Below are positions 1 through 55,151 of a stretch of DNA of 55,151 nucleotides, piece after piece (positions within the stretch are counted from its first letter, which is position 1; the number at the start of each line of letters is the position of its first letter). The translations under genes and the position numbers were made by a program. The stretch spans positions 1 through 55,151 of the forward strand of contig JAFZSR010000066.1 in NCBI GenBank assembly GCA_017619275.1, read 5' to 3'. This stretch comes from Prevotella sp. GTDB taxonomy: Bacteria > Bacteroidota > Bacteroidia > Bacteroidales > Bacteroidaceae. The notes under the pieces are model-generated. The model had not been told where the DNA came from. It ran no database searches and saw nothing but the letters and a program-made list of their open reading frames with translations.

Positions 1-2130
1 AATCTGGAACTTTCCGTCGGGGGCGGAAATGGCCTGGAAGAACTTCACGCAAATCTTGGTGTTGCTGCCCCAGTTCTCGGCAGCGCCCTCTTCATTGCAC
101 CAGCCGTCGTAGTTGGCGGTAGCGTAGGCGTTGTAGTCAATCAGGCTGCCGTCGGGGTTCTCGAAGAACAGCATGTCGGTGGTGAGCGACTCAACGCCCA
201 GGAAGCTGATGGCCTCGGTGAAGTCTACGGCCACCTCATCGGCAGTGTAGCCCATACCGGTCTGGCGCTCGTGGTCGATGGTGAAGTCGAGTACCTCGGG
301 CTGAGGCTCGGGCACGTATACGGGGAGCTTCGTCTTGGCGGCGTTCATGATATAGCCTGTGGCAGGATCAATAATCAGGGCTGCAATATACATGTTGTCG
401 CGGCGCATGGCTTTCTTCATTGCTGTTGTGGTGGGCAGCGTCAGGGTGTAATTCACTTCGGTGGGTTCGGCTGCAGAGTAGACTTGGCGATCAATCTGGT
501 TCTTGTTGCTCTTATAGCTGCTGGCCAAGGCCACATCGTTGAAGTAGAGGCCAGTGACGGAACTCTTTCCATACTTACCGCCACGGCAGAAGTCGGCCAT
601 GTCTTCTCCCACCTGTGCTGCGGTGTAGCTGGCATAGTAGTTCGTCTGTGTCCAGCCGCTGCCGGTTCCCGTGAGGCTGTCGCCGATAAGCACAAACTCC
701 AGGTCATATTCCGAACCATCAATGAGGGGATCTACGAGGGCGGTGGCAACTACCTTGGTGGAGTCTTCGTTCCATTCGCCATTGACATCAACATTGACGA
801 AGGCGGGCTGAGCCAGCAGCACATCGATGAGTTGGCTAATGCCGAAGTCATCACCATTGGTGGAACCGTAGTAGGGATCCACCTCGCCCATGCGGTCGAG
901 CATGCAGCCAGGTGCTCCAGTGAAGGTGAGGCGGGCGTAGTTGCTGGCTGCAATGGTCATGGCGTCTTGAGAGAGGGAACTGTATTGATGGATGGCTATT
1001 TGCACCAACTGGTCGCCATAGCGCTGGCGCATCATCTCCATGCCTACGATGCCGCGTGGGCAATAGCCACAGGTCAAACCCGTGAACTCTTCAACGGTGA
1101 CTCGGCGCTGGAAGATCTTGGTGGTGGTGATGGCACGACCGCTAATGACGGGATTGGTGGCTGCATTCTCCTCGCCATTCACCTTGGTCACTGTCAGGGT
1201 GTAGTCTTGGAAGCATTCGGTGGCAGCGGCATCGAAAATGATTTCGGCCTCTCCCTTTTCGCCGTAGATGACCGGGGTGGCCAGCTCGACATGCTGTTCA
1301 GGCTGTGCCTCGCCGTCGATGGTGATTACGTAGTCGATGCTCTCCAGGTTGGCTTTGCCCTTGTTGTAAATGTCGAGCGACTTGGTGACACTGCCTCCCA
1401 GGGGAATGATGACATCGCCGATGGATTGGGGAATGGCCTTGTATTGGGGGAAATCGCCTTCCACAATAGCCTGCACGCTCAGGTTGCCATAGCTGTTGCC
1501 AATGTTGTAGTAGCCGATGCCGTTGCCCAGGTTGGCATAGATGAGCGTGTTGTAACTCTCGCTACCAGCGTTGACGCACGACAAGGGGTAGACGTTCGAC
1601 GCTTGGTTGTAGGTGAAGCCCATCAGCAGGGCATCGTAATCGGCCAGGTCGAGTGTTAAGGGAGTGTCGAGGGTGAATTCGTTCCAGCCTTGGCTGGTGG
1701 AACGCACGGCTTGGTCGAGGATGGCGGTTTGGATGCTGCCGTTCTTTACTGGCAAGATCGTGATTTGGTAGATGGTGGCGGCAGCTGCCAAGCCCACGCG
1801 CATCTTCACCACTTGGCTGCCGTCGAAGTCGGCAATGGCACTACAGGGGAGTTCGAGATAAGCGCCTACCCTGCCCGTGGTGTAGCTGCCCACGCCGAGG
1901 CCATTGCCAGGGGTGGCTATTTGGTCGGTGGTGTAACCGCCCATGATCAGCTGGTTGTCGGCCAGCTCAACTCTGTTGGCAGGAGCTCTGAATCCCCTGG
2001 GCACCAGCGAAGTGGGGTAGGGGTTCTGCAACTGCACATCTGCAGGTACATTCATCACGCTGGAAATTTGAGCAGTGATGGAAGTGGCTGCCAATAGGGT
2101 GACAGCCAATGAGAGTAGCATTTTCTTCAT
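1..2130 (-). CDS. Large secreted Omp28-like protein, 3' end beyond the window (partial)
   Basis: An uninterrupted minus-strand frame runs from an ATG at 2130 to the left edge (710 codons, no stop reached). It opens with a clear signal peptide (MKKMLLSLAVTLLAATSITA). Residues ~30-330 look like repeated beta-sandwich adhesion-type domains. At about residue 350 the motif TVEEFTGLTCGYCPRG begins a thioredoxin-like domain with a CxxC pair, as in Omp28-type Bacteroidota surface proteins, followed by a region resembling the Omp28 C-terminal half. It is the last visible gene of a minus-strand operon led by a TlpA-like thioredoxin, 20 nt downstream of its neighbour. The role is inferred only as a secreted or surface protein with a possible thiol-active domain. 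The true C-terminus, and any sorting tail, cannot be seen. Confidence 0.85.
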   Translation of the reverse strand, partial: MKKMLLSLAVTLLAATSITAQISSVMNVPADVQLQNPYPTSLVPRGFRAPANRVELADNQLIMGGYTTDQIATPGNGLGVGSYTTGRVGAYLELPCSAIADFDGSQVVKMRVGLAAAATIYQITILPVKNGSIQTAILDQAVRSTSQGWNEFTLDTPLTLDLADYDALLMGFTYNQASNVYPLSCVNAGSESYNTLIYANLGNGIGYYNIGNSYGNLSVQAIVEGDFPQYKAIPQSIGDVIIPLGGSVTKSLDIYNKGKANLESIDYVITIDGEAQPEQHVELATPVIYGEKGEAEIIFDAAATECFQDYTLTVTKVNGEENAATNPVISGRAITTTKIFQRRVTVEEFTGLTCGYCPRGIVGMEMMRQRYGDQLVQIAIHQYSSLSQDAMTIAASNYARLTFTGAPGCMLDRMGEVDPYYGSTNGDDFGISQLIDVLLAQPAFVNVDVNGEWNEDSTKVVATALVDPLIDGSEYDLEFVLIGDSLTGTGSGWTQTNYYASYTAAQVGEDMADFCRGGKYGKSSVTGLYFNDVALASSYKSNKNQIDRQVYSAAEPTEVNYTLTLPTTTAMKKAMRRDNMYIAALIIDPATGYIMNAAKTKLPVYVPEPQPEVLDFTIDHERQTGMGYTADEVAVDFTEAISFLGVESLTTDMLFFENPDGSLIDYNAYATANYDGWCNEEGAAENWGSNTKICVKFFQAISAPDGKFQI

Positions 2131-2150
2131 AAACAGAATATATTAATGAG

Positions 2151-2819
2151 TTATTTTACAATTCGCTTGATGACGCGGCCGTCGGCCAGACGTGCGATAC
2201 TGAGACCGTGGGTACGTTGAACGTCGAGGCGGCGGCCCTGCAAGTCGTAATAACGTTGAACGTTGAACGTTGAACGTTCAGCATTGGAGATGTTGGCGGG
2301 GTCGGCATAGACAAAGTGGAGTGTCACGCTGGGGCCATAGCCCACAACGTTGTTGCCGGCCTGCTCCATGCCAAAGAAGTTGGTGGTAATGTTGAAGTAG
2401 CGAATTTCGAGCGTGGCGGTCCAGTCGCCGTACTGTCCTTCCTCCACAATCCACTCGGTCATAATGTCCTGTTCGTACTCGCCGCTGAGGACGCTCTTGG
2501 CCGAAAAGCCGCTCTCTGAGAGCATCATGCAGTTGCCAAAGGCGCACGTCTGCCAATCGCCGCTGGGCTTCTGGTCGATGTCTTCCCACATGCCGACGGC
2601 CACCTTGTCGCCAGTCATGTTCTTTACGTGCAAAGGTACGGCCATGATTTTGCCGATGGCCTCGTCGTCCTTCACGTCGCTAATGGTGATGACGGTGCCG
2701 TCGGGCACCACGTTGCCCTGCTCATCGATGAACTGGAAGGTTTGATTCTTGTCGTCCTGTGCCCATCCGCTGACAGCGAGGGCACTAAGTGCGAAAACAA
2801 GGGTAAAAAGTCTTTTCAT
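2151..2819 (-). CDS. Small secreted protein with Bacteroidales C-terminal tail
   Basis: This is a 222-residue protein with a signal peptide (MKRLFTLVFALSALAVSGWA) and a beta-rich body that I do not recognise. The C-terminus carries YYDLQGRRL followed by HGLSIARLADGRVIKR, the short tail seen on many secreted Prevotella proteins and reminiscent of type IX secretion sorting tails. The six residues just before the tail (STFNVQ) are encoded by a tandem AACGTTG repeat. The gene lies 6 nt after the Omp28-type lipoprotein gene and 20 nt before the large Omp28-like gene, so it is surely co-transcribed. It is probably exported with the two Omp28-type proteins; its function is unknown. Confidence 0.85.
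   Translation of the reverse strand: MKRLFTLVFALSALAVSGWAQDDKNQTFQFIDEQGNVVPDGTVITISDVKDDEAIGKIMAVPLHVKNMTGDKVAVGMWEDIDQKPSGDWQTCAFGNCMMLSESGFSAKSVLSGEYEQDIMTEWIVEEGQYGDWTATLEIRYFNITTNFFGMEQAGNNVVGYGPSVTLHFVYADPANISNAERSTFNVQRYYDLQGRRLDVQRTHGLSIARLADGRVIKRIVK
2251..2280. repeat. Coding AACGTTG tandem repeat
   Basis: About four units of AACGTTG lie inside the C-terminal part of the minus-strand gene 2151-2819 and encode STFNVQ immediately before the YYDLQGR tail. The same repeat is at the equivalent place of the amylase gene (37402-37423). Confidence 0.8.
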
Positions 2820-2825
2820 AAGCTT

Positions 2826-3743
2826 TTATTGTTTTGTTGTTAATTTAGTCTTGTCAACTTGCACCACGCCGTCGTCGTTGTAGACGAAGGCCACGATGCC
2901 GAGGTTCTTCGTATTCCATCCAGGCTGCAGGGTGGCTGTGTAGTGAAGCTCGCGAGAAGCGTCGGCTCCACCCCAATTGATGGCCTCGCCCCAGTCGCCG
3001 TTGACGGCGGCGCGCAGCACGTGATTATGGGTGTAATCGCGAATGATGGTTCCGTTCTGGTCTTGCAAGGCCGTGATGTCGTCTTCGGTAATCCACACCT
3101 GCAGTTGCCCTGATGAAGCTGCGGTGGCGGGAGCCGTGAGCACCTTCACCTTGATGTCGGCCTGCTGGGGATTACTGTCGCTTTGGCGGGCTACGATGCG
3201 CAAGTTGGGCGCGTCGGCGGTGACGTTGGTCAGAACGTAACTAACCGCCATGCTCCACACCGTCTTGTCGAGCACTCGCATGCCGCCAAAGTCCATGCGG
3301 TTCACCAGAGCGGCCGGTTTGAACTCGATGTTCCAGTGCTGATAGTAGGTGTTGCCCAGCGCGGTGCCCAAGCCCTCAGGCTCCATGATGCCTTGCATCT
3401 CGGAGTGGATGGCCACGGGGACAATGCGGTTGCCGTTTGCCAGCACTATCTGGTTGATGATGCTGGTGCCGTCGGGGCAGTTGGGGCAGCTCTGGCCTGT
3501 ATGGTCTTCGATGAGGATGTTGGCAGGTGCCGGGGCATAGGGAAGCTGGTAAAGGCTGTCGGCAGCGTCGGGCGTGGTGGCTGTGCTGTCGATGCGCACC
3601 GTGCGGTCGATGATGGTCAGGCGCTCATCCTCGTCGATGTTGGAGCAGGAAGGCAGGGCTGCGGCAAAGAAGCAGCAGACGGAACAACCGGCCAGGAGCC
3701 TGCCAAGGCGACGGGGAGAGATGAGGATATGATGTGCGTTCAT
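2826..3743 (-). CDS. Omp28-related outer membrane lipoprotein
   Basis: This 305-residue protein has an N-terminal signal ending in a lipobox-like AALPSC, so it is probably a lipoprotein. From about residue 75 it reads ILIEDHTGQSCPNCPDG, the thioredoxin-like start of the Omp28 family with a CxxC pair. The C-terminal half (VWITEDDI..., NHVLRAAVNGDWGE...) fits the rest of that family, and the length is close to that of known members. The family was named after an outer-membrane antigen of Porphyromonas; its biochemical role is not established. It lies between the DUF6029 barrel gene (6-nt gap) and the small secreted protein gene (6-nt gap), in one operon with a TlpA-like thioredoxin. Confidence 0.9.
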   Translation of the reverse strand: MNAHHILISPRRLGRLLAGCSVCCFFAAALPSCSNIDEDERLTIIDRTVRIDSTATTPDAADSLYQLPYAPAPANILIEDHTGQSCPNCPDGTSIINQIVLANGNRIVPVAIHSEMQGIMEPEGLGTALGNTYYQHWNIEFKPAALVNRMDFGGMRVLDKTVWSMAVSYVLTNVTADAPNLRIVARQSDSNPQQADIKVKVLTAPATAASSGQLQVWITEDDITALQDQNGTIIRDYTHNHVLRAAVNGDWGEAINWGGADASRELHYTATLQPGWNTKNLGIVAFVYNDDGVVQVDKTKLTTKQ

Positions 3744-3749
3744 GTTGAT

Positions 3750-5504
3750 TTAGAAGCTGTAGTTGTAGGAGAGGGTGAAGCCTTTCTGAGCGGGAATCCA
3801 CCGGCAGACGCCCCCCGAACAGTTGTAGCCGGCGCGTGTGCGGCCATAGCCGGCCTGCAAGCGATGCGAGCCGTTGTTGTAGGTCACCAACGCCTGATAG
3901 TAGTGATGGTGGGTGTTGTCGGCATAATGGGCGGGGTCGCTGTCGCCACAGTTCCACATGTCGCTCACGGTGAACATCCAGTGTGGAGCCAGCGAGAGCT
4001 CGGCCAACCCGTAGACCCAGTCGCCCTCGTCGTCTTTGGTCTGCAGGTATTGCGCTTCCATGCGCAGGATGGTCTTCGGCGCAAATTGGTATTTGCCGTC
4101 GGCGACGAAGATGTTGCTGTGGATCATGCCGCCATGACCCTCAACCTGCGTCTTGTTGTAGCGCTGGTTCATGTACATCAAGCTGAGGTTGAATTGTCGG
4201 GTGAGCTTGCGGCTGAGGGTGATGTCGAGGTCTTGGTAGTAGGTGTTGTCGCCCCACTTGAAGAATTTCGAGGTGTAGCCGCTGGTGCCAGCCAGGTCAA
4301 TGGTGCCGCCGATGGCGTTGCGCTGCTGACGGTCGTTGAACTGGCGGTCGATGGCTCGCACATAGCTATAGTTCACCTTCAGGTTCATGCCGTAGCGGCC
4401 ACCGAGGGGAGTCTTGCGCTTGAAGTTGTAGCCCAGCTCGGCTTGGTAGGCCCACTCGCCATCGGCCAGCTGTGTGGCGTAAGGATAGAGGGCTGCCAAG
4501 GCGTAGGTTTGGTCTTGCGTGAAGGCGGGAAGGTGGTTGATGGCACTGCTGGTGCCGATGACGGTGCGGTCGCTCTTGAAAGCCATGTTCTCCGAGCGCT
4601 TGGCCTGGAGCAACAGGCTCAGTCCCTTGCGCGAGTAGCTGCCCGAAAGCATTGCCACGGTGCCTTTCTTGTAGATGTAGCCATTGGCAAAGCTGGGGTC
4701 GTCGCTCTTCAGCGCATATTCGGCCAGCATCGACAGCGAGGCGGTGTTCAGGCTAGCGCGCAGGTCGAAGGCGTTGACATAGCGTGGCTGGTTCAGGCGA
4801 TAGCGGGTGGTGGTGTAGACGGTGTTGCGCCCGGTGCTGTCGATGTCGGTCGAGGTCAGCTCCATGTTGCCGGGCTTCTCGTTCTTGTTCACCCACGAGG
4901 CGCCCAAGGCAAGCGTGGTGCCGGCATCGCGCATGGAGGGAATCCACTCGCTCAGCGTCAGCTCCACGTCGGCGCCGCTGATGAAGGCGTGGTTCCAATC
5001 CCAGTAGTGGCGCTGCTTGCCGCCCAAGGCCTTGAGGGTGACACCTTGCATGGGTTTGAGCACCAGCCGAGCGCCCAGCAGCGAGTTGTCGATGCCCAGC
5101 GAGCGCTCTTCGTAGGTGCGCAGGATAAAGCCCGAGCCGAACTGCTCGTAGAACGTGCCCGCCGTGAGGTCGGCGATGGCGGCACCGTCGTCGCGTCGGC
5201 CCAGATGTCCCCTGACATAGAAGTGGGGCACGCCCCAGCCCTTGAAATCGTTCTCGAATCCTGGCAGGGGATGCTCCAGATACTCTAACCGGGCACCAGC
5301 CTCGAAGAGCCGATGATGCAGCCGCAAGTCCACATAAGTGTTTGTCAGCAGGTCGTCGTCTTTCGTAGCCCCGATGTCCTTATCGCTCTGTGGTAGCAGG
5401 ATGTCGCTCTGCACGCTGCCACCCAGAGTCAACTTGTTGTCGCTCTGGGCAGTGGCGCTGAGCGACAGCAATGCCGCTGCGCATGCAAGTAATGATCGTT
5501 TCAT
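3750..5504 (-). CDS. DUF6029 family outer-membrane barrel protein
   Basis: This 584-residue protein has a signal peptide (MKRSLLACAAALLSLSATAQ). The body shows many alternating amphipathic strands rich in Tyr, Gly and Asn and ends in an aromatic strand (GFTLSYNYSF), as expected for an outer-membrane beta barrel. Phrases such as VDLRLHHRLFEAGARLEYLEHPLPGFENDFKG match what I know of the Bacteroidota DUF6029 family. The start lies 1 nt after the TAG stop of the TlpA-like gene, so translation is probably coupled. No substrate is known. Context suggests it works with the thioredoxin and Omp28-type lipoproteins at the outer membrane, possibly as an export or assembly partner (inference). Confidence 0.85.
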   Translation of the reverse strand: MKRSLLACAAALLSLSATAQSDNKLTLGGSVQSDILLPQSDKDIGATKDDDLLTNTYVDLRLHHRLFEAGARLEYLEHPLPGFENDFKGWGVPHFYVRGHLGRRDDGAAIADLTAGTFYEQFGSGFILRTYEERSLGIDNSLLGARLVLKPMQGVTLKALGGKQRHYWDWNHAFISGADVELTLSEWIPSMRDAGTTLALGASWVNKNEKPGNMELTSTDIDSTGRNTVYTTTRYRLNQPRYVNAFDLRASLNTASLSMLAEYALKSDDPSFANGYIYKKGTVAMLSGSYSRKGLSLLLQAKRSENMAFKSDRTVIGTSSAINHLPAFTQDQTYALAALYPYATQLADGEWAYQAELGYNFKRKTPLGGRYGMNLKVNYSYVRAIDRQFNDRQQRNAIGGTIDLAGTSGYTSKFFKWGDNTYYQDLDITLSRKLTRQFNLSLMYMNQRYNKTQVEGHGGMIHSNIFVADGKYQFAPKTILRMEAQYLQTKDDEGDWVYGLAELSLAPHWMFTVSDMWNCGDSDPAHYADNTHHHYYQALVTYNNGSHRLQAGYGRTRAGYNCSGGVCRWIPAQKGFTLSYNYSF

Positions 5505-5505
5505 G

Positions 5506-5997
5506 CTACTTCACCAGTTCTCTCACTTTCTCAATCAGTTCTGCCTCGGCGCCATCGGTATATCCCGTGTGGCGATAGACAATCTTTCCCTTGCCATCGA
5601 CGATGACGGTGTAAGGCATGGCGCCCGAGTTGTTGCCCAGGGCTTTCGAGAAATCGTAGTTGGGGTCGAGCAGCACCGTCTCGTATTCCCATCCGTGGTT
5701 GTCGACGAGGGGTTTTACTTTGTTGGTGTTGTGTGCCTGGTCGTTGCTCACGATGATGATTTTCACGCCCGTCTCTTTCTTCCAGTCGTCGTAAACCTCG
5801 GCAATGGCATCCAGCTCGCGGTTGCAGGGCTTGCACCAAGTGGCGAAGAAGTCGATGATGAAGGGCTTGCCTCCATTTTGCAGCTCGGCGGTGTTGATGG
5901 TTTTGCCGTTGATGTCCTTCAGGCTCATGCTGGGCAGTTGGGCCATGGCTGCACAGGCCATTACCAGCATGCAAGTGGTGAAAAAGAATCTTCTCAT
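5506..5997 (-). CDS. TlpA/ResA-like periplasmic thioredoxin
   Basis: This 163-residue protein has a signal peptide (MRRFFFTTCMLVMACAAMA) and a single TlpA-type thioredoxin domain. The active site is FFATWCKPCNRE at about residue 55, and the cis-proline loop is visible as GAMPYTVIVDGKG. Family members act as periplasmic disulfide reductants or oxidants for exported proteins. It is the first gene of a five-gene minus-strand operon that also encodes two Omp28-type proteins with their own CxxC motifs, so those or the barrel protein are plausible redox partners. A well-formed promoter lies about 35 nt upstream. Confidence 0.93.
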   Translation of the reverse strand: MRRFFFTTCMLVMACAAMAQLPSMSLKDINGKTINTAELQNGGKPFIIDFFATWCKPCNRELDAIAEVYDDWKKETGVKIIIVSNDQAHNTNKVKPLVDNHGWEYETVLLDPNYDFSKALGNNSGAMPYTVIVDGKGKIVYRHTGYTDGAEAELIEKVRELVK

Positions 5998-6031
5998 GGT
6001 TAAAAACTATGTTAAGTAATGAATTTGGCAG

Positions 6032-6039
6032 CAAAATTA
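6032..6039 (-). promoter_or_regulatory. Promoter of the tlpA-like operon (-7 TAATTTTG)
   Basis: On the minus strand TTTG, 19 nt, then TAATTTTG gives a textbook Bacteroidota -33/-7 promoter, with a predicted start near 6027 and a leader of about 30 nt. Confidence 0.7.
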
Positions 6040-6147
6040 CTGCTTTTTCTTTAATTGACAAAGTGTTTCAACAAAATAACGCCTTTTCAATATGATAAAT
6101 AATCCTAATAATTGTAGAGGAATGGCAGGTAGATGCGAAATAATGCG

Positions 6148-6155
6148 TAATTTTG
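6148..6155 (+). promoter_or_regulatory. Near-leaderless promoter of the DUF4294 gene (-7 TAATTTTG)
   Basis: TAATTTTG is separated by only six bases (CCCCCG) from the ATG at 6162. With a start site a few bases past the -7 box the mRNA would have almost no leader. The -33 element is weak. This placement rules out the TTG at 6153 as initiation codon. Confidence 0.6.
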
Positions 6156-6161
6156 CCCCCG

Positions 6162-6767
6162 ATGAAACGCACTGCGCTCATGCTGATGGCGCTTCTGGCA
6201 ATGCTGTGCAATGCTGCTGCCCAGGAGCTTGGCGACCCAGAGTTTGTGCCCATGGTGAAGATGGGTAAGACGCTGGGCCCCGACGGCGATACCATTCAGT
6301 ATATGGAGATGCAGAACGTTTATGTTTATCCCGAACCTACGTTCAAGAACAAGCGGCAGCAACAAGCCTATCTGAAACTGGTGCGCAACGTGAAAAAGGT
6401 GCTTCCCATTGCCAAGGAGGTGCGCCAGATTCTGATAGAGACGGCCGAATTTGTGGAGACGTTGCCCACGAAGAAAGAACGCGACGAGCACTTGAAACGG
6501 GTGGAGGATGCCGTGGTGAAGGAGTATAAGCCTCGGATGAAGAAGCTCACCTTTGCCCAGGGCAAGCTGCTCATCAAACTGGTGGACCGCGAGTGTAACA
6601 GCACAGCCTACGAGGCCATTCAGGCATTCATCGGGCCAGTGCGCGCCGGCATGTGGCAGGCCTTTGCCTGGATGTTTGGCGCTTCGCTGAAGAAGGGCTA
6701 CCGCCCCGACGGCGTGGACCGTCTCACCGAGCGCGTGGTGCTGATGGTGGAAGCCGGGCAGTTGTAG
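6162..6767 (+). CDS. DUF4294 family secreted protein
   Basis: This 201-residue protein starts with a signal peptide (MKRTALMLMALLAMLCNAAA). The segment QAYLKLVRNVKKVLPIAKEVRQ, followed by a charged helical region (LPTKKERDEHLKRVEDAVVKEY) and LLIKLVDREC, is typical of the Bacteroidota DUF4294 family. The start is set at the ATG at 6162, because an upstream in-frame TTG lies inside the -7 promoter box and would spoil the signal peptide. It faces the Na/Ca antiporter gene convergently. No function is known for the family; it probably acts in the periplasm. Confidence 0.85.
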   Translation: MKRTALMLMALLAMLCNAAAQELGDPEFVPMVKMGKTLGPDGDTIQYMEMQNVYVYPEPTFKNKRQQQAYLKLVRNVKKVLPIAKEVRQILIETAEFVETLPTKKERDEHLKRVEDAVVKEYKPRMKKLTFAQGKLLIKLVDRECNSTAYEAIQAFIGPVRAGMWQAFAWMFGASLKKGYRPDGVDRLTERVVLMVEAGQL

Positions 6768-6859
6768 CCTTTTTTATGGTGTTTTTTGCTGTTTTTGTGC
6801 GTTCAGGGGTTGTTTTCGCAACAGTCTGTTTCTGAGTAATTTACACAGTACGAAAATTT

Positions 6860-6931
6860 GGCGTTGACTTTTTGAAAAAAACTAACGAGATTTTTCAAAA
6901 AACTAACGAGATTTTTCAAAAGGTCAACGCC
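6860..6931. repeat. Convergent-junction repeat / probable bidirectional terminator
   Basis: Nine-base inverted arms (GGCGTTGAC ... GTCAACGCC) enclose two tandem copies of CTAACGAGATTTTTCAAAA. It lies between the convergent DUF4294 and antiporter genes and shares its CGAGATTTTT / GACTTTTT modules with the elements at 15298, 37850 and 54675. Confidence 0.65.
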
Positions 6932-6947
6932 ATAATTCAAAAGTCGG

Positions 6948-7892
6948 TTAGCTGGCTTCAATTGCAGCAGCCACCAGCCATGTCATGTAGCCGAGGAAGA
7001 TGGCGGTGAGCACCGCGCCCTCCCAGCGGGCCACGGTGAGCTTGGTGAAAGAGAAGAGCCACAGCAGCAGGGCGGAACCGCCGAGGATGGCGAAATCGAT
7101 GATGGTGATGCCCTGCACCTGCATAGGACAGATGAGGCCAGCACCGCCGAGGATGAGCAGGACGTTCATCACATTGCTGCCCAGCACATTGCCGATGGCG
7201 ATGCCGCTGTTGCCTTTGCGTGCGGCCACCACACTGGTGGCCAGCTCGGGCAACGAGGTGCCGCCAGCCACGATGGTGAGGCCGATAACGGCCTCGCTCA
7301 CACCCAGTTGCTGGGCAACGGAAGTGGCTCCATTCACAAAGACATTGGAACCCACCACCAGTGCTGCTAAGCCCACCAGGAGCAGCACGACGGCTTTCGT
7401 CAGACTGTAGTTCTTTGTTGCCGTTTCCTCGCTGGCGTTGGGATTTTTGGCACCATGCAGTGTCATCCACATGAACAGCAGGAAGCCAGCTACAAGCAGG
7501 GCGGCGTCAAAACGCGACACGTTGCCATCGACCAGCACCATCAACGCCAGGACGAAGGAGGCGCCCACAGCCACGGGCAGGTCTTTCTTTACCGTTGAGG
7601 GCAGGATGGTCATTGGGGAAACCATCGCAGCTACGCCCACGATGAGCAGCGTGTTGAAGATGTTGCTGCCCACCACATTGCCTACGGCCAAATCGGCGGT
7701 GCCTTTCAGCGCCGACACCAGGCTCACGCAGAATTCGGGCGCCGACGTGCCCACAGCCACGATGGTGAGTCCTATCACTATCTGCGGCATCTTCATCCGC
7801 TCGGCCAAGGCCACAGCACCATCGGTGAGGCGGTCGGCACCCCACAGCACGGCAACTACGCCCACTACAATTAGCAAAAACTGTAGAAGCAT
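6948..7892 (-). CDS. Calcium/sodium antiporter (CaCA family, YrbG-like)
   Basis: This 314-residue integral membrane protein has about ten hydrophobic segments in two homologous halves. Each half carries an alpha-repeat signature: IVIGLTIVAVGTSAPEF with VGNVVGSNIFN in the first, and AVIGLTIVAGGTSLPEL with IGNVLGSNVMN in the second. The acidic residues in these motifs bind the exchanged cations. The protein acts at the inner membrane, exchanging Na+ (or K+) for Ca2+. A hydrophilic loop containing GAKNPNASEE separates the halves, as usual. Family identification is firm; ion specificity is not determined by sequence. It is minus-strand, following mdh after a repeat array that probably separates the two transcripts. 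Confidence 0.93.
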   Translation of the reverse strand: MLLQFLLIVVGVVAVLWGADRLTDGAVALAERMKMPQIVIGLTIVAVGTSAPEFCVSLVSALKGTADLAVGNVVGSNIFNTLLIVGVAAMVSPMTILPSTVKKDLPVAVGASFVLALMVLVDGNVSRFDAALLVAGFLLFMWMTLHGAKNPNASEETATKNYSLTKAVVLLLVGLAALVVGSNVFVNGATSVAQQLGVSEAVIGLTIVAGGTSLPELATSVVAARKGNSGIAIGNVLGSNVMNVLLILGGAGLICPMQVQGITIIDFAILGGSALLLWLFSFTKLTVARWEGAVLTAIFLGYMTWLVAAAIEAS

Positions 7893-7906
7893 TTTCTTTT
7901 ATTCTA

Positions 7907-8047
7907 CAACGGATTTAACGGATTTAACGGATTACTCAGTGGAAAAACATTTGACCCAGCTAATCCGTTAAATCCGTTAAATCCGTTGTTTAAGGAAGCT
8001 CCGTTGAATCCGTTAAATCCGTTAAATCCGTTGTTAAGGAAGCTCCG
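7907..8047. repeat. AATCCGTT repeat array with inverted halves
   Basis: Units of AACGGATTT on the left and AATCCGTTA on the right form a long potential stem. The right half contains two tandem copies of a block ending in AAGGAAGCTCCGTT. It lies between mdh and the antiporter gene, both on the minus strand. A relative sits at 54331-54447. It may serve as a terminator or mRNA-stabilising stem. Confidence 0.7.
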
Positions 8048-8053
8048 TTCGAT

Positions 8054-9046
8054 TTAGAGGTTCGGGTTGATCTTGCTCCACTCGCTGATGGGCGGCACAA
8101 TGTTGAGCGTCACCAGCTCGTCGCGCATCTTGCACAGGTGCTCATAGCTGGCATCCAGCTTGGCGTTCTCCTCGGGCGTGCCCTGAGGAACCTCGTACTT
8201 GGCGCCCTCGGCAGTCATGGTGGTCTTCATGGCCATCATGATGTGGTCGTACTTGTCGGTCTTCACATACGTGCCAACGGGGAAGCGGAAAGGCTCACCA
8301 CCCATGGCGGCGCGAATCATCTCTACGCTGAGGTACGAGGGGCTCTGGAACGAGCTGCGGCCACGCAGTTTGATGATGGCGGCACCGCCCTTGGTGACGT
8401 CGGTCTTCATCTGCTCCCACTCCTCGGCGGGGAACTCCTTGGTGCCGATGATGTCGGTCAGCTTCCTACCGGCAATCTCCACATGGCTGCCGAAGACGGC
8501 CATCTGCTCGCCGTGTCCACCATAGGTGGCGCAACCCTTAATCTCGCTCTGCAGCACGCCAAACTTCTTGGCCAGTGCGCTCTGCAAGCGGGTGGTGTCG
8601 AGTCCGGCCAGCGTGGTCACCTGTCCGGGCTTCAGTCCGCTATAGAGCAGGGTGACGAGACCAGTGAGGTCGGCGGGGTTGAAGATGATGACGACGTGCT
8701 TCACGTCGGGGCAGAACTTCTTGATGTTCTGGCCAAGTTCCTCGGCAATCTTGCAGTTGCCGGCCAGCAGATCCTCGCGGGTCATACCCTCCTTACGGGG
8801 AGCGCCGCCCGACGAGATGATGTACTTAGCACCGGTGAAAGCCTCCTCGGCGTCGGTGGTGGCGGTGATGGTGGCCTCGTCGAAGCCGCTCTGGCGCATC
8901 TCTTCGGCCACGCCTTCGGGCGAGAACACATCGTAGAGACACAGGTTGCTGGTCAGGCCCATCATCAGTGCGCTCTGGGCCATGTTGCTGCCAATCATGC
9001 CGGCTGCGCCGACGATGACCAGTTTGTCATTTGTCAAAAATGCCAT
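8054..9046 (-). CDS. mdh: Malate dehydrogenase
   Basis: This 330-residue protein belongs to the lactate/malate dehydrogenase family and interconverts malate and oxaloacetate with NAD in the cytosol. The N-terminal Rossmann loop is VIVGAAGMIGSNM. The substrate-loop arginine is in GGAPRKEGMTRED, the NAD-contacting Asn in FNPADLTG, the catalytic Asp-Arg pair in LDTTRLQ and the catalytic His in YGGHGEQM. The length fits the Bacteroidota form. In these anaerobes it serves the reductive branch leading to succinate and propionate. It has its own promoter about 50 nt upstream and diverges from the lipoprotein gene at 9242. Confidence 0.95.
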   Translation of the reverse strand: MAFLTNDKLVIVGAAGMIGSNMAQSALMMGLTSNLCLYDVFSPEGVAEEMRQSGFDEATITATTDAEEAFTGAKYIISSGGAPRKEGMTREDLLAGNCKIAEELGQNIKKFCPDVKHVVIIFNPADLTGLVTLLYSGLKPGQVTTLAGLDTTRLQSALAKKFGVLQSEIKGCATYGGHGEQMAVFGSHVEIAGRKLTDIIGTKEFPAEEWEQMKTDVTKGGAAIIKLRGRSSFQSPSYLSVEMIRAAMGGEPFRFPVGTYVKTDKYDHIMMAMKTTMTAEGAKYEVPQGTPEENAKLDASYEHLCKMRDELVTLNIVPPISEWSKINPNL

Positions 9047-9098
9047 AGTAGTTGATGTTTTTTAGATTTAAAAATGAGTGTTTTTTTCTTTTCACGGG

Positions 9099-9106
9099 CA
9101 AAGTTA
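9099..9106 (-). promoter_or_regulatory. mdh promoter (-7 TAACTTTG)
   Basis: A consensus TAnnTTTG element on the minus strand predicts a start near 9094 and a leader of about 48 nt before mdh. Confidence 0.6.
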
Positions 9107-9202
9107 CGAAAAAAAACGACAACCCCACCCTTTCTGACGAACAATTTTCAGTGCAGCATGCAAAAAAATTAAAAGGATGGTGGTTGTTTGCGTTTTTTTC
9201 GC

Positions 9203-9210
9203 TATCTTTG
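9203..9210 (+). promoter_or_regulatory. Promoter of the lipoprotein-rayT-pepP unit (-7 TATCTTTG)
   Basis: TATCTTTG has a TTTG at 9187-9190 upstream. The predicted leader before the ATG at 9242 is about 27 nt. Confidence 0.6.
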
Positions 9211-9241
9211 TCACCTCGAAATGACAAAAACCTGAAACATC

Positions 9242-10093
9242 ATGAAGAAAACCATCCTTTCAGCTTTTGCTTGTGCCTTGATGGCCCTCGCAGCATGCCA
9301 AGGCGGGAACACTCCCACTGCCAGCAACGAAGAAACCGAAGTGCTGAACATTCCCGAGTGTGTGGTCACCACGCCGCCCGACTCGCTCCACCTCGATCCT
9401 TTCTACACCAAGTATGTCGATGTGAACGGCCTGCCGCTCATCTCCAGTTGGCGCGTGCCCGATTCGGCCTTCACCGCCGCCCATGCCACCCTCTACGCCA
9501 TGACCAGCATGCTGCCCAAGGCTGTGCTCGACTCGATGGTGAGCTATGGCACGCGTGTGGCCATCATGGGGCGCTACGAGGGCACTACCGACATCCCCGA
9601 GCACCGTTATTTGGTGAACGACACCTCGCTCAACTGGGACCTGCGTGCCCGTGGCTTGGGCGGCGACCTGGAGCTGCCCCTCACCTCGTGTGCCGAGGAG
9701 AACGTGCTGGCCTATCAGATTGACAAGTACCACGCCGAGGACATCCTCGTCCACGAGTTCGCCCATAGCATCCACCTCATCGGCTTGGCGCTGGCCGTGC
9801 CCGATTTCGACAAGCGCCTCGACGCTTGCTATGCAAATGCCATGGCCAGCGGTATCCTGAAGAACACCTACCGTGAGACCGACCGCATGGAATACTATGC
9901 CGAGGCCGTCCAGGACTGGTTCAACGTGAACGCCGAGATGCCCCACACCGACGGCAAGCACAACTGGTGCAACACCCGCGAGGAGCTGAAGGACTTCGAC
10001 CCCGACCTCTATAATCTGCTGGCCGAATTCTTCCCCGCCACCAAGCTGCAAATCAGCAAGCATCAGAAGGTGGACATTTGCCACAAGCCATAA
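9242..10093 (+). CDS. HExxH zinc-peptidase-like lipoprotein
   Basis: This 283-residue protein has a lipoprotein signal (MKKTILSAFACALMALAAC). It carries a zincin motif ILVHEFAHSIH at about residue 170, and a later EYYAEAVQDWFN could supply the third zinc ligand, the arrangement of gluzincins such as the lethal-factor (ATLF) group. It is therefore probably a membrane-anchored zinc metallopeptidase. I cannot assign a precise family. The rayT gene starts 1 nt after its stop and pepP follows, so the unit contains two likely peptidases. Confidence 0.7.
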   Translation: MKKTILSAFACALMALAACQGGNTPTASNEETEVLNIPECVVTTPPDSLHLDPFYTKYVDVNGLPLISSWRVPDSAFTAAHATLYAMTSMLPKAVLDSMVSYGTRVAIMGRYEGTTDIPEHRYLVNDTSLNWDLRARGLGGDLELPLTSCAEENVLAYQIDKYHAEDILVHEFAHSIHLIGLALAVPDFDKRLDACYANAMASGILKNTYRETDRMEYYAEAVQDWFNVNAEMPHTDGKHNWCNTREELKDFDPDLYNLLAEFFPATKLQISKHQKVDICHKP

Positions 10094-10094
10094 G

Positions 10095-11225
10095 ATGCCC
10101 AGCACCCTTTCTTCCCGCGACAGCCGCTCCGTGCCAGAGATGCACCAGCGCAGCCTTCGCCACGACTATCATGGTCGAGGCATCTATCTCGTCACCCTCT
10201 GTACCGAGGGACGGAGGCCGCTGTTAGGGAGCCTGGTGGGCAGCAGCCTTGCCGATGCAGCCATAGAGCCGACTGCCTTGGGGCGCGAGGTGCTGCACTG
10301 CTGGGAGCAGATACCCGCCATCCAGCGGGAGCTGGCGGCGAAGAAATCTTCACAGACAGGGCAGCCTTGTGTGCGCGACATTTCATTATTAGAAAGACAG
10401 CTGATGCCCGATCATTTTCATGGCATCCTCTTTGTGCGGAAAGAGATGGATATTGCACTGGGCGATGTCATCCGTGGGTTTATGGTTGGCTGCACCAAAG
10501 CTTTCAATGGCCTTTCGCCGCAGGTTCCGCAGCTGGCGTCCCCGCAAATATGCGGGGCACCCAACCAAGGGATAGCTGGATGCAGCAAAGCCCCCGGCGA
10601 GGGGACGGTTGGGTGTGGCGCGTATTCGCGCCGTGAAGGCAGCCCCCTCCTCCCCCTCTGGGAAAAAGGCTACCACGACCGCTTGCTCACGCACGAGGGC
10701 CAGCTCCAGAATATGATTGACTATGTGCGCGACAATCCGCGCCGCCTCATGCTCCGCCGCCAGCACCGTGATCTTTTTATCGTGCAGCGCAATGTTTGCT
10801 ATCTGCAGTGGCGCTTCTCGGCCATTGGGCGGGTGCAGCTGTTGGATGCTCCCCTCGTGGCCGTCCATGTGCGCCGTTATTTCAATGAGGAACAGCGGCG
10901 CAATTATATGAACAGCTGCATCCTCGCCGCCCGACGCGGGGCCGTCCTCGTGAGTCCTTTTATCAGTGAGCATGAGAAACGGGTGCGCGACGAGGCCTTC
11001 CGCGAAGGACTGTTCTGCATCCAGCTCTGCGCCGAACCCTTCTCTGATTATCACAAGCCTCCCGGCGAATTGATAGAGCCCTGCTCCAATGGCCATTTGT
11101 TGTTGCTTACCTTGGCAACAGGCACCCCACAGGAGCGCCGCATTACCCGCGACGAATGCTCCTCCCTCAATGCCGTGGCGGAGAGCATGGCCCGCCAAAG
11201 CCTTGACAATAACATTACATCCTAA
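10095..11225 (+). CDS. REP-associated tyrosine transposase (RayT, Y1_Tnp family) with C-terminal extra domain
   Basis: This 376-residue protein has the HUH core of IS200/IS605-like transposases. The His-hydrophobic-His motif is in MPDHFHGILF (~residue 107), and the catalytic Tyr (~210) is in MIDYVRDNPRRL. RayT proteins process single-stranded DNA at REP palindromes and are normally domesticated, with no IS ends; I see no terminal repeats or target duplication here. Two features are unusual. Residues ~149-179 are encoded by a cluster of palindromes inside the gene. After residue ~260 there is a second domain (GAVLVSPFISEHEKRVRDEA..., SNGHLLLLTL) that resembles a Rossmann-like fold, perhaps DprA-like (low confidence). 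The gene starts 1 nt after the lipoprotein gene and ends 12 nt before pepP. Confidence 0.88.
   Translation: MPSTLSSRDSRSVPEMHQRSLRHDYHGRGIYLVTLCTEGRRPLLGSLVGSSLADAAIEPTALGREVLHCWEQIPAIQRELAAKKSSQTGQPCVRDISLLERQLMPDHFHGILFVRKEMDIALGDVIRGFMVGCTKAFNGLSPQVPQLASPQICGAPNQGIAGCSKAPGEGTVGCGAYSRREGSPLLPLWEKGYHDRLLTHEGQLQNMIDYVRDNPRRLMLRRQHRDLFIVQRNVCYLQWRFSAIGRVQLLDAPLVAVHVRRYFNEEQRRNYMNSCILAARRGAVLVSPFISEHEKRVRDEAFREGLFCIQLCAEPFSDYHKPPGELIEPCSNGHLLLLTLATGTPQERRITRDECSSLNAVAESMARQSLDNNITS
10540..10632 (+). repeat. REP-like multi-hairpin cluster inside rayT
   Basis: Hairpin 1 is CCCCGCA-AATA-TGCGGGG (10540-10557). A perfect 9-bp long-range pair follows: CACCCAACC (10558-10566) with GGTTGGGTG (10607-10615). 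It encloses a small stem CCCC/GGGG (10592-10604). Hairpin 2 is GGCGCG-TATT-CGCGCC (10617-10632). The whole could fold as a cloverleaf. It is read through in frame and lies in the linker before LWEKGYHDR. Confidence 0.8.
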
Positions 11226-11237
11226 ATCTATAACATT

Positions 11238-12617
11238 ATGCACATCCAGAAAGAAACCTACCTCCGCCGTCGCGCCCGCCTCAAGAAGGATATGGGCAGT
11301 GGCGTGCTCCTCTTCCTCGGCAATGCCGAAGTGGGCATGAACTATGCCGACAACACCTATCCCTTCCGCCAGGATTCCACGATGCTCTATTTCTTCGGGC
11401 TAGATTTCCCGGGCATCGCCGCCGTCATCGACGTTGACGAGGACCGCGAGATTGTCTTCGGCAACGACCTCACCATCGACGATATCGTGTGGACGGGCAT
11501 GATGCCCTCGCTTAGCGAGCGTTGTCTGCCCGTGGGCGTCACCGACACGCGCCCCATGAGCGAGCTGGCCGGCTATCTGCGTGGCAAGAAAGTCCACTTT
11601 CTGCCGCCCTATCGAGGCGACCACCGCGTGTGGCTGTGGGAGCTGCTCGGCGTGGAGCCTGCCGCCCAGCCGTCGTTGGCCAGCGTGCCTTTCATCAAGG
11701 CCATCGTCAGCCAGCGTAATTATAAAGATGAGGAGGAAATCCGCCTCATCGAGGAGAGCGTAGATTTGAGCACCGAGATGCACCTCGCCGCCTATCGCAC
11801 CGTGCGCCCCGGCATCCACGAGAGTCAGGTGGCCGCCGCCGTGGAGGAGGTGGCCTGCCGCCACGGCAATGCGCTGGCCTTCCCCACCATCGCCACCGTG
11901 CAGGGGCAAGTGCTGCATAACCACGGTTTCATCCATGACTTGAAAGAGGGCGACATCTTCCTGCTCGATGCCGGCGCCGAGACGAAGAGCCACTATGCCG
12001 GCGACCTCTCGTCGTCGATGCCCGTTGGCGAGCGTTTCACCGACCGTCAGGCCGAGGTCTATAACATCCATCTGCGCAGCTTCTGGGCCGCTGTCGACAA
12101 GTTGCATTTGGGCACACCCTTCCGCGAGGCCCACATCGCCGCCGCCACCGAGATTGCGCGCGGCATGAAAGAGCTGGGACTGATGAAGGGTGACCCCGCC
12201 GAAGCTGCCGAGACCGGCGCCTACGCTCTGTTCTTCCCCTGCGGCTTGGGCCACATGGTGGGCCTCGACGTGCACAACATGGAGAACCTGGGCGAGCAGT
12301 ACGTGGGCTATGCCGACGGCCAGCAGAAGTCGACCCAGTTCGGTTTCAAGTCGCTGCGCTTGGCTCGCCCGCTGGAACCAGGCTTCGTGTTCACCGTGGA
12401 GCCGGGCATCTATTTCATCCCTGAGCTGATGGACAAGTGGGAGGCCGAAGGCCAGTTCCGCGACTTCATCTGCTACGACAAGCTTGGTCCCTGGCGCAAT
12501 TTCACCGGCTTGCGCAACGAGCTGAACTACGTGATGACGCCCACGGGCGCCCGCCTCTTGGGAACCATCAAGAAGCCCATGACCATCGAGGAGGTCTACG
12601 CCGCCAAGTCGTCGTGA
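11238..12617 (+). CDS. pepP: Xaa-Pro aminopeptidase (M24B)
   Basis: This 459-residue protein has an N-terminal aminopeptidase-P domain (DSTMLYFFGLDFPGIAAV...) and a C-terminal pita-bread metallopeptidase domain from about residue 170. Metal ligands are visible as Asp in FLLDAGAE, Asp in YAGDLSSS, His in GLGHMVGLDVH, Glu in FTVEPGIYF and Glu in GLRNELNYV. It removes N-terminal residues preceding proline. There is no signal peptide, so it is cytosolic. The gene is 12 nt downstream of rayT and is followed by a strong hairpin terminator, so it is probably the last gene of the unit beginning at 9242. Confidence 0.93.
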   Translation: MHIQKETYLRRRARLKKDMGSGVLLFLGNAEVGMNYADNTYPFRQDSTMLYFFGLDFPGIAAVIDVDEDREIVFGNDLTIDDIVWTGMMPSLSERCLPVGVTDTRPMSELAGYLRGKKVHFLPPYRGDHRVWLWELLGVEPAAQPSLASVPFIKAIVSQRNYKDEEEIRLIEESVDLSTEMHLAAYRTVRPGIHESQVAAAVEEVACRHGNALAFPTIATVQGQVLHNHGFIHDLKEGDIFLLDAGAETKSHYAGDLSSSMPVGERFTDRQAEVYNIHLRSFWAAVDKLHLGTPFREAHIAAATEIARGMKELGLMKGDPAEAAETGAYALFFPCGLGHMVGLDVHNMENLGEQYVGYADGQQKSTQFGFKSLRLARPLEPGFVFTVEPGIYFIPELMDKWEAEGQFRDFICYDKLGPWRNFTGLRNELNYVMTPTGARLLGTIKKPMTIEEVYAAKSS

Positions 12618-12633
12618 ACGGCGCTTCTCGCAG

Positions 12634-12678
12634 AGCACAGGAATCACAGAAACAAGGCAATTCTGTGATTTCTGTGCT
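12634..12678 (+). terminator. Hairpin terminator after pepP
   Basis: An 18-bp stem with one mismatch (12634-12651 with 12661-12678) encloses a 9-nt loop and is followed by a short T-containing run. It lies 17 nt after the pepP stop. Confidence 0.7.
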
Positions 12679-12738
12679 TTCTTGATGGAAAAAAGTTTTT
12701 TTTTGCCTCGCCAAGCCTTTTAAATGGAAAAAAAGGCT

Positions 12739-12746
12739 TACCTTTG
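12739..12746 (+). promoter_or_regulatory. Promoter of the pgpA operon (-7 TACCTTTG)
   Basis: TACCTTTG ends 9 nt before the ATG at 12756, predicting a very short leader. It overlaps the in-frame TTG at 12744 and so argues against that codon as start. Confidence 0.6.
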
Positions 12747-12755
12747 CACATTGAA

Positions 12756-13232
12756 ATGAGACGCATGCCTATTCTACCAGTCGTCATCGGCACTGGATTC
12801 GGTGCTGGTTTCTGGCCTTGGGGACCGGGAACGGCGGGCGCTGTGCTGGCCACGGCCATTTGGCTGTTGCTGCATCAGTGGCTCAGCGTTGGGGTGCTGG
12901 TGGCTGTCACCATCGGCCTCATCGTGGTGTTCACAGCCTTGGGCACATGGGCCACGGCTCGACTGGCGCCTTATTGGGGCGACGATCCCAGCCGTGTGGT
13001 GGTCGACGAGATGGTGGGCGTGTGGACGCCCTTGCTGGTGGCCAACGGATGGCAGACCGCCCTGGCCGCGCTGGTGCTGTTTCGCTTCTTCGACATTGTG
13101 AAACCCTTGGGCATCCGCGCCCTCGACCGACGGCGGGGCGCCTTTTGGGTGATGGCCGACGACCTGCTGGCTGGTGTCTACAGTGCCGTTGTGCTCTTTA
13201 TCATCATCGTTTTGACGGGATGGGAAAGGTAA
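12756..13232 (+). CDS. pgpA: Phosphatidylglycerophosphatase A family membrane phosphatase
   Basis: This 158-residue membrane protein has four hydrophobic segments and the PgpA signatures GTGFGAGFWPWGPGTAG, DDPSRVVVDEMVG and FWVMADDLLAG, whose acidic residues form the active site. The family dephosphorylates phosphatidylglycerophosphate. Its neighbours (GtrA, CDP-alcohol phosphatidyltransferase, AUR1-like PAP2) match the Bacteroides inositol-lipid cluster, where a PgpA-like protein is thought to dephosphorylate phosphatidylinositol phosphate. That role is a good alternative here (inference). The start was chosen by the promoter position; the ATG at 12765 is also possible. The gene overlaps gtrA by 13 nt. 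Confidence 0.88.
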   Translation: MRRMPILPVVIGTGFGAGFWPWGPGTAGAVLATAIWLLLHQWLSVGVLVAVTIGLIVVFTALGTWATARLAPYWGDDPSRVVVDEMVGVWTPLLVANGWQTALAALVLFRFFDIVKPLGIRALDRRRGAFWVMADDLLAGVYSAVVLFIIIVLTGWER

Positions 13233-13684
13233 AGAACGAGATATGGACTTTCTGCAAGGCGCAGCTATCGGCACAGATGGCCACGCTGGTCGACTTTGTG
13301 GTGTCGTTCCTGCTGGCCGCCGTTTGTGGGCTGTGGTATGTCTATGCCTCGTTTCTCGGCGCATTGAGTGGTGGTGTCGTGAACTGTGTCGCCAACTACC
13401 GTTGGGTGTTTAGCGATGCCCACGACTTGAAGAAGCGTTGGGTGGCCCTGAAATACCTGCTGGTGTGGACGGGCAGCATCGGGCTCAACACCGGTGGAAC
13501 CTATCTGCTCACCGAGCTGTCGGGCAGCTACTTCATCTTCCCCAAGACGGTGGTGGCCGTGGCGATAGCCCTGCTGTGGAACTATCCTTTGCAGCGCATG
13601 TTCGTCTATCGCGACAATAGCCTACGCCGACGTATAGGCAAACTGAAAGGCAAACAATCAAAAACAGATACTATCGAAGAATGA
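13220..13684 (+). CDS. GtrA family membrane protein
   Basis: This 154-residue protein begins MGKVKNEIWTFCKAQLSAQ and has four predicted transmembrane helices. The spacing and charge pattern (ATLVDFVVSFLL, VVNCVANYRWVF, ALLWNYPLQRMFVYRD) are those of the GtrA/DPMS family. Family members help move or present polyprenyl- or lipid-linked sugars at the inner membrane. The gene overlaps pgpA by 13 nt, and its TGA stop overlaps the next ATG (ATGA), so translation is coupled through the lipid operon. The start ATG at 13220 gives a complete first helix. Confidence 0.85.
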   Translation: MGKVKNEIWTFCKAQLSAQMATLVDFVVSFLLAAVCGLWYVYASFLGALSGGVVNCVANYRWVFSDAHDLKKRWVALKYLLVWTGSIGLNTGGTYLLTELSGSYFIFPKTVVAVAIALLWNYPLQRMFVYRDNSLRRRIGKLKGKQSKTDTIEE

Positions 13685-14343
13685 ACTATCGTGACTTCTT
13701 GCAAAAGGTAATCTATCGCATCATCAACCCCCTCATCCGGCTGATGATTCGTCTGCACATCACTCCCAATATCGTTACCCTGCTGGGCTTCGTGGGCAAT
13801 CTGGTGGCTATGTGGCTCTTCCTGAAGGCCGCCCAGCTGGGCGGTCAGACAAGCGATGCTTACTGCCTGATAGGGTGGGGCGGAGCCATCATCCTCTTTG
13901 CCGGCCTCTTCGACATGATGGATGGCCGACTGGCGCGCATGGGCGGCATGTCGTCGACCTTTGGCGCCCTGTGGGACAGCACCCTCGACCGCTACAGCGA
14001 GCTGGTGACGCTCTTTGGCATCTGCCTCGTCTTCCTGCTGGCTGGTGCTGAGTGGTTCTGGATGGGTGTGGTCACCTTTGCCGCCATGGTGGGTAGCATC
14101 ATGGTGAGCTACGTGAGGGCCCGTGCCGAAGGTCTCGACATCGAGTGCAAGGTGGGACTGATGCAGCGCCCTGAGCGCGTGGTGGTGACGGCTGTGGTGG
14201 CCATCGTCAGCGGATTTGCCCAAAACCTTTGGCCACTGGCCGTGGGAATGATGCTCATTGCCTTGCTGGCCAATATCACCGCTTTCTGGCGAGTGGCCCA
14301 TTGCTATAAAGTGTTGAAGGAGCGCGATGGCAAGCAGAAATAA
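13681..14343 (+). CDS. CDP-alcohol phosphatidyltransferase
   Basis: This 220-residue integral membrane enzyme carries the complete family signature DG-x2-AR-x8-G-x3-D-x3-D, seen as DGRLAR, eight residues, then GALWDSTLD at about residues 80-103. The acidic residues bind the CDP-diacylglycerol and metal. The enzyme joins a polyol or polyol phosphate to CDP-diacylglycerol. The operon context (PgpA-like phosphatase, AUR1-like PAP2) suggests the acceptor is inositol phosphate, as in the Bacteroides inositol-lipid cluster, rather than glycerol phosphate (inference). It overlaps the next gene by 17 nt. Confidence 0.9.
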   Translation: MNYRDFLQKVIYRIINPLIRLMIRLHITPNIVTLLGFVGNLVAMWLFLKAAQLGGQTSDAYCLIGWGGAIILFAGLFDMMDGRLARMGGMSSTFGALWDSTLDRYSELVTLFGICLVFLLAGAEWFWMGVVTFAAMVGSIMVSYVRARAEGLDIECKVGLMQRPERVVVTAVVAIVSGFAQNLWPLAVGMMLIALLANITAFWRVAHCYKVLKERDGKQK

Positions 14344-15286
14344 ACTGTTCGACCTGTCGGCGTTGTCGCGACGCGAGATATGGGTGGTGCTGCTGGCATG
14401 CGGGCTGTTTCTTGCATTCCAGATGACGGTGGTGGGCATCATGCCTGCCCATTTCGTCATGGTGGGGCTGTTCATCCTGTTTTATTTCGCCCACCCCCTG
14501 ACGCGCCGCCTGGCCTTGGCGCTGCTGCCCTTCATTGCTTTCGAGATTTGCTACGACTGGATGCGGCTGCTGCCCAACTATCGGGTGAACCCCGTCGACA
14601 CCGAAGACCTTTTCCTTGCCGAGCAGCGCCTCTTCGGCATCACCACTGCCGAGGGCACCACCCTCATCCCCGGCGAATACTTTAACACGCATCATAACGC
14701 CGTGGCCGATTTCCTGGCGGGCTTGTGTTATTTGTGCTGGGTGCCCCTGCCCATGGCCTTCGGCATCTATCTACTGTTCAAGGGCGAGGACCGCCACTAC
14801 TTGCACTTCGCCCTCTGCTTCCTTTTTGTCAACCTCATTGGCTTCGTTTGCTACTACATCCACCCCGCCGCCCCGCCTTGGTATGTGCTGGAGCATGGCT
14901 TCGAGGTGGACTACAGTACGCCGGGCAATGTGGCGGGTCTCATCCGCTTCGACAACATGGTGGGCATCCCCGTATTCCAGAGCATCTATGTGGGCAACTC
15001 CAACATCTTTGCCGCCGTGCCTTCGTTGCATGCGGCCTATATGCTCATTGCCACCGTCTATGCCGTCATGCGGCGGCGCAACTGGCCGATGGTGGCCGTC
15101 TTCGCCGTCGTCACGGTGGGCATCTGGTGGACGGCCGTCTATAGCTGCCACCATTATATCATTGATGTGGTGTTGGGTATCCTCACGGCCATCGTGGGCA
15201 TCCTGCTCTTCGAGTGTTTGCTGATGCGCTGGCGGCCTTTTGCCCGCTTTATGGAAGGCTATAAACGACTGATTTCGGCAGCCTGA
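14327..15286 (+). CDS. PAP2-superfamily membrane protein, AUR1/IPC-synthase-like
   Basis: This 319-residue protein has about six to seven hydrophobic segments. The catalytic region reads AAVPSLHAAYM and, about 50 residues later, HHYIIDVVLG. These are the paired His motifs of the PAP2_3 branch that includes yeast inositol-phosphorylceramide synthase (AUR1). A conserved YYIHPAAPPWY precedes them, also typical of that branch. The predicted reaction is transfer of phosphoinositol from phosphatidylinositol to a ceramide or similar acceptor, or simple lipid-phosphate hydrolysis. It is the last gene of the pgpA operon and is followed by a palindromic terminator. Confidence 0.85.
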   Translation: MASRNKLFDLSALSRREIWVVLLACGLFLAFQMTVVGIMPAHFVMVGLFILFYFAHPLTRRLALALLPFIAFEICYDWMRLLPNYRVNPVDTEDLFLAEQRLFGITTAEGTTLIPGEYFNTHHNAVADFLAGLCYLCWVPLPMAFGIYLLFKGEDRHYLHFALCFLFVNLIGFVCYYIHPAAPPWYVLEHGFEVDYSTPGNVAGLIRFDNMVGIPVFQSIYVGNSNIFAAVPSLHAAYMLIATVYAVMRRRNWPMVAVFAVVTVGIWWTAVYSCHHYIIDVVLGILTAIVGILLFECLLMRWRPFARFMEGYKRLISAA

Positions 15287-15297
15287 TATGGGACCGA

Positions 15298-15321
15298 AAA
15301 AAATCTCGTACGAGATTTTTT
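15298..15321. terminator. Bidirectional terminator palindrome
   Basis: A perfect 24-bp palindrome (A6 TCTCG / CGAGA T6) sits between the convergent PAP2 and DUF721 genes. It can terminate in both directions. The flanking bases to about 15366 carry two GTCGTTACC / ATCGTTACC modules of the convergent-junction repeat family. Confidence 0.8.
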
Positions 15322-15382
15322 AAAAAGTCGTTACCGTTTTTCAAAAAATCGTTACCAAAATTTCGCAGGTCGCCATCGCGTT

Positions 15383-15673
15383 TCAACAGAAGCGTATGTC
15401 GGCTATGATTTGTGCGCCTACATAGTTGTTCAAGCGCTGCACCAGTTCTTGTCGTCGCATGCTGAGGTCGGCCCTCAACGCCGGCAGACTCAGGTGTACG
15501 AAGAGCGTCTGGTTGGCGATGTTCACACCTGTGGTATAGCGGTTGATGGCCTCGCCCGCCACCACAGGCCAAGCCTCCACCAATCGCTTTTGCAGCAATG
15601 GCGTCTCCAGTCCCATCACGCGCAGGTTGCGCATCACCAGACTGCTGATGAGTTGTTCGCGACGTTTGAACAT
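15383..15673 (-). CDS. DUF721 (DciA-like) protein
   Basis: This 96-residue protein begins MFKRREQLISSLVMRNLR. The segment LVEAWPVVAGEAINRYTTGVNI, followed by TLFVHLSLPALRADLSMRRQELVQRLN, is the core of the DUF721 family. The family includes DciA, a loader of the replicative helicase DnaB in many bacteria. The assignment to DciA function is inference from family membership. It lies 11 nt downstream of the GH43 stop, which is an unusual context; family members often sit near recF. The start at 15673 gives the usual length. Confidence 0.85.
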   Translation of the reverse strand: MFKRREQLISSLVMRNLRVMGLETPLLQKRLVEAWPVVAGEAINRYTTGVNIANQTLFVHLSLPALRADLSMRRQELVQRLNNYVGAQIIADIRFC

Positions 15674-15684
15674 ACTTCGGTTTT

Positions 15685-17859
15685 TTACTTTCCGTTTATT
15701 TCCTCCCAGCTGAGCACGGCACCGTTGCGGCGGGCAGGGTCGGGACCGGCGAAGTCCATTGAATAAGGGCTGCCCGTGGTGGGACTCTTGCCCAGATACT
15801 TGTGGTTTTTCAACGAGAGGAGCATGAAGTCGTGGTCGAGGAAATCCTGCCAGAGGAAGGTGGCGCCAAAGAAGTCGTCGGTGCTGGCGAGCTGCTGGTT
15901 GCCGTTGGAAGAGGTCACAGGCGCAATGCTGGTGGTGAAGCGCACGTCGCCAGGCAGACCGTCGCCGTAGACTTTCAGATAGCGGCCGTCGGCACATTGC
16001 AAGGCCACCATTCCCTGCCCGCGGTCGATGACGCGGAACTGCGTGAGTTCGCTCTTGTCGCCGGGATGGGTGTCGTAGAGTACGCCATGCTTTAGGGCGA
16101 TGGCGGGGCGGCCATTGGCCTTGTTGATGATGCGGATGGTCTTGCCGTAGGGGATGTTTGCGCTGCGATCGGCCATGGGCTCCTCAACGGTGAAATTGTC
16201 GAACTCGGCATAGCCGCCGTTCTTGCCCTTCACGTTGAAGGCAAACAGGGCGTGGCGTGAGCCTTGGAAGGTGATGAGCTGATAGGTTAGCGACATCATG
16301 CGGCCAATGGTTTGGAACGTCTTGCCATCTGTCGAGTAGGCGTACTGCATCTGGTCGTTGTCGTAGTCGCCAATGCAGCGGAACCAAATTTTCCCTTCGG
16401 GCAAGACAAATTTCGATGCAATGGTGTCGTTGGTCATCTGCTCGAAACATTGCAGGGTGAGGGTGTTGTTGTCCTTCCTGATGCCAATCCACGAGCAGGG
16501 AACGTTGATGTTGCCCAGACCACAGACGTCGCCGTCTTTCATACCTTTTGTATAGAGTTCGACGGTGGCGACGCTCTTCGGGCCGATGACGCGCTGTGTC
16601 AGCGTGTTGCGAGCCCACATCAGCTGCTCGGCGGGCTGTGACTGAAGACGCAGACGGCCACTCTTCAGGCTCCACATCTTGTCATCAGGATTATGGTTCC
16701 ACTGCCACACACGGCCCAGCTGCTTGCCGTTGAAGTTGTCAGAGCGGTCGTAGGGAGCGCGCATAGGCTGAGCCTCCTCCTCGATGCCATAGCAGCCAAG
16801 CTTCGTGTTGGGGTTGAACCACGTGCGGGGAGCACGACCTAAGTTGCCCTTCAATCCAATCATCGGCCAGCCGTCCTCCCAAGTGATGGGCATCAGACAG
16901 ACGGTGCGGCCTATGGAGTGGAAGTCCTGCATCAGCAGTGCCCACCACGAGCCGTCCTTGGCCTGTACGATGCCACCCTGATGGGCATTGTCACAGCCAG
17001 TGGCATCGGGAGAGGCAGGCGATACGCCAAACTTCGTGCCGTCCTCGCCAATGCGGTATTTCGTGCCACGCGGCACCGTCGTGCGCCCTACGCCGTGATA
17101 GCCGTAGGTCTCGTCGGCCTGAATGACGCGTGTCTCGTAGGGTCCCCAGATGCTCTTCGAGCGGGAGCAGAGTGTGCGGCCGTTGGGCGAATAGTCGGTG
17201 GAGATGAGGTAGTACATGCCGTTGATCTTATACATGTGATGCCCTTCGCCGATGCCAGCACCGTCGGGGATGATGACGCGGTCGGTGCCCTCCACAGGAC
17301 CGCTCATGTCGGGCTTCAACTCCGTGCAGTGCACCTCACCGTATTTGTGGATGGCGTAGATCTTGCCATCGTCGTCGAAGAGCACGCCCAGGTCGTAGAT
17401 GTTGCCCTGCATGTTATGGTGTTCCCACGGGCCGTGGATGTCCTTCGCCGTGTAGCACTGCAAGCCCTTGCCGTTCACATTTGAGAAAACGTAGAACTGT
17501 CCGTTGGCGTAGCGGATGCAGGGTGCCCAGATGCCCTGGCCGTAGATTTCCTCATGGTTCTTCAGTGCGAACCGGTTCTCGGGGAAGTCGAAACGGTCGA
17601 AGCAATAGGAGGCGAACTCCCAGTTCACCAAGTCTTTCGAGTGCAGGATGACCAGTCCCGGCACAGCGTGCATGGTGGTGCCGGCCAGATAGTAGTCGTC
17701 GCCCACGCGGATGACGTCGGGGTCGCTGAACTCGTCGTAGAACAAGGGGTTGGTGAACGTGCCATTGCCGTTGTCGGCAGTCCACGACTTGGTTTGAGCC
17801 GAAAGGCTGAGGGCGGCGCAGGCCAGGAGGGCGGCGCAGAGTAGTTTCTTGGAGGGCAT
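15685..17859 (-). CDS. Secreted GH43 family glycosidase (xylosidase/arabinofuranosidase type)
   Basis: This 724-residue protein has a signal peptide (MPSKKLLCAALLACAALSLS). The N-terminal five-bladed propeller domain shows the GH43 residues: Asp in EFSDPDVIRVGDDYY (~46), the pKa-modulating Asp region in IYDLGVLFDDDGKIY, and the acid Glu in GAGIGEGHHMYKI. After residue ~390 there is a concanavalin-like C-terminal domain (DNFNGKQLGRVWQWNHNPDD, LQSQPAEQLMWARNTLTQR), then a ~110-residue module with ADGRYLKVYG resembling a ricin-like or fascin-like fold. It probably removes arabinose or xylose from hemicellulose side chains. An upstream in-frame start would add a repeat-encoded (RKT)n extension and is rejected. 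The gene follows the carboxylesterase, possibly a partner that deacetylates the same polymer. Confidence 0.9.
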   Translation of the reverse strand: MPSKKLLCAALLACAALSLSAQTKSWTADNGNGTFTNPLFYDEFSDPDVIRVGDDYYLAGTTMHAVPGLVILHSKDLVNWEFASYCFDRFDFPENRFALKNHEEIYGQGIWAPCIRYANGQFYVFSNVNGKGLQCYTAKDIHGPWEHHNMQGNIYDLGVLFDDDGKIYAIHKYGEVHCTELKPDMSGPVEGTDRVIIPDGAGIGEGHHMYKINGMYYLISTDYSPNGRTLCSRSKSIWGPYETRVIQADETYGYHGVGRTTVPRGTKYRIGEDGTKFGVSPASPDATGCDNAHQGGIVQAKDGSWWALLMQDFHSIGRTVCLMPITWEDGWPMIGLKGNLGRAPRTWFNPNTKLGCYGIEEEAQPMRAPYDRSDNFNGKQLGRVWQWNHNPDDKMWSLKSGRLRLQSQPAEQLMWARNTLTQRVIGPKSVATVELYTKGMKDGDVCGLGNINVPCSWIGIRKDNNTLTLQCFEQMTNDTIASKFVLPEGKIWFRCIGDYDNDQMQYAYSTDGKTFQTIGRMMSLTYQLITFQGSRHALFAFNVKGKNGGYAEFDNFTVEEPMADRSANIPYGKTIRIINKANGRPAIALKHGVLYDTHPGDKSELTQFRVIDRGQGMVALQCADGRYLKVYGDGLPGDVRFTTSIAPVTSSNGNQQLASTDDFFGATFLWQDFLDHDFMLLSLKNHKYLGKSPTTGSPYSMDFAGPDPARRNGAVLSWEEINGK

Positions 17860-17870
17860 GGTTATTTCGT

Positions 17871-17942
17871 TTTTTCTAGTTTTTCTAGTTTTACTAGTCT
17901 TTCTAGTTTTTCTAGTCTTTCTAGTTTCACTAGTTTTTCTAT
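17871..17942. repeat. Eight 9-bp tandem repeats upstream of the GH43 gene
   Basis: Eight contiguous 9-bp units (consensus TTTTTCTAG, variants TCTTTCTAG, TTTTACTAG, TTTCACTAG) fill the gap between the carboxylesterase stop and the GH43 start. They end 11 nt before the start codon on the minus strand. Confidence 0.9.
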
Positions 17943-17954
17943 TCATTCTTGCTT

Positions 17955-19565
17955 TCACTGTCCGTGATTTTTCCTAAACTCATCGAGCTGGCGGAAGCAA
18001 TGGCGGTCAATGATCTCCGCCAGACGGCGGTCGTGGTTGTTGAGGATGTAAGGAGGGGTGCCGCCAAACACCAGCAGCTCGCCGTTCTCCTTGGTATAGG
18101 GATGCCAGAGGGGGCGCCCGGGATTGCCATCATGGGCAAACGATGCCCATGCGCTGCTCATGGCTTCGGCCCAGGGCCGGTTCTGCTCGATGTTGGCCTC
18201 AGATAGTTGGTTGGTGTAATGGTGGAGCACGTCGAAGCAATACTTTAGCTCGGCACCGTGGGCAGAGCCCTTGAAGCCTCGGTTGTCGCGCTCGCCAACG
18301 AAGAACATATAGACGTAGGTGTCGGCCTTGCGCTTGCCGCCGATGGCGTCGGCGGTGATGATGGTCTTGGGGCGGAAGAGCCAGTCGAGGCTCAGCAGGG
18401 CTTGTGCCAGGCGCTCCTCCGACCACGCCCCTTCTTGGTCGCCTTTGGGGTAGGCCTCCTTGAAGGCTTCGATATAGGCATCGGTCTCATCGCCGAAGGT
18501 GCGTTGCAGCTCGGTGCGGGCATCGTCGAGCGTCATCTTCTGGCCATAGCGCTGGCGCTGCAGTTCATTGAACGTGGTGCCAATCATGATGGGGATGTCG
18601 TCGCTGAAACTGGCAAAGGCGGGCTGGAAGGGCTGTTGCACCACATCGCTACCGTCGGGCGTGGGCCCGAAGCCCCACATCATGGGTGTGCCGGGGCGGC
18701 GGGTGCCGATGCTCGCAGCCATGGCGCGCTGGCCGGCTGCATACAGCTCCTTATAGGGAACGTCCTTGATCTTGTCCACATCTGCCTTGTCGATGCCCAG
18801 TTCCTTCAGCACGGCCTCGCCCAGCTCCTCGGTCATGGCCTTTGTGTTCACATTGAGGATGGTGCCGCTCATGATGATGGCTTTATGGAAGAGCCCCTTG
18901 GCGGGAGGCATGCAGAGCAGGGTGCCCACCTTACCGCCACCGCCCGACTCGCCGAAGATTGTGACGTTGTAGGGGTCGCCGCCAAACTCCTTGATGTTGT
19001 CGCGCACCCACTGAAGGGCGGCAACGGCATCGAGCATGCCCACGTTGCCCGAATGTTTGTATTTCTCGCCGCAGGTGGAGAGGTCGAGGAAGCCGAGGAT
19101 GTTCAGTCGGTGGTTGATGCTGACGACCACCACATCCTTTTTAGCCAGACACATGCCGGGATCCCAAGCCGACGTGCCACTGTCGAATCCGCCGCCGTGG
19201 AGCCACACCATCACGGGCTTGAGCAGGGCGGGTTTGAGTTGCGCACCAGCGGGACGGTGCGGGATGCTGGTCGTCCACACGTTGAGCACGCAGCATTGCT
19301 CCGACATCTCGTCTTCGCTCATCGGACGGTTGGTCTGTTGCATGGCTTGTGGACCCCAATGGTCGCACACACGGATGTCGTTCCATTTCTTTACGGGCTG
19401 CGGCGGCATGAACCGCTCCACACGGGCGTAGGGAATGCCAAGAAATGCCATCGTGCCCTCCTGATCGATGCCTTGCACGCGCCCAGAACGTGTTTCGACA
19501 ACAGGCTGTGCTTGAACGCCTACAGCGAGAAACAAAGAAAGCAAAAACCAATAAATTCTTCTCAT
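17955..19565 (-). CDS. Secreted type-B carboxylesterase
   Basis: This 536-residue protein has a signal peptide (MRRIYWFLLSLFLAVGVQA) and the carboxylesterase/lipase type B fold. The oxyanion hole is VMVWLHGGGFDSG. The nucleophile is in VTIFGESGGGGKVG, where the family's usual GESAGG is GESGGG. The catalytic His is probably in GSAHGAELKYCFD. It hydrolyses carboxylic esters outside the cytoplasm. The GH43 gene downstream suggests acetyl or feruloyl groups on plant polysaccharide as substrate (inference). The start at 19565 lies 4 nt after the DUF3667 stop. Confidence 0.9.
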   Translation of the reverse strand: MRRIYWFLLSLFLAVGVQAQPVVETRSGRVQGIDQEGTMAFLGIPYARVERFMPPQPVKKWNDIRVCDHWGPQAMQQTNRPMSEDEMSEQCCVLNVWTTSIPHRPAGAQLKPALLKPVMVWLHGGGFDSGTSAWDPGMCLAKKDVVVVSINHRLNILGFLDLSTCGEKYKHSGNVGMLDAVAALQWVRDNIKEFGGDPYNVTIFGESGGGGKVGTLLCMPPAKGLFHKAIIMSGTILNVNTKAMTEELGEAVLKELGIDKADVDKIKDVPYKELYAAGQRAMAASIGTRRPGTPMMWGFGPTPDGSDVVQQPFQPAFASFSDDIPIMIGTTFNELQRQRYGQKMTLDDARTELQRTFGDETDAYIEAFKEAYPKGDQEGAWSEERLAQALLSLDWLFRPKTIITADAIGGKRKADTYVYMFFVGERDNRGFKGSAHGAELKYCFDVLHHYTNQLSEANIEQNRPWAEAMSSAWASFAHDGNPGRPLWHPYTKENGELLVFGGTPPYILNNHDRRLAEIIDRHCFRQLDEFRKNHGQ

Positions 19566-19569
19566 ATTT

Positions 19570-20490
19570 TTATATTTTTTCTTGTAACGCCACAAAGAGC
19601 GCCGAAAGAGCTGTCACGGCAGCAATTGCCAAGATGAACAGCAACAAGCTCAACAGGAGAATGAACATCAATCGGCGGTAGCGGAATCCCGAGAACTGAT
19701 GCAGTGCAATGCAAATGGCTATAAGGGTGAGGATGTCGAACACGAACGTGAGATGCAGGATGATGCCAAGGATGGAATAGATGCTGGTCATGCACGACAC
19801 GTAGGTAAGTGCCACCACCTGCTCGGAAAAACGAAGGTCGGGAATGGCAGGAGAATGACGGAAAAAAATATAGAGCGGAAAGGCGAAGAACAATAATAAT
19901 ATGAACGAGAAGATGCTGGGATAGTCGTCCTTGAGCGTCACATACCACTTCACATATTTCAAGCGTCTCTTTACGACTTCGTCGACATCGTTGTCTGCTT
20001 TTACTTCGTTGTCTGCCACAACTTCCGCCGTATTCAGCGTGTCGGCAGGTGCCGCCACAACAGCGGTCTGCATTTCGGCGGCTTCGTGGGCTTTGTTGGA
20101 CCCTGGCTGGAACACATGCGTCACCAACAAAGAGAATGTGGTGAGCAGGAAGAACATCTTGAAAGGAGGGAAATAGGCCGACTGCATGCCCCTGAGGTAA
20201 TCGCGAATCATGTAGCCGGGGCGCAACAGCAAGTCGCGGATGCTGCGGAACATGCCGCGGTTGCCCAAACCCCACACATCGACAAAGAGTTTAATGGCCG
20301 TCTTGAACGAGAAGCGACCTATCATGGCCGACTGGCCACAGCGAGGACAATAGTTACCCTCGAACTGCGTGCCACACGAGGCGCAGACTTGCACCCCTTC
20401 CTTGATAGGAAACACCTCATGGGGGCGGCGTTGCCAAAGATGGAAGGCACGACGACGTACCTTCCAACTCACTCTTCTGTCACTCCTCAT
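19570..20490 (-). CDS. DUF3667 family membrane protein
   Basis: This 306-residue protein has an N-terminal zinc ribbon, CASCGTQFEGNYCPRCGQ, then the DUF3667 hallmark DLLLRPGYMIRDYLRG and a C-terminal half with about five transmembrane helices. An acidic, low-complexity loop (residues ~130-170) sits between the first and second helices. The function is unknown. A strong AAAGGAGGA ribosome-binding sequence abuts the start. It lies 24 nt after paaK and 4 nt before the carboxylesterase start, in one minus-strand run. Confidence 0.88.
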   Translation of the reverse strand: MRSDRRVSWKVRRRAFHLWQRRPHEVFPIKEGVQVCASCGTQFEGNYCPRCGQSAMIGRFSFKTAIKLFVDVWGLGNRGMFRSIRDLLLRPGYMIRDYLRGMQSAYFPPFKMFFLLTTFSLLVTHVFQPGSNKAHEAAEMQTAVVAAPADTLNTAEVVADNEVKADNDVDEVVKRRLKYVKWYVTLKDDYPSIFSFILLLFFAFPLYIFFRHSPAIPDLRFSEQVVALTYVSCMTSIYSILGIILHLTFVFDILTLIAICIALHQFSGFRYRRLMFILLLSLLLFILAIAAVTALSALFVALQEKI

Positions 20491-20514
20491 TCCTCCTTTT
20501 CATAGATGATGTAT

Positions 20515-21822
20515 CTACAATTGACGTTTGTCGATGACGTGGGCGCTCTTGCCCTGGCTGCGCTCGATGGTGCCGGGGGCTTTCAGCTGCACTTTGGCGG
20601 CGATGCTGAGCACGCTCTTCAGCTTCGAGGCCAGCTTCTTCTCCAAGGCATCGACGGCGGCGGGGGTGTCGAAGGTCGACGTGAAGACCTCTGGGCGCAG
20701 CTCGGCTTGCACCAGCAGCGTGTCGAGGTTCTTCTGGCGGTCGACGATGAGCATGTAGCGCGGCGCAAACTCGGAAAGCGACAGGATGACACTCTCCACC
20801 TGCGACGGGAACACGTTGATACCACGGATGATGAGCATGTCGTCGCTACGGCCTTCGATTCGACCCATGCGGATACTGGTGCGCCCGCAGTCGCAAGCGC
20901 CGTCCATCAGGCAGCAGAGGTCGCGTGTGCGGTAGCGGATGACGGGCATGCCCTCCTTCGTGAGCGTGGTGAACACCAGCTCGCCCTGCTGACCGTTGGG
21001 CATGGACTCCAGCGTCACGGGATTGATGATTTCGGGATAGAAATGGTCCTCGCAGATGTGGCTGCCGTGCTGCATCTGGCATTCGTAGCTCACGCTGGGG
21101 CCCATCACCTCGGAGAGTCCGTAAATGTTGTAGCCTTTGAGGCCCAAGCGCTCCTCAATCTCCTTGCGCATGCTCTCGGTCCAAGGCTCTGCACCGAAGG
21201 CTCCCACGCGGAGCTTGATCTGGTCCTTGGTGATGCCCATCTTCTCCATGGTCTCGGCCAGGTAGAGGGCATAGCTGGGCGTACAGGCAATGCCCGTGAT
21301 GCCAAGGTCGCGAATGAGCTTCAGGTGCTTCTCGGTATTGCCAGTGCCGGCAGGGATGACGCTGGCACCGAGGTGCTCCACACCGTAGTGGGCGCCGAGG
21401 CCACCAGTGAACAGGCCATAGCCATAGGCGACGGAAAAGGTGTCGTCGCGTGTCACGCCATAGGCCGTGAGGCAACGGGCCATGCACTCGCTCCACACAC
21501 CGATGTCTTTACGCGTATAACCCACGATGGTGGGATTGCCGGTTGTACCGCTGCTGGCATGCACACGGATGATCTCGCTCTTTGGGGCGGCTTGCAGACC
21601 GAAAGGATAATTGTCGCGCAGGTCTTTCTTCGTGGTGAACGGCAGCTTCTTGATGTCCTCGATGGTCTGGATGTCGTCGGGACGGATGTCCAGTTCTTGC
21701 AGTTTGTTACGATAGAAGGGCACGTTATGATAAACGTACTCTACCATTTTGTGCAGTCTCTTGCCTTGCAGCGCGCTCATTTCGTCGCGACTCATGCACT
21801 CTTTGTTGGGGTTCCAAATCAT
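20515..21822 (-). CDS. paaK: Phenylacetate-CoA ligase family enzyme
   Basis: This 435-residue adenylate-forming enzyme has the PaaK length and motifs: P-loop HASSGTTGNPTIVGYT, adenine-binding IYGLSEVMGPS, and the hinge Asp region YRTRDLCCL followed by GRIEGRSDDMLIIRG. It activates phenylacetate (or indoleacetate-like aryl acids) with ATP and CoA in the cytosol. In gut Bacteroidota the enzyme usually works with indolepyruvate:ferredoxin oxidoreductase (IorAB), often encoded next door. Here no such gene is nearby. It has its own promoter and probably leads the minus-strand run down to DUF721. Confidence 0.93.
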   Translation of the reverse strand: MIWNPNKECMSRDEMSALQGKRLHKMVEYVYHNVPFYRNKLQELDIRPDDIQTIEDIKKLPFTTKKDLRDNYPFGLQAAPKSEIIRVHASSGTTGNPTIVGYTRKDIGVWSECMARCLTAYGVTRDDTFSVAYGYGLFTGGLGAHYGVEHLGASVIPAGTGNTEKHLKLIRDLGITGIACTPSYALYLAETMEKMGITKDQIKLRVGAFGAEPWTESMRKEIEERLGLKGYNIYGLSEVMGPSVSYECQMQHGSHICEDHFYPEIINPVTLESMPNGQQGELVFTTLTKEGMPVIRYRTRDLCCLMDGACDCGRTSIRMGRIEGRSDDMLIIRGINVFPSQVESVILSLSEFAPRYMLIVDRQKNLDTLLVQAELRPEVFTSTFDTPAAVDALEKKLASKLKSVLSIAAKVQLKAPGTIERSQGKSAHVIDKRQL

Positions 21823-21897
21823 AGTCAGAACAGTTTGGGGTTTTTGTGGGTATTGTTATTTGTCATTTGTTCTCTCGTTTTTTCGAAAAGTTGGCTG

Positions 21898-21905
21898 CAA
21901 AGGTA
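21898..21905 (-). promoter_or_regulatory. paaK promoter (-7 TACCTTTG)
   Basis: A consensus -7 element on the minus strand predicts a leader of about 70 nt containing a short TTATTTGTCATTTG repeat. Confidence 0.6.
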
Positions 21906-21999
21906 CAAACATTTTGCGAAAGAGCTGCAAGAAAAATGAAAAAACCTATACGATAAGGTTATTTTACCCCATGTTCCCAACGCGAATTCATTCAATCCG

Positions 22000-22290
22000 T
22001 CACCTTTTTGGCTTGATATAGTCGTTGTAAACCTTGATGGCGAAGACGATGAGGCTGCAAGTGGTGGTGACCAGGTTCGTCAGAAACAGTGCCCAAAGAA
22101 TGTCGGGCTTGTGCAACAAGCCTTGCAGCATGAAACACATACCGCCCACGCCCATCATCAGAAAGGTGGGCAGGGCGATGCTGTCGGTTTCGCGTGTGCG
22201 GATGGTGTGGATGGCTTGTGGCAGATAGCCCAGAATCATGGTGATGCTGGCCAGCCACCCGCAAATCTCGTAGAAAGTACTCTGTTCCAT
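22000..22290 (-). CDS. SemiSWEET (PQ-loop) sugar transporter
   Basis: This 96-residue protein has three predicted transmembrane helices and the PQ-loop signature MILGYLPQAIHTIRTR, exactly the SemiSWEET layout (one triple-helix bundle, functioning as a dimer). SemiSWEETs carry mono- or disaccharides down their gradient across the inner membrane. It is 32 nt downstream of the MFS gene and is the last gene of the lacI-MFS-semiSWEET unit. Import of a sugar from the starch locus, or glucose efflux, is likely (inference). Confidence 0.9.
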   Translation of the reverse strand: MEQSTFYEICGWLASITMILGYLPQAIHTIRTRETDSIALPTFLMMGVGGMCFMLQGLLHKPDILWALFLTNLVTTTCSLIVFAIKVYNDYIKPKR

Positions 22291-22322
22291 GTTATTCTTT
22301 CTGATGATGCCGTTATGGCAGT

Positions 22323-23618
22323 TTATTTCTTGATTCTAAACACTGCTGCTGCGCCCAGAACGAGCAGTGCGCCAGCCACGAACATCATCGACGACTGATT
22401 GCTGCCCACCAACTTCAGGATGGTGCCGCCACAGAGGGCTGCAATGATTTGTGGCAGACAGATGGTGCCGTTGAAGAGGCCCAGATAGGCGCCCATATGA
22501 CCGTAGCCCTGCAGGGCGTTGGTGACCAGCGTGAACGGACAGGCCAGCATGGCTGCCCAAGCACAGCCCACGAGCAGGAAGGGAAGAATCTGCAGATACT
22601 GGTCGTGGCAGAAAGGAATGAGGGCAAAGCCCAAGCCGCCCAACAACAGGCTGACGCTATAGGCCATCTTGATGTTGGAGAAACGGGGGATGAGTGTGGC
22701 CCACACCACACTGCCCACGGACTGAATGGCATAGAGCACACCCGTCCAGTTGCCGGCCGTCTGGTAAGCCTCGGTCTTCGAGTCGGCGGTGTCCCACACG
22801 GTGAGCGATACGGCATCCACTACATAAGTCCACATATAGAGGAAAGCTGCCCAGCAGAAGAACTGCACCAGTCCGATGCGCCAGAAGGCAGAGGGGGCGT
22901 TGCGCAGCAGGGTGATCCAGTTGGCCGAATGTTCTTTCTCCTCGCTCACGGGGTTGTATTCCTTGTAGAGGGCGGGCGGCCATTCCTTCACCTTCATGGT
23001 GGTGTAGATGACGCAGAGGATGAGGATGGTGGCTCCAACGTAGAACGACCAGATGACCGAGTCGGGCACGACGCCTTCCGGGGCTACGTTGCTCAGGCCT
23101 ATCCAGGTGAAGACAAAGGGGAAGATGAATCCAGCCACGCTGCCCGCATTGCACAGGAATGACTGTATGCTGTAGGCCTTGGTCTTCTGTTTCTCGTTCA
23201 CCATGTCGCCCACCAGCATCTTAAAGGGCTGCATGGCCATGTTGATGCTGGTGTCGAGGAGCATCAGCATGAGCAGACCAAAGATCATCACTGCCGAGAT
23301 GCTCAAGCCCAGCGAGCCACTGTTGGGCAGCAGGCACATCACGGCCACGGCCACGGCAGCTCCTACAAATAGGTAGGGGATGCGGCGTCCCAGGCGCGTC
23401 CACGTGCGGTCGCTGAGCGTGCCCACGATGGGCTGCACCAGGATGCCCATCAATGGGGGCAGAATCCAGAAGAAACTCAGGTCGTGGGGGTCGGCACCCA
23501 GCGTGCGGAAGATACGCGAGATGTTGGCACTCTGGAGGGCGTAGGCTATCTGCACTCCGAAGAATCCGAAGCTCAAGTTCCAGAGCTTCCAAAAACTTAA
23601 ATCAGGTTTCTGTTTCAT
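22323..23618 (-). CDS. MFS sugar transporter of the maltose/sucrose (SLC45, GPH-like) type
   Basis: This 431-residue inner-membrane protein has 12 predicted helices. The N-terminus LSFGFFGVQIAYALQSANISRIFRTLGA and the motif GTLSDRTWTRLGRRIPY are characteristic of SLC45-like MFS carriers found in Bacteroidota maltose and sucrose loci. It probably imports maltose or maltodextrins by cation symport. It is 25 nt downstream of lacI and diverges from the SusCD operon, so it completes the uptake route from outer-membrane import through the periplasm to the cytosol. Confidence 0.9.
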   Translation of the reverse strand: MKQKPDLSFWKLWNLSFGFFGVQIAYALQSANISRIFRTLGADPHDLSFFWILPPLMGILVQPIVGTLSDRTWTRLGRRIPYLFVGAAVAVAVMCLLPNSGSLGLSISAVMIFGLLMLMLLDTSINMAMQPFKMLVGDMVNEKQKTKAYSIQSFLCNAGSVAGFIFPFVFTWIGLSNVAPEGVVPDSVIWSFYVGATILILCVIYTTMKVKEWPPALYKEYNPVSEEKEHSANWITLLRNAPSAFWRIGLVQFFCWAAFLYMWTYVVDAVSLTVWDTADSKTEAYQTAGNWTGVLYAIQSVGSVVWATLIPRFSNIKMAYSVSLLLGGLGFALIPFCHDQYLQILPFLLVGCAWAAMLACPFTLVTNALQGYGHMGAYLGLFNGTICLPQIIAALCGGTILKLVGSNQSSMMFVAGALLVLGAAAVFRIKK

Positions 23619-23643
23619 ATTTATACATTATTTTTCTTTTCGG

Positions 23644-24654
23644 TTATCGGGTAGTGCCTCGTATGATGAGGCGTGTGCGCACGATGCGCTTCTCGGCGTG
23701 GTCGAGGGGAAGTCGGCCTTCTACGTGGCCGATAAGGATATTGGCGGCCTCCTCGCCCACGCGGATGCCGCGTTGCTCCACGGTGGTGAGCATGGGGTCG
23801 CAGCTGGTGGCACGATCGCCATTGGTGAATCCGCAGATGCTGATGTCTTCAGGCACGCGCAGCCCCATGCGCTTCACTGTGTAGAGGATGCCGATGGCCG
23901 TGTCGTCGTTCACGGCAAAGAAAGCATCGGGGTATTGGTCGCCATCGAACATGTCGGGCGTTATCAGCTCAGCGTCGGTGCGGTTATCGCAATAGCGTGT
24001 CATCTTCTCGTCGAAGGGGAGACCGTGCTTCAGCAGGGCGTCTTTGTAGCCGTTGAAACGATTCTTCGAGATTTCCAGGTTCATCTGCGAGCCATAGTAG
24101 GCGATGTGGCGGCATCCCGTCTCGATGAGGTGCGACACGGCGTTGTAGGCTCCCATGTAGTCGTCGACCACCACGCGGCTGGTGTTCAGACCCGTGCAGA
24201 TGCGGTCGTAGAACACCAGCGGCATGCCAGCGTCGATGAGGCGCTGGAAGTGCTCATAGCGTTGGGTGTCCTTTGCTTGGCTGACGATAATGCCACACAC
24301 CTTATTCTCGTAGAACGACTGGCACAAGCGCACCTCGCGCTCGTAGCGCTCATTGCTCTGAGCCACCATGACGCGATAGCCGTGCTGCTCGGCCTCTTCC
24401 TCGATGCCCTTTAGGATGGTCGCAAAATAGTAGTGCACCAGTTCGGGCACGATGACGCCGATAACCTTCATCGGTCGCACCCGCGAGTGGCGAAGGCTTT
24501 CGGCCAGCACGTTGGGCGTGAAGTTGTGTTCTCGGGCATACTGCTGAATCTGCTGTCGCCGCGACTCGGAGATGCGCGGCGAGTCGGCCAGCGCACGCGA
24601 CACCGTCGCCACCGAGATGCCCAGTTCGCGGGCTATGTCCTTCATCGTCAGCAT
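23644..24654 (-). CDS. LacI family transcriptional regulator of the starch locus
   Basis: This 336-residue protein starts MLTMKDIARELGISVATVSRALADS, the complete LacI helix-turn-helix. It continues with the hinge region (NVLAESLRHSRVRPMKVIGVIVP) and a periplasmic-binding-protein-like effector domain. An upstream in-frame extension is rejected because it lacks family similarity and would begin upstream of the promoter's -7 element. It leads the lacI-MFS-semiSWEET unit and diverges from susC. A perfect CGCAAACGTTTGCG palindrome in the shared intergenic region is its likely operator. The effector is probably maltose or a maltodextrin (inference). Control of a starch locus by LacI rather than a SusR-type sensor is noteworthy. 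Confidence 0.93.
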   Translation of the reverse strand: MLTMKDIARELGISVATVSRALADSPRISESRRQQIQQYAREHNFTPNVLAESLRHSRVRPMKVIGVIVPELVHYYFATILKGIEEEAEQHGYRVMVAQSNERYEREVRLCQSFYENKVCGIIVSQAKDTQRYEHFQRLIDAGMPLVFYDRICTGLNTSRVVVDDYMGAYNAVSHLIETGCRHIAYYGSQMNLEISKNRFNGYKDALLKHGLPFDEKMTRYCDNRTDAELITPDMFDGDQYPDAFFAVNDDTAIGILYTVKRMGLRVPEDISICGFTNGDRATSCDPMLTTVEQRGIRVGEEAANILIGHVEGRLPLDHAEKRIVRTRLIIRGTTR

Positions 24655-24724
24655 GGGTACTTGTTTCTTTTGTTTCAGGTGATTTCTAGGGCAACTCGGA
24701 ACTCTGAAGAGCTCCTTCAACGTG

Positions 24725-24732
24725 CAAAGATA
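24725..24732 (-). promoter_or_regulatory. lacI promoter (-7 TATCTTTG)
   Basis: A consensus element on the minus strand predicts a start near 24720 and a leader of about 65 nt. The ACACGCGCGTGT palindrome lies 14 nt upstream of it. Confidence 0.6.
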
Positions 24733-24745
24733 GTGCAAACATTTC

Positions 24746-24757
24746 ACACGCGCGTGT
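24746..24757. promoter_or_regulatory. Palindrome ACACGCGCGTGT near the lacI promoter
   Basis: A perfect 12-bp palindrome lies between the -7 and -33 region of the lacI promoter. It may be a second regulator site controlling lacI itself. Confidence 0.4.
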
Positions 24758-24787
24758 TACCTTTATAATAATATATAGAATCATTTG

Positions 24788-24801
24788 CGCAAACGTTTGC
24801 G
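24788..24801. promoter_or_regulatory. LacI-type operator palindrome
   Basis: CGCAAACGTTTGCG is a perfect 14-bp palindrome with the central CG typical of LacI/PurR-family sites. It lies between the divergent lacI and susC promoters, about 55 nt upstream of each -7 box. Confidence 0.75.
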
Positions 24802-24856
24802 TGAAATACAAACGAAAAAAAGTACATAAATATTGTTACACAATATAAATTTATTC

Positions 24857-24864
24857 TATCTTTG
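24857..24864 (+). promoter_or_regulatory. susC operon promoter (-7 TATCTTTG)
   Basis: TTG at 24833-24835, 21 nt, then TATCTTTG form a good Bacteroidota promoter. The predicted leader before susC is about 60 nt. Confidence 0.7.
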
Positions 24865-24928
24865 CAACGTATTTGCCTAATAAGCCAAAAAACTTTTGAA
24901 TCACTAATATTAACTAACTAAAAATGTA

Positions 24929-27900
24929 ATGATGAAGCAGGTAAACATGCAATTACCGCTGAGGATGATGACCCTCTTGTTGGGGCTCTTCCTTTCGGTA
25001 GGGGCCTTTGCGCAGCAAATCACTGTGAAAGGCCATGTGAAAGATGCCACTGGTGAACCCATCATCGGAGCTACCATCCGTGTGGTCGGCACGCAGACAG
25101 GCGTGGTGAGCGACTTCGACGGAAACTTCCAGGTGCAGGCCAACCAGGGCCAGACGCTTAGCGTGACCTACATGGGCTATCAGCCAGCCACCGTCAACGT
25201 TGCACCAAGTGTGGTGGTGACGCTCGAGGACGACTCGCAGATGCTGAAAGACGTGGTGGTCATCGGCTATGGTGTGGCAAAGAAAAACGACCTCACTGGT
25301 AGTGTGACGGCCATCAAGCCCGATGAGAAGAACCACGGTCTCATCACCAGTGCCCAGGACATGCTTTCGGGTAAGGTTGCTGGTGTAAATGTAACAAGCG
25401 ATGGCGGTACCCCTGGTGGAAGCTCCACCATCCGCATCCGTGGCGGCTCGTCGCTGAAAGCCTCTAACGATCCTCTGATTGTGATCGACGGACTGGCTAT
25501 GGACCGTCAGGGTGTGAAGGGTGCTCCCAACGCATTGTCGATGGTGAACCCCAACGACATCGAGTCGTTCACAGTGTTGAAGGATGCCTCGGCCACGGCC
25601 ATCTATGGTAGCCGCGGTTCTAACGGTGTCATCATCATCACAACGAAGAAGGGACGCATGGGCCAGGCTCCGAAGGTGAGCTACAATGGCAACGTGAGCT
25701 ACTCCGTGAAGCGCAACAAGCTCGATGTGCTCGATGGTGACGAATATCGTGCTTTCATCGCGAGCTACTATGGTGAGAACTCTGCCGCTGTAGGCTTGCT
25801 GGGCAAGGAGAATACCGACTGGCAGGAGGAAATCTTCCGTGGCGCCGTCAGCAGCGACCACGCCATCACCGTCCAGGGCGGACTCAAGAACATGCCCTAT
25901 CGCTTCTCGGTAGGCTACACCGACCAGAACGGTATTCTGAAGACCTCGAACTACCAGCGTACCACGGCCAGCGTCACCATTAATCCCTCGCTGCTCGACG
26001 ACCACCTGAAGTTCAACGTCAACGGTAAGTTCATGTACTCGCACAACCGCTATGCCAACACAGGTGCCATCAGCGAGGCCGTGCGCTTCGACCCCACACA
26101 GGTGGTCAGCACCAACAGGCCTAAGTTTGAGGACTTCCGTGGCTACTGGCAGTGGGCTGGCGATGGTTCTGGCTATAACGACTATACCATTACCAATGCC
26201 ATCATCGCTACAGGTCCCGGCAAGAACCCCGTGGCCATGCTCAACGAGCGCAACGACCGCGCCAACTCGTTCGACTACATGGGCAACGTGGAGGTGGACT
26301 ATCAGATTCACGGATTCGAAGACCTGCGCTTGCATGCCAACGCCAGCGGCGACTGGGCCAACGGTAAGCAGGACACCGACTATGCTCCTTGGGGCTCGTC
26401 GAATTTCTACTATGGCAACAGCGGCTTCTCGAAGGAGAACAAGTATAACCTCACCTTTACCGCCTACGCACAGTATTACAAGGATTTCCTGGAGACGCAG
26501 CACTTCGACATCATGGGCGGCTATGAGTGGAGTCACAACAAGTACTGGGGCAACTCGGCCTATCAGAGCCTCTATCCCCAGACCTATGGTACTTCGCTCG
26601 TCAATGGCAAGGTGGTCGACGATCCCACACTGGCTGCCCTGCGTGGCACCGCCTTCAAGGAGAGCAACAGCGAGTGGAAGCAGGAGAGCTACCTCGTGAG
26701 TTTCTTCGGCCGTATGAACTACATTGCCTTCGACCGCTACATGGTCACCGCTACCGTGCGTCGCGACGGTTCCAGCCGCTTCTTCGACCACTGGGCAACA
26801 TTCCCATCGGTGGCTTTGGGTTGGAAGATCAGTGAAGAACCCATCCTGAAGAACGTCAACGGACTCGACGAGTTGAAGCTCCGCCTGGGTTGGGGTAAGA
26901 CTGGCCAGCAGGACGGTATCGGCAACTACAACTATTTTGCTTCTTATAACGTCAACACCACCAGCGTGGACGGACGCTATCCCATCAACGGCATCAACCC
27001 CACCGGTTTGCTCTATCGTCCCGATGCTTACAATAAGAACCTGAAGTGGGAAACCACCACCACGTGGAATGCTGGTTTGGACTTCGCTTTCTTCCGCAAC
27101 CGCGTGTCGGGTAGCGTTGACTACTATTATCGCAAGACCACCGACCTGATCAACGACGCTACCGTTTCGGCCGGTTCCAACTTCCGCAACCAGGTGCGCT
27201 CGAACATCGGTTCGCTCGAGAACAAGGGTATCGAGGCATCGCTGACCGTGCGTCCCATCCAGACAGAGGACGTGCAGTGGGAACTGACCGCCAACTTCAC
27301 TCATAACAAGAACAAGATTACCGAGCTCACCGGCGAGGGCGACATCATCATGACTGGCGGCATCTCGGCAGGTACTGGTAACCAGGTGCAGGCACACGCC
27401 GTGGGCCATCCCGCCTTCTCCTACTATGTGTTCCAGCAGGTCTACGACCAGAACGGCAAGCCCCTGGAGGGTGTCTATGTGGATCGCAATGCCGATGGCG
27501 TCATCAACGATGCCGACCGCTATTTCTACAAGAATCCCGCCGCTCCCTACACCGCCGGCCTGAGCACTCGCCTGCAGGTGAAGAATTGGGACCTGGGCTT
27601 CGGCTTGCGCGCCAGCTTCGACAACTATAACTACTGGGACCGTGGTGCCGGCTTCTCCAATGTCGCCATGCGCTACGACGCCTCGTTCAACTATCTGCAG
27701 AACGTCATCCCGCAGGCAATTTCCAACGGATGGACTACCTACGACTATGTGAAGACCGACTACTTCGTGCGCAACGCTTCGTTCCTGAAGTGCGACAACA
27801 TCACGCTGGGCTACTCCTTCGAAGACCTCTTCAAGGCTGGCAACTACAACGGCCTGACGGGCCGTATCTATCTGGCTGCCACCAACGTGTTCACCATCAC

Positions 27901-28000
27901 GAAGTACGACGGACTGGATCCTGAAGTGTTCGGCGGCATCGACAACGAAATCTATCCCCGCCCGTTCACCATCCAGTGCGGCCTGAACCTGAATTTCTGA
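24929..28000 (+). CDS. susC: SusC-like TonB-dependent outer-membrane transporter
   Basis: This 1023-residue protein has a signal peptide ending in VGAFAQ, then a carboxypeptidase-like N-terminal extension domain (ITVKGHVKDATGEPIIGATI... at ~29-100). Next come a TonB box-like region (VVVIGYG), a plug domain (AQDMLSGKVAGVNV, IRIRGGSSLKASNDPLIVIDG) and a 22-strand barrel ending in an aromatic residue (LNLNF). SusC proteins import glycans across the outer membrane with TonB energy, capped by their SusD partner. Context (GH13 enzymes, SusE/F-like proteins, maltose-type MFS) points to starch or maltodextrins. The promoter and LacI operator lie upstream. Confidence 0.97.
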   Translation: MMKQVNMQLPLRMMTLLLGLFLSVGAFAQQITVKGHVKDATGEPIIGATIRVVGTQTGVVSDFDGNFQVQANQGQTLSVTYMGYQPATVNVAPSVVVTLEDDSQMLKDVVVIGYGVAKKNDLTGSVTAIKPDEKNHGLITSAQDMLSGKVAGVNVTSDGGTPGGSSTIRIRGGSSLKASNDPLIVIDGLAMDRQGVKGAPNALSMVNPNDIESFTVLKDASATAIYGSRGSNGVIIITTKKGRMGQAPKVSYNGNVSYSVKRNKLDVLDGDEYRAFIASYYGENSAAVGLLGKENTDWQEEIFRGAVSSDHAITVQGGLKNMPYRFSVGYTDQNGILKTSNYQRTTASVTINPSLLDDHLKFNVNGKFMYSHNRYANTGAISEAVRFDPTQVVSTNRPKFEDFRGYWQWAGDGSGYNDYTITNAIIATGPGKNPVAMLNERNDRANSFDYMGNVEVDYQIHGFEDLRLHANASGDWANGKQDTDYAPWGSSNFYYGNSGFSKENKYNLTFTAYAQYYKDFLETQHFDIMGGYEWSHNKYWGNSAYQSLYPQTYGTSLVNGKVVDDPTLAALRGTAFKESNSEWKQESYLVSFFGRMNYIAFDRYMVTATVRRDGSSRFFDHWATFPSVALGWKISEEPILKNVNGLDELKLRLGWGKTGQQDGIGNYNYFASYNVNTTSVDGRYPINGINPTGLLYRPDAYNKNLKWETTTTWNAGLDFAFFRNRVSGSVDYYYRKTTDLINDATVSAGSNFRNQVRSNIGSLENKGIEASLTVRPIQTEDVQWELTANFTHNKNKITELTGEGDIIMTGGISAGTGNQVQAHAVGHPAFSYYVFQQVYDQNGKPLEGVYVDRNADGVINDADRYFYKNPAAPYTAGLSTRLQVKNWDLGFGLRASFDNYNYWDRGAGFSNVAMRYDASFNYLQNVIPQAISNGWTTYDYVKTDYFVRNASFLKCDNITLGYSFEDLFKAGNYNGLTGRIYLAATNVFTITKYDGLDPEVFGGIDNEIYPRPFTIQCGLNLNF

Positions 28001-28045
28001 TGCGCAGAGAAATAGTTAACAGTAATTTTGTAAATCGTAAATAAA

Positions 28046-29656
28046 ATGATGAACTTAAGATATTTCAAGAATATGGTGCCTGCCGCAGCAATCCTGCTCG
28101 GCGCTGGGCTGAGTTCGTGCACTGGCGACCTTGACGTCACCCCCATCGACCCCAGCTCGACAATGACACCCAGCGAGCCGGAGCTTTTCACCAAGTGCTA
28201 CGCTACGATGGCACTGGCCGGCAACTACGGCGGTGATGGCGACTGCGACATCGACCGTCTGGATGGTGGTACCACCGGCTTTGTGCGTCAGATTTGGAAC
28301 GCCAACGAGCTGACCACCGACGAGGCTATCTGCGCCTGGGGCGACCCTGGCATCCCTGAGTTCAACTACAACACCTGGGGCTCCAGCCATCCCATGCTCG
28401 AAGGTTTCTACAACCGCCTCTACGCCAGCATCGCCTACTGCAACCACTATCTTGATGTGTGTGCTGGTCAGGATGCCACCCGCGAGGCTGAAGTACGCTT
28501 CCTGCGTGCACTCTACTATTATTATCTGATGGACTGCTTCGGCAATGTGCCCTTCGCCACCGAGCTGATGTCCACCTCGCCCAGCCAAATCCAGCGTGCC
28601 GATCTGTTCGCTTGGATTGAGAAAGAGCTGAAGGAGTGTGTAGGCAGCATGCAGGCTCCTGTGGCCCGCACCAGTAGCGACGAAGGCTATGGTCGCGCCG
28701 ACCAGGATGCAGCCAACCAGTTGCTCGCTCGCCTCTACCTCAACGCCGAGGTTTATACTGGCACCCCTCGTTGGCAGGAAGCCAAGGAGTATGCCGAGAA
28801 GGTGATCAACGGTCCCCACAAGCTGTGGACTTCTGGCAAGGGCGGTTGGAGTGCTTACCAGATGCTCTTCATGGGCGACAACGGCGAGAATGGCTCTTCT
28901 GTTGAGGCTGTCCTGCCTTTGCTGGGCGACGGCATCACCACCACCAGCTATGGTACGTCGATGTTCCTCATGTCGTCGGCTTGGAAGGATGACATGGACC
29001 TCGATGGCAACTTTGGCATGGTGGGTAAGTTCTGGGCCGGCAACCGCGCACGCCATCAGCTTGTCCTGAAGTTTTTCCCCAATGACGACGCTCCCGCCGT
29101 GGGCATCAACGACATGGCCTCCGCCGCTGGCGATGACCGCGCCCTCTTCCATGGCATCGACCGCACCGTCAGCGCATCCACACCCAGTGAGTTTGCCACA
29201 GGCTTCTCCGTGGGTAAGTTCCGCAACACCTACTCCACAGGCGCTTCTCCTCGCAGCACCAACTTCCCCGATGCCGACTTCTTCCTGATGCGCTCGGCCG
29301 AGGCCTACCTCATCGCTGCCGAGGCTGATGCTCGCATGAACAACGGCTCTACCAGCTCAGCAGGTGCTGGATACATCAACGCCCTGCGCCAGCGCGCTCG
29401 CACCACCACCGTGGGCAGCTACAGTCTGCAGCAGATTCTCGATGAGCGCAGCCGTGAGCTCTACTTCGAGGGCTTCCGCCGCACCGACCTCATCCGTTAT
29501 GGATTCTATGGTGGTCAGAACAGTGGCAACTACCTGTGGGAGTGGAAAGGCGGCTCTGAAAACGGTGCCAGCCTGCCCGCCTATCGCAACCTCTTCGCTA
29601 TCCCCTCTTCTGACATGACTGCCAACCCCAATCTGATACAGAACGAAGGCTATTAA
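28046..29656 (+). CDS. susD: SusD-like starch-binding lipoprotein
   Basis: This 536-residue protein has a lipoprotein signal ending GLSSC. It has the SusD/RagB fold: tetratricopeptide-like helices (EAEVRFLRALYYYYLMDCFGNVPF, AANQLLARLYLNAEVYTG) and a C-terminal region with LIAAEADARMN and LDERSRELYFEGFRRTDLIRYG. It caps the SusC barrel on the cell surface and binds the glycan. The N-terminal region is rich in Trp and Asn typical of starch-binding members. It lies 45 nt after susC in the same operon. Confidence 0.96.
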   Translation: MMNLRYFKNMVPAAAILLGAGLSSCTGDLDVTPIDPSSTMTPSEPELFTKCYATMALAGNYGGDGDCDIDRLDGGTTGFVRQIWNANELTTDEAICAWGDPGIPEFNYNTWGSSHPMLEGFYNRLYASIAYCNHYLDVCAGQDATREAEVRFLRALYYYYLMDCFGNVPFATELMSTSPSQIQRADLFAWIEKELKECVGSMQAPVARTSSDEGYGRADQDAANQLLARLYLNAEVYTGTPRWQEAKEYAEKVINGPHKLWTSGKGGWSAYQMLFMGDNGENGSSVEAVLPLLGDGITTTSYGTSMFLMSSAWKDDMDLDGNFGMVGKFWAGNRARHQLVLKFFPNDDAPAVGINDMASAAGDDRALFHGIDRTVSASTPSEFATGFSVGKFRNTYSTGASPRSTNFPDADFFLMRSAEAYLIAAEADARMNNGSTSSAGAGYINALRQRARTTTVGSYSLQQILDERSRELYFEGFRRTDLIRYGFYGGQNSGNYLWEWKGGSENGASLPAYRNLFAIPSSDMTANPNLIQNEGY

Positions 29657-29669
29657 CTCTCGGAGTTAA
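29653..29669 (+). terminator. Small hairpin after susD
   Basis: The stem TTAACTC-TCG-GAGTTAA overlaps the susD stop codon. It is too weak for full termination but could protect the susCD mRNA end or reduce readthrough into the susE-like gene, as often seen in SusCD operons. Confidence 0.4.
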
Positions 29670-29725
29670 GCATTAAGAATTAAGAGTTATCGCTACGCGA
29701 GTAAGAATAAAGAATTAAAAAGATT

Positions 29726-30931
29726 ATGAAAGCATTATTCAAATCAACGATGATATTGGCGCTGGGGTTCGTTGCCTTCACGGCCTGTGAGGACGACAAC
29801 GATTCGAACCCCACCATCGCCCAGCCCACGAAGTTCGTGCTCAACGAACCGGCCATCACGGGCAACATCGACTTGGAGAAGACGGCTACCATCGCCCTCA
29901 CCTGGTCGCAGCCCACGCCCTACACCAACTTCAACACCCCCGTGGTGCCTACCTACTGGGTGGAGATGTCGCCAACGGGCAACTTCACTAAAGCCTTTGA
30001 TCCCAATGCCGAAGACAACAGCGGTGCTGACTATTTCGCCTTTGACGAGACCTACAGCAACGGCATGAACGTGGAGTTGAACAGCCAGACCCTGAACCGC
30101 AACCTGCTGCAGCTGCTCGGCTGGACTGAAGCCACAACACCTGCCATTCAGCAGGTTTGGGTGCGCGTGAAATCAGCATTGCGCGATGCCTCGTTCAATG
30201 AGTACAGCGTCATCTACTCAAACGCTATTACGTTGTCCACCGTGCCTTACTATGTAGAGCTGAAGCCCGCCGATCCTGAAATCTGGTGGCTCATCGGTGC
30301 CGACATTGCCGACGGCTCTTGGGGCGGCGACATGGGCAAGTGCGTCATTCCGATGCAGACCCTCAACGGTGCTGAATACGACAAGAAGACTGGCCAGGGC
30401 GAAATCCAGTGGATTGGCTATCTGGGTGGCAATGGCTTCAAACTCCGTGGCTCGCTCGACGACGGTTGGGCAACCCAGTGGGGTCAGGGCGATGCTTTCG
30501 GCAGCTACAAGAAGAACGATGGCGGTTCGGGCAACATCACTGTACCCGAAGCAGGTCTCTACACCATCACGCTGAACACTGCCAAGGACGATCTGGTCAT
30601 TGAGAAATACGATGGCTCGGCACCCGTCTTCGCTGGCATGGCCATCTCTGGCTCGTTCAACGGCTGGAGCGACACGCCGATGAACGCTTGCTCCACCGGT
30701 TGGGAGAACCACGACTGGTACATCTCCTACACCTTTGCCGCTGGCGATGAGGTGAAAGTGAAGCAGGCCGACAGCTGGGACTTCAACAAGGGCGGCACGT
30801 TCGTCAACTACAGCCAGGGTATGTATGTCTACGGTGAAAGCAACGGTGCCAACCTCGTGATTGCCGAGGCAGGAACCTACTTCATCTTCTTCAACGACAT
30901 CACGGGCTACATCCGTTTCATCAAACAATAA
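29726..30931 (+). CDS. SusE-like outer-membrane starch-binding lipoprotein
   Basis: This 401-residue protein has a lipoprotein signal (MKALFKSTMILALGFVAFTAC). Residues ~30-190 form the SusE N-terminal Ig-like domain (PTKFVLNEPAITGNIDLEKT, then IALTWSQPTPYT). Two starch-binding-type beta modules follow (WWLIGADIADGSWGGD... and MAISGSFNGWSDTPMNAC...). It binds starch at the cell surface alongside SusCD. It lies 69 nt after susD, across an AT-rich stretch with small direct repeats, and 19 nt before the SusF-like gene. Confidence 0.88.
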   Translation: MKALFKSTMILALGFVAFTACEDDNDSNPTIAQPTKFVLNEPAITGNIDLEKTATIALTWSQPTPYTNFNTPVVPTYWVEMSPTGNFTKAFDPNAEDNSGADYFAFDETYSNGMNVELNSQTLNRNLLQLLGWTEATTPAIQQVWVRVKSALRDASFNEYSVIYSNAITLSTVPYYVELKPADPEIWWLIGADIADGSWGGDMGKCVIPMQTLNGAEYDKKTGQGEIQWIGYLGGNGFKLRGSLDDGWATQWGQGDAFGSYKKNDGGSGNITVPEAGLYTITLNTAKDDLVIEKYDGSAPVFAGMAISGSFNGWSDTPMNACSTGWENHDWYISYTFAAGDEVKVKQADSWDFNKGGTFVNYSQGMYVYGESNGANLVIAEAGTYFIFFNDITGYIRFIKQ

Positions 30932-30950
30932 CCTATAATGTGAGACTACT

Positions 30951-32873
30951 ATGACAAAGAAAATATTATCCATGATAGCACTTGTAGCGTCGGTGGCAGC
31001 TTGCACCGACGACTACAAGGACTGGGCCGAGCCGCAGACCGTTCCCCAGCCCACGCAGGTGAGCTTTGCCGACGGCAGCATCTCGACGGTGGGCACCATC
31101 GACTTCAACAGCTACAGCGAAGAGTTTGTGAAGGTGTGCTCCATCACTGCTCCCACATCCACCGCCGAGGGCTTTACACCTTCCTATTCCATCACTCTGG
31201 GCAACCAGACCTTCGACCTTAATGCCGACGGCATCATGTCGGCCGCCGACCTGCACAGCTATGTCGCCGCCGAGTTTGGCCGCCGCCCTGTGGTGCGCGA
31301 TGTTAACGCCACCGTCAGCATGTGGCTTGGCAATGGTACCACTACGGTGAAGACTGCCACCTCGGCACCCTTCGTCATTAAGGCCATCCCGCAGGCTCCC
31401 GTCATCGAAGCAGCCTATTATCTGACAGGCTCTATCAATGGTTGGGATAACACCGACACCACCTACAAGCTCACCAACGATGGCAGCGACCCGTATGAAA
31501 ACCCCGTTTTCAAGGTGCGCATCCCCGCTACTGAGGACGGTAGCAACATCGAGTTCAAGATGACTCCCGAGAGTGGTCTTGGCGGCGACTGGAGCGGCTG
31601 TCTCGCAGCTGGTGCCGAGGATGGCAAGTTCAACTACAACAACGATGGTGGCAACCTCGTTGTCGTTGCCGACCCCGATGCTCTCTTCTACGACCTCACC
31701 TTCAACATGCTCGACCAGACGTGGACGGCTACGCCCGTTGGCTTCAACGAGTTCATCTATGAGATTGGTAACGAGAGCGGCTGGAGCGAGCCTCATCCTC
31801 TCCATGGCAATGGCCTCGGCCAGTATAGTGCTATCATCTACCTCAACGGCGAGTTCAAGTTCAAGCCCAATGCCGACAACTGGGACGGCGACTGGGAGAA
31901 GGCAAGCGGCGATGCCACTGGTGGCACACTCACTGCCGACGGCGGTCCAAACATCGACGGCGTTGCTCCTGGCTTCTACTATGTGCAAGTGGATTTGAAG
32001 GAGATGACCTATAAGATCACGCCCGTCACCACCATCAGCATCATCGGCTCCGTGCGTGGTGCTTGGGACACCGACGTGGATATGACCTACAACGAGAACT
32101 TCAAGTGCTGGGAGGTTCGCGAGACCCTCAACGCCGGTGAGTTCAAGTTCCGCCTCAACCACGACTGGGCCATCAACTGGGGTGGCACCCTCGACGACCT
32201 CGTACAGGACGGTGCCAACCTGCAGCTGGCTGCCGACGGACCCTACATCATCCGTCTCTTCATCAACGGCGATGGTCCCGCCCATTGCACTGTGAAGGAA
32301 GACAGCGGCTATCCCGACTTCTTCTATGAGATTGGCAACGAAGGCGGCTGGAGCACCAGCCACAAGCTGGGCGGCAATGGCAACGGACAGTACCAGGGCT
32401 ACTACTGGCTCGACGGCGAGTTCAAGTTCAAGCCCAATGCCGACAACTGGGATAATGACTTGGAGTATGTCAGCGGCGACGCCTTGGGTGGCACGCTCAC
32501 CGACGGCGGTGGTCCCAACTGCCCCGATCCGGGTGCTGGCTTCTATCAGATCAACCTCGACGCAGCCGGCATGACCTACAGCTTGCTGAAGATTGAGAGC
32601 ATCAGCATGATTGGCGGCTTCAACGGATGGAGCGAAGACCTGGAGATGACCTACAATACTGCAGAGGGCTGCTGGGAGGTGCTTTCCGAAGCCGTTTCGG
32701 GTGAGTATAAGTTCCGCGCCAACCACGACTGGGCCATCAACTGGGGTGGCACCGAGACCGACCTGACGCAGGATGGAGCCAACCTGAACATCGAGGCTGG
32801 AGCCTACAAGTTCCAACTCTACATCAGCTACGCAGGCAACAACAAAGTTGTGATTAGTAAACTGATAAAATAA
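30951..32873 (+). CDS. SusF-like multi-module starch-binding lipoprotein with duplicated unit
   Basis: This 640-residue protein has a lipoprotein signal (MTKKILSMIALVASVAAC). After an N-terminal Ig-like domain and a first binding module (YYLTGSINGWDNTDTTYKL) there are two near-copies of a 189-residue unit starting at about residues 268 (FIYEIGNESGW) and 457 (FFYEIGNEGGW). Each unit contains two beta modules, the second marked SIIGSVRGAWD or SMIGGFNGWSE. Identical stretches such as GEFKFKPNADNWD and NHDWAINWGGT occur in both, showing recent duplication. It is a surface starch-binding protein with probably five binding modules. It is 7 nt upstream of the OmpA-type gene. Confidence 0.88.
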   Translation: MTKKILSMIALVASVAACTDDYKDWAEPQTVPQPTQVSFADGSISTVGTIDFNSYSEEFVKVCSITAPTSTAEGFTPSYSITLGNQTFDLNADGIMSAADLHSYVAAEFGRRPVVRDVNATVSMWLGNGTTTVKTATSAPFVIKAIPQAPVIEAAYYLTGSINGWDNTDTTYKLTNDGSDPYENPVFKVRIPATEDGSNIEFKMTPESGLGGDWSGCLAAGAEDGKFNYNNDGGNLVVVADPDALFYDLTFNMLDQTWTATPVGFNEFIYEIGNESGWSEPHPLHGNGLGQYSAIIYLNGEFKFKPNADNWDGDWEKASGDATGGTLTADGGPNIDGVAPGFYYVQVDLKEMTYKITPVTTISIIGSVRGAWDTDVDMTYNENFKCWEVRETLNAGEFKFRLNHDWAINWGGTLDDLVQDGANLQLAADGPYIIRLFINGDGPAHCTVKEDSGYPDFFYEIGNEGGWSTSHKLGGNGNGQYQGYYWLDGEFKFKPNADNWDNDLEYVSGDALGGTLTDGGGPNCPDPGAGFYQINLDAAGMTYSLLKIESISMIGGFNGWSEDLEMTYNTAEGCWEVLSEAVSGEYKFRANHDWAINWGGTETDLTQDGANLNIEAGAYKFQLYISYAGNNKVVISKLIK

Positions 32874-32880
32874 TACGACT

Positions 32881-33993
32881 ATGAAAAGATTCAAGAATAT
32901 CCTCGCAGCAGTGGCACTCCTCATGGGAGTGGCCACCACTGCTGGGGCACAGACTGTAGAGGACAACTATCCCTACAATTTCATTGGCTTGCAGGGCGGT
33001 GCACAGGCCACGTTCACCAACCAGAAGTTCACCGACCTCATCACGCCGCAGGTGGCCATCTCTGCTGGTCGTTACTTCAACTCGAAGGTGGGAGCACGCG
33101 CCCATTTCCAGGGCTGGCAGATTAAGAGTGCCATCACCGACACCTACAAGTTCAACGCTATCACTGGCGACCTCGACCTGTTGCTCAACATGACCAACAT
33201 CATCGACCCCAACCGCGTCAGCGACAAGTTCGACTGGGTGTTGCTGGCTGGCTTTGGTGTGAACTACGGATGGGATTTCGACGAGTTCAACGCCCAGAAC
33301 AACGCACTGGCCATGAACCCCAACCCCTATGTCTGCGGCAGCAAGCACAGCACCTTCAACAGCCGCCTGGGCATGCAGTTCAACTTCAACCTTAGCGAGA
33401 AGCTCGCCCTTGGACTGGAAGTGGACGGCAACATGAAGAACGACGAGTTCAACCTGAAGCGCAACTACAATCCCGACTTCCAGGTGCAGGCACTCCTTGG
33501 TCTCACCTTTAAGTTCGGTCAGCAGAAGAAGCTGATTAGGCGCCCGCCAGTGACTCCCGTGGTGGAGCAGAAGCCCGAGCCCAAGCCCGAGGTGAAGCCC
33601 GAACCCAAGCCTGAACCCAAGCCCGTTGTGAAGCCCGAGCCCAAGCCCGAGACGGCCAAGCCCGCAGTGCTGCCCGACGAGCCGCTGAAGGAGACCTTCT
33701 TCTACAACATCCGTCTGAGCGACCCCGATCCCGATGCTGTTCTGAACAAGATTGCACAGTGGTGCAAGAAGTATCCGCAGAAGAAGATTAGCATCCGTGG
33801 CTATGCCGACCGTGGCACTGGCAATCCGCAGGTGAATGTAGGCTACGCCAAGGCTCGCGCCGAGAAGGTGGCCAAGGCCCTGCAGGACAAGGGTGTGGCA
33901 CGCAACCGCATGACTGTTGAGAGCTTCGGCGACACCGTGCAGCCCTTTGCCGACAACGACAAGAACCGCTGCGTCATCGTCGTGGGTGAGTAA
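32881..33993 (+). CDS. OmpA-type outer-membrane protein inside the starch operon
   Basis: This 370-residue protein has a signal peptide (MKRFKNILAAVALLMGVATTAGA), an N-terminal eight-strand-type barrel (residues ~28-215), a Pro/Lys/Glu linker (PKPEVKPEPKPEPKPVVKPE) and a C-terminal OmpA peptidoglycan-binding domain (RGYADRGTGNPQVNVGYAKARAEKVAKALQ). It would tie the outer membrane to the cell wall. Its position 7 nt after the SusF-like gene and before two amylases implies co-expression with the starch system. Such a gene is not part of the classical sus operon, and its role there is unknown. Confidence 0.9.
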   Translation: MKRFKNILAAVALLMGVATTAGAQTVEDNYPYNFIGLQGGAQATFTNQKFTDLITPQVAISAGRYFNSKVGARAHFQGWQIKSAITDTYKFNAITGDLDLLLNMTNIIDPNRVSDKFDWVLLAGFGVNYGWDFDEFNAQNNALAMNPNPYVCGSKHSTFNSRLGMQFNFNLSEKLALGLEVDGNMKNDEFNLKRNYNPDFQVQALLGLTFKFGQQKKLIRRPPVTPVVEQKPEPKPEVKPEPKPEPKPVVKPEPKPETAKPAVLPDEPLKETFFYNIRLSDPDPDAVLNKIAQWCKKYPQKKISIRGYADRGTGNPQVNVGYAKARAEKVAKALQDKGVARNRMTVESFGDTVQPFADNDKNRCVIVVGE

Positions 33994-34013
33994 GCCCCGC
34001 ACTTCTTGAAGAT

Positions 34014-34106
34014 AAAAGGGAGTTAGAAGGAGTTTGAGGGAGTTGAAGGACAATCGTTCTGCACTCGACACACCTCCCTCTAACTCCCTTTAACTCCCCT
34101 TTAAAG
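34014..34106 (+). repeat. GGGAGTTA inverted repeat between ompA-like and amylase genes
   Basis: Imperfect 29-nt arms made of GGGAGTT(A/T)GA units lie at 34014-34042 and 34074-34106. They could form a large stem separating the binding-protein genes from the amylase genes; termination or processing is possible. Confidence 0.6.
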
Positions 34107-34128
34107 TAAGATACAAAACAACAGGCTT

Positions 34129-35475
34129 ATGAAGAGATTTTTCGCCATAGAAGGCATGGTGGTCCTCCTGTTGGCAGCATGCGACCCCAAGCCGAAGAGC
34201 GCCGAGGGTGACTTCCAGCTGCCCGCCATCGACGACATCGCCATGTACCAAGTCAATCCCCGCGTGTTCGCCCCCGACCACTCGCTGCAGGCTGTGGCCC
34301 AGCGCATCGACAGCATCGCTGCCCTTGGCGTGAACATGATGTGGGTGATGCCCATCTATCCCATTGGCATCGAGAAGGGCAAGAACTCGCCCTACTGCAT
34401 CAGCGACTACAAGGCCATCGCCCCCGAGTTTGGCACCATCGACGACATGCGCGCCCTGGTGGCCGCTTGCCACAAGCACGGCATGGGCCTCATCCTCGAC
34501 TGGGTGGCCAACCACACGGCGTGGGATCATCCCTGGCTGAAGGCGCACCCCGACTGGTACACCTACGATGAGGCGGCCGACACCATCATCTGCCCCCAGC
34601 CTTGGAACTGGGAAGACGTGGCCGACCTGAACTACGACAATGCCGACATGCGTGCCGCCATGATTGATGCCATGAAGTTCTGGATTGCCGAAGTGGGCAT
34701 CGACGGCTTCCGCTGCGACGTGGCCGACGGCGTGCCCGCCGACTTCTGGCGCACTGCCATCGACACGCTGCGCCATGTTGCCGCTCCCCGCAACATCGTC
34801 ATGCTGGCCGAGGGTAAGCGTGCCGACAATTTCACTGTGGGCGGCTTCGACATGAACTATGGCTGGGACTACAAGGATTCGCTGGTGCGGGTGTTTGCCG
34901 GTGGCGAGCCGGCCGAGATGCTGTTCCGCGCCGACAAGGCCGAATACGACAGTCTGCCAGCTGGCAAGGTGAAGTTGCGCTTCACAACCAACCACGACCA
35001 TGCCACCGAGATTGAGCCCTGTCGCCAGTTCGACAACGACCAGGGAGCGATGGCCGCCTACGTGGCCACCATCTTCCCCCATGGCGGTGCACTTATCTAT
35101 GGCTCGCAGGAGGTGGGCTTCCCCGAACCCATCAACTTCTTCCATTATGTGCCTGTGGACTGGACGGCCAAGCCCGACATCTATCAGGAATACCAGCACC
35201 TCATCGGCCTCTACAACAACTATCCTGCCCTGCGCAAGGGCCAACTCAAAACATGGCCCGACAAGGATGTGCTGATCTTCGAGAAGAGCATCGGCGGTGG
35301 CGACAGTTTCTTGATTGCTGTCGATGTGCGCGACGCTCAGAACTCCATCGCCGTGCCTGCCGACTGGCGGGGTGCCAAGGTCGTCAACATGGCCAACGAC
35401 AAGCCCCAGCAACTTGACGACAGCCTCCATCTGGCCCCCTATGAGTATCTCATCTTGAAAAAGGACAACCCATAA
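34129..35475 (+). CDS. GH13 alpha-amylase family lipoprotein
   Basis: This 448-residue protein has a lipoprotein-type N-terminus (LLLAAC). A single (beta/alpha)8 GH13 domain shows region I GLILDWVANHTA, region II GFRCDVADG with the Asp nucleophile, region III NIVMLAEGKR with the Glu acid/base and region IV TTNHDHAT with the transition-state Asp. There is a short C-terminal beta domain and no extra carbohydrate-binding module, so it is far smaller than SusG. It probably cleaves maltooligosaccharides at the outer membrane or periplasm. The next amylase starts 6 nt downstream. Confidence 0.93.
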   Translation: MKRFFAIEGMVVLLLAACDPKPKSAEGDFQLPAIDDIAMYQVNPRVFAPDHSLQAVAQRIDSIAALGVNMMWVMPIYPIGIEKGKNSPYCISDYKAIAPEFGTIDDMRALVAACHKHGMGLILDWVANHTAWDHPWLKAHPDWYTYDEAADTIICPQPWNWEDVADLNYDNADMRAAMIDAMKFWIAEVGIDGFRCDVADGVPADFWRTAIDTLRHVAAPRNIVMLAEGKRADNFTVGGFDMNYGWDYKDSLVRVFAGGEPAEMLFRADKAEYDSLPAGKVKLRFTTNHDHATEIEPCRQFDNDQGAMAAYVATIFPHGGALIYGSQEVGFPEPINFFHYVPVDWTAKPDIYQEYQHLIGLYNNYPALRKGQLKTWPDKDVLIFEKSIGGGDSFLIAVDVRDAQNSIAVPADWRGAKVVNMANDKPQQLDDSLHLAPYEYLILKKDNP

Positions 35476-35481
35476 AACGAT

Positions 35482-37518
35482 ATGAAAATGAAACGTATTC
35501 TATTCAGTTTATCATTTATCATTTGTCATTTATCATTTAGCCCTGAAGGGGCGCTGGCTCAGGGCTGGCCCTCGCAATACGGTGGCGTGATGCTGCAAGG
35601 CTTCTATTGGGACAGCTACGACGATAGCCAGTGGACCGAGCTTACGGCCCAGACCGACCAGCTGAAGGGCACCTTCGACCTGGTGTGGCTGCCGCAGAGC
35701 GGCTATTGTGGCGGACAGTCCATGGGCTACGACGACCTCTACTGGTTCCCCGGACACTATAACAGCAGCTTTGGTACCGAGGAGCAGTTGCGTACGCTCA
35801 TCAAGACCTTCAAGGACAATGGCATCAAGACCATTGCCGACGTGGTCATCAACCACCGCCGCAACCTCTCGTCGTGGACCGACTTCCCCGCCGAGACCTA
35901 TAAGGGCGTGACCTACCAGATGACCTATAACGACATCTGCGCCGACGACGAGGCTGCTCGCAACGGCCATCAGGTGGGACCCAACAAGGACACTGGCGAG
36001 GGATGGGACGGCATGCGCGACCTGGACCACCTGAGCCAGAACGTGCAGACAAGCGTGAAGGCCTATCTCGACATGCTCCTCAACGACATGGGTTATGCGG
36101 GCTTCCGCTACGACATGGTGAAGGGCTATTCGGCCTCTTTCACCGGACAGTACAACACCTCGGCCAAGCCCGAATTCAGCGTCGGCGAGTGTTGGGACAG
36201 CTCCAACACCATCCGCAACTGGATCGACGGCACCAAGGTGAACGACGAGATACAGAGCGCCGCCTTCGACTTCCAGTTCCGCTACACCGTGCGCAACGCC
36301 ATGAACAACGCCAACTATGCTCGGCTGAACCAGCAGAACGAAGGCAACTGGCCTCTCGTCAGCAGCAGCTACGAGCAGGGCAAGTATCGTCGCTATGCCG
36401 TCACCTTCGTCGAGAACCACGACACCGAGCGCCGTAGCAACGCCGCCCAAGACCCGCTGAAGAAGGACACCCTGGCCGCCAATGCTTATATGCTTGCCAT
36501 GCCCGGCACGCCCTGCGTCTTCCTGAAGCACTGGCAGGCCTACCCCTCGCAGATCAAGGCCATGGTGGCTGCACGCCGTCTGGCTGGCATCAACAACGAG
36601 AGTGCCTACGCCAACTTCCGCAGTGCCGCTGGCTACTTCGCCAACATCATCAAGACCAACAACGAGAACCGTCTGCTCGTCGTGGTGGGCGATGTGGCCC
36701 AGAACGAGGCTAACGTCAATCATCAGCAGTGGGTAAAGGCCGTGGAAGGCTACCATTATGCCTACTACCTGCCCGCCACCATGGAGACCGCCTACGCCGA
36801 CCTACCTTCGGGCACCTACGTGGGTGCGCAGAAAGTGCGCCTCGCTGCTGTCACTGCCACCGAGGGAACCAAGTTGGTCTATACCCTCGACGGTTCCAAC
36901 CCCACCACCGCCAGTGCCAACGTCGCCGATGGTTCTACCGTCAGCATCCCTGTCGGCACCACTACCCTCAAGGTGGCCATGCTCATCGGCTCGGAGGTGA
37001 AAGGCATTGTCTCACGCGACTATGTGGTCAAGGAGAAGGAATCGGAGAAACCCGTCGACATCCCCACCTTCTGCCAGGTTAACGATGGCGAGATGTGTGC
37101 TTTCTTCGAGGCTCCCTCCACGTGGACCAGCACCATCAAGTGCTGGGCTTGGAACAACCAGGCGAACTTCACTGGCGGCTCATGGCCTGGACAGGAGTGC
37201 CAGCTGTTGGGCACCGCCAGCAATGGCAACAAGGTGTGGAAATGGACCTATAGCGGCACGCTCACAACGCAGCCCACGGGTATCATCTTCAACAACAACG
37301 GCTCGCCGCAGACCGACGACCTGGCCTTCGAGAACGGTGGCTACTACACCCGCGACGGTCTGAAGGGCAACGTTATCACTGCCAGCATCGCCGACATTGC
37401 CCGTTCAACGTTCAACGTTCAACAACCTGTCTACGATCTGCAGGGTCGCCCCGTGAAAGCCATCAATCCCCGCCGTGGATTGTATCTTCGCGAGGGCAAG
37501 AAGCTCCTCATGCGATAG
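35482..37518 (+). CDS. Secreted GH13 alpha-amylase with starch-binding C-terminal module
   Basis: This 678-residue protein has a signal peptide whose hydrophobic core (LSFIICHLSFS) is encoded by an ATCATTT repeat. The GH13 domain (~32-420) shows TIADVVINHR, GFRYDMVKG (nucleophile Asp), FSVGECWDS (Glu) and FVENHDTERR (Asp). Then come a chitobiase-like Ig module (GAQKVRLAAVTATEGTKLVY) and a CBM26-like starch-binding module (IKCWAWNNQANFTGGSWPG). It ends with a repeat-encoded STFNVQ linker and the secretion tail YDLQGRPV...GLYLREGKK. It is probably an extracellular starch-degrading enzyme and ends the operon at a strong terminator. Confidence 0.95.
   Translation: MKMKRILFSLSFIICHLSFSPEGALAQGWPSQYGGVMLQGFYWDSYDDSQWTELTAQTDQLKGTFDLVWLPQSGYCGGQSMGYDDLYWFPGHYNSSFGTEEQLRTLIKTFKDNGIKTIADVVINHRRNLSSWTDFPAETYKGVTYQMTYNDICADDEAARNGHQVGPNKDTGEGWDGMRDLDHLSQNVQTSVKAYLDMLLNDMGYAGFRYDMVKGYSASFTGQYNTSAKPEFSVGECWDSSNTIRNWIDGTKVNDEIQSAAFDFQFRYTVRNAMNNANYARLNQQNEGNWPLVSSSYEQGKYRRYAVTFVENHDTERRSNAAQDPLKKDTLAANAYMLAMPGTPCVFLKHWQAYPSQIKAMVAARRLAGINNESAYANFRSAAGYFANIIKTNNENRLLVVVGDVAQNEANVNHQQWVKAVEGYHYAYYLPATMETAYADLPSGTYVGAQKVRLAAVTATEGTKLVYTLDGSNPTTASANVADGSTVSIPVGTTTLKVAMLIGSEVKGIVSRDYVVKEKESEKPVDIPTFCQVNDGEMCAFFEAPSTWTSTIKCWAWNNQANFTGGSWPGQECQLLGTASNGNKVWKWTYSGTLTTQPTGIIFNNNGSPQTDDLAFENGGYYTRDGLKGNVITASIADIARSTFNVQQPVYDLQGRPVKAINPRRGLYLREGKKLLMR
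37402..37423 (+). repeat. Coding AACGTTC repeat before the amylase tail
   Basis: Three CGTTCAA units encode STFNVQ immediately before YDLQGR, the same repeat and protein position as in the gene at 2151-2819. Confidence 0.8.
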
Positions 37519-37544
37519 CATATCTCAGGAGTTTTTAGAGGCAA

Positions 37545-37578
37545 AGGAGAGGAGGAGCACCCCGCTTCCTCCTCTCCT
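37545..37578 (+). terminator. Terminator of the starch operon
   Basis: A perfect 12-bp stem (AGGAGAGGAGGA with its complement) with a 10-nt loop starts 26 nt after the amylase stop and is followed by CCTTGTTAATAA. Confidence 0.75.
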
Positions 37579-37620
37579 CCTTGTTAATAAATAAGGGGGA
37601 TTTCCATTTTTTTGTTTTGA

Positions 37621-37746
37621 TCGCGCAGCCACTCCCCTCCCTTCAAGGGGAGGGGTTAGGGGTGGGGTCTCTATCTTATTGGCAATGAAGAATATACAGA
37701 CCCCACCCCTGCCCCTCCCCTTGAAGGGAGGGGAGTGGCTGCGCGA
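37621..37746. mobile_element. 126-bp G-rich inverted-repeat element (complete copy)
   Basis: The two ends are perfect 35-bp inverted repeats beginning TCGCGCAGCCACTCCCC; pairing continues with one small indel to about 50 bp. Each arm contains its own CCTTCAAGG mini-palindrome. The centre is AT-rich (GAAGAATATACAGA). There is no coding capacity. A second, truncated copy is at 54918-55019, so this behaves as a MITE-like or REP-like mobile repeat. Confidence 0.75.
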
Positions 37747-37849
37747 CGTTTATTCCACATTGGTCTTAATGACCGTTTCGGGATTAATGATGGTCAATTA
37801 GGCTCATTCGTTTCAAAAAAAAGCGTTGAAATGGGCCTATGAATAGTCG

Positions 37850-37928
37850 GTAACGCCTTCCGAAATTTTGGTAACGACTTTTTTAAATTTGGTAACGACT
37901 TTTGAAAAAATCTCGTACGAGTTTTTTG
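37850..37928. repeat. Convergent-junction repeat (copy 3)
   Basis: Three GGTAACG(A/C)C modules, two of them followed by T-runs, precede a near-palindromic ATCTCGTACGAGTTT stem. It lies between the convergent amylase and ABC-exporter genes. The stretch 37747-37849 before it holds only short ATGACCGTTTCGGG / TTCGTTTC fragments that also occur near 54886. Confidence 0.65.
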
Positions 37929-37984
37929 GGGCCCCTATTTCGGGACTCCATTTACCGAATTCCCACACCAACTAAACACCCCCA

Positions 37985-38029
37985 AAAAGTATTGCTGTCC
38001 GCTAAAAATCAGTTTAGCGAACAGCAATA
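37985..38029 (-). terminator. Terminator of the ABC exporter gene
   Basis: A 17-bp stem with one mismatch (37990-38006 with 38013-38029, loop AATCAG) is followed on the minus strand by CTTTTTGG. This orientation suits the exporter gene that ends at 38104. Confidence 0.75.
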
Positions 38030-38033
38030 ATCA

Positions 38034-38100
38034 TCTACAGTCTACAGTCTACAGTCTAAAGTCTATAGTCAAAGCTCTACAGTCAAAGCTCTATAGTCAA
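38034..38100. repeat. CTACAGT / CTATAGTC tandem repeats
   Basis: Seven to eight short units of TCTACAG and TCTATAGTCAAAG lie between the exporter gene and its hairpin terminator. Similar ACTATAGACT units are at 53928-53962 and inside the palindromic insert at 38871-38882. Confidence 0.65.
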
Positions 38101-38103
38101 AAC

Positions 38104-40080
<1,977 letters not shown>

Positions 40081-40101
40081 CGCACAATCAGAATGAGGGT
40101 G

Positions 40102-40109
40102 CAAAGTTA
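40102..40109 (-). promoter_or_regulatory. ABC exporter promoter P1 (-7 TAACTTTG)
   Basis: The proximal -7 element on the minus strand predicts a leader of about 17 nt. It is the end of a 33-bp module repeated exactly at 40185-40217. Confidence 0.65.
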
Positions 40110-40184
40110 CGAATAAACGAGTGAAATGCAAAAGGAAAGCTTGCTTTTCTTTGCATTTCCGAGTGCAAAGAACTTCGGCGAAGC

Positions 40185-40192
40185 CAAAGTTA
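40185..40192 (-). promoter_or_regulatory. ABC exporter promoter P2 (-7 TAACTTTG)
   Basis: This is the distal copy of the same promoter module, 83 nt upstream of P1. TTTTGCATTTCAC lies at the -33 position. Confidence 0.5.
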
Positions 40193-40339
40193 CGAATAAA
40201 CGAGTGAAATGCAAAAGTTTTTGTCTATTTTTATCCCCGCATTATAGTGAAGCACATCGAGCAGCAGTATTTAGCCATCAAAGCGAAGAACTATTTGAGA
40301 TTATCGCAATAAAAGTTTTGTCGTTTGAATAATAATACT

Positions 40340-40347
40340 TAATTTTG
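40340..40347 (+). promoter_or_regulatory. Promoter of the DUF4160-DUF2442-nuclease unit (-7 TAATTTTG)
   Basis: TTTTG at 40316-40320, 19 nt, then TAATTTTG is a good consensus promoter with a leader of about 15 nt. Confidence 0.65.
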
Positions 40348-40366
40348 CAAACAAAAAGAAAAGACA

Positions 40367-40663
40367 ATGGGACAATTAGCATTTCTACGAATGTTCATTC
40401 TAGTGGCCATTTCGCTTGATGCAAACGATAATCGTCGTCATGTGCACGTGTTCAAGAAAGGCAAACGTCACCAACACTCGTTGGCAAAAATATGGATAGA
40501 GTCGAATGGAGAGCAATGTGTTGAGATAGCGGAATCTACACTTTCAACGAAGGACAACGAAATGCTAGTCGCAGCTATCAACCGCCACTGGGAGTTTATC
40601 AATGAACAGGTGACCAGGGCGTTCAACGGCGAGAAGACCGTATCGATTGACATAGAAAAATAA
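40367..40663 (+). CDS. DUF4160 family small protein
   Basis: This 98-residue protein contains HVHVFKKGKRHQHSLAKIWIE and a helical C-terminal half (LVAAINRHWEFINEQVTRAF), matching the DUF4160 family. DUF4160 genes are often followed by a DUF2442 gene, as here (21 nt later), and such pairs are considered possible toxin-antitoxin modules, although the activity is not established. It is the first gene of a unit that also carries a nuclease. The DNA is visibly more AT-rich than the neighbouring core genes, suggesting acquisition. Confidence 0.8.
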   Translation: MGQLAFLRMFILVAISLDANDNRRHVHVFKKGKRHQHSLAKIWIESNGEQCVEIAESTLSTKDNEMLVAAINRHWEFINEQVTRAFNGEKTVSIDIEK

Positions 40664-40684
40664 TCATAATAGGAGGACAAGGAT

Positions 40685-40927
40685 ATGTGTAAAATGAAGG
40701 ATGTTACGATTGGCATCAAAGACCTGAATTTCAGGGCGCATCGCGGTAAGATGCTGGTTCGCTTGACAGACGGTCGCGAAGTTTTGATTCCTGTGAGTTT
40801 CTTTCCTGACATCAAGCAGATGTCTGTAAAGGAACGGGAAAAATGGATGGTACTCGACGATCAGTATTTCACATTCGAAAACATGACGAGAGTTTATTCT
40901 ATTCTTGATTTGCTGAAGGTTGCTTGA
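40685..40927 (+). CDS. DUF2442 family small protein
   Basis: This 80-residue protein (KMLVRLTDGREVLIPVSFFPDIKQMSVKE...) has the core of the DUF2442 family, whose members pair with DUF4160 proteins. It is probably the partner protein, perhaps an antitoxin or DNA-binding regulator (inference). Its TGA stop directly abuts the ATG of the nuclease gene, so the three genes are translationally linked. Confidence 0.82.
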   Translation: MCKMKDVTIGIKDLNFRAHRGKMLVRLTDGREVLIPVSFFPDIKQMSVKEREKWMVLDDQYFTFENMTRVYSILDLLKVA

Positions 40928-41647
40928 ATGAACAAAATAACCCAGGAGCATCAAGTCATTGAGACGTTGCGCAAGGAGGGCGGATTTGCAACATTGCGAC
41001 GTCTGAATGAAATCGTAGACTTCTCTACTTGGAAAACCAAGACACCGGAAGCCACGATCAGGCGAATCGTGCAGGACAGCAAGCAGATATTCAAGATTCA
41101 GGCGGGGCTATGGGCACTTGAAGAATTTCGCGAGGAAGTCTTACGGAAGTTTGAACTGAAGCTAGGCAATAAACAAAGCGAAGAGCAGTTCAGCCATGGC
41201 TACTACCAAGGGTTGCTCGTTGAGATTGGTAAGTTCCGTCATCATATGACCTATGTGCCCGCCCAAGATAAGAACCGTAAGTTCATCGGCCAGAGGCTTG
41301 GCGACATCACAGACACCATAGAACTTCCCGCTTTCACCCACGACAAACTAATGAAGCGGGCGAAGACCATAGATGTCATCTGGTTTAATGAGAGGCTTAT
41401 GCCGTCGCACTTTTACGAAGTAGAGCACACGACCGACATCAAGAATTCTCTCTCGAAGTTTTACGAATTGCAAGACTTCTACGCTGATTTCCATATTGTA
41501 GCTGACGCGAGCCGCAAGAAAGAATTTGAAGACAAGCTTCATGTATCCATATTTGGAGCCATCGAGGAGCGCGTGAAGTTTGTCGACTATAATCGCGTAG
41601 TTAACATGTACGAAGGTCTTACCAAAGTCAAAAACTCTATTTGGTAG
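40928..41647 (+). CDS. Winged-helix plus PD-(D/E)XK restriction endonuclease-like protein
   Basis: This 239-residue protein has an N-terminal winged-helix-like segment (VIETLRKEGGFATLRRLNEIVD..., TPEATIRRIVQD) of the HB1/ASXL type found in restriction and defence proteins. The C-terminal domain reads TIDVIWFNERLMPSHFYEVEHTTDIKNSLSK, a plausible PD-(D/E)XK nuclease core (D-x(n)-ExE). A DpnA-like adenine methyltransferase gene follows 128 nt downstream from its own promoter, so this is the likely cognate restriction enzyme. The assignment is by motif and context only. Confidence 0.7.
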   Translation: MNKITQEHQVIETLRKEGGFATLRRLNEIVDFSTWKTKTPEATIRRIVQDSKQIFKIQAGLWALEEFREEVLRKFELKLGNKQSEEQFSHGYYQGLLVEIGKFRHHMTYVPAQDKNRKFIGQRLGDITDTIELPAFTHDKLMKRAKTIDVIWFNERLMPSHFYEVEHTTDIKNSLSKFYELQDFYADFHIVADASRKKEFEDKLHVSIFGAIEERVKFVDYNRVVNMYEGLTKVKNSIW

Positions 41648-41687
41648 AGCAAGGAAAAGGCTTGAAAAACCCATATAAAGGCGAATT

Positions 41688-41748
41688 GATCTTTTTTGAT
41701 CAAAAATATTAAAGAATGATCTTATCTCTTTTATTCCAAATATTGATC
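41688..41748. promoter_or_regulatory. GATC cluster in the methyltransferase promoter
   Basis: Four GATC sites occur in 61 bp (41688, 41698, 41718, 41745), the last one base upstream of the -7 box. This is far denser than expected by chance and lies in the promoter of a methyltransferase whose closest known relatives modify GATC. Confidence 0.65.
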
Positions 41749-41749
41749 T

Positions 41750-41757
41750 TACCTTTG
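41750..41757 (+). promoter_or_regulatory. Methyltransferase promoter (-7 TACCTTTG)
   Basis: TACCTTTG predicts a start near 41762, so translation must begin at the ATG at 41776 rather than at the in-frame ATG at 41716. Confidence 0.65.
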
Positions 41758-41775
41758 CAGTCGAAAACGTTGCAA

Positions 41776-42822
41776 ATGGAATATCAAGTTACGATAAAAG
41801 AGATCCTTTCGCGTGTTTTGCGAATAGAATCCCCCTCGGCAAAGGAGGCTGAGGAAAGGGTCAGGGAACTCTATCGTAACGAAGAGATAGTCCTTGATTA
41901 TTCCGATCTTAGCTTCTTCGACGTATTCACGGATGTTAAGGAGGAAAGGATAACACCTTATTATAGTTCTAAAGAGCGCGACTTCACTATCCTCCACGGT
42001 GATACATTTGAACTACTCCCTCAGTTCAATTTCCACTTCGACATGATATTTGCCGACCCACCTTACTTTCTGTCGAATGACGGCATCAGCATACAAGCTG
42101 GCAAAATCGTCTCGGTCAACAAGGGCGAATGGGACCGAGGCGGCACACCCGAAGAGATCAATGAATTCAACAAGCGATGGATTGGTCTCTGCCGTGACAA
42201 GCTGAAGGACGACGGTACCATTTGGATTTCTGGCACCTACCACAACATCTTCTCTGTCGCCAACAGTCTCACAGAGTTGGGCTTCAAGATTCTCAACGTC
42301 GTAACGTGGGCTAAGACCAACCCACCTCCAAACATATCCTGCCGCTACTTCACCTATTCGACCGAGTTCATCATCTGGGCACGCAAGTCGCCGAAGCGTT
42401 CCCATCATTTCAACTACGAATTGATGAAGCAGTTGAACGACGACAAGCAGATGACCGATGTCTGGCGACTGCCCGCCATTGCCCCGTGGGAAAAGACCTG
42501 CGGCAAGCACCCGACGCAGAAGCCTCTCGCCCTGCTCACTCGTATCATCCTCGCCTCGACCGACAAGAACGGCTGGGTTCTCGACCCCTTCGCAGGTTCC
42601 TCGACCACCGGCATCGCCGCCAACCTCATTGGCCGTCGTTACCTCGGCATCGAGCGTGAACGAGAGTTCGCTGACATTGGTCGCAAGCGTCGCGAGGAAA
42701 TCAACAACTCCCGTATCTACGGCGACTACCGCTCGAAGATTAAGGACATTGCTAAATCGGAAGTCTCGGAACCTTCTTGCTTTGCCTGCGAGGAAGAACT
42801 ATTTGCAGATTTGCCCTTTTAG
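41776..42822 (+). CDS. DpnA-like adenine-specific DNA methyltransferase
   Basis: This 348-residue beta-class N6-adenine methyltransferase has the catalytic motif FADPPYFLSNDG first and the AdoMet motif VLDPFAGSSTTG last. The sequence between them (GKIVSVNKGEWD, NISCRYFTYSTEFIIWARK, ELMKQLNDDKQMTDVW, GKHPTQKPLALLTRIILAST) closely follows DpnA (M2.DpnII), which methylates GATC. An N-terminal ~70-residue extension and a C-terminal tail with SCFACEEE are additions I cannot interpret. It probably protects DNA against the endonuclease encoded upstream. Start at 41776 was chosen by promoter position. Confidence 0.9.
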   Translation: MEYQVTIKEILSRVLRIESPSAKEAEERVRELYRNEEIVLDYSDLSFFDVFTDVKEERITPYYSSKERDFTILHGDTFELLPQFNFHFDMIFADPPYFLSNDGISIQAGKIVSVNKGEWDRGGTPEEINEFNKRWIGLCRDKLKDDGTIWISGTYHNIFSVANSLTELGFKILNVVTWAKTNPPPNISCRYFTYSTEFIIWARKSPKRSHHFNYELMKQLNDDKQMTDVWRLPAIAPWEKTCGKHPTQKPLALLTRIILASTDKNGWVLDPFAGSSTTGIAANLIGRRYLGIEREREFADIGRKRREEINNSRIYGDYRSKIKDIAKSEVSEPSCFACEEELFADLPF

Positions 42823-42981
42823 TTTTTTTGCCACTGAAAGAAGCAATGATGCTCGAAGCAGAAAGCCATCTTTGAATAGCAAAATAATTGCAACCAGCTT
42901 ATAAATGAGATGTTTTTTAAACAAAATAATGATTAAATTCTTTGTAAACAAAGCGACTTATGGTCGAGCGGTAAACGAAAT

Positions 42982-43341
42982 ATGAAAGAGAGTCAAGAAA
43001 AGAACATTGTGATGGATCAAGGTTTTATCGGTGATATCCTTTCCATCATTAACGAGGCTCGTGCAACGGCAGTTCGTAGTGTGGACTTTTGCCGTGTGCA
43101 GATGTATTGGAATATTGGAAGACAAATCTTCGAAGAAGAACAGCAGGGTAAGGAACGTGCAGGTTACGGAATGTATTTGATTCGGAATCTGGCAAAGGAG
43201 CTGGAGCCTGAATATGGGAGTGGATTCTCCGTCAGACAATTGGAACTTAGTCGTCAGTTCTATAGGACTTATCCTATTGCGAACACACTGCGTTCGCAAT
43301 TGAACTGGAACCATAGTCACGAGAGAACAATTGAGGGATAA
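42982..43341 (+). pseudogene. Truncated YhcG/DUF1016 N-terminal fragment
   Basis: The frame gives 119 residues. GFIGDILSIINEARATAVRSVDF, followed by MYWNIGRQIFEEEQQGKERAGYG and NLAKELEPEYGSGFSVRQLELSRQFY, is the N-terminal domain of the YhcG/DUF1016 family, whose full-length members are about 340 residues and end in a PD-(D/E)XK nuclease domain. Similarity stops at LNWNHSHERTIEG, and no nuclease domain follows in any frame. It is probably a remnant of a defence-associated nuclease next to the restriction-modification genes, although a free N-terminal domain could still be expressed. Confidence 0.8.
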
Positions 43342-43362
43342 TAAAGTGCTATAGCGAGTGGG

Positions 43363-44082
43363 ATGAGGAAAATTTTGATTGACGCACATACGCACACGGT
43401 GGCATCGGGGCATGCCTACAGCAGTTTGCAGGAGATGGCACGTGCGGCGGCCGACAAGGGCTTGGAGGTGCTGGGCATCACGGAGCATGGACCGAGCGTG
43501 CCGGGGACTTGTCCGCTGCTGTATTTCAGAAACATGTTTGTGGTGCCGCGGCAGATGTATGGTGTGAGGCTACTGTTGGGCTGCGAGGTGAATATCCTTG
43601 ATACCAAGGGTAGCATCGACATGCCCGACGACTACATCGACTATCTCGACCTCGTCATTGCGGGTATACATGTTTCATGGTACAAGGGGGGAACGAAGGA
43701 GGAGAACACGCAGGGGATGCTGAACGTTATTCGCCATCCCAAGGTTCACATCATCAGCCATCCTGTGGATGGTTCGGCAGAGATGGACATCGAGCAGTTG
43801 GTGCTGGCAGCGAAGGAGGCCCATACGCTGCTGGAAGTGAACAACCACTCGCTGGCTCCGCAGCGCAAGAAGACGGTGGCGCGCGACAACAACATGGAAC
43901 TACTGCGCCTGTGCAAGAAATACGACGTTCCCACGATTCTGGGGAGCGATGCGCACGTGTCGTTCCAGATAGCCGACTACGAGAGGCTTTATCCGCTATT
44001 GGCAGAAACAGATTTCCCCGACGAACTGATTATGAACTACTGGCCGGAGCGCTTCTTTGACTACCTGGGCATCAAACGCTGA
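43363..44082 (+). CDS. PHP-domain phosphatase (YcdX-like)
   Basis: This 239-residue protein has the PHP metal-binding motifs in order: DAHTHTVASGHAYSS, GITEHGP, LLGCEVNI, HIISHPVDG, LLEVNNHSL and ILGSDAHVS. YcdX-type PHP proteins are trinuclear-zinc phosphatases acting on small phosphate esters in the cytosol. The gene is convergent with the GT4 glycosyltransferase gene and their 3' ends overlap by 11 nt (44072-44082). There is no terminator between them, which is unlike other convergent pairs in this window. Confidence 0.92.
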   Translation: MRKILIDAHTHTVASGHAYSSLQEMARAAADKGLEVLGITEHGPSVPGTCPLLYFRNMFVVPRQMYGVRLLLGCEVNILDTKGSIDMPDDYIDYLDLVIAGIHVSWYKGGTKEENTQGMLNVIRHPKVHIISHPVDGSAEMDIEQLVLAAKEAHTLLEVNNHSLAPQRKKTVARDNNMELLRLCKKYDVPTILGSDAHVSFQIADYERLYPLLAETDFPDELIMNYWPERFFDYLGIKR

Positions 44083-45226
44083 CTTTTCCAGCCAGTTCGG
44101 AATAGATGTCGACGAAGCGTTGGGCAGCTCCCGTGTTCTCAAAACGCTTGATGTATTCGCGGCTGCGGTCGATGCGCTGCTGACGGTCGGGTGCGCCGAA
44201 AAGCACCTGGCGGATGGCGTGGGCCATGCCCTCGGCATCGTCGGGGTCTACATAGAGGCTGTCGGGGCCGCCGGCCTCTTCCAGACACGAACCCGTGCAG
44301 GCCACCACGGGCAGCCCTTGGCTGATGGCCTCGATGATGGGAATGCCGAAGCCCTCGTAGCGTGAGGGGTAGACGAAGCAGTCGGCCATGCGATAGAGGG
44401 CGGGCAGGTCGTCGTCGGGCACGTTGTGGAGCATCTGCACACGGTGGAACAAGCGGTGCTGCTGCACATATTCCTTGATGCTGTCGACGTAGGGCGTGCT
44501 GTGGCCCACGATGACCAGCGACACGTCGTCGGGCAGATGATGCAGCGCCTTCACCGCCAGCAGCATATTCTTGCGCTCTTCGATGCTGCCCACGCCGAGC
44601 ACATAGCGGTCGGGCAGCACATAGCGATCGCGCACCTGCCACAGCTTGTGGGCCTCTGGCTCCTCGGCAAAGCGGAGGGCGCAGCTCTGGTACACCATGT
44701 CGACGCGCTGCTTGTCAATCTCGCCCAGCTCGCAGATGTCGCGGCGGGTGCATTCGCTGATGGCCACGATGCGGTCGGCCTCTTGCAGCGTCTGGAAGAA
44801 TTTCCGGGTGTAGATCTTCACGTCGGCACGGTTGTAATACTCGGGATGGCGCATGAAGATGAGGTCGTGGATGGTGACCACCGTACGGATGCCGGCCTTG
44901 CTGATGCCGAAGGGCAGTTCGCCGGAGAGTCCGTGAAAGATTTGCACACCATCGTTCTGCAACTGCTTCACGATGCCATGCGAGCGCCAGAGCGCCTTGC
45001 CCAAGGCGGTGTGGCCGTGGGGAGGGTAGCAAAAACACACGTTCTGACGCATCACAATCTGTGAGCGCAAATCATCGCGCCCCTCGTCGGGGGCATATAG
45101 TCGCAGGTTGACCGACCCCGTTGCGGCCAGGTCGTTCACCAGCGTGCGGCCGTAGCTGCCCAGCCCCGTGCCGTTGCGCACGATGCGCTTGGCATCCATG
45201 CCTACAATCAAGCTTTCTGTCATCAT
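44072..45226 (-). CDS. GT4 family glycosyltransferase
   Basis: This 384-residue GT-B fold enzyme has an N-terminal acceptor domain (GMDAKRIVRNGTGLGSYGRTL, FHGLSGELPFGI) and a C-terminal nucleotide-sugar domain with VLGVGSIEERKN, ADCFVYPSRYEGFGIPIIEA and VVACTGSCLEEAGG. The Glu-rich EGFGIPIIEA motif is the donor-binding EX7E of GT4. It probably adds a hexose such as mannose or glucose to a surface glycan. It is a single gene with its own near-leaderless promoter; the start ATG at 45226 (or 45223) lies six bases after the -7 box. A long upstream in-frame extension is rejected because it crosses that promoter. Confidence 0.92.
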   Translation of the reverse strand: MMTESLIVGMDAKRIVRNGTGLGSYGRTLVNDLAATGSVNLRLYAPDEGRDDLRSQIVMRQNVCFCYPPHGHTALGKALWRSHGIVKQLQNDGVQIFHGLSGELPFGISKAGIRTVVTIHDLIFMRHPEYYNRADVKIYTRKFFQTLQEADRIVAISECTRRDICELGEIDKQRVDMVYQSCALRFAEEPEAHKLWQVRDRYVLPDRYVLGVGSIEERKNMLLAVKALHHLPDDVSLVIVGHSTPYVDSIKEYVQQHRLFHRVQMLHNVPDDDLPALYRMADCFVYPSRYEGFGIPIIEAISQGLPVVACTGSCLEEAGGPDSLYVDPDDAEGMAHAIRQVLFGAPDRQQRIDRSREYIKRFENTGAAQRFVDIYSELAGKVSV

Positions 45227-45232
45227 CGGGTG

Positions 45233-45240
45233 CAAAGGTA
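45233..45240 (-). promoter_or_regulatory. Near-leaderless promoter of the GT4 gene (-7 TACCTTTG)
   Basis: TACCTTTG, CACCCG, ATG on the minus strand leaves at most a few leader bases, the same geometry as at 6148-6164. Confidence 0.6.
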
Positions 45241-45397
45241 CGGTTTTTTTTCGTAACTGTGTAAGAATTCGCCGGAATTCTTCAAAGACAAAAAAGAAAC
45301 GGAGCCCATTTAGAGCGTGTGTTTCCTTCTTCGTGACGCAAAAACACAAAATGCACAAATATTTTTCCGTTTTCTTGTTTATTCTCAAAAATAGCAT

Positions 45398-45405
45398 TAA
45401 CTTTG
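45398..45405 (+). promoter_or_regulatory. Promoter of the secreted hydrolase pair (-7 TAACTTTG)
   Basis: TTG at 45375-45377, 20 nt, then TAACTTTG forms a good consensus promoter with a leader of about 30 nt. Confidence 0.65.
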
Positions 45406-45440
45406 TGACCAAAATGAGAACAGTAACATAAAAAAGTAAT

Positions 45441-47138
45441 ATGAAGAAAAACGCAGTAAAACGATTGAGTGTCGCACTGCTGATGGCGATGGCCGGCTTG
45501 GCCACAGCCACGGCACAGGCGACCACTGGCGAAGTGCGAGTGATTAACGAGGTCGACACGGTCTGGCACTTCGGCTATCAGGGCCTCCAGCTCTACAGCC
45601 GTCCCATCCACCGCATCGACATCGCCTACCCGTCGAGCGACATCGATGGCAACCCCGTGGAGTTGAGCGGCTATGTGGCCATCCCCGCCGACCTCTATTC
45701 GGGCGAGCAGCCCGTCGACGGCATCCTGCTCTACAACCACTACACGCAGGTTGGCTATGCCGATGCACCTACACGGGGCTATGCCCTGGGCGAAGACTGT
45801 GTGATTGCCAACCCCCTGCGCCCCAACTACATTGTTGTGTCGAGCGACTTCTACGGCTTCGGCATCACCGAAGGCCTGGGCCAGTACTACTGCTATGGCA
45901 CCGCCAACGGCCAGGCCAGCATCGACTGTCTGCTGGCTGCCCGCAAGCTGCTCGACCAGAGGGGCATCAGCCAGGGACGCCTCCTTGTCAATGCCGGCTA
46001 TTCGTCGGGCGCCTACGATGCCATTGCCACCCAGAAGGTGCGCGACATGTACTACCGCGACCAGATTAGCTTCGACAAGACCGTGGTGGGTGGCTTCCCC
46101 TTCGACCTGCGCGACGCTTTCTCCGAATATGTCAACAAGAAGAACGACTCCACGCAGAACGTGTTTGCCGCCCTCATGATTCTCGACTCCTACAACCGCA
46201 ATGCCGGTCTTGGAGTCGACATCCCCAGCTTGCTCTACGAGCCTGTGGCCTCCCACTTCGACGAATGGTTCCACAGCGGACAATACAGTAACCTCCAGCT
46301 CATTCAGGAGCTCAAAGGCTTGACCCTGGCCGAGGTCGTGAAAGACACCCTCTACCGCGCTGGCTCGCCTTTGACCAAGAATCTGAAGAACGCCATGAAG
46401 GACGTGGCCCTCGAGAACGACTGGGAGCCCGACCCCCAGCAGAACTACTTCGTGTTTAACATCCTGAAGGACAACATCGTGCCCATCAGCAGCTGTCGCG
46501 CCTTCGCCGACTTCCTGGTCAACTACTACTACGACGACATCGAGGACAACAGCCCCCTCTTCCAGAAGAGCATCGTCCCCGAGAAGACCCACCTGCAGAC
46601 CAACTTTATCACCAATGCCGAAAGTCACATCTTGGCCGGAGGCCCCGTCTACATCCTCAACCTCGTCTCCACCCTCGCAGCCCTGCCCGTGCTCTACTAC
46701 GACGGCGAGCTCAACACCCACTATGCCGACCTGGTCTGCGACCTGTCGGTCATGCAGATCATCCACAAGCTCGAGTCGCTGGGCGTCGACGTCAAGGGCA
46801 TCGTGCAGCAGCTCATGGCCAACTCGGACGAAGGTGGCGGCGGACTCTTCGACCTGCTGCAGAAGGTCGACGAGATGCTGGAGCCCATCGGACTCACCAC
46901 CGTTGAACTGATTCAGATGGCCGACGACTGCGGCGTGTCGTTGGAAGAGATGATGCAGATCTACACCTACCTCACCACGCCGAGCGGCGATGGCGCCCGC
47001 GGCCTGGACGATGCTGCTGCCCGCCCCGCGCTCCAGAAGCAGCCCCTTGCCGGCACCCCCGAATACTACATGTTCTTCCTGCACAGTTGGCTGAAGGAGA
47101 ACAACGTCAACATCTATAAGCCCGAGACTTTTGAATGA
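45441..47138 (+). CDS. Secreted alpha/beta hydrolase (secretory lipase-like)
   Basis: This 565-residue protein has a signal peptide (MKKNAVKRLSVALLMAMAGLATATA) and an alpha/beta-hydrolase core. ELSGYVAIPADLYSGEQPVDGILLYNHYT precedes the nucleophile motif LVNAGYSSGAYDA (GxSxG). This layout resembles secretory lipases (LIP family), which act on acylglycerols or wax esters. A helical region of unknown role follows residue ~440. The next gene, a phosphodiesterase, overlaps its end region and also encodes a secreted protein, suggesting joint action on a lipid or phospholipid (inference). Confidence 0.82.
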   Translation: MKKNAVKRLSVALLMAMAGLATATAQATTGEVRVINEVDTVWHFGYQGLQLYSRPIHRIDIAYPSSDIDGNPVELSGYVAIPADLYSGEQPVDGILLYNHYTQVGYADAPTRGYALGEDCVIANPLRPNYIVVSSDFYGFGITEGLGQYYCYGTANGQASIDCLLAARKLLDQRGISQGRLLVNAGYSSGAYDAIATQKVRDMYYRDQISFDKTVVGGFPFDLRDAFSEYVNKKNDSTQNVFAALMILDSYNRNAGLGVDIPSLLYEPVASHFDEWFHSGQYSNLQLIQELKGLTLAEVVKDTLYRAGSPLTKNLKNAMKDVALENDWEPDPQQNYFVFNILKDNIVPISSCRAFADFLVNYYYDDIEDNSPLFQKSIVPEKTHLQTNFITNAESHILAGGPVYILNLVSTLAALPVLYYDGELNTHYADLVCDLSVMQIIHKLESLGVDVKGIVQQLMANSDEGGGGLFDLLQKVDEMLEPIGLTTVELIQMADDCGVSLEEMMQIYTYLTTPSGDGARGLDDAAARPALQKQPLAGTPEYYMFFLHSWLKENNVNIYKPETFE

Positions 47139-47173
47139 AGGAACGTAAAGACCAAAAACACCAGACAACGATT

Positions 47174-48301
47174 ATGAGACAGCATATTCTATCCATCATC
47201 ACCGCAGTGGCGCTGGCCGCCCCCGTGCCGGCAATGGCACAGGCCGACGACGCCTCGTTCAGCATCATGACCCTCAACGTCGACGGTCTGCCCGGCAGGC
47301 TCCTGTTCTTCAATGTCAACGACAACGGCCCGAAGGCACTCGGCAGCATTGCCGTCAGCCTCTACATGGCCGCCCAGAACTGCGACATCGTGGCCATGCA
47401 GGAAGACTTCAACTATAGTTGCGAGCTGTGGTCGTGCCTCCATCTCGCCTACGAGCACGACGAGTGGACGGGCGGCATCTTCCTCGACGAGTTGCAGCAG
47501 ATGGACCTCATCCATCCCCAGAACATCAAGCTTCCGTGCGACGGGTTGAACACCGCCTGGAAGCGCTGCTGCCGCTCCACCGTCTACGAGCGCGTGCCCT
47601 GGAACCGCAGCTTCGGCAAGTTCAGCCATGCCCTCGACGACATGGTCACCAAGGGCTTCCGCCGCCATGAGATCACCCTTGCCAACGGCCAGGAGATTGT
47701 GGTCTACAACCTGCACATGGATGCCAGCGCCGCCATCGACCGCGAGCGCAACCGCGACGCCAAGGACCGCCAGGCACGCCTCGCACAGTGGGAGCAGCTG
47801 CGCCAGCACATCATCGAGCGCCTCGACAGCCGTCCCGTGGTCGTCGTGGGCGACATGAACAGCTTCTATCATCGCGACCCCATCAAGACCGCCTTCATCG
47901 ACGCCATCCAGTCCACAGGCCTTGCCACCGTGGGCGACGCCTGGGTGGAGCACGAGTGTGGCGGCCTCTACCCCGAGGTGGGCGGCGCCCCCCTGCCCGG
48001 CGAGCCCCTCGACAAGGTGCTCTACATCAACCCCACCGCCGCCAGCACCGTCATCGTGCCCACCAGCGTGGCGCTCGACCAGAGCGGCTACATCGGCATC
48101 GACGGCAAGCCCCTGGGCGACCACTATCCCCTCATCGCCCGCTTCTCCTTCGTTCCCTGCCGTCCCATCCCCACGGCCGTAGGCACCGTTGCCACCGCCG
48201 ACGCCGCCGCCGAGCGCTACTCGCTGCAGGGCATCAGACAGGATGCCGACGCCAAGGGCCTCGTCATCACGCGGAGCGGAAAGAAGAAAGTGCAGCGATA
48301 A
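47174..48301 (+). CDS. Secreted endonuclease/exonuclease/phosphatase family protein
   Basis: This 375-residue protein has a signal peptide (MRQHILSIITAVALAAPVPA). The EEP motifs are all visible: FSIMTLNVDG, IVAMQEDF, IVVYNLHMDA, VVVVGDMNSF and LGDHYPLIARF. These are Mg-dependent phosphodiesterases; secreted members include sphingomyelinases and DNases. The C-terminal tail YSLQGIR...KGLVITRSGKKK matches the short secretion tails elsewhere in the window. The ATG at 47174 gives a proper signal peptide; the ATG at 47135, which overlaps the previous stop, would add 13 charged residues. Sphingomyelinase-like activity is a guess from pairing with a lipase-like protein. Confidence 0.88.
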   Translation: MRQHILSIITAVALAAPVPAMAQADDASFSIMTLNVDGLPGRLLFFNVNDNGPKALGSIAVSLYMAAQNCDIVAMQEDFNYSCELWSCLHLAYEHDEWTGGIFLDELQQMDLIHPQNIKLPCDGLNTAWKRCCRSTVYERVPWNRSFGKFSHALDDMVTKGFRRHEITLANGQEIVVYNLHMDASAAIDRERNRDAKDRQARLAQWEQLRQHIIERLDSRPVVVVGDMNSFYHRDPIKTAFIDAIQSTGLATVGDAWVEHECGGLYPEVGGAPLPGEPLDKVLYINPTAASTVIVPTSVALDQSGYIGIDGKPLGDHYPLIARFSFVPCRPIPTAVGTVATADAAAERYSLQGIRQDADAKGLVITRSGKKKVQR

Positions 48302-48335
48302 CAGCAGCGCGGCGGCGCCTGCCACCATCCCCCAG

Positions 48336-48431
48336 TTATTGTCCTGTGGCCTGCCGATATTCCAGGAGCTTGTTCTGGTGGTCGGCATAGGCATCCACGC
48401 GCCTGTCGAGCGTTTGCTGGTAGAGGAGCTG
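48336..48431 (-). pseudogene. Possible C-terminal gene remnant of unknown family
   Basis: On the minus strand a frame ending in TAA at 48336 reads LLYQQTLDRRVDAYADHQNK and LLEYRQATGQ, which looks like a genuine helical protein C-terminus but has no start. It abuts the AraC remnant at about 48432, suggesting a rearrangement joint. I do not recognise the parent family. Confidence 0.25.
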
Positions 48432-48433
48432 GG

Positions 48434-48664
48434 CTGTGCATCTCGTCCAAATATCTTTCTGCATTATGCAAAAAGAACTCGGGCAAGACTGCCAACGAAT
48501 GGATTACCGAACATGTGCTGGAGGACATCCGCTACTACCTGAAGCAGACCGACTACAGCATCAAGCAAATCTGCGACCTGCTCGGCTTCCCCAATCCTTC
48601 CTTCTTTGGCAAATATGTAAAAGAACATTTCGGACAGACCCCCGCATACTTCCGTCGGCATTAA
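48434..48664 (+). pseudogene. AraC-family regulator remnant (DNA-binding domain only)
   Basis: The frame reads LCISSKYLSALCKKNSGKTA followed by NEWITEHVLEDIRYYLKQTD and IKQICDLLGFPNPSFFGKYV, ending FGQTPAYFRRH and a stop. These are most of the two helix-turn-helix motifs of the AraC/XylS family, ending exactly as family members do. No N-terminal effector domain or start codon is in frame upstream, so only the 3' part of the gene survives. The break is at about 48432, where a minus-strand remnant begins. Confidence 0.85.
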
Positions 48665-48759
48665 GGAACAGGGATTTGCAAGGAATTTCATTATATTGGT
48701 GTCCGGGGAAAAACTGTCTACGCCAGGACTTATGCTCCAGACGTGCAGATGTTCTTCAG

Positions 48760-48842
48760 ACTACGTCGTGGTTTTTATAAACTATGTCGTAATCTATAAA
48801 AACCGCGTCACGGTTTATATAGACCACGTCGCGGTTTAAACA
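48760..48842. repeat. Degenerate ~21-bp ACGTCG(C/T)GGTTTATA repeats
   Basis: Four imperfect units built on CTACGTCGTGGTTTTTATA, partly inverted (AACCGCGTCACGGTTTATA), lie between the AraC remnant and the convergent DUF2442 gene. The stretch 48665-48759 holds nothing else I can name. The array may form stems and terminate both ways. Confidence 0.6.
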
Positions 48843-48868
48843 AATAAAAGACCCCTTTTTACTCGCTA

Positions 48869-49105
48869 TTATGCAGCCGTACCTATCTCATAGAGGTATT
48901 CTGGTGCGAAGTCTGCTCCATTCTCCCATTCAACGGTGTTGAACTTGATGGAGAAGCGCTTGAAATAGTCAATATCCTTCAAAGGAGCAAAGACCGTACC
49001 CTTCAAAGAATTGCTCAGGTCAACAATCCTCTGTTCACCATTGTTGAATAGCAACAGCAGTTTGTAGCCTCCAACATATTCTGCCTTAATTACTTCAATA
49101 AACAT
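48869..49105 (-). CDS. DUF2442 family small protein (second copy)
   Basis: This 78-residue protein (EVIKAEYVGGYKLLLLFNNGEQRIVDLSNSLKG..., ending EWENGADFAPEYLYEIG) is a good DUF2442 match with the typical C-terminal motif. It is only distantly similar to the copy at 40685. Its expected DUF4160 partner lies upstream on the same strand but is reduced to 34 codons, so this may be an orphan of a decayed pair. Confidence 0.85.
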   Translation of the reverse strand: MFIEVIKAEYVGGYKLLLLFNNGEQRIVDLSNSLKGTVFAPLKDIDYFKRFSIKFNTVEWENGADFAPEYLYEIGTAA

Positions 49106-49132
49106 TAATCTATCATTTTAATGGGTGAATAT

Positions 49133-49237
49133 TCATTCGGCTTTATAGTCACCATACCATGCATGGAAGTGCGGAGGCTGATGATCGGAGAAGTTCATCC
49201 AGATGTAGATTCCGTAAAAGAAACTAATTTGCGGCAT
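49133..49237 (-). pseudogene. Truncated DUF4160 gene
   Basis: An ATG at 49237 begins MPQISFFYGIYIWMNFSDHQ followed by PPHFHAWYGDYKAE and a stop after 34 codons. This is the N-terminal third of DUF4160, including the PPHFHA motif. The remaining two thirds are missing before the DUF2442 gene, 27 nt further on. A frameshift or deletion near 49133 is likely. Confidence 0.8.
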
Positions 49238-49332
49238 ACTCAATAATCGTTATATAACATTCTGTCGGCAAAGATAGGCAATTTTTTTGAATAATGAACG
49301 ATAATTGACAAAAATCTCTGCTTTTTTCGTCA

Positions 49333-49677
49333 CTTTGCCGTCTACGACGGCGAACTTTTTCGTATTGCTCAAGGAAACTCCTCCGTCTCGGCAAAAAAAG
49401 AAACAAGTTTCTTTGTTTTGCGCTCGACTTTTCGTCGCTCGACGCTTGCGTCGCTTGCTTTTTGCAAGAACTTTGGCTTCGCCGAAGTTCTTTGCACTCG
49501 GAAATGAAAAGATTTAGAGCCCCTTGATAAGGGGCGGCTATAATGCGGGGATAAAAAAAGACAAAAACTTTTGCATTTCACTCGTTTTTATCGTAACTTT
49601 GCCGTCTACGACGGCGAACTTACTTTGTCTCGGCAAAAAAAGAAACAAGTTTCTTTGTTTTGCGCTCGACTTTTCGT
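49333..49677 (+). repeat. Promoter-repeat mosaic upstream of the amino-alcohol operon
   Basis: A 25-bp block with a GCCGTC-TAC-GACGGC hairpin occurs at 49333-49357 and 49597-49621. An exact 51-bp block containing AAGAAACAAGTTTCTT occurs at 49385-49435 and 49627-49677. Between them lie a GGCTTCGCCGAAGTTC block (49471-49507), a hairpin GCCCCTT-GAT-AAGGGGC (49519-49535) and the 64-bp promoter block (49538-49601) shared with the ABC exporter promoter region. Confidence 0.85.
49594..49601 (+). promoter_or_regulatory. Distal promoter element (-7 TAACTTTG)
   Basis: This is the end of the 64-bp block shared with the exporter promoter. It could give a longer leader of about 105 nt for the operon. Confidence 0.45.
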
Positions 49678-49684
49678 AACTTTG
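49677..49684 (+). promoter_or_regulatory. Main promoter of the amino-alcohol operon (-7 TAACTTTG)
   Basis: TTTG at 49654-49657, 19 nt, then TAACTTTG is a consensus promoter with a leader of about 22 nt before the ATG at 49711. Confidence 0.7.
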
Positions 49685-49710
49685 CAGGCGAAAAACAGAA
49701 AATCAAAGAA

Positions 49711-50751
49711 ATGAAAGAAGAATTGAATTATTTAGATAGAAACGAGTTTAACTTCGAACCCAGCGCGAAGGTGGTGGAGGCCATCCGCAACTTCGACCCC
49801 AAGACGCTCTGCTTCTATACCCGCATCTACGACCAGGGCAAGAAGAGCGTCATCTCCGTGCGCTTGAGCGAAATCTACGGCGTGCCCGAGGAGCAGGTGC
49901 TCCTGGCATACGGTGGCGAGGACATCCTGAAGAATGCTATCCACTATTATCTGATGAAAGGGGATAACAAAAAGATTCTCATCCCGGAGTATTCGTGGTG
50001 GTATTACAACAAGGTGGCCAGCGAGTGCTACGGCACCTTCGAGATGTATCCCCTGCACGAGCAGGACGACACCTTCGCCTACGACGTGGACGAGGTCATC
50101 GAATACACCAACCGCATCCATCCCCGTATGCTGCTCCTGGCCTCGCCCAACAACCCCACGGGCAACGGCCTCACTCCCGAAGAGACGGGGCGCATCATGG
50201 AGAACATCCCGGAGGACACGATGGTGCTCATCGATGAGGCCTACGCCAGCTTCATCACTACCGACACCGACTATATCGCGCCGCTGGTGAACCGCTACCG
50301 TAACCTGATTATCTCGCGCACGCTCTCCAAGTTCTACGGGCTGCCCGGTCTGCGCTGCGGCTTTGGCTTCATCGGAGCCGGCCATAGCCACTTCGTCAGC
50401 TACATCAACAAGTACTTGGGCTACAACCGCTTCTCGGAAGCCGTGGCTTTGGCCGCCCTCGACAGCGACGACCACTACCGCCGCGTGGCCGACGACATGG
50501 AGTGGGGACGTCAGCTGTACAAACGTGAGCTGGGGCATCTGCCGGGCTTCAAGGTCTACAAGAGCGTGGCCAACTTCATCCTCATCAAATATCCCATTGA
50601 AATCAAGGAGCGCTTGCAACAGGCACTGGCCGAGCAGCGCTACAAGATTAAGTTCATGACCGACAAGGGACTGGAGGAGTGCCTGCGCATCACGCTGGGG
50701 CGCAAGGAACAGACACAGACCGTTGTCGACACCATCTTGCGTTGCCTATGA
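49711..50751 (+). CDS. PLP-dependent HisC/CobD-like enzyme of a surface-modification operon
   Basis: This 346-residue fold-type I PLP enzyme has the Asn/Pro loop LLASPNNPTGNG, the Asp/Tyr pair VLIDEAYASF and the Schiff-base Lys in SRTLSKFYGLPGLRCGF. The whole length matches the HisC/CobD group. It is not next to histidine genes. In Campylobacter capsule loci, relatives aminate dihydroxyacetone phosphate to serinol phosphate or decarboxylate phosphoserine to ethanolamine phosphate. The downstream LicC-like and LicD genes make such a role plausible here (inference). Its TGA overlaps the next ATG. The upstream in-frame extension is rejected because it crosses the promoter. Confidence 0.88.
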   Translation: MKEELNYLDRNEFNFEPSAKVVEAIRNFDPKTLCFYTRIYDQGKKSVISVRLSEIYGVPEEQVLLAYGGEDILKNAIHYYLMKGDNKKILIPEYSWWYYNKVASECYGTFEMYPLHEQDDTFAYDVDEVIEYTNRIHPRMLLLASPNNPTGNGLTPEETGRIMENIPEDTMVLIDEAYASFITTDTDYIAPLVNRYRNLIISRTLSKFYGLPGLRCGFGFIGAGHSHFVSYINKYLGYNRFSEAVALAALDSDDHYRRVADDMEWGRQLYKRELGHLPGFKVYKSVANFILIKYPIEIKERLQQALAEQRYKIKFMTDKGLEECLRITLGRKEQTQTVVDTILRCL

Positions 50752-51479
50752 TTGGAGTGATATTGGCTGCTGGCATGGCCAAGCGCTTGCGCCCGCTGAC
50801 CGACACGAAGCCGAAATGCCTGTTGGAGGTGGGCGGAAAGACGTTGTTGCAGCGCACTGTCGATGCGATGGCATCGGCGGGCTGCGACACCTTTGTCGTC
50901 GTCACCGGCTACCGCGCCGACATGATCCGCAAGTTCCTCTTCGACACTTACCGCTCTTCGCACTTCATTTTCAATTTCTTGCACAACGCCGACTACGAGC
51001 ACAACAACAATATCTACTCGCTGTGGATGAGCGGGCAGCTGGTGCGCGGGAGCGAGTTCCTGCTCATGGATAGCGATATCCTCTGCGACCCCGCCGCCGT
51101 GTTGGCCGTGGCTGGTCAGGAGGTGTCGGCCCTTGCCGTGAACCGCCACGAGCTGGGCGAGGAGGAGATGAAGGTGGTGGTTGACGACCACATGAACATC
51201 ACCGAAATCAGCAAGACCTGCCAGCCGCAGGATGCCTTGGGCGAGAGCGTGGGCATAGAGAAGATCACTGCCAGCTACAGCGAGGCCCTCTTCCGTGAGC
51301 TGGACCAGATGATTGAGCGCGAGGGCCTCATCGACATCTTCTACGAGCGGGCTTTCGAGCGCCTCATCCCCCAGGGGCACACCTTTAAGGTGGTTGACAC
51401 TACCCACTTCTTCAGCTACGAGCTTGACACGCCCGAAGACTACGAGCGGGCAAAAGAACTATGGCCAACTACGATGTAG
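50748..51479 (+). CDS. LicC-like CTP-dependent nucleotidyltransferase
   Basis: This 243-residue nucleotidyltransferase starts MIGVILAAGMAKRLRPLTDTKPKCLL, the nucleotide-binding signature. It also shows YEHNNNIYSLWMSG, which resembles the NNIY motif of LicC choline-phosphate cytidylyltransferases, and the metal-binding LLMDSDILCD. The C-terminus FSYELDTPEDYERAKEL is usual for the family. It probably activates a small phosphorylated alcohol or amino-alcohol as its CDP derivative. It overlaps the PLP-enzyme gene by 4 nt and the first licD-like gene by 19 nt. Confidence 0.88.
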   Translation: MIGVILAAGMAKRLRPLTDTKPKCLLEVGGKTLLQRTVDAMASAGCDTFVVVTGYRADMIRKFLFDTYRSSHFIFNFLHNADYEHNNNIYSLWMSGQLVRGSEFLLMDSDILCDPAAVLAVAGQEVSALAVNRHELGEEEMKVVVDDHMNITEISKTCQPQDALGESVGIEKITASYSEALFRELDQMIEREGLIDIFYERAFERLIPQGHTFKVVDTTHFFSYELDTPEDYERAKELWPTTM

Positions 51480-52309
51480 ACAAGCTGCACGAGCGCATCC
51501 TGCGCATCCTCATGGCGGTTGACGGCACTTGCCGCCAGCGCCAGCTGCGCTACTACATCTGGGCGGGCACCCAATTGGGCGCCGTGCGCCACCAGGGTTT
51601 TATTCCTTGGGACGACGACATCGACATTGCCATGCCGCGCCCCGACTACGAGCAGCTCATCGCCCACAGCCGCGAGTGGCTGCCGCAGCCCTATGAATTT
51701 GTCTGTGCCGAGAACGACCCCGACTATCCCCTGCCTTTCGGAAAGATTCAGGATGCCAGCACCACCCTCATCGAGCGCACCCATCTGCACTACCTTGGCG
51801 GCATCTATATCGATGTCTTCCCCATCGACGGCGTGCCGGGAAAAACTGGAACAGTCAGAAAGAGCACGTGGAAGACGACGGCCCATTTCGCCCGCTACGA
51901 ATACTGGAAGCGGGTGCTCTACCTCATCCATCGCGACCCCTACAAGCACGGCCACGGCCCTTCGTCGTGGGCGCCCCTGCTGTGTCGCAAGCTCTATACC
52001 ATGCAAGGCGTGCAGCGCAAGATTCGCCAGTTGCTGCTGAAGTACGACTACGAGCAGTCGCCCCTGGTGGCCGACTACGACGACGGCCGCCACGGCGCCA
52101 TGCCCAAGGAGGTGCTGGGCACCCCAACGCCCTATCCCTTCGAGGACAAGACCGTGCTGGGCGTGGAGCATAGCCACGAATACCTCAGCCACAAGTATGG
52201 CGACTATATGACCATCCCCGACGGCGACCATCAGCGCCAGCACAACTTCAACGTGCTCGACCTCGACACGCCCTACAAAGAACAAGCTAAAGAACACGAC
52301 CATGACTGA
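51461..52309 (+). CDS. LicD family phosphotransferase (first copy)
   Basis: This 282-residue protein contains the LicD/fukutin-type core YYIWAGTQLGAVRHQGFIPW with DDDIDIAMPRPDYEQL and, later, YLGGIYIDVFPIDGVPG. LicD proteins transfer phosphocholine or related phospho-groups from a CDP carrier to a glycan, using the acidic DDDID cluster. It is only moderately similar to the second LicD encoded next, so the two may use different acceptor sugars. Its start overlaps the nucleotidyltransferase gene, and its stop lies inside the next gene's first codons. Confidence 0.92.
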   Translation: MANYDVDKLHERILRILMAVDGTCRQRQLRYYIWAGTQLGAVRHQGFIPWDDDIDIAMPRPDYEQLIAHSREWLPQPYEFVCAENDPDYPLPFGKIQDASTTLIERTHLHYLGGIYIDVFPIDGVPGKTGTVRKSTWKTTAHFARYEYWKRVLYLIHRDPYKHGHGPSSWAPLLCRKLYTMQGVQRKIRQLLLKYDYEQSPLVADYDDGRHGAMPKEVLGTPTPYPFEDKTVLGVEHSHEYLSHKYGDYMTIPDGDHQRQHNFNVLDLDTPYKEQAKEHDHD

Positions 52310-53198
52310 CACCTACCAACCCACGCCAGAGATGCGCCGCCTGTGGGCAGCCGAGAAAGACCTGCTGCGCGAGCTGCTGCGGGTATGCGGAGAACACGGG
52401 TTACGCTGTTGGGTCGACGGCGGCACACTGCTGGGCACCGTGCGCCACAAGGGCTTCATCCCCTGGGACGACGACATCGACGTGGTGATGCCGCGCGAAG
52501 ACTACGACCGTCTGCTCCAGATAGGTGCCACCGCCTTCCAGTCGCCCTTCTTCCTGCAGTCGGCCTATAGCGACCGCCACTACTATCACGGCCATGCCCA
52601 GCTGCGCAATTCGCAGATGGCGGCCATACGTCCTTCCGACAGCTACCGGCCCTTCAACCAAGGCGTGTTCATCGACATCTTCGTGCTCGATGGCGTGCCC
52701 GCCGACAAGGCTCTGCTCAAGCAGCGGCTGCACGACGTGCGCAAACGGCTGCGCTTCCTCAAGGCCGTCGATACGCCCATCTTCATCTCAGGGCGATGGG
52801 GACAAATCTTCCGTAAGTTGCACGCCCGCTTTGCCGTCGGCCGCAAAGGCTGGCAGACCCTCTATCGCGAGGCCGAGGACCTGTTGCGCGCCACCCCTGC
52901 CCACGAAAGCCAGCAGGTGGCCGAGTTGGGTTTCAGTGGCGACGACATCCTCTTCGACCGACATATCTTCGACGACACATTGTGGATGCCCTTCGACGAG
53001 ATGATGGTGCCCGTGCCCGTTGGCTACGACCTGCTGTTGCGCACACAGTACGGCGACGACTACATGACCCCCCGTCAGGCGCCTTCCTACCACGGCGACC
53101 TGCTCATCGACACGGAGCGCAGCTACAAAGAGTTGCTGCCCGAGGCTCGGCGCCAATACAGAAAGAAACAATTGCGTAAAATATTTGGCTGCAAATGA
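52302..53198 (+). CDS. LicD family phosphotransferase (second copy)
   Basis: This 298-residue protein has the LicD core CWVDGGTLLGTVRHKGFIPW with DDDIDVVMPREDYDRL near residue 60, NQGVFIDIFVLDGVPADK, and a C-terminal PVPVGYDLLLRTQYGDDYM that is also typical. It overlaps the first licD-like gene by 8 nt and the kinase gene by 4 nt. Tandem licD genes are known in loci that add two phosphocholine groups; here the added group is unknown. Confidence 0.93.
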   Translation: MTDTYQPTPEMRRLWAAEKDLLRELLRVCGEHGLRCWVDGGTLLGTVRHKGFIPWDDDIDVVMPREDYDRLLQIGATAFQSPFFLQSAYSDRHYYHGHAQLRNSQMAAIRPSDSYRPFNQGVFIDIFVLDGVPADKALLKQRLHDVRKRLRFLKAVDTPIFISGRWGQIFRKLHARFAVGRKGWQTLYREAEDLLRATPAHESQQVAELGFSGDDILFDRHIFDDTLWMPFDEMMVPVPVGYDLLLRTQYGDDYMTPRQAPSYHGDLLIDTERSYKELLPEARRQYRKKQLRKIFGCK

Positions 53199-53911
53199 GA
53201 ATCGTTGTTCACCCAACCTACCAGCAGCATGCCGACTTCATCGCGCAGATTCCCTCGCTCATCCAGGAAGGGAAGGGTGACATCGTCTACGACAAGCGCA
53301 ACATGGTGGCACGCATGCTTGACGGCGGCGCCACGTTCATGGTGAAACGCTTCAAGCGGGTGAACATCATCCAGCAAATTGTCTACACCTTCTTCCGCAA
53401 GACCAAGGCCGAGCGTGCTTTCCTCTTTGCCCAGACATTTTTGCAAAGAGGCATCGACACCCCCCGCCCCGTGGCTTTCATGGAGCAGAAGCGTCTGGGA
53501 CTCTTCACCGTGGGCTACTTTGTCAGCGAGGAGGTGCCCGGCACCGAGACCCACTTGCTGCTGCGCGAGGTGCAGCACTATCCCCCCCAGTTGGCGCAAG
53601 CCGTGGCCGAGCAGGTGTGCCTCATGCATAGCCGTGGCATCCTGCATGGCGACTTGAACCTGTCGAACTTCCTCTGCACCGAGGACAGCCCCGGCCAGTA
53701 TCATTTCACGATGATCGACACCAATCGCTCGCACTTCTGCGACGCCATGCCCACCGACGACCAATGCCTAAAGAACCTGGTGCGACTCACCCATCGCCGC
53801 GACCTCTACGAAGACCTGGTGCGCCGCTACGCCCATCTGCGCGGCTGGGATGCCGACGCCACCGCCACCAAAGCCCTCCATCTGCTCGACTGCTTCGAGA
53901 AACGAAGGTGA
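53195..53911 (+). CDS. Kdo/lipopolysaccharide kinase-family protein
   Basis: This 238-residue protein has a protein-kinase-like fold reduced to the lipopolysaccharide kinase (WaaP/KdkA/InaA) form: ATP-binding Lys in ATFMVKRFKR, catalytic loop ILHGDLNLSNFL and metal-binding Asp in FTMIDTNRSHF. Family members phosphorylate Kdo or heptose of the LPS inner core. As the last gene of the operon, overlapping licD by 4 nt, it suggests that the target glycan is LPS or a related lipid-linked glycan and that phosphorylation accompanies the LicD modification (inference). Confidence 0.9.
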   Translation: MRIVVHPTYQQHADFIAQIPSLIQEGKGDIVYDKRNMVARMLDGGATFMVKRFKRVNIIQQIVYTFFRKTKAERAFLFAQTFLQRGIDTPRPVAFMEQKRLGLFTVGYFVSEEVPGTETHLLLREVQHYPPQLAQAVAEQVCLMHSRGILHGDLNLSNFLCTEDSPGQYHFTMIDTNRSHFCDAMPTDDQCLKNLVRLTHRRDLYEDLVRRYAHLRGWDADATATKALHLLDCFEKRR

Positions 53912-53968
53912 CTCGTAGATGGGTTCAAGACTATAGACGGCAGACTTTAGACTATAGACTTTTTGACC

Positions 53969-54173
53969 TATAGCTCATTTTGCAGGCTGAAACCTGTCTC
54001 AAAGTGCGAGAAACACAAGCGTTTTGAGAAATCAAGGTAGCTTCCCGTAAACGATTTAATAATCAAAAGAGTTTTTAATATTTGTAATTCTTTGAAAATG
54101 AGAGTGATGGGTTTTCTTTGGCATAGAATGGCAATTAGCATTTTAACAATTTCAGCCTGCAAAATGAGCTATA
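53969..54173. mobile_element. 205-bp MITE-like element with 24-bp perfect terminal inverted repeats
   Basis: The ends (53969-53992 and 54150-54173, beginning TATAGCTCATTTTGCAGG) are perfect inverted copies. The AT-rich interior has no convincing gene. Just to the left, 53928-53962 holds ACTATAGACT / CAGACTTTAG short repeats. The element lies after the end of the LicD operon. A TA target duplication is possible, since both ends carry TATA outermost. Confidence 0.75.
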
Positions 54174-54200
54174 CGCCGACTTTTTTTTGAAATTATAAGA

Positions 54201-54297
54201 ATTCGTGGATATAATTATGGGTAATTAAGGCAATTCGTTTCTACGGAAAGAAATGCTGGTTTTTTTAGAAACGAATTTGAATAATAACACTTAATTT
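54201..54297 (+). repeat. ~97-bp direct repeat, copy A
   Basis: It begins ATTCGTGGATA and contains an internal hairpin AATTCGTTTC ... GAAACGAATT, ending with GAATAATAACAC. It is closely repeated at 54493-54590, and its last 26 bases recur at 54824-54849. Confidence 0.75.
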
Positions 54298-54330
54298 GAT
54301 TAAGTAGGTGAACAGAATTATCTGATATCA

Positions 54331-54447
54331 ACAACGGATTAAAACGGATTTAACGGATGATGGCCATTTACCTACAACGGATTAAAACGGATTTAACGGA
54401 CGATGGCCGTGCGCAGCCAATCCGTGAAATCCGTGCAATCCGTTGTT
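54331..54447. repeat. AACGGATT repeat array (second locus)
   Basis: Two tandem blocks of AACGGATTAAAACGGATTTA with GATGGCC between are followed by inverted AATCCGTGAAATCCGTG units. It is the same family as 7907-8047. Confidence 0.7.
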
Positions 54448-54492
54448 GAAAAAAGTCATTTGTATAAACTAAATTTGAACTGACACTTAAAA

Positions 54493-54590
54493 ATTCGTGA
54501 ATAAAATTATGGGCAATTAATGCAATTCGTTTCTACGGAAAGAAATGCGGGATTTTTTTTGAAACGAATTTGAATAATAACACATAATTA
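54493..54590 (+). repeat. ~97-bp direct repeat, copy B
   Basis: It is a near-copy of 54201-54297 with the same TTCGTTTCTACGGAAAGAAA core and the same 3' end. Confidence 0.75.
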
Positions 54591-54674
54591 TATTAATTGT
54601 TTTTTGGGGGTAAAAGCGACGAATATTCACGTTGTATTCGTGGGTGTTCACGTTTATAATGGTGTGTTTTGCGT

Positions 54675-54745
54675 GCCAAAATTTTGGTAACGACTTTTTT
54701 CAAAAAACGAACGAGTTTTTTCAAAAAACGAACGAGTTTTTTTCG
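54675..54745. repeat. Convergent-junction repeat (copy 4)
   Basis: A GGTAACGACTTTTTT module is followed by two CAAAAAACGAACGAGTTTTTT units, as at 6860, 15298 and 37850. It lies between the rightward LicD operon and a probable leftward reading frame at the window edge. Confidence 0.65.
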
Positions 54746-54823
54746 TCCGGTGCTGCTATTTGGTCCTTTTGCCTTCAGAAAGTTGTTTTTTTGAAAGAAA
54801 TTGAGGGAAATTGAGGGTAATTC

Positions 54824-54849
54824 TTTTTGAAACGAATTTGAATAATAAC
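54824..54849 (+). repeat. Third partial copy of the direct-repeat 3' end
   Basis: TTTTTGAAACGAATTTG followed by AATAATAAC matches the ends of copies A and B. The rest of 54746-54917 holds short AT-rich and CCCATTTGGG-type sequence without a gene. Confidence 0.6.
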
Positions 54850-54917
54850 TCCCTCAACTTTCGCAAGTTGGGGAGTTAAACCCAAAATGGTCATTAAGAC
54901 CCATTTGGGATAAATGA

Positions 54918-55019
54918 CGCGCAGCCACTCCCCTCCCTTCAAGGGGAGGGGTTAGGGGTGGGGTCTCTAAAATCCTGCAAATGAAGAATATACAGACCCC
55001 ACCCCTGCCCCTCCCCTTG
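54918..55019. mobile_element. G-rich inverted-repeat element (truncated copy)
   Basis: It matches 37622-37722 from CGCGCAGCC through the AT-rich centre into the second arm, then stops abruptly at CCCCTTG. The last ~24 bases of the right arm are missing. The junction at 55019/55020 probably marks a deletion or insertion of other DNA. Confidence 0.7.
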
Positions 55020-55045
55020 CTTCCTATGGTTTTTTCAAAACATAT

Positions 55046-55150
55046 TTAGTTAATATTCTCTAATTGGGCAGGTTTTTTTGTTCTGCCCTTTCCCTGCACC
55101 CCATTGAACAAATGGTTCGCCTCGTAGTCCACGTCGTTCGTGACGAGGGA
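55046..55150 (-). CDS. C-terminal end of an unidentified protein (partial)
   Basis: A minus-strand frame enters from the right edge and ends at TAA (55046). The last 34 residues are SLVTNDVDYEANHLFNG, VQGKGRTKK and PAQLENIN. The codon use looks like real coding sequence, but no family can be named from so short a piece. It begins just beyond the point where the G-rich element is cut, so it may belong to an inserted mobile gene (inference). Confidence 0.35.
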   Translation of the reverse strand, partial: SLVTNDVDYEANHLFNGVQGKGRTKKPAQLENIN

Positions 55151-55151
55151 G

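Follow-up and report, generated by a model that had tools for sequence, protein, structure and literature searches.

The decoration of bacterial surface glycans with phosphocholine is typified by the Lic pathway of Streptococcus pneumoniae and Haemophilus influenzae, which relies on LicC and LicD, and phosphoethanolamine is likewise a common substituent of LPS. Two further enzymes of interest, Cj1436 and Cj1437 from Campylobacter jejuni, are of the HisC/CobD type. In the sections of the published account used here, Cj1437 produces serinol phosphate from DHAP and Cj1436 produces ethanolamine phosphate from phosphoserine, while Cj1438 joins these products through their amine as an amide and Cj1435 acts in dephosphorylation (PMC11800397). 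In phosphonate tailoring, the relevant sections on the cytidylyltransferase PntC place the acidic residues E104 and E196 near the substrate amine, with D105 and D192 as their equivalents in LicC (Rice et al. 2019; PMC6697681). The excerpts consulted on an alternative inositol-lipid cluster of Bacteroides and Prevotella propose CDP-inositol with a gene set similar to one discussed below (Heaver et al. 2022; PMC9246714). The open-access literature yielded no published description of the pair of PLP enzyme and cytidylyltransferase treated below.

Organization of the locus

The locus lies in a 55,151-nucleotide stretch of Prevotella sp. DNA (contig JAFZSR010000066.1), referred to here as the window, and comprises five open reading frames on the + strand (Table 1). 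The ORF coordinates confirm the overlaps of 4, 19, 8 and 4 nt that a sequence-only reading of this DNA had described at the successive junctions, and the translations contain each of the motifs it had quoted, namely SKFYGLPG, DDDID (twice) and HGDLNLSN. All five products match Pfam families above the cut-offs: Aminotran_1_2 (130 bits), NTP_transferase (47.2 bits), LicD (136.8 and 142.9 bits) and Kdo/WaaP (44.9 bits). Two promoter-like matches precede gene 1 and argue for the ATG at 49711 as its start rather than an upstream TTG at 49660. The pattern searched, TTTG-N17-23-TAnnTTTG, which we take to be the Bacteroidetes-type promoter consensus, has six matches in the whole window against 0.58 expected, a number reached by none of 100 shuffles.

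Table 1. Features of the locus and its surroundings, with the basis of each assignment
Feature	Coordinates	Strand	Basis
GT4 glycosyltransferase, usual neighbour of LicD-type loci (22/25)	44072..45559	-	locus comparison
Promoter-like match TTTG-N-TAnnTTTG, distal copy	49570..49601	+	pattern search
Promoter-like match TTTG-N-TAnnTTTG, immediately before gene 1	49654..49684	+	pattern search
Gene 1: PLP enzyme, HisC/CobD superfamily, own clade; probable maker of amino-alcohol phosphate	49711..50751	+	profiles, tree, conserved residues
Gene 2: LicC/PntC-like cytidylyltransferase; NNIYSL stretch, K23, D108, D110, E200	50748..51479	+	profiles, alignment
Gene 3: LicD-family phosphotransferase 1 (WDDDIDI)	51461..52309	+	Pfam, motif
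Gene 4: LicD-family phosphotransferase 2 (WDDDIDV)	52302..53198	+	Pfam, motif, PDB-sequence search
Gene 5: Kdo/WaaP-family sugar kinase-like protein (VKRF, HGDLNLSN, IDTNRS)	53195..53911	+	Pfam, motifs

The PLP-dependent enzyme

The gene 1 product scores 206.9 bits with TIGR01141 (hisC), which is its top NCBIfam match and falls 70 bits below the curated cut-off of 276.55, and 112.0 bits with the CobD profile TIGR01140, beneath both the cut-off of that model (290.55) and its own hisC score. K207 of the SKFYGLPG motif and R326 of RITLG are invariant in 32/32 sequences, and a quick tree places the enzyme in a clade apart from HisC with an SH-aLRT support of 100. That it is nonetheless a histidinol-phosphate aminotransferase is suggested by this top match and by its rank as the best HisC-profile match of its own genome, where, at 85% completeness, neither hisD nor another HisC over the cut-off was found; the verdict against HisC hence rests on the relatives. 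Another HisC over the cut-off accompanies the PLP gene in eight of ten relatives, the same eight that have hisD, and in the other two (G136 and G043) hisD was not found though the PLP gene is kept. A further HisC-like gene, divergent in sequence, is also present in those two (229 and 199 bits) and falls with true HisC in the tree, its branches being long, so that only the missing hisD speaks cleanly in their case. The sequence-only reading had named an identity as the genome's only HisC as one outcome that would undo its proposal; with a separate HisC in most relatives, two relatives lacking a hisD match and a separate clade, this identity was rejected, with the caveat of the own genome given above, and we regard it as very improbable.

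The LicC/PntC-like cytidylyltransferase

When the profile of the nucleotidyltransferase was compared with PDB sequences, LicC (89.2 bits) and PntC (81.3 bits) stood well ahead of the next match at 50.8 bits, with inositol-phosphate cytidylyltransferases appearing as relatives at 42.0 and 39.4 bits. A grouping with hexose-1-phosphate enzymes, the second outcome held to count against the original proposal, was thus not what emerged. D108 and E200 of gene 2 align with the amine-contact acidic residues given for PntC and LicC in the sections cited above, and these two positions and the catalytic lysine K23 are invariant in 30/30 sequences. NCBIfam ranks sugar and inositol enzymes first for this protein, at no more than 74.9 bits and far below their cut-offs, and no LicC or PntC model is among the 25 NCBIfam families listed for it. 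Judged by the scores against PDB sequences, the enzyme is nearer to the LicC/PntC type than to sugar-1-phosphate enzymes, and it has both amine-contact acidic positions and the lysine.

The LicD proteins, the kinase and the LPS setting

Both LicD proteins are assigned to the LicD family by their PF04991 scores, each over the cut-off, and by their DDDID core. LicD 2, the one searched against PDB sequences, matched only FKRP, which we take to be a ribitol-phosphate transferase, and the LicD family consequently fixes neither the group transferred nor its acceptor. Gene 5 exceeds the PF06293 (Kdo/WaaP) cut-off of 21.3 bits and bears kinase motifs read by eye; with the KdkA model NF002475 (3-deoxy-D-manno-octulosonic acid kinase) it reaches 50 bits, below the curated cut-off of 142. 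A Kdo/WaaP-family kinase gene is present in 12 of 25 LicD-type loci, and several of these have it placed between LicD and a gene resembling lipid A acyltransferases, a name given from Pfam on one member. This latter gene occurs in 20/25 LicD-type loci against 0/35 loci with a CDP-alcohol phosphotransferase only, and the proposed LicD transferases and LPS setting are supported.

A conserved pair within variable surroundings

The view of all five genes as one conserved pathway did not hold in a survey of 80 Prevotella-type loci, in which the exact order of PLP, nucleotidyltransferase, two LicD and kinase genes recurs, beyond the window, in only two (L049 and L050). The nucleotidyltransferase gene directly follows the PLP gene on the same strand in 74/80 loci, with a spacing of 60 nt or less in 69 of the 74 measured and an overlap in 36 of them. 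The conserved unit is the pair of PLP enzyme and nucleotidyltransferase, while the number of LicD genes and the presence of the kinase vary; the pair stands above chance by virtue of its orthologous pairs in many related genomes.

The enzyme that would use the predicted CDP product varies around this pair: in an LPS setting it is LicD, and in other loci a CDP-alcohol phosphotransferase together with a membrane protein resembling LPG synthase, or else a TagB/F-like enzyme. At least one of these three transferase families, counted within 5 kb, accompanies the pair in 64/80 loci, against 0/20 control regions of 17 kb, which were positioned non-randomly, by round coordinates, within four related genomes. 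A CDP-alcohol phosphotransferase without LicD was found within this distance in 35/80 loci. None of the three families lies within 5 kb in 16/80, with LicD 6.8-7.8 kb away in six of these; contig ends truncate several of the 16.

The CDP-alcohol phosphotransferase also has relatives outside PLP loci, with matches at E <= 1e-20 in 27/32 genomes. Matches of 649-680 bits are restricted to the nine CDP-alcohol-phosphotransferase-type genomes searched, the other matches scoring 111-423 bits.

Predicted pathway and competing explanations

The sequence-only reading had proposed that a PLP enzyme makes an amino-alcohol phosphate which a LicC/PntC-type cytidylyltransferase activates, and families, clade, residues and gene order lend support to this proposal. 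From this evidence and the neighbourhoods we infer the following substrates, product, acceptor and kinase role. The PLP enzyme would convert a central metabolite to an amino-alcohol phosphate, with transamination of a phospho-ketone (for instance DHAP to serinol phosphate) as the likeliest reaction and decarboxylation of phosphoserine to ethanolamine phosphate as the second choice. The LicC/PntC-like enzyme would combine this phosphate with CTP to give a CDP-amino alcohol. From this donor the two LicD proteins may pass the amino-alcohol phosphate on to LPS sugars, in the core or the O-chain, and a core sugar may receive a phosphate from the WaaP/KdkA-like kinase. Genes 1 and 2 are therefore best described as a putative donor-making pair for a CDP-amino alcohol, and this arrangement, with LicD transfer to LPS and phosphorylation of a core sugar by the kinase, is probably correct.

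The nature of the amino alcohol is the point at which the closest alternative departs. An ethanolamine phosphate product, made from phosphoserine in the manner of Cj1436 or SMUL_1544, would fit the familiar presence of phosphoethanolamine on LPS, and the PLP family does include phosphoserine decarboxylases (6oux, which the profile scores at 105.8 bits, and Cj1436 as described in the sections cited above). The same genome, however, also encodes a fused cytidylyltransferase-PLP protein that pairs the two functions of genes 1 and 2 and already resembles a decarboxylase-type route. This paralogue scores CobD first (190.5 bits, below the 290.55 cut-off) and hisC second (139.6 bits), whereas the window enzyme has hisC first, like three true HisC proteins (334-344 against 180-189 bits), a split between decarboxylase and aminotransferase that is drawn from profile scores, which are weak evidence on reaction. 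The contrast weakly favours a transamination product such as serinol phosphate; ethanolamine phosphate is rather unlikely.

A polyol or inositol phosphate could instead be activated by the cytidylyltransferase and transferred by LicD, with the PLP enzyme unrelated or modifying the group. The kinship of LicD with FKRP and of gene 2 with inositol-phosphate cytidylyltransferases speaks for such a route, as does the CDP-inositol proposal in the excerpts of PMC9246714, but the close coupling of the PLP and nucleotidyltransferase genes across the survey speaks against it. MIPS was searched in the genomes of 45/80 loci and in the window's own genome. The latter (85% complete) gave no match, nor did 20 of 28 CDP-alcohol-phosphotransferase-type genomes, yet 15 of 17 others, among which the own genome is not counted, have one (8/28 against 15/17; Fisher p 1.5e-4, uncorrected for relatedness). 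We consider this route improbable. Aminoethylphosphonate tailoring like that of PntC, in which the PLP enzyme would serve as AEP transaminase, would account for the closeness of PntC to the cytidylyltransferase, but the best PEP mutase match in the own genome (85% complete) stays at 25.7 bits, short of the 31.5-bit cut-off, and PntC is fused to a transaminase annotated as class V while the window enzyme is of class I/II; this reading was rejected and is exceedingly improbable. Choline was likewise rejected as the group: the absence of a choline kinase gene remarked upon earlier was borne out by a search of the window's own genome (85% complete) with PF01633 (LicA), in which nothing matched.

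Returning to the CDP-amino-alcohol pair, its varied neighbours raise the tentative and rather doubtful possibility that in rumen Prevotella and their kin it constitutes a portable cassette, with a product other than the ethanolamine one (e.g. CDP-serinol), repeatedly re-plugged into three unrelated transferase classes: LicD for LPS, a CDP-alcohol phosphotransferase that gives lipids an amino-alcohol head group and so replaces inositol lipids, and a TagB/F-like polymerase. If so, a single donor cassette would account for the decoration of both LPS and lipids, and many rumen Prevotella would bear on these zwitterionic amino-alcohol phosphates built from central metabolites, with no need to scavenge choline. 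Some of these bacteria may then have a lipid head group that is not inositol and not classical phosphoethanolamine either. For genes that profile searches would label HisC and sugar nucleotidyltransferase, the proposal offers a concrete hypothesis that can be assayed.

Relation to described systems

The locus resembles the Lic pathway in having a LicC-like cytidylyltransferase adjoining LicD transferases, and differs in that the PLP enzyme would replace import and kinase, no choline kinase having been found in its own genome (85% complete). With phosphonate tailoring, as far as the relevant sections describe it, it shares a PLP-coupled cytidylyltransferase with acidic residues by the amine, but its PLP enzyme is of class I/II, its genes are separate and PEP mutase has no match over the cut-off in the own genome (Rice et al. 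2019; PMC6697681). Sister-group loci of the pair share with the inositol-lipid cluster, in the excerpts consulted, a CDP-alcohol phosphotransferase, an NTP transferase, an LPG-synthase-like protein and, in some, carboxypeptidase-regulatory-like neighbours, with the PLP enzyme occupying the place of MIPS; the window's own locus is arranged otherwise (Heaver et al. 2022; PMC9246714). The window enzyme shares its superfamily with SMUL_1544-like and CobD phosphoserine/phosphothreonine decarboxylases; by its profile scores it falls with the aminotransferases, whereas the fused paralogue lies much nearer to the decarboxylases. In C. jejuni, finally, Cj1436 and Cj1437 likewise make ethanolamine phosphate or serinol phosphate for a surface glycan; the sections of that account used here describe no CDP step, whereas the locus in the window appears to combine such a step with LicD (PMC11800397).

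Conservation of the gene pair

The five overlapping genes that the sequence-only reading placed at 49711-53911 were found at those positions, with overlaps of 4, 19, 8 and 4 nt, and Pfam agrees with the families it had named. Its reading of all five as one pathway was not supported as a conserved unit. The 80 named Prevotella-type loci compared, the best of 363 relatives found, include two with the exact five-gene order, and in 74 of these best 80 gene 1 is followed by a co-directional gene 2. Among the 74 loci with measured spacing, a slightly different set (L077 in, L091 out), the two genes lie within 60 nt in 69 and overlap in 36, in 34 cases by 4 nt, as in the window. The family sample comprised 151 genomes; 21 of these, the own genome among them, carry a relative of gene 2 at E < 1e-60, and gene 1 adjoins it in each of the 20 others. 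When 198 genomes from across the class were sampled, gene 1 was found at the strict threshold of E <= 1e-60 in the own genome only. Loci L082, L108 and L109 carry genes for a CDP-alcohol phosphotransferase, an LPG-synthase-TM protein and gene 1, with no gene 2 within the stretch; an FeS-assembly gene (Pfam: L082 only) stands in its place 3' of gene 1.

The own assembly comprises 3.59 Mb in 127 contigs and is 85% complete; among relatives of gene 1 that have named records, the closest come from Prevotella, for the most part of ruminants. Closely 5' of gene 1 are two matches to what we take to be the Bacteroidetes-type promoter consensus, the nearer stopping 26 nt ahead of its ATG. Two direct repeats, of 83 nt (82% identity, spacing 242 nt) and 36 nt (94% identity, spacing 264 nt), also lie 5' of gene 1, and the second copy of the former overlaps a promoter-like match.

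Coordinates of the features discussed
Feature	Sequence	Position	Strand	Basis
Gene 1, PLP enzyme	window	49711-50751	+	
Gene 2, LicC/PntC-like cytidylyltransferase	window	50748-51479	+	
Gene 3, LicD 1	window	51461-52309	+	
Gene 4, LicD 2	window	52302-53198	+	
Gene 5, Kdo/WaaP-family kinase-like	window	53195-53911	+	
Direct repeats	window	49322-49677		
PgpA-like gene	window	12744-13232	+	by eye
GtrA	window	within 12818-13684	+	
CDP-alcohol phosphotransferase	window	13681-14343	+	
PAP2	window	14327-15286	+	
Fused protein	own genome, L155 (contig C68)	8569-10392		
Fused protein and octopine-dehydrogenase-like gene	own genome, L155 (contig C68)	7412-10392		
MIPS cluster	genome G184, L192	5761-10096		

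Identity of the two enzymes and their product

The LicC-like identity proposed for gene 2 is supported. Searched singly against PDB sequences, it matched PntC best (52.7 bits) and LicC second (47.8 bits); with a profile of 30 relatives, LicC (89.2) and PntC (81.3) score above all others, the next reaching 50.8 bits. A published account (PMC6697681) places PntC E104 and E196, equivalent to LicC D105 and D192, close to the substrate amine. Gene 2 D108 and E200, invariant in 30/30, align with these residues in the profile alignment, where the LicC numbering assumes an offset of 20 from the chain index. When gene 2 is aligned as a single sequence, D108 is displaced by two positions for LicC but not for PntC. 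Against this assignment, the top NCBIfam matches are low-scoring archaeal sugar families, in a ranking of 25 listed families that contains no LicC or PntC model.

Gene 1 is very unlikely to be HisC. The own genome alone cannot decide this, since at 85% completeness it gave no hisD match and no HisC with a full score. Gene 1 scores 206.9 against TIGR01141, below the cut-off of 276.55. Among ten relatives bearing the pair (91-99% complete), eight carry an additional HisC (325.8-343.5 bits), and exactly the same eight carry hisD; the exceptions are G136 and G043, which lack a hisD match and yet retain gene 1, and each of which has a divergent HisC-like gene (229 bits in G136, 199 in G043). In a quick tree of 56 proteins, some on long branches, the gene 1 family, with 32 members, is a single clade (SH-aLRT 100) separate from eight true HisC.

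A second cytidylyltransferase and PLP enzyme pairing exists in the own genome as one fused LicC-like and CobD-like protein of 607 residues, which is followed by an octopine-dehydrogenase-like gene; many genomes in the family sample have open frames akin to it, of about 600-720 residues. The closest sequence to the PLP half of the fused protein is the threonine-phosphate-decarboxylase-like 6oux (156 bits; CobD 117), which we take to be SMUL_1544, a phosphoserine decarboxylase. SMUL_1544 is named threonine phosphate decarboxylase-like in PMC7755780. The PLP half scores higher with the CobD profile (190.5) than with hisC (139.6), each below its cut-off, and gene 1 shows the opposite order (hisC 206.9, CobD 112.0), as do three true HisC; the own genome thus appears to have the pairing in two forms, on the decarboxylase side (fused protein) and the aminotransferase side (gene 1). 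As described in PMC11800397, Cj1437 converts DHAP to serinol phosphate and Cj1436 converts phosphoserine to ethanolamine phosphate, and by analogy serinol phosphate or another transamination product is favoured for gene 1. Serinol phosphate itself would be a plausible, if tentative, choice on this analogy; a compound other than serinol or ethanolamine phosphate is almost as likely, and ethanolamine phosphate somewhat less so.

Changing transferase partners

Partner families were defined by profiles from flanking gene clusters and bear Pfam names taken from one member each, the LicD name coming from the window's own two LicD. Within 5 kb of gene 1 in the best 80 of 363, 25 loci have LicD (one also with a CDP-alcohol phosphotransferase), 35 have only a CDP-alcohol phosphotransferase, 4 have a member of the CDP-glycerol glycerophosphotransferase (TagB/F) family and 16 have none of the three. 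Several of these 16 are interrupted by contig ends, and six of them (L060, L063, L064, L067, L111, L115) have LicD 6.8-7.8 kb away. The three families were absent from 20 control regions of 17 kb each in four related genomes. A quick tree of gene 1, with 10 of 77 inner branches starred, has two main groups, and the starred branches force at least two label changes, gain or loss, for CDP-alcohol phosphotransferase, at least four for LicD and at least two for TagB/F.

LicD loci represent an LPS setting, as 20/25 have a lipid A acyltransferase-like gene and 22/25 a GT4 gene. An LPG-synthase-TM gene is present in every one of the 35 CDP-alcohol phosphotransferase loci, and the acyltransferase-like gene is missing from them all. 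At L046, L071, L083 and L095 a TagB/F-like (Glyphos_transf) gene (Pfam: L046 only) lies immediately 5' of gene 1, a possible sign that Gram-negative Prevotella make a polymer of amino-alcohol phosphate.

The CDP-alcohol phosphotransferase of the pair loci is nearest among PDB sequences to AF2299 (35.0 bits) and cholinephosphotransferase 1 (21.9 bits). No such enzyme was found in the own genome at E <= 1e-20, so LicD is its visible outlet for the predicted CDP product; many other LicD-type genomes hold a more distant copy elsewhere.

Comparison with inositol-lipid clusters

The overall assignment is sound but unproven. Its individual components are already known; in the portions of the literature covered by our search, no published description was found of a class I/II PLP enzyme and LicC-like pairing and of its swapping among three transferase classes.

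Four overlapping genes of the window, from the PgpA-like gene to PAP2, are akin to the Bacteroides inositol-lipid cluster BT_1525-BT_1522. MIPS had no match in the own genome (85% complete). By raw counts that ignore kinship, it occurs in 8/28 genomes of the CDP-alcohol phosphotransferase type vs 15/17 others tested. Genome G184 has both versions, the PLP enzyme at L100 and a MIPS cluster at L192 in which CDP-alcohol phosphotransferase and HAD domain form one fusion protein; an NTP transferase and a 260-residue protein without a Pfam match complete the latter.

In the alternative inositol-lipid cluster described by Heaver et al. (2022, PMC9246714), an NTP transferase, a CDP-alcohol phosphotransferase and a HAD protein stand beside MIPS, and the neighbouring genes are LPG-synthase-like and carboxypeptidase-regulatory-like. 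The CDP-alcohol phosphotransferase loci resemble that cluster, as there described, in their phosphotransferase, LPG-synthase-like gene and, mostly, NTP transferase, and 12 of them also in a carboxypeptidase-regulatory-like DUF5686 gene, but differ from it in that the PLP enzyme occupies the position of MIPS.
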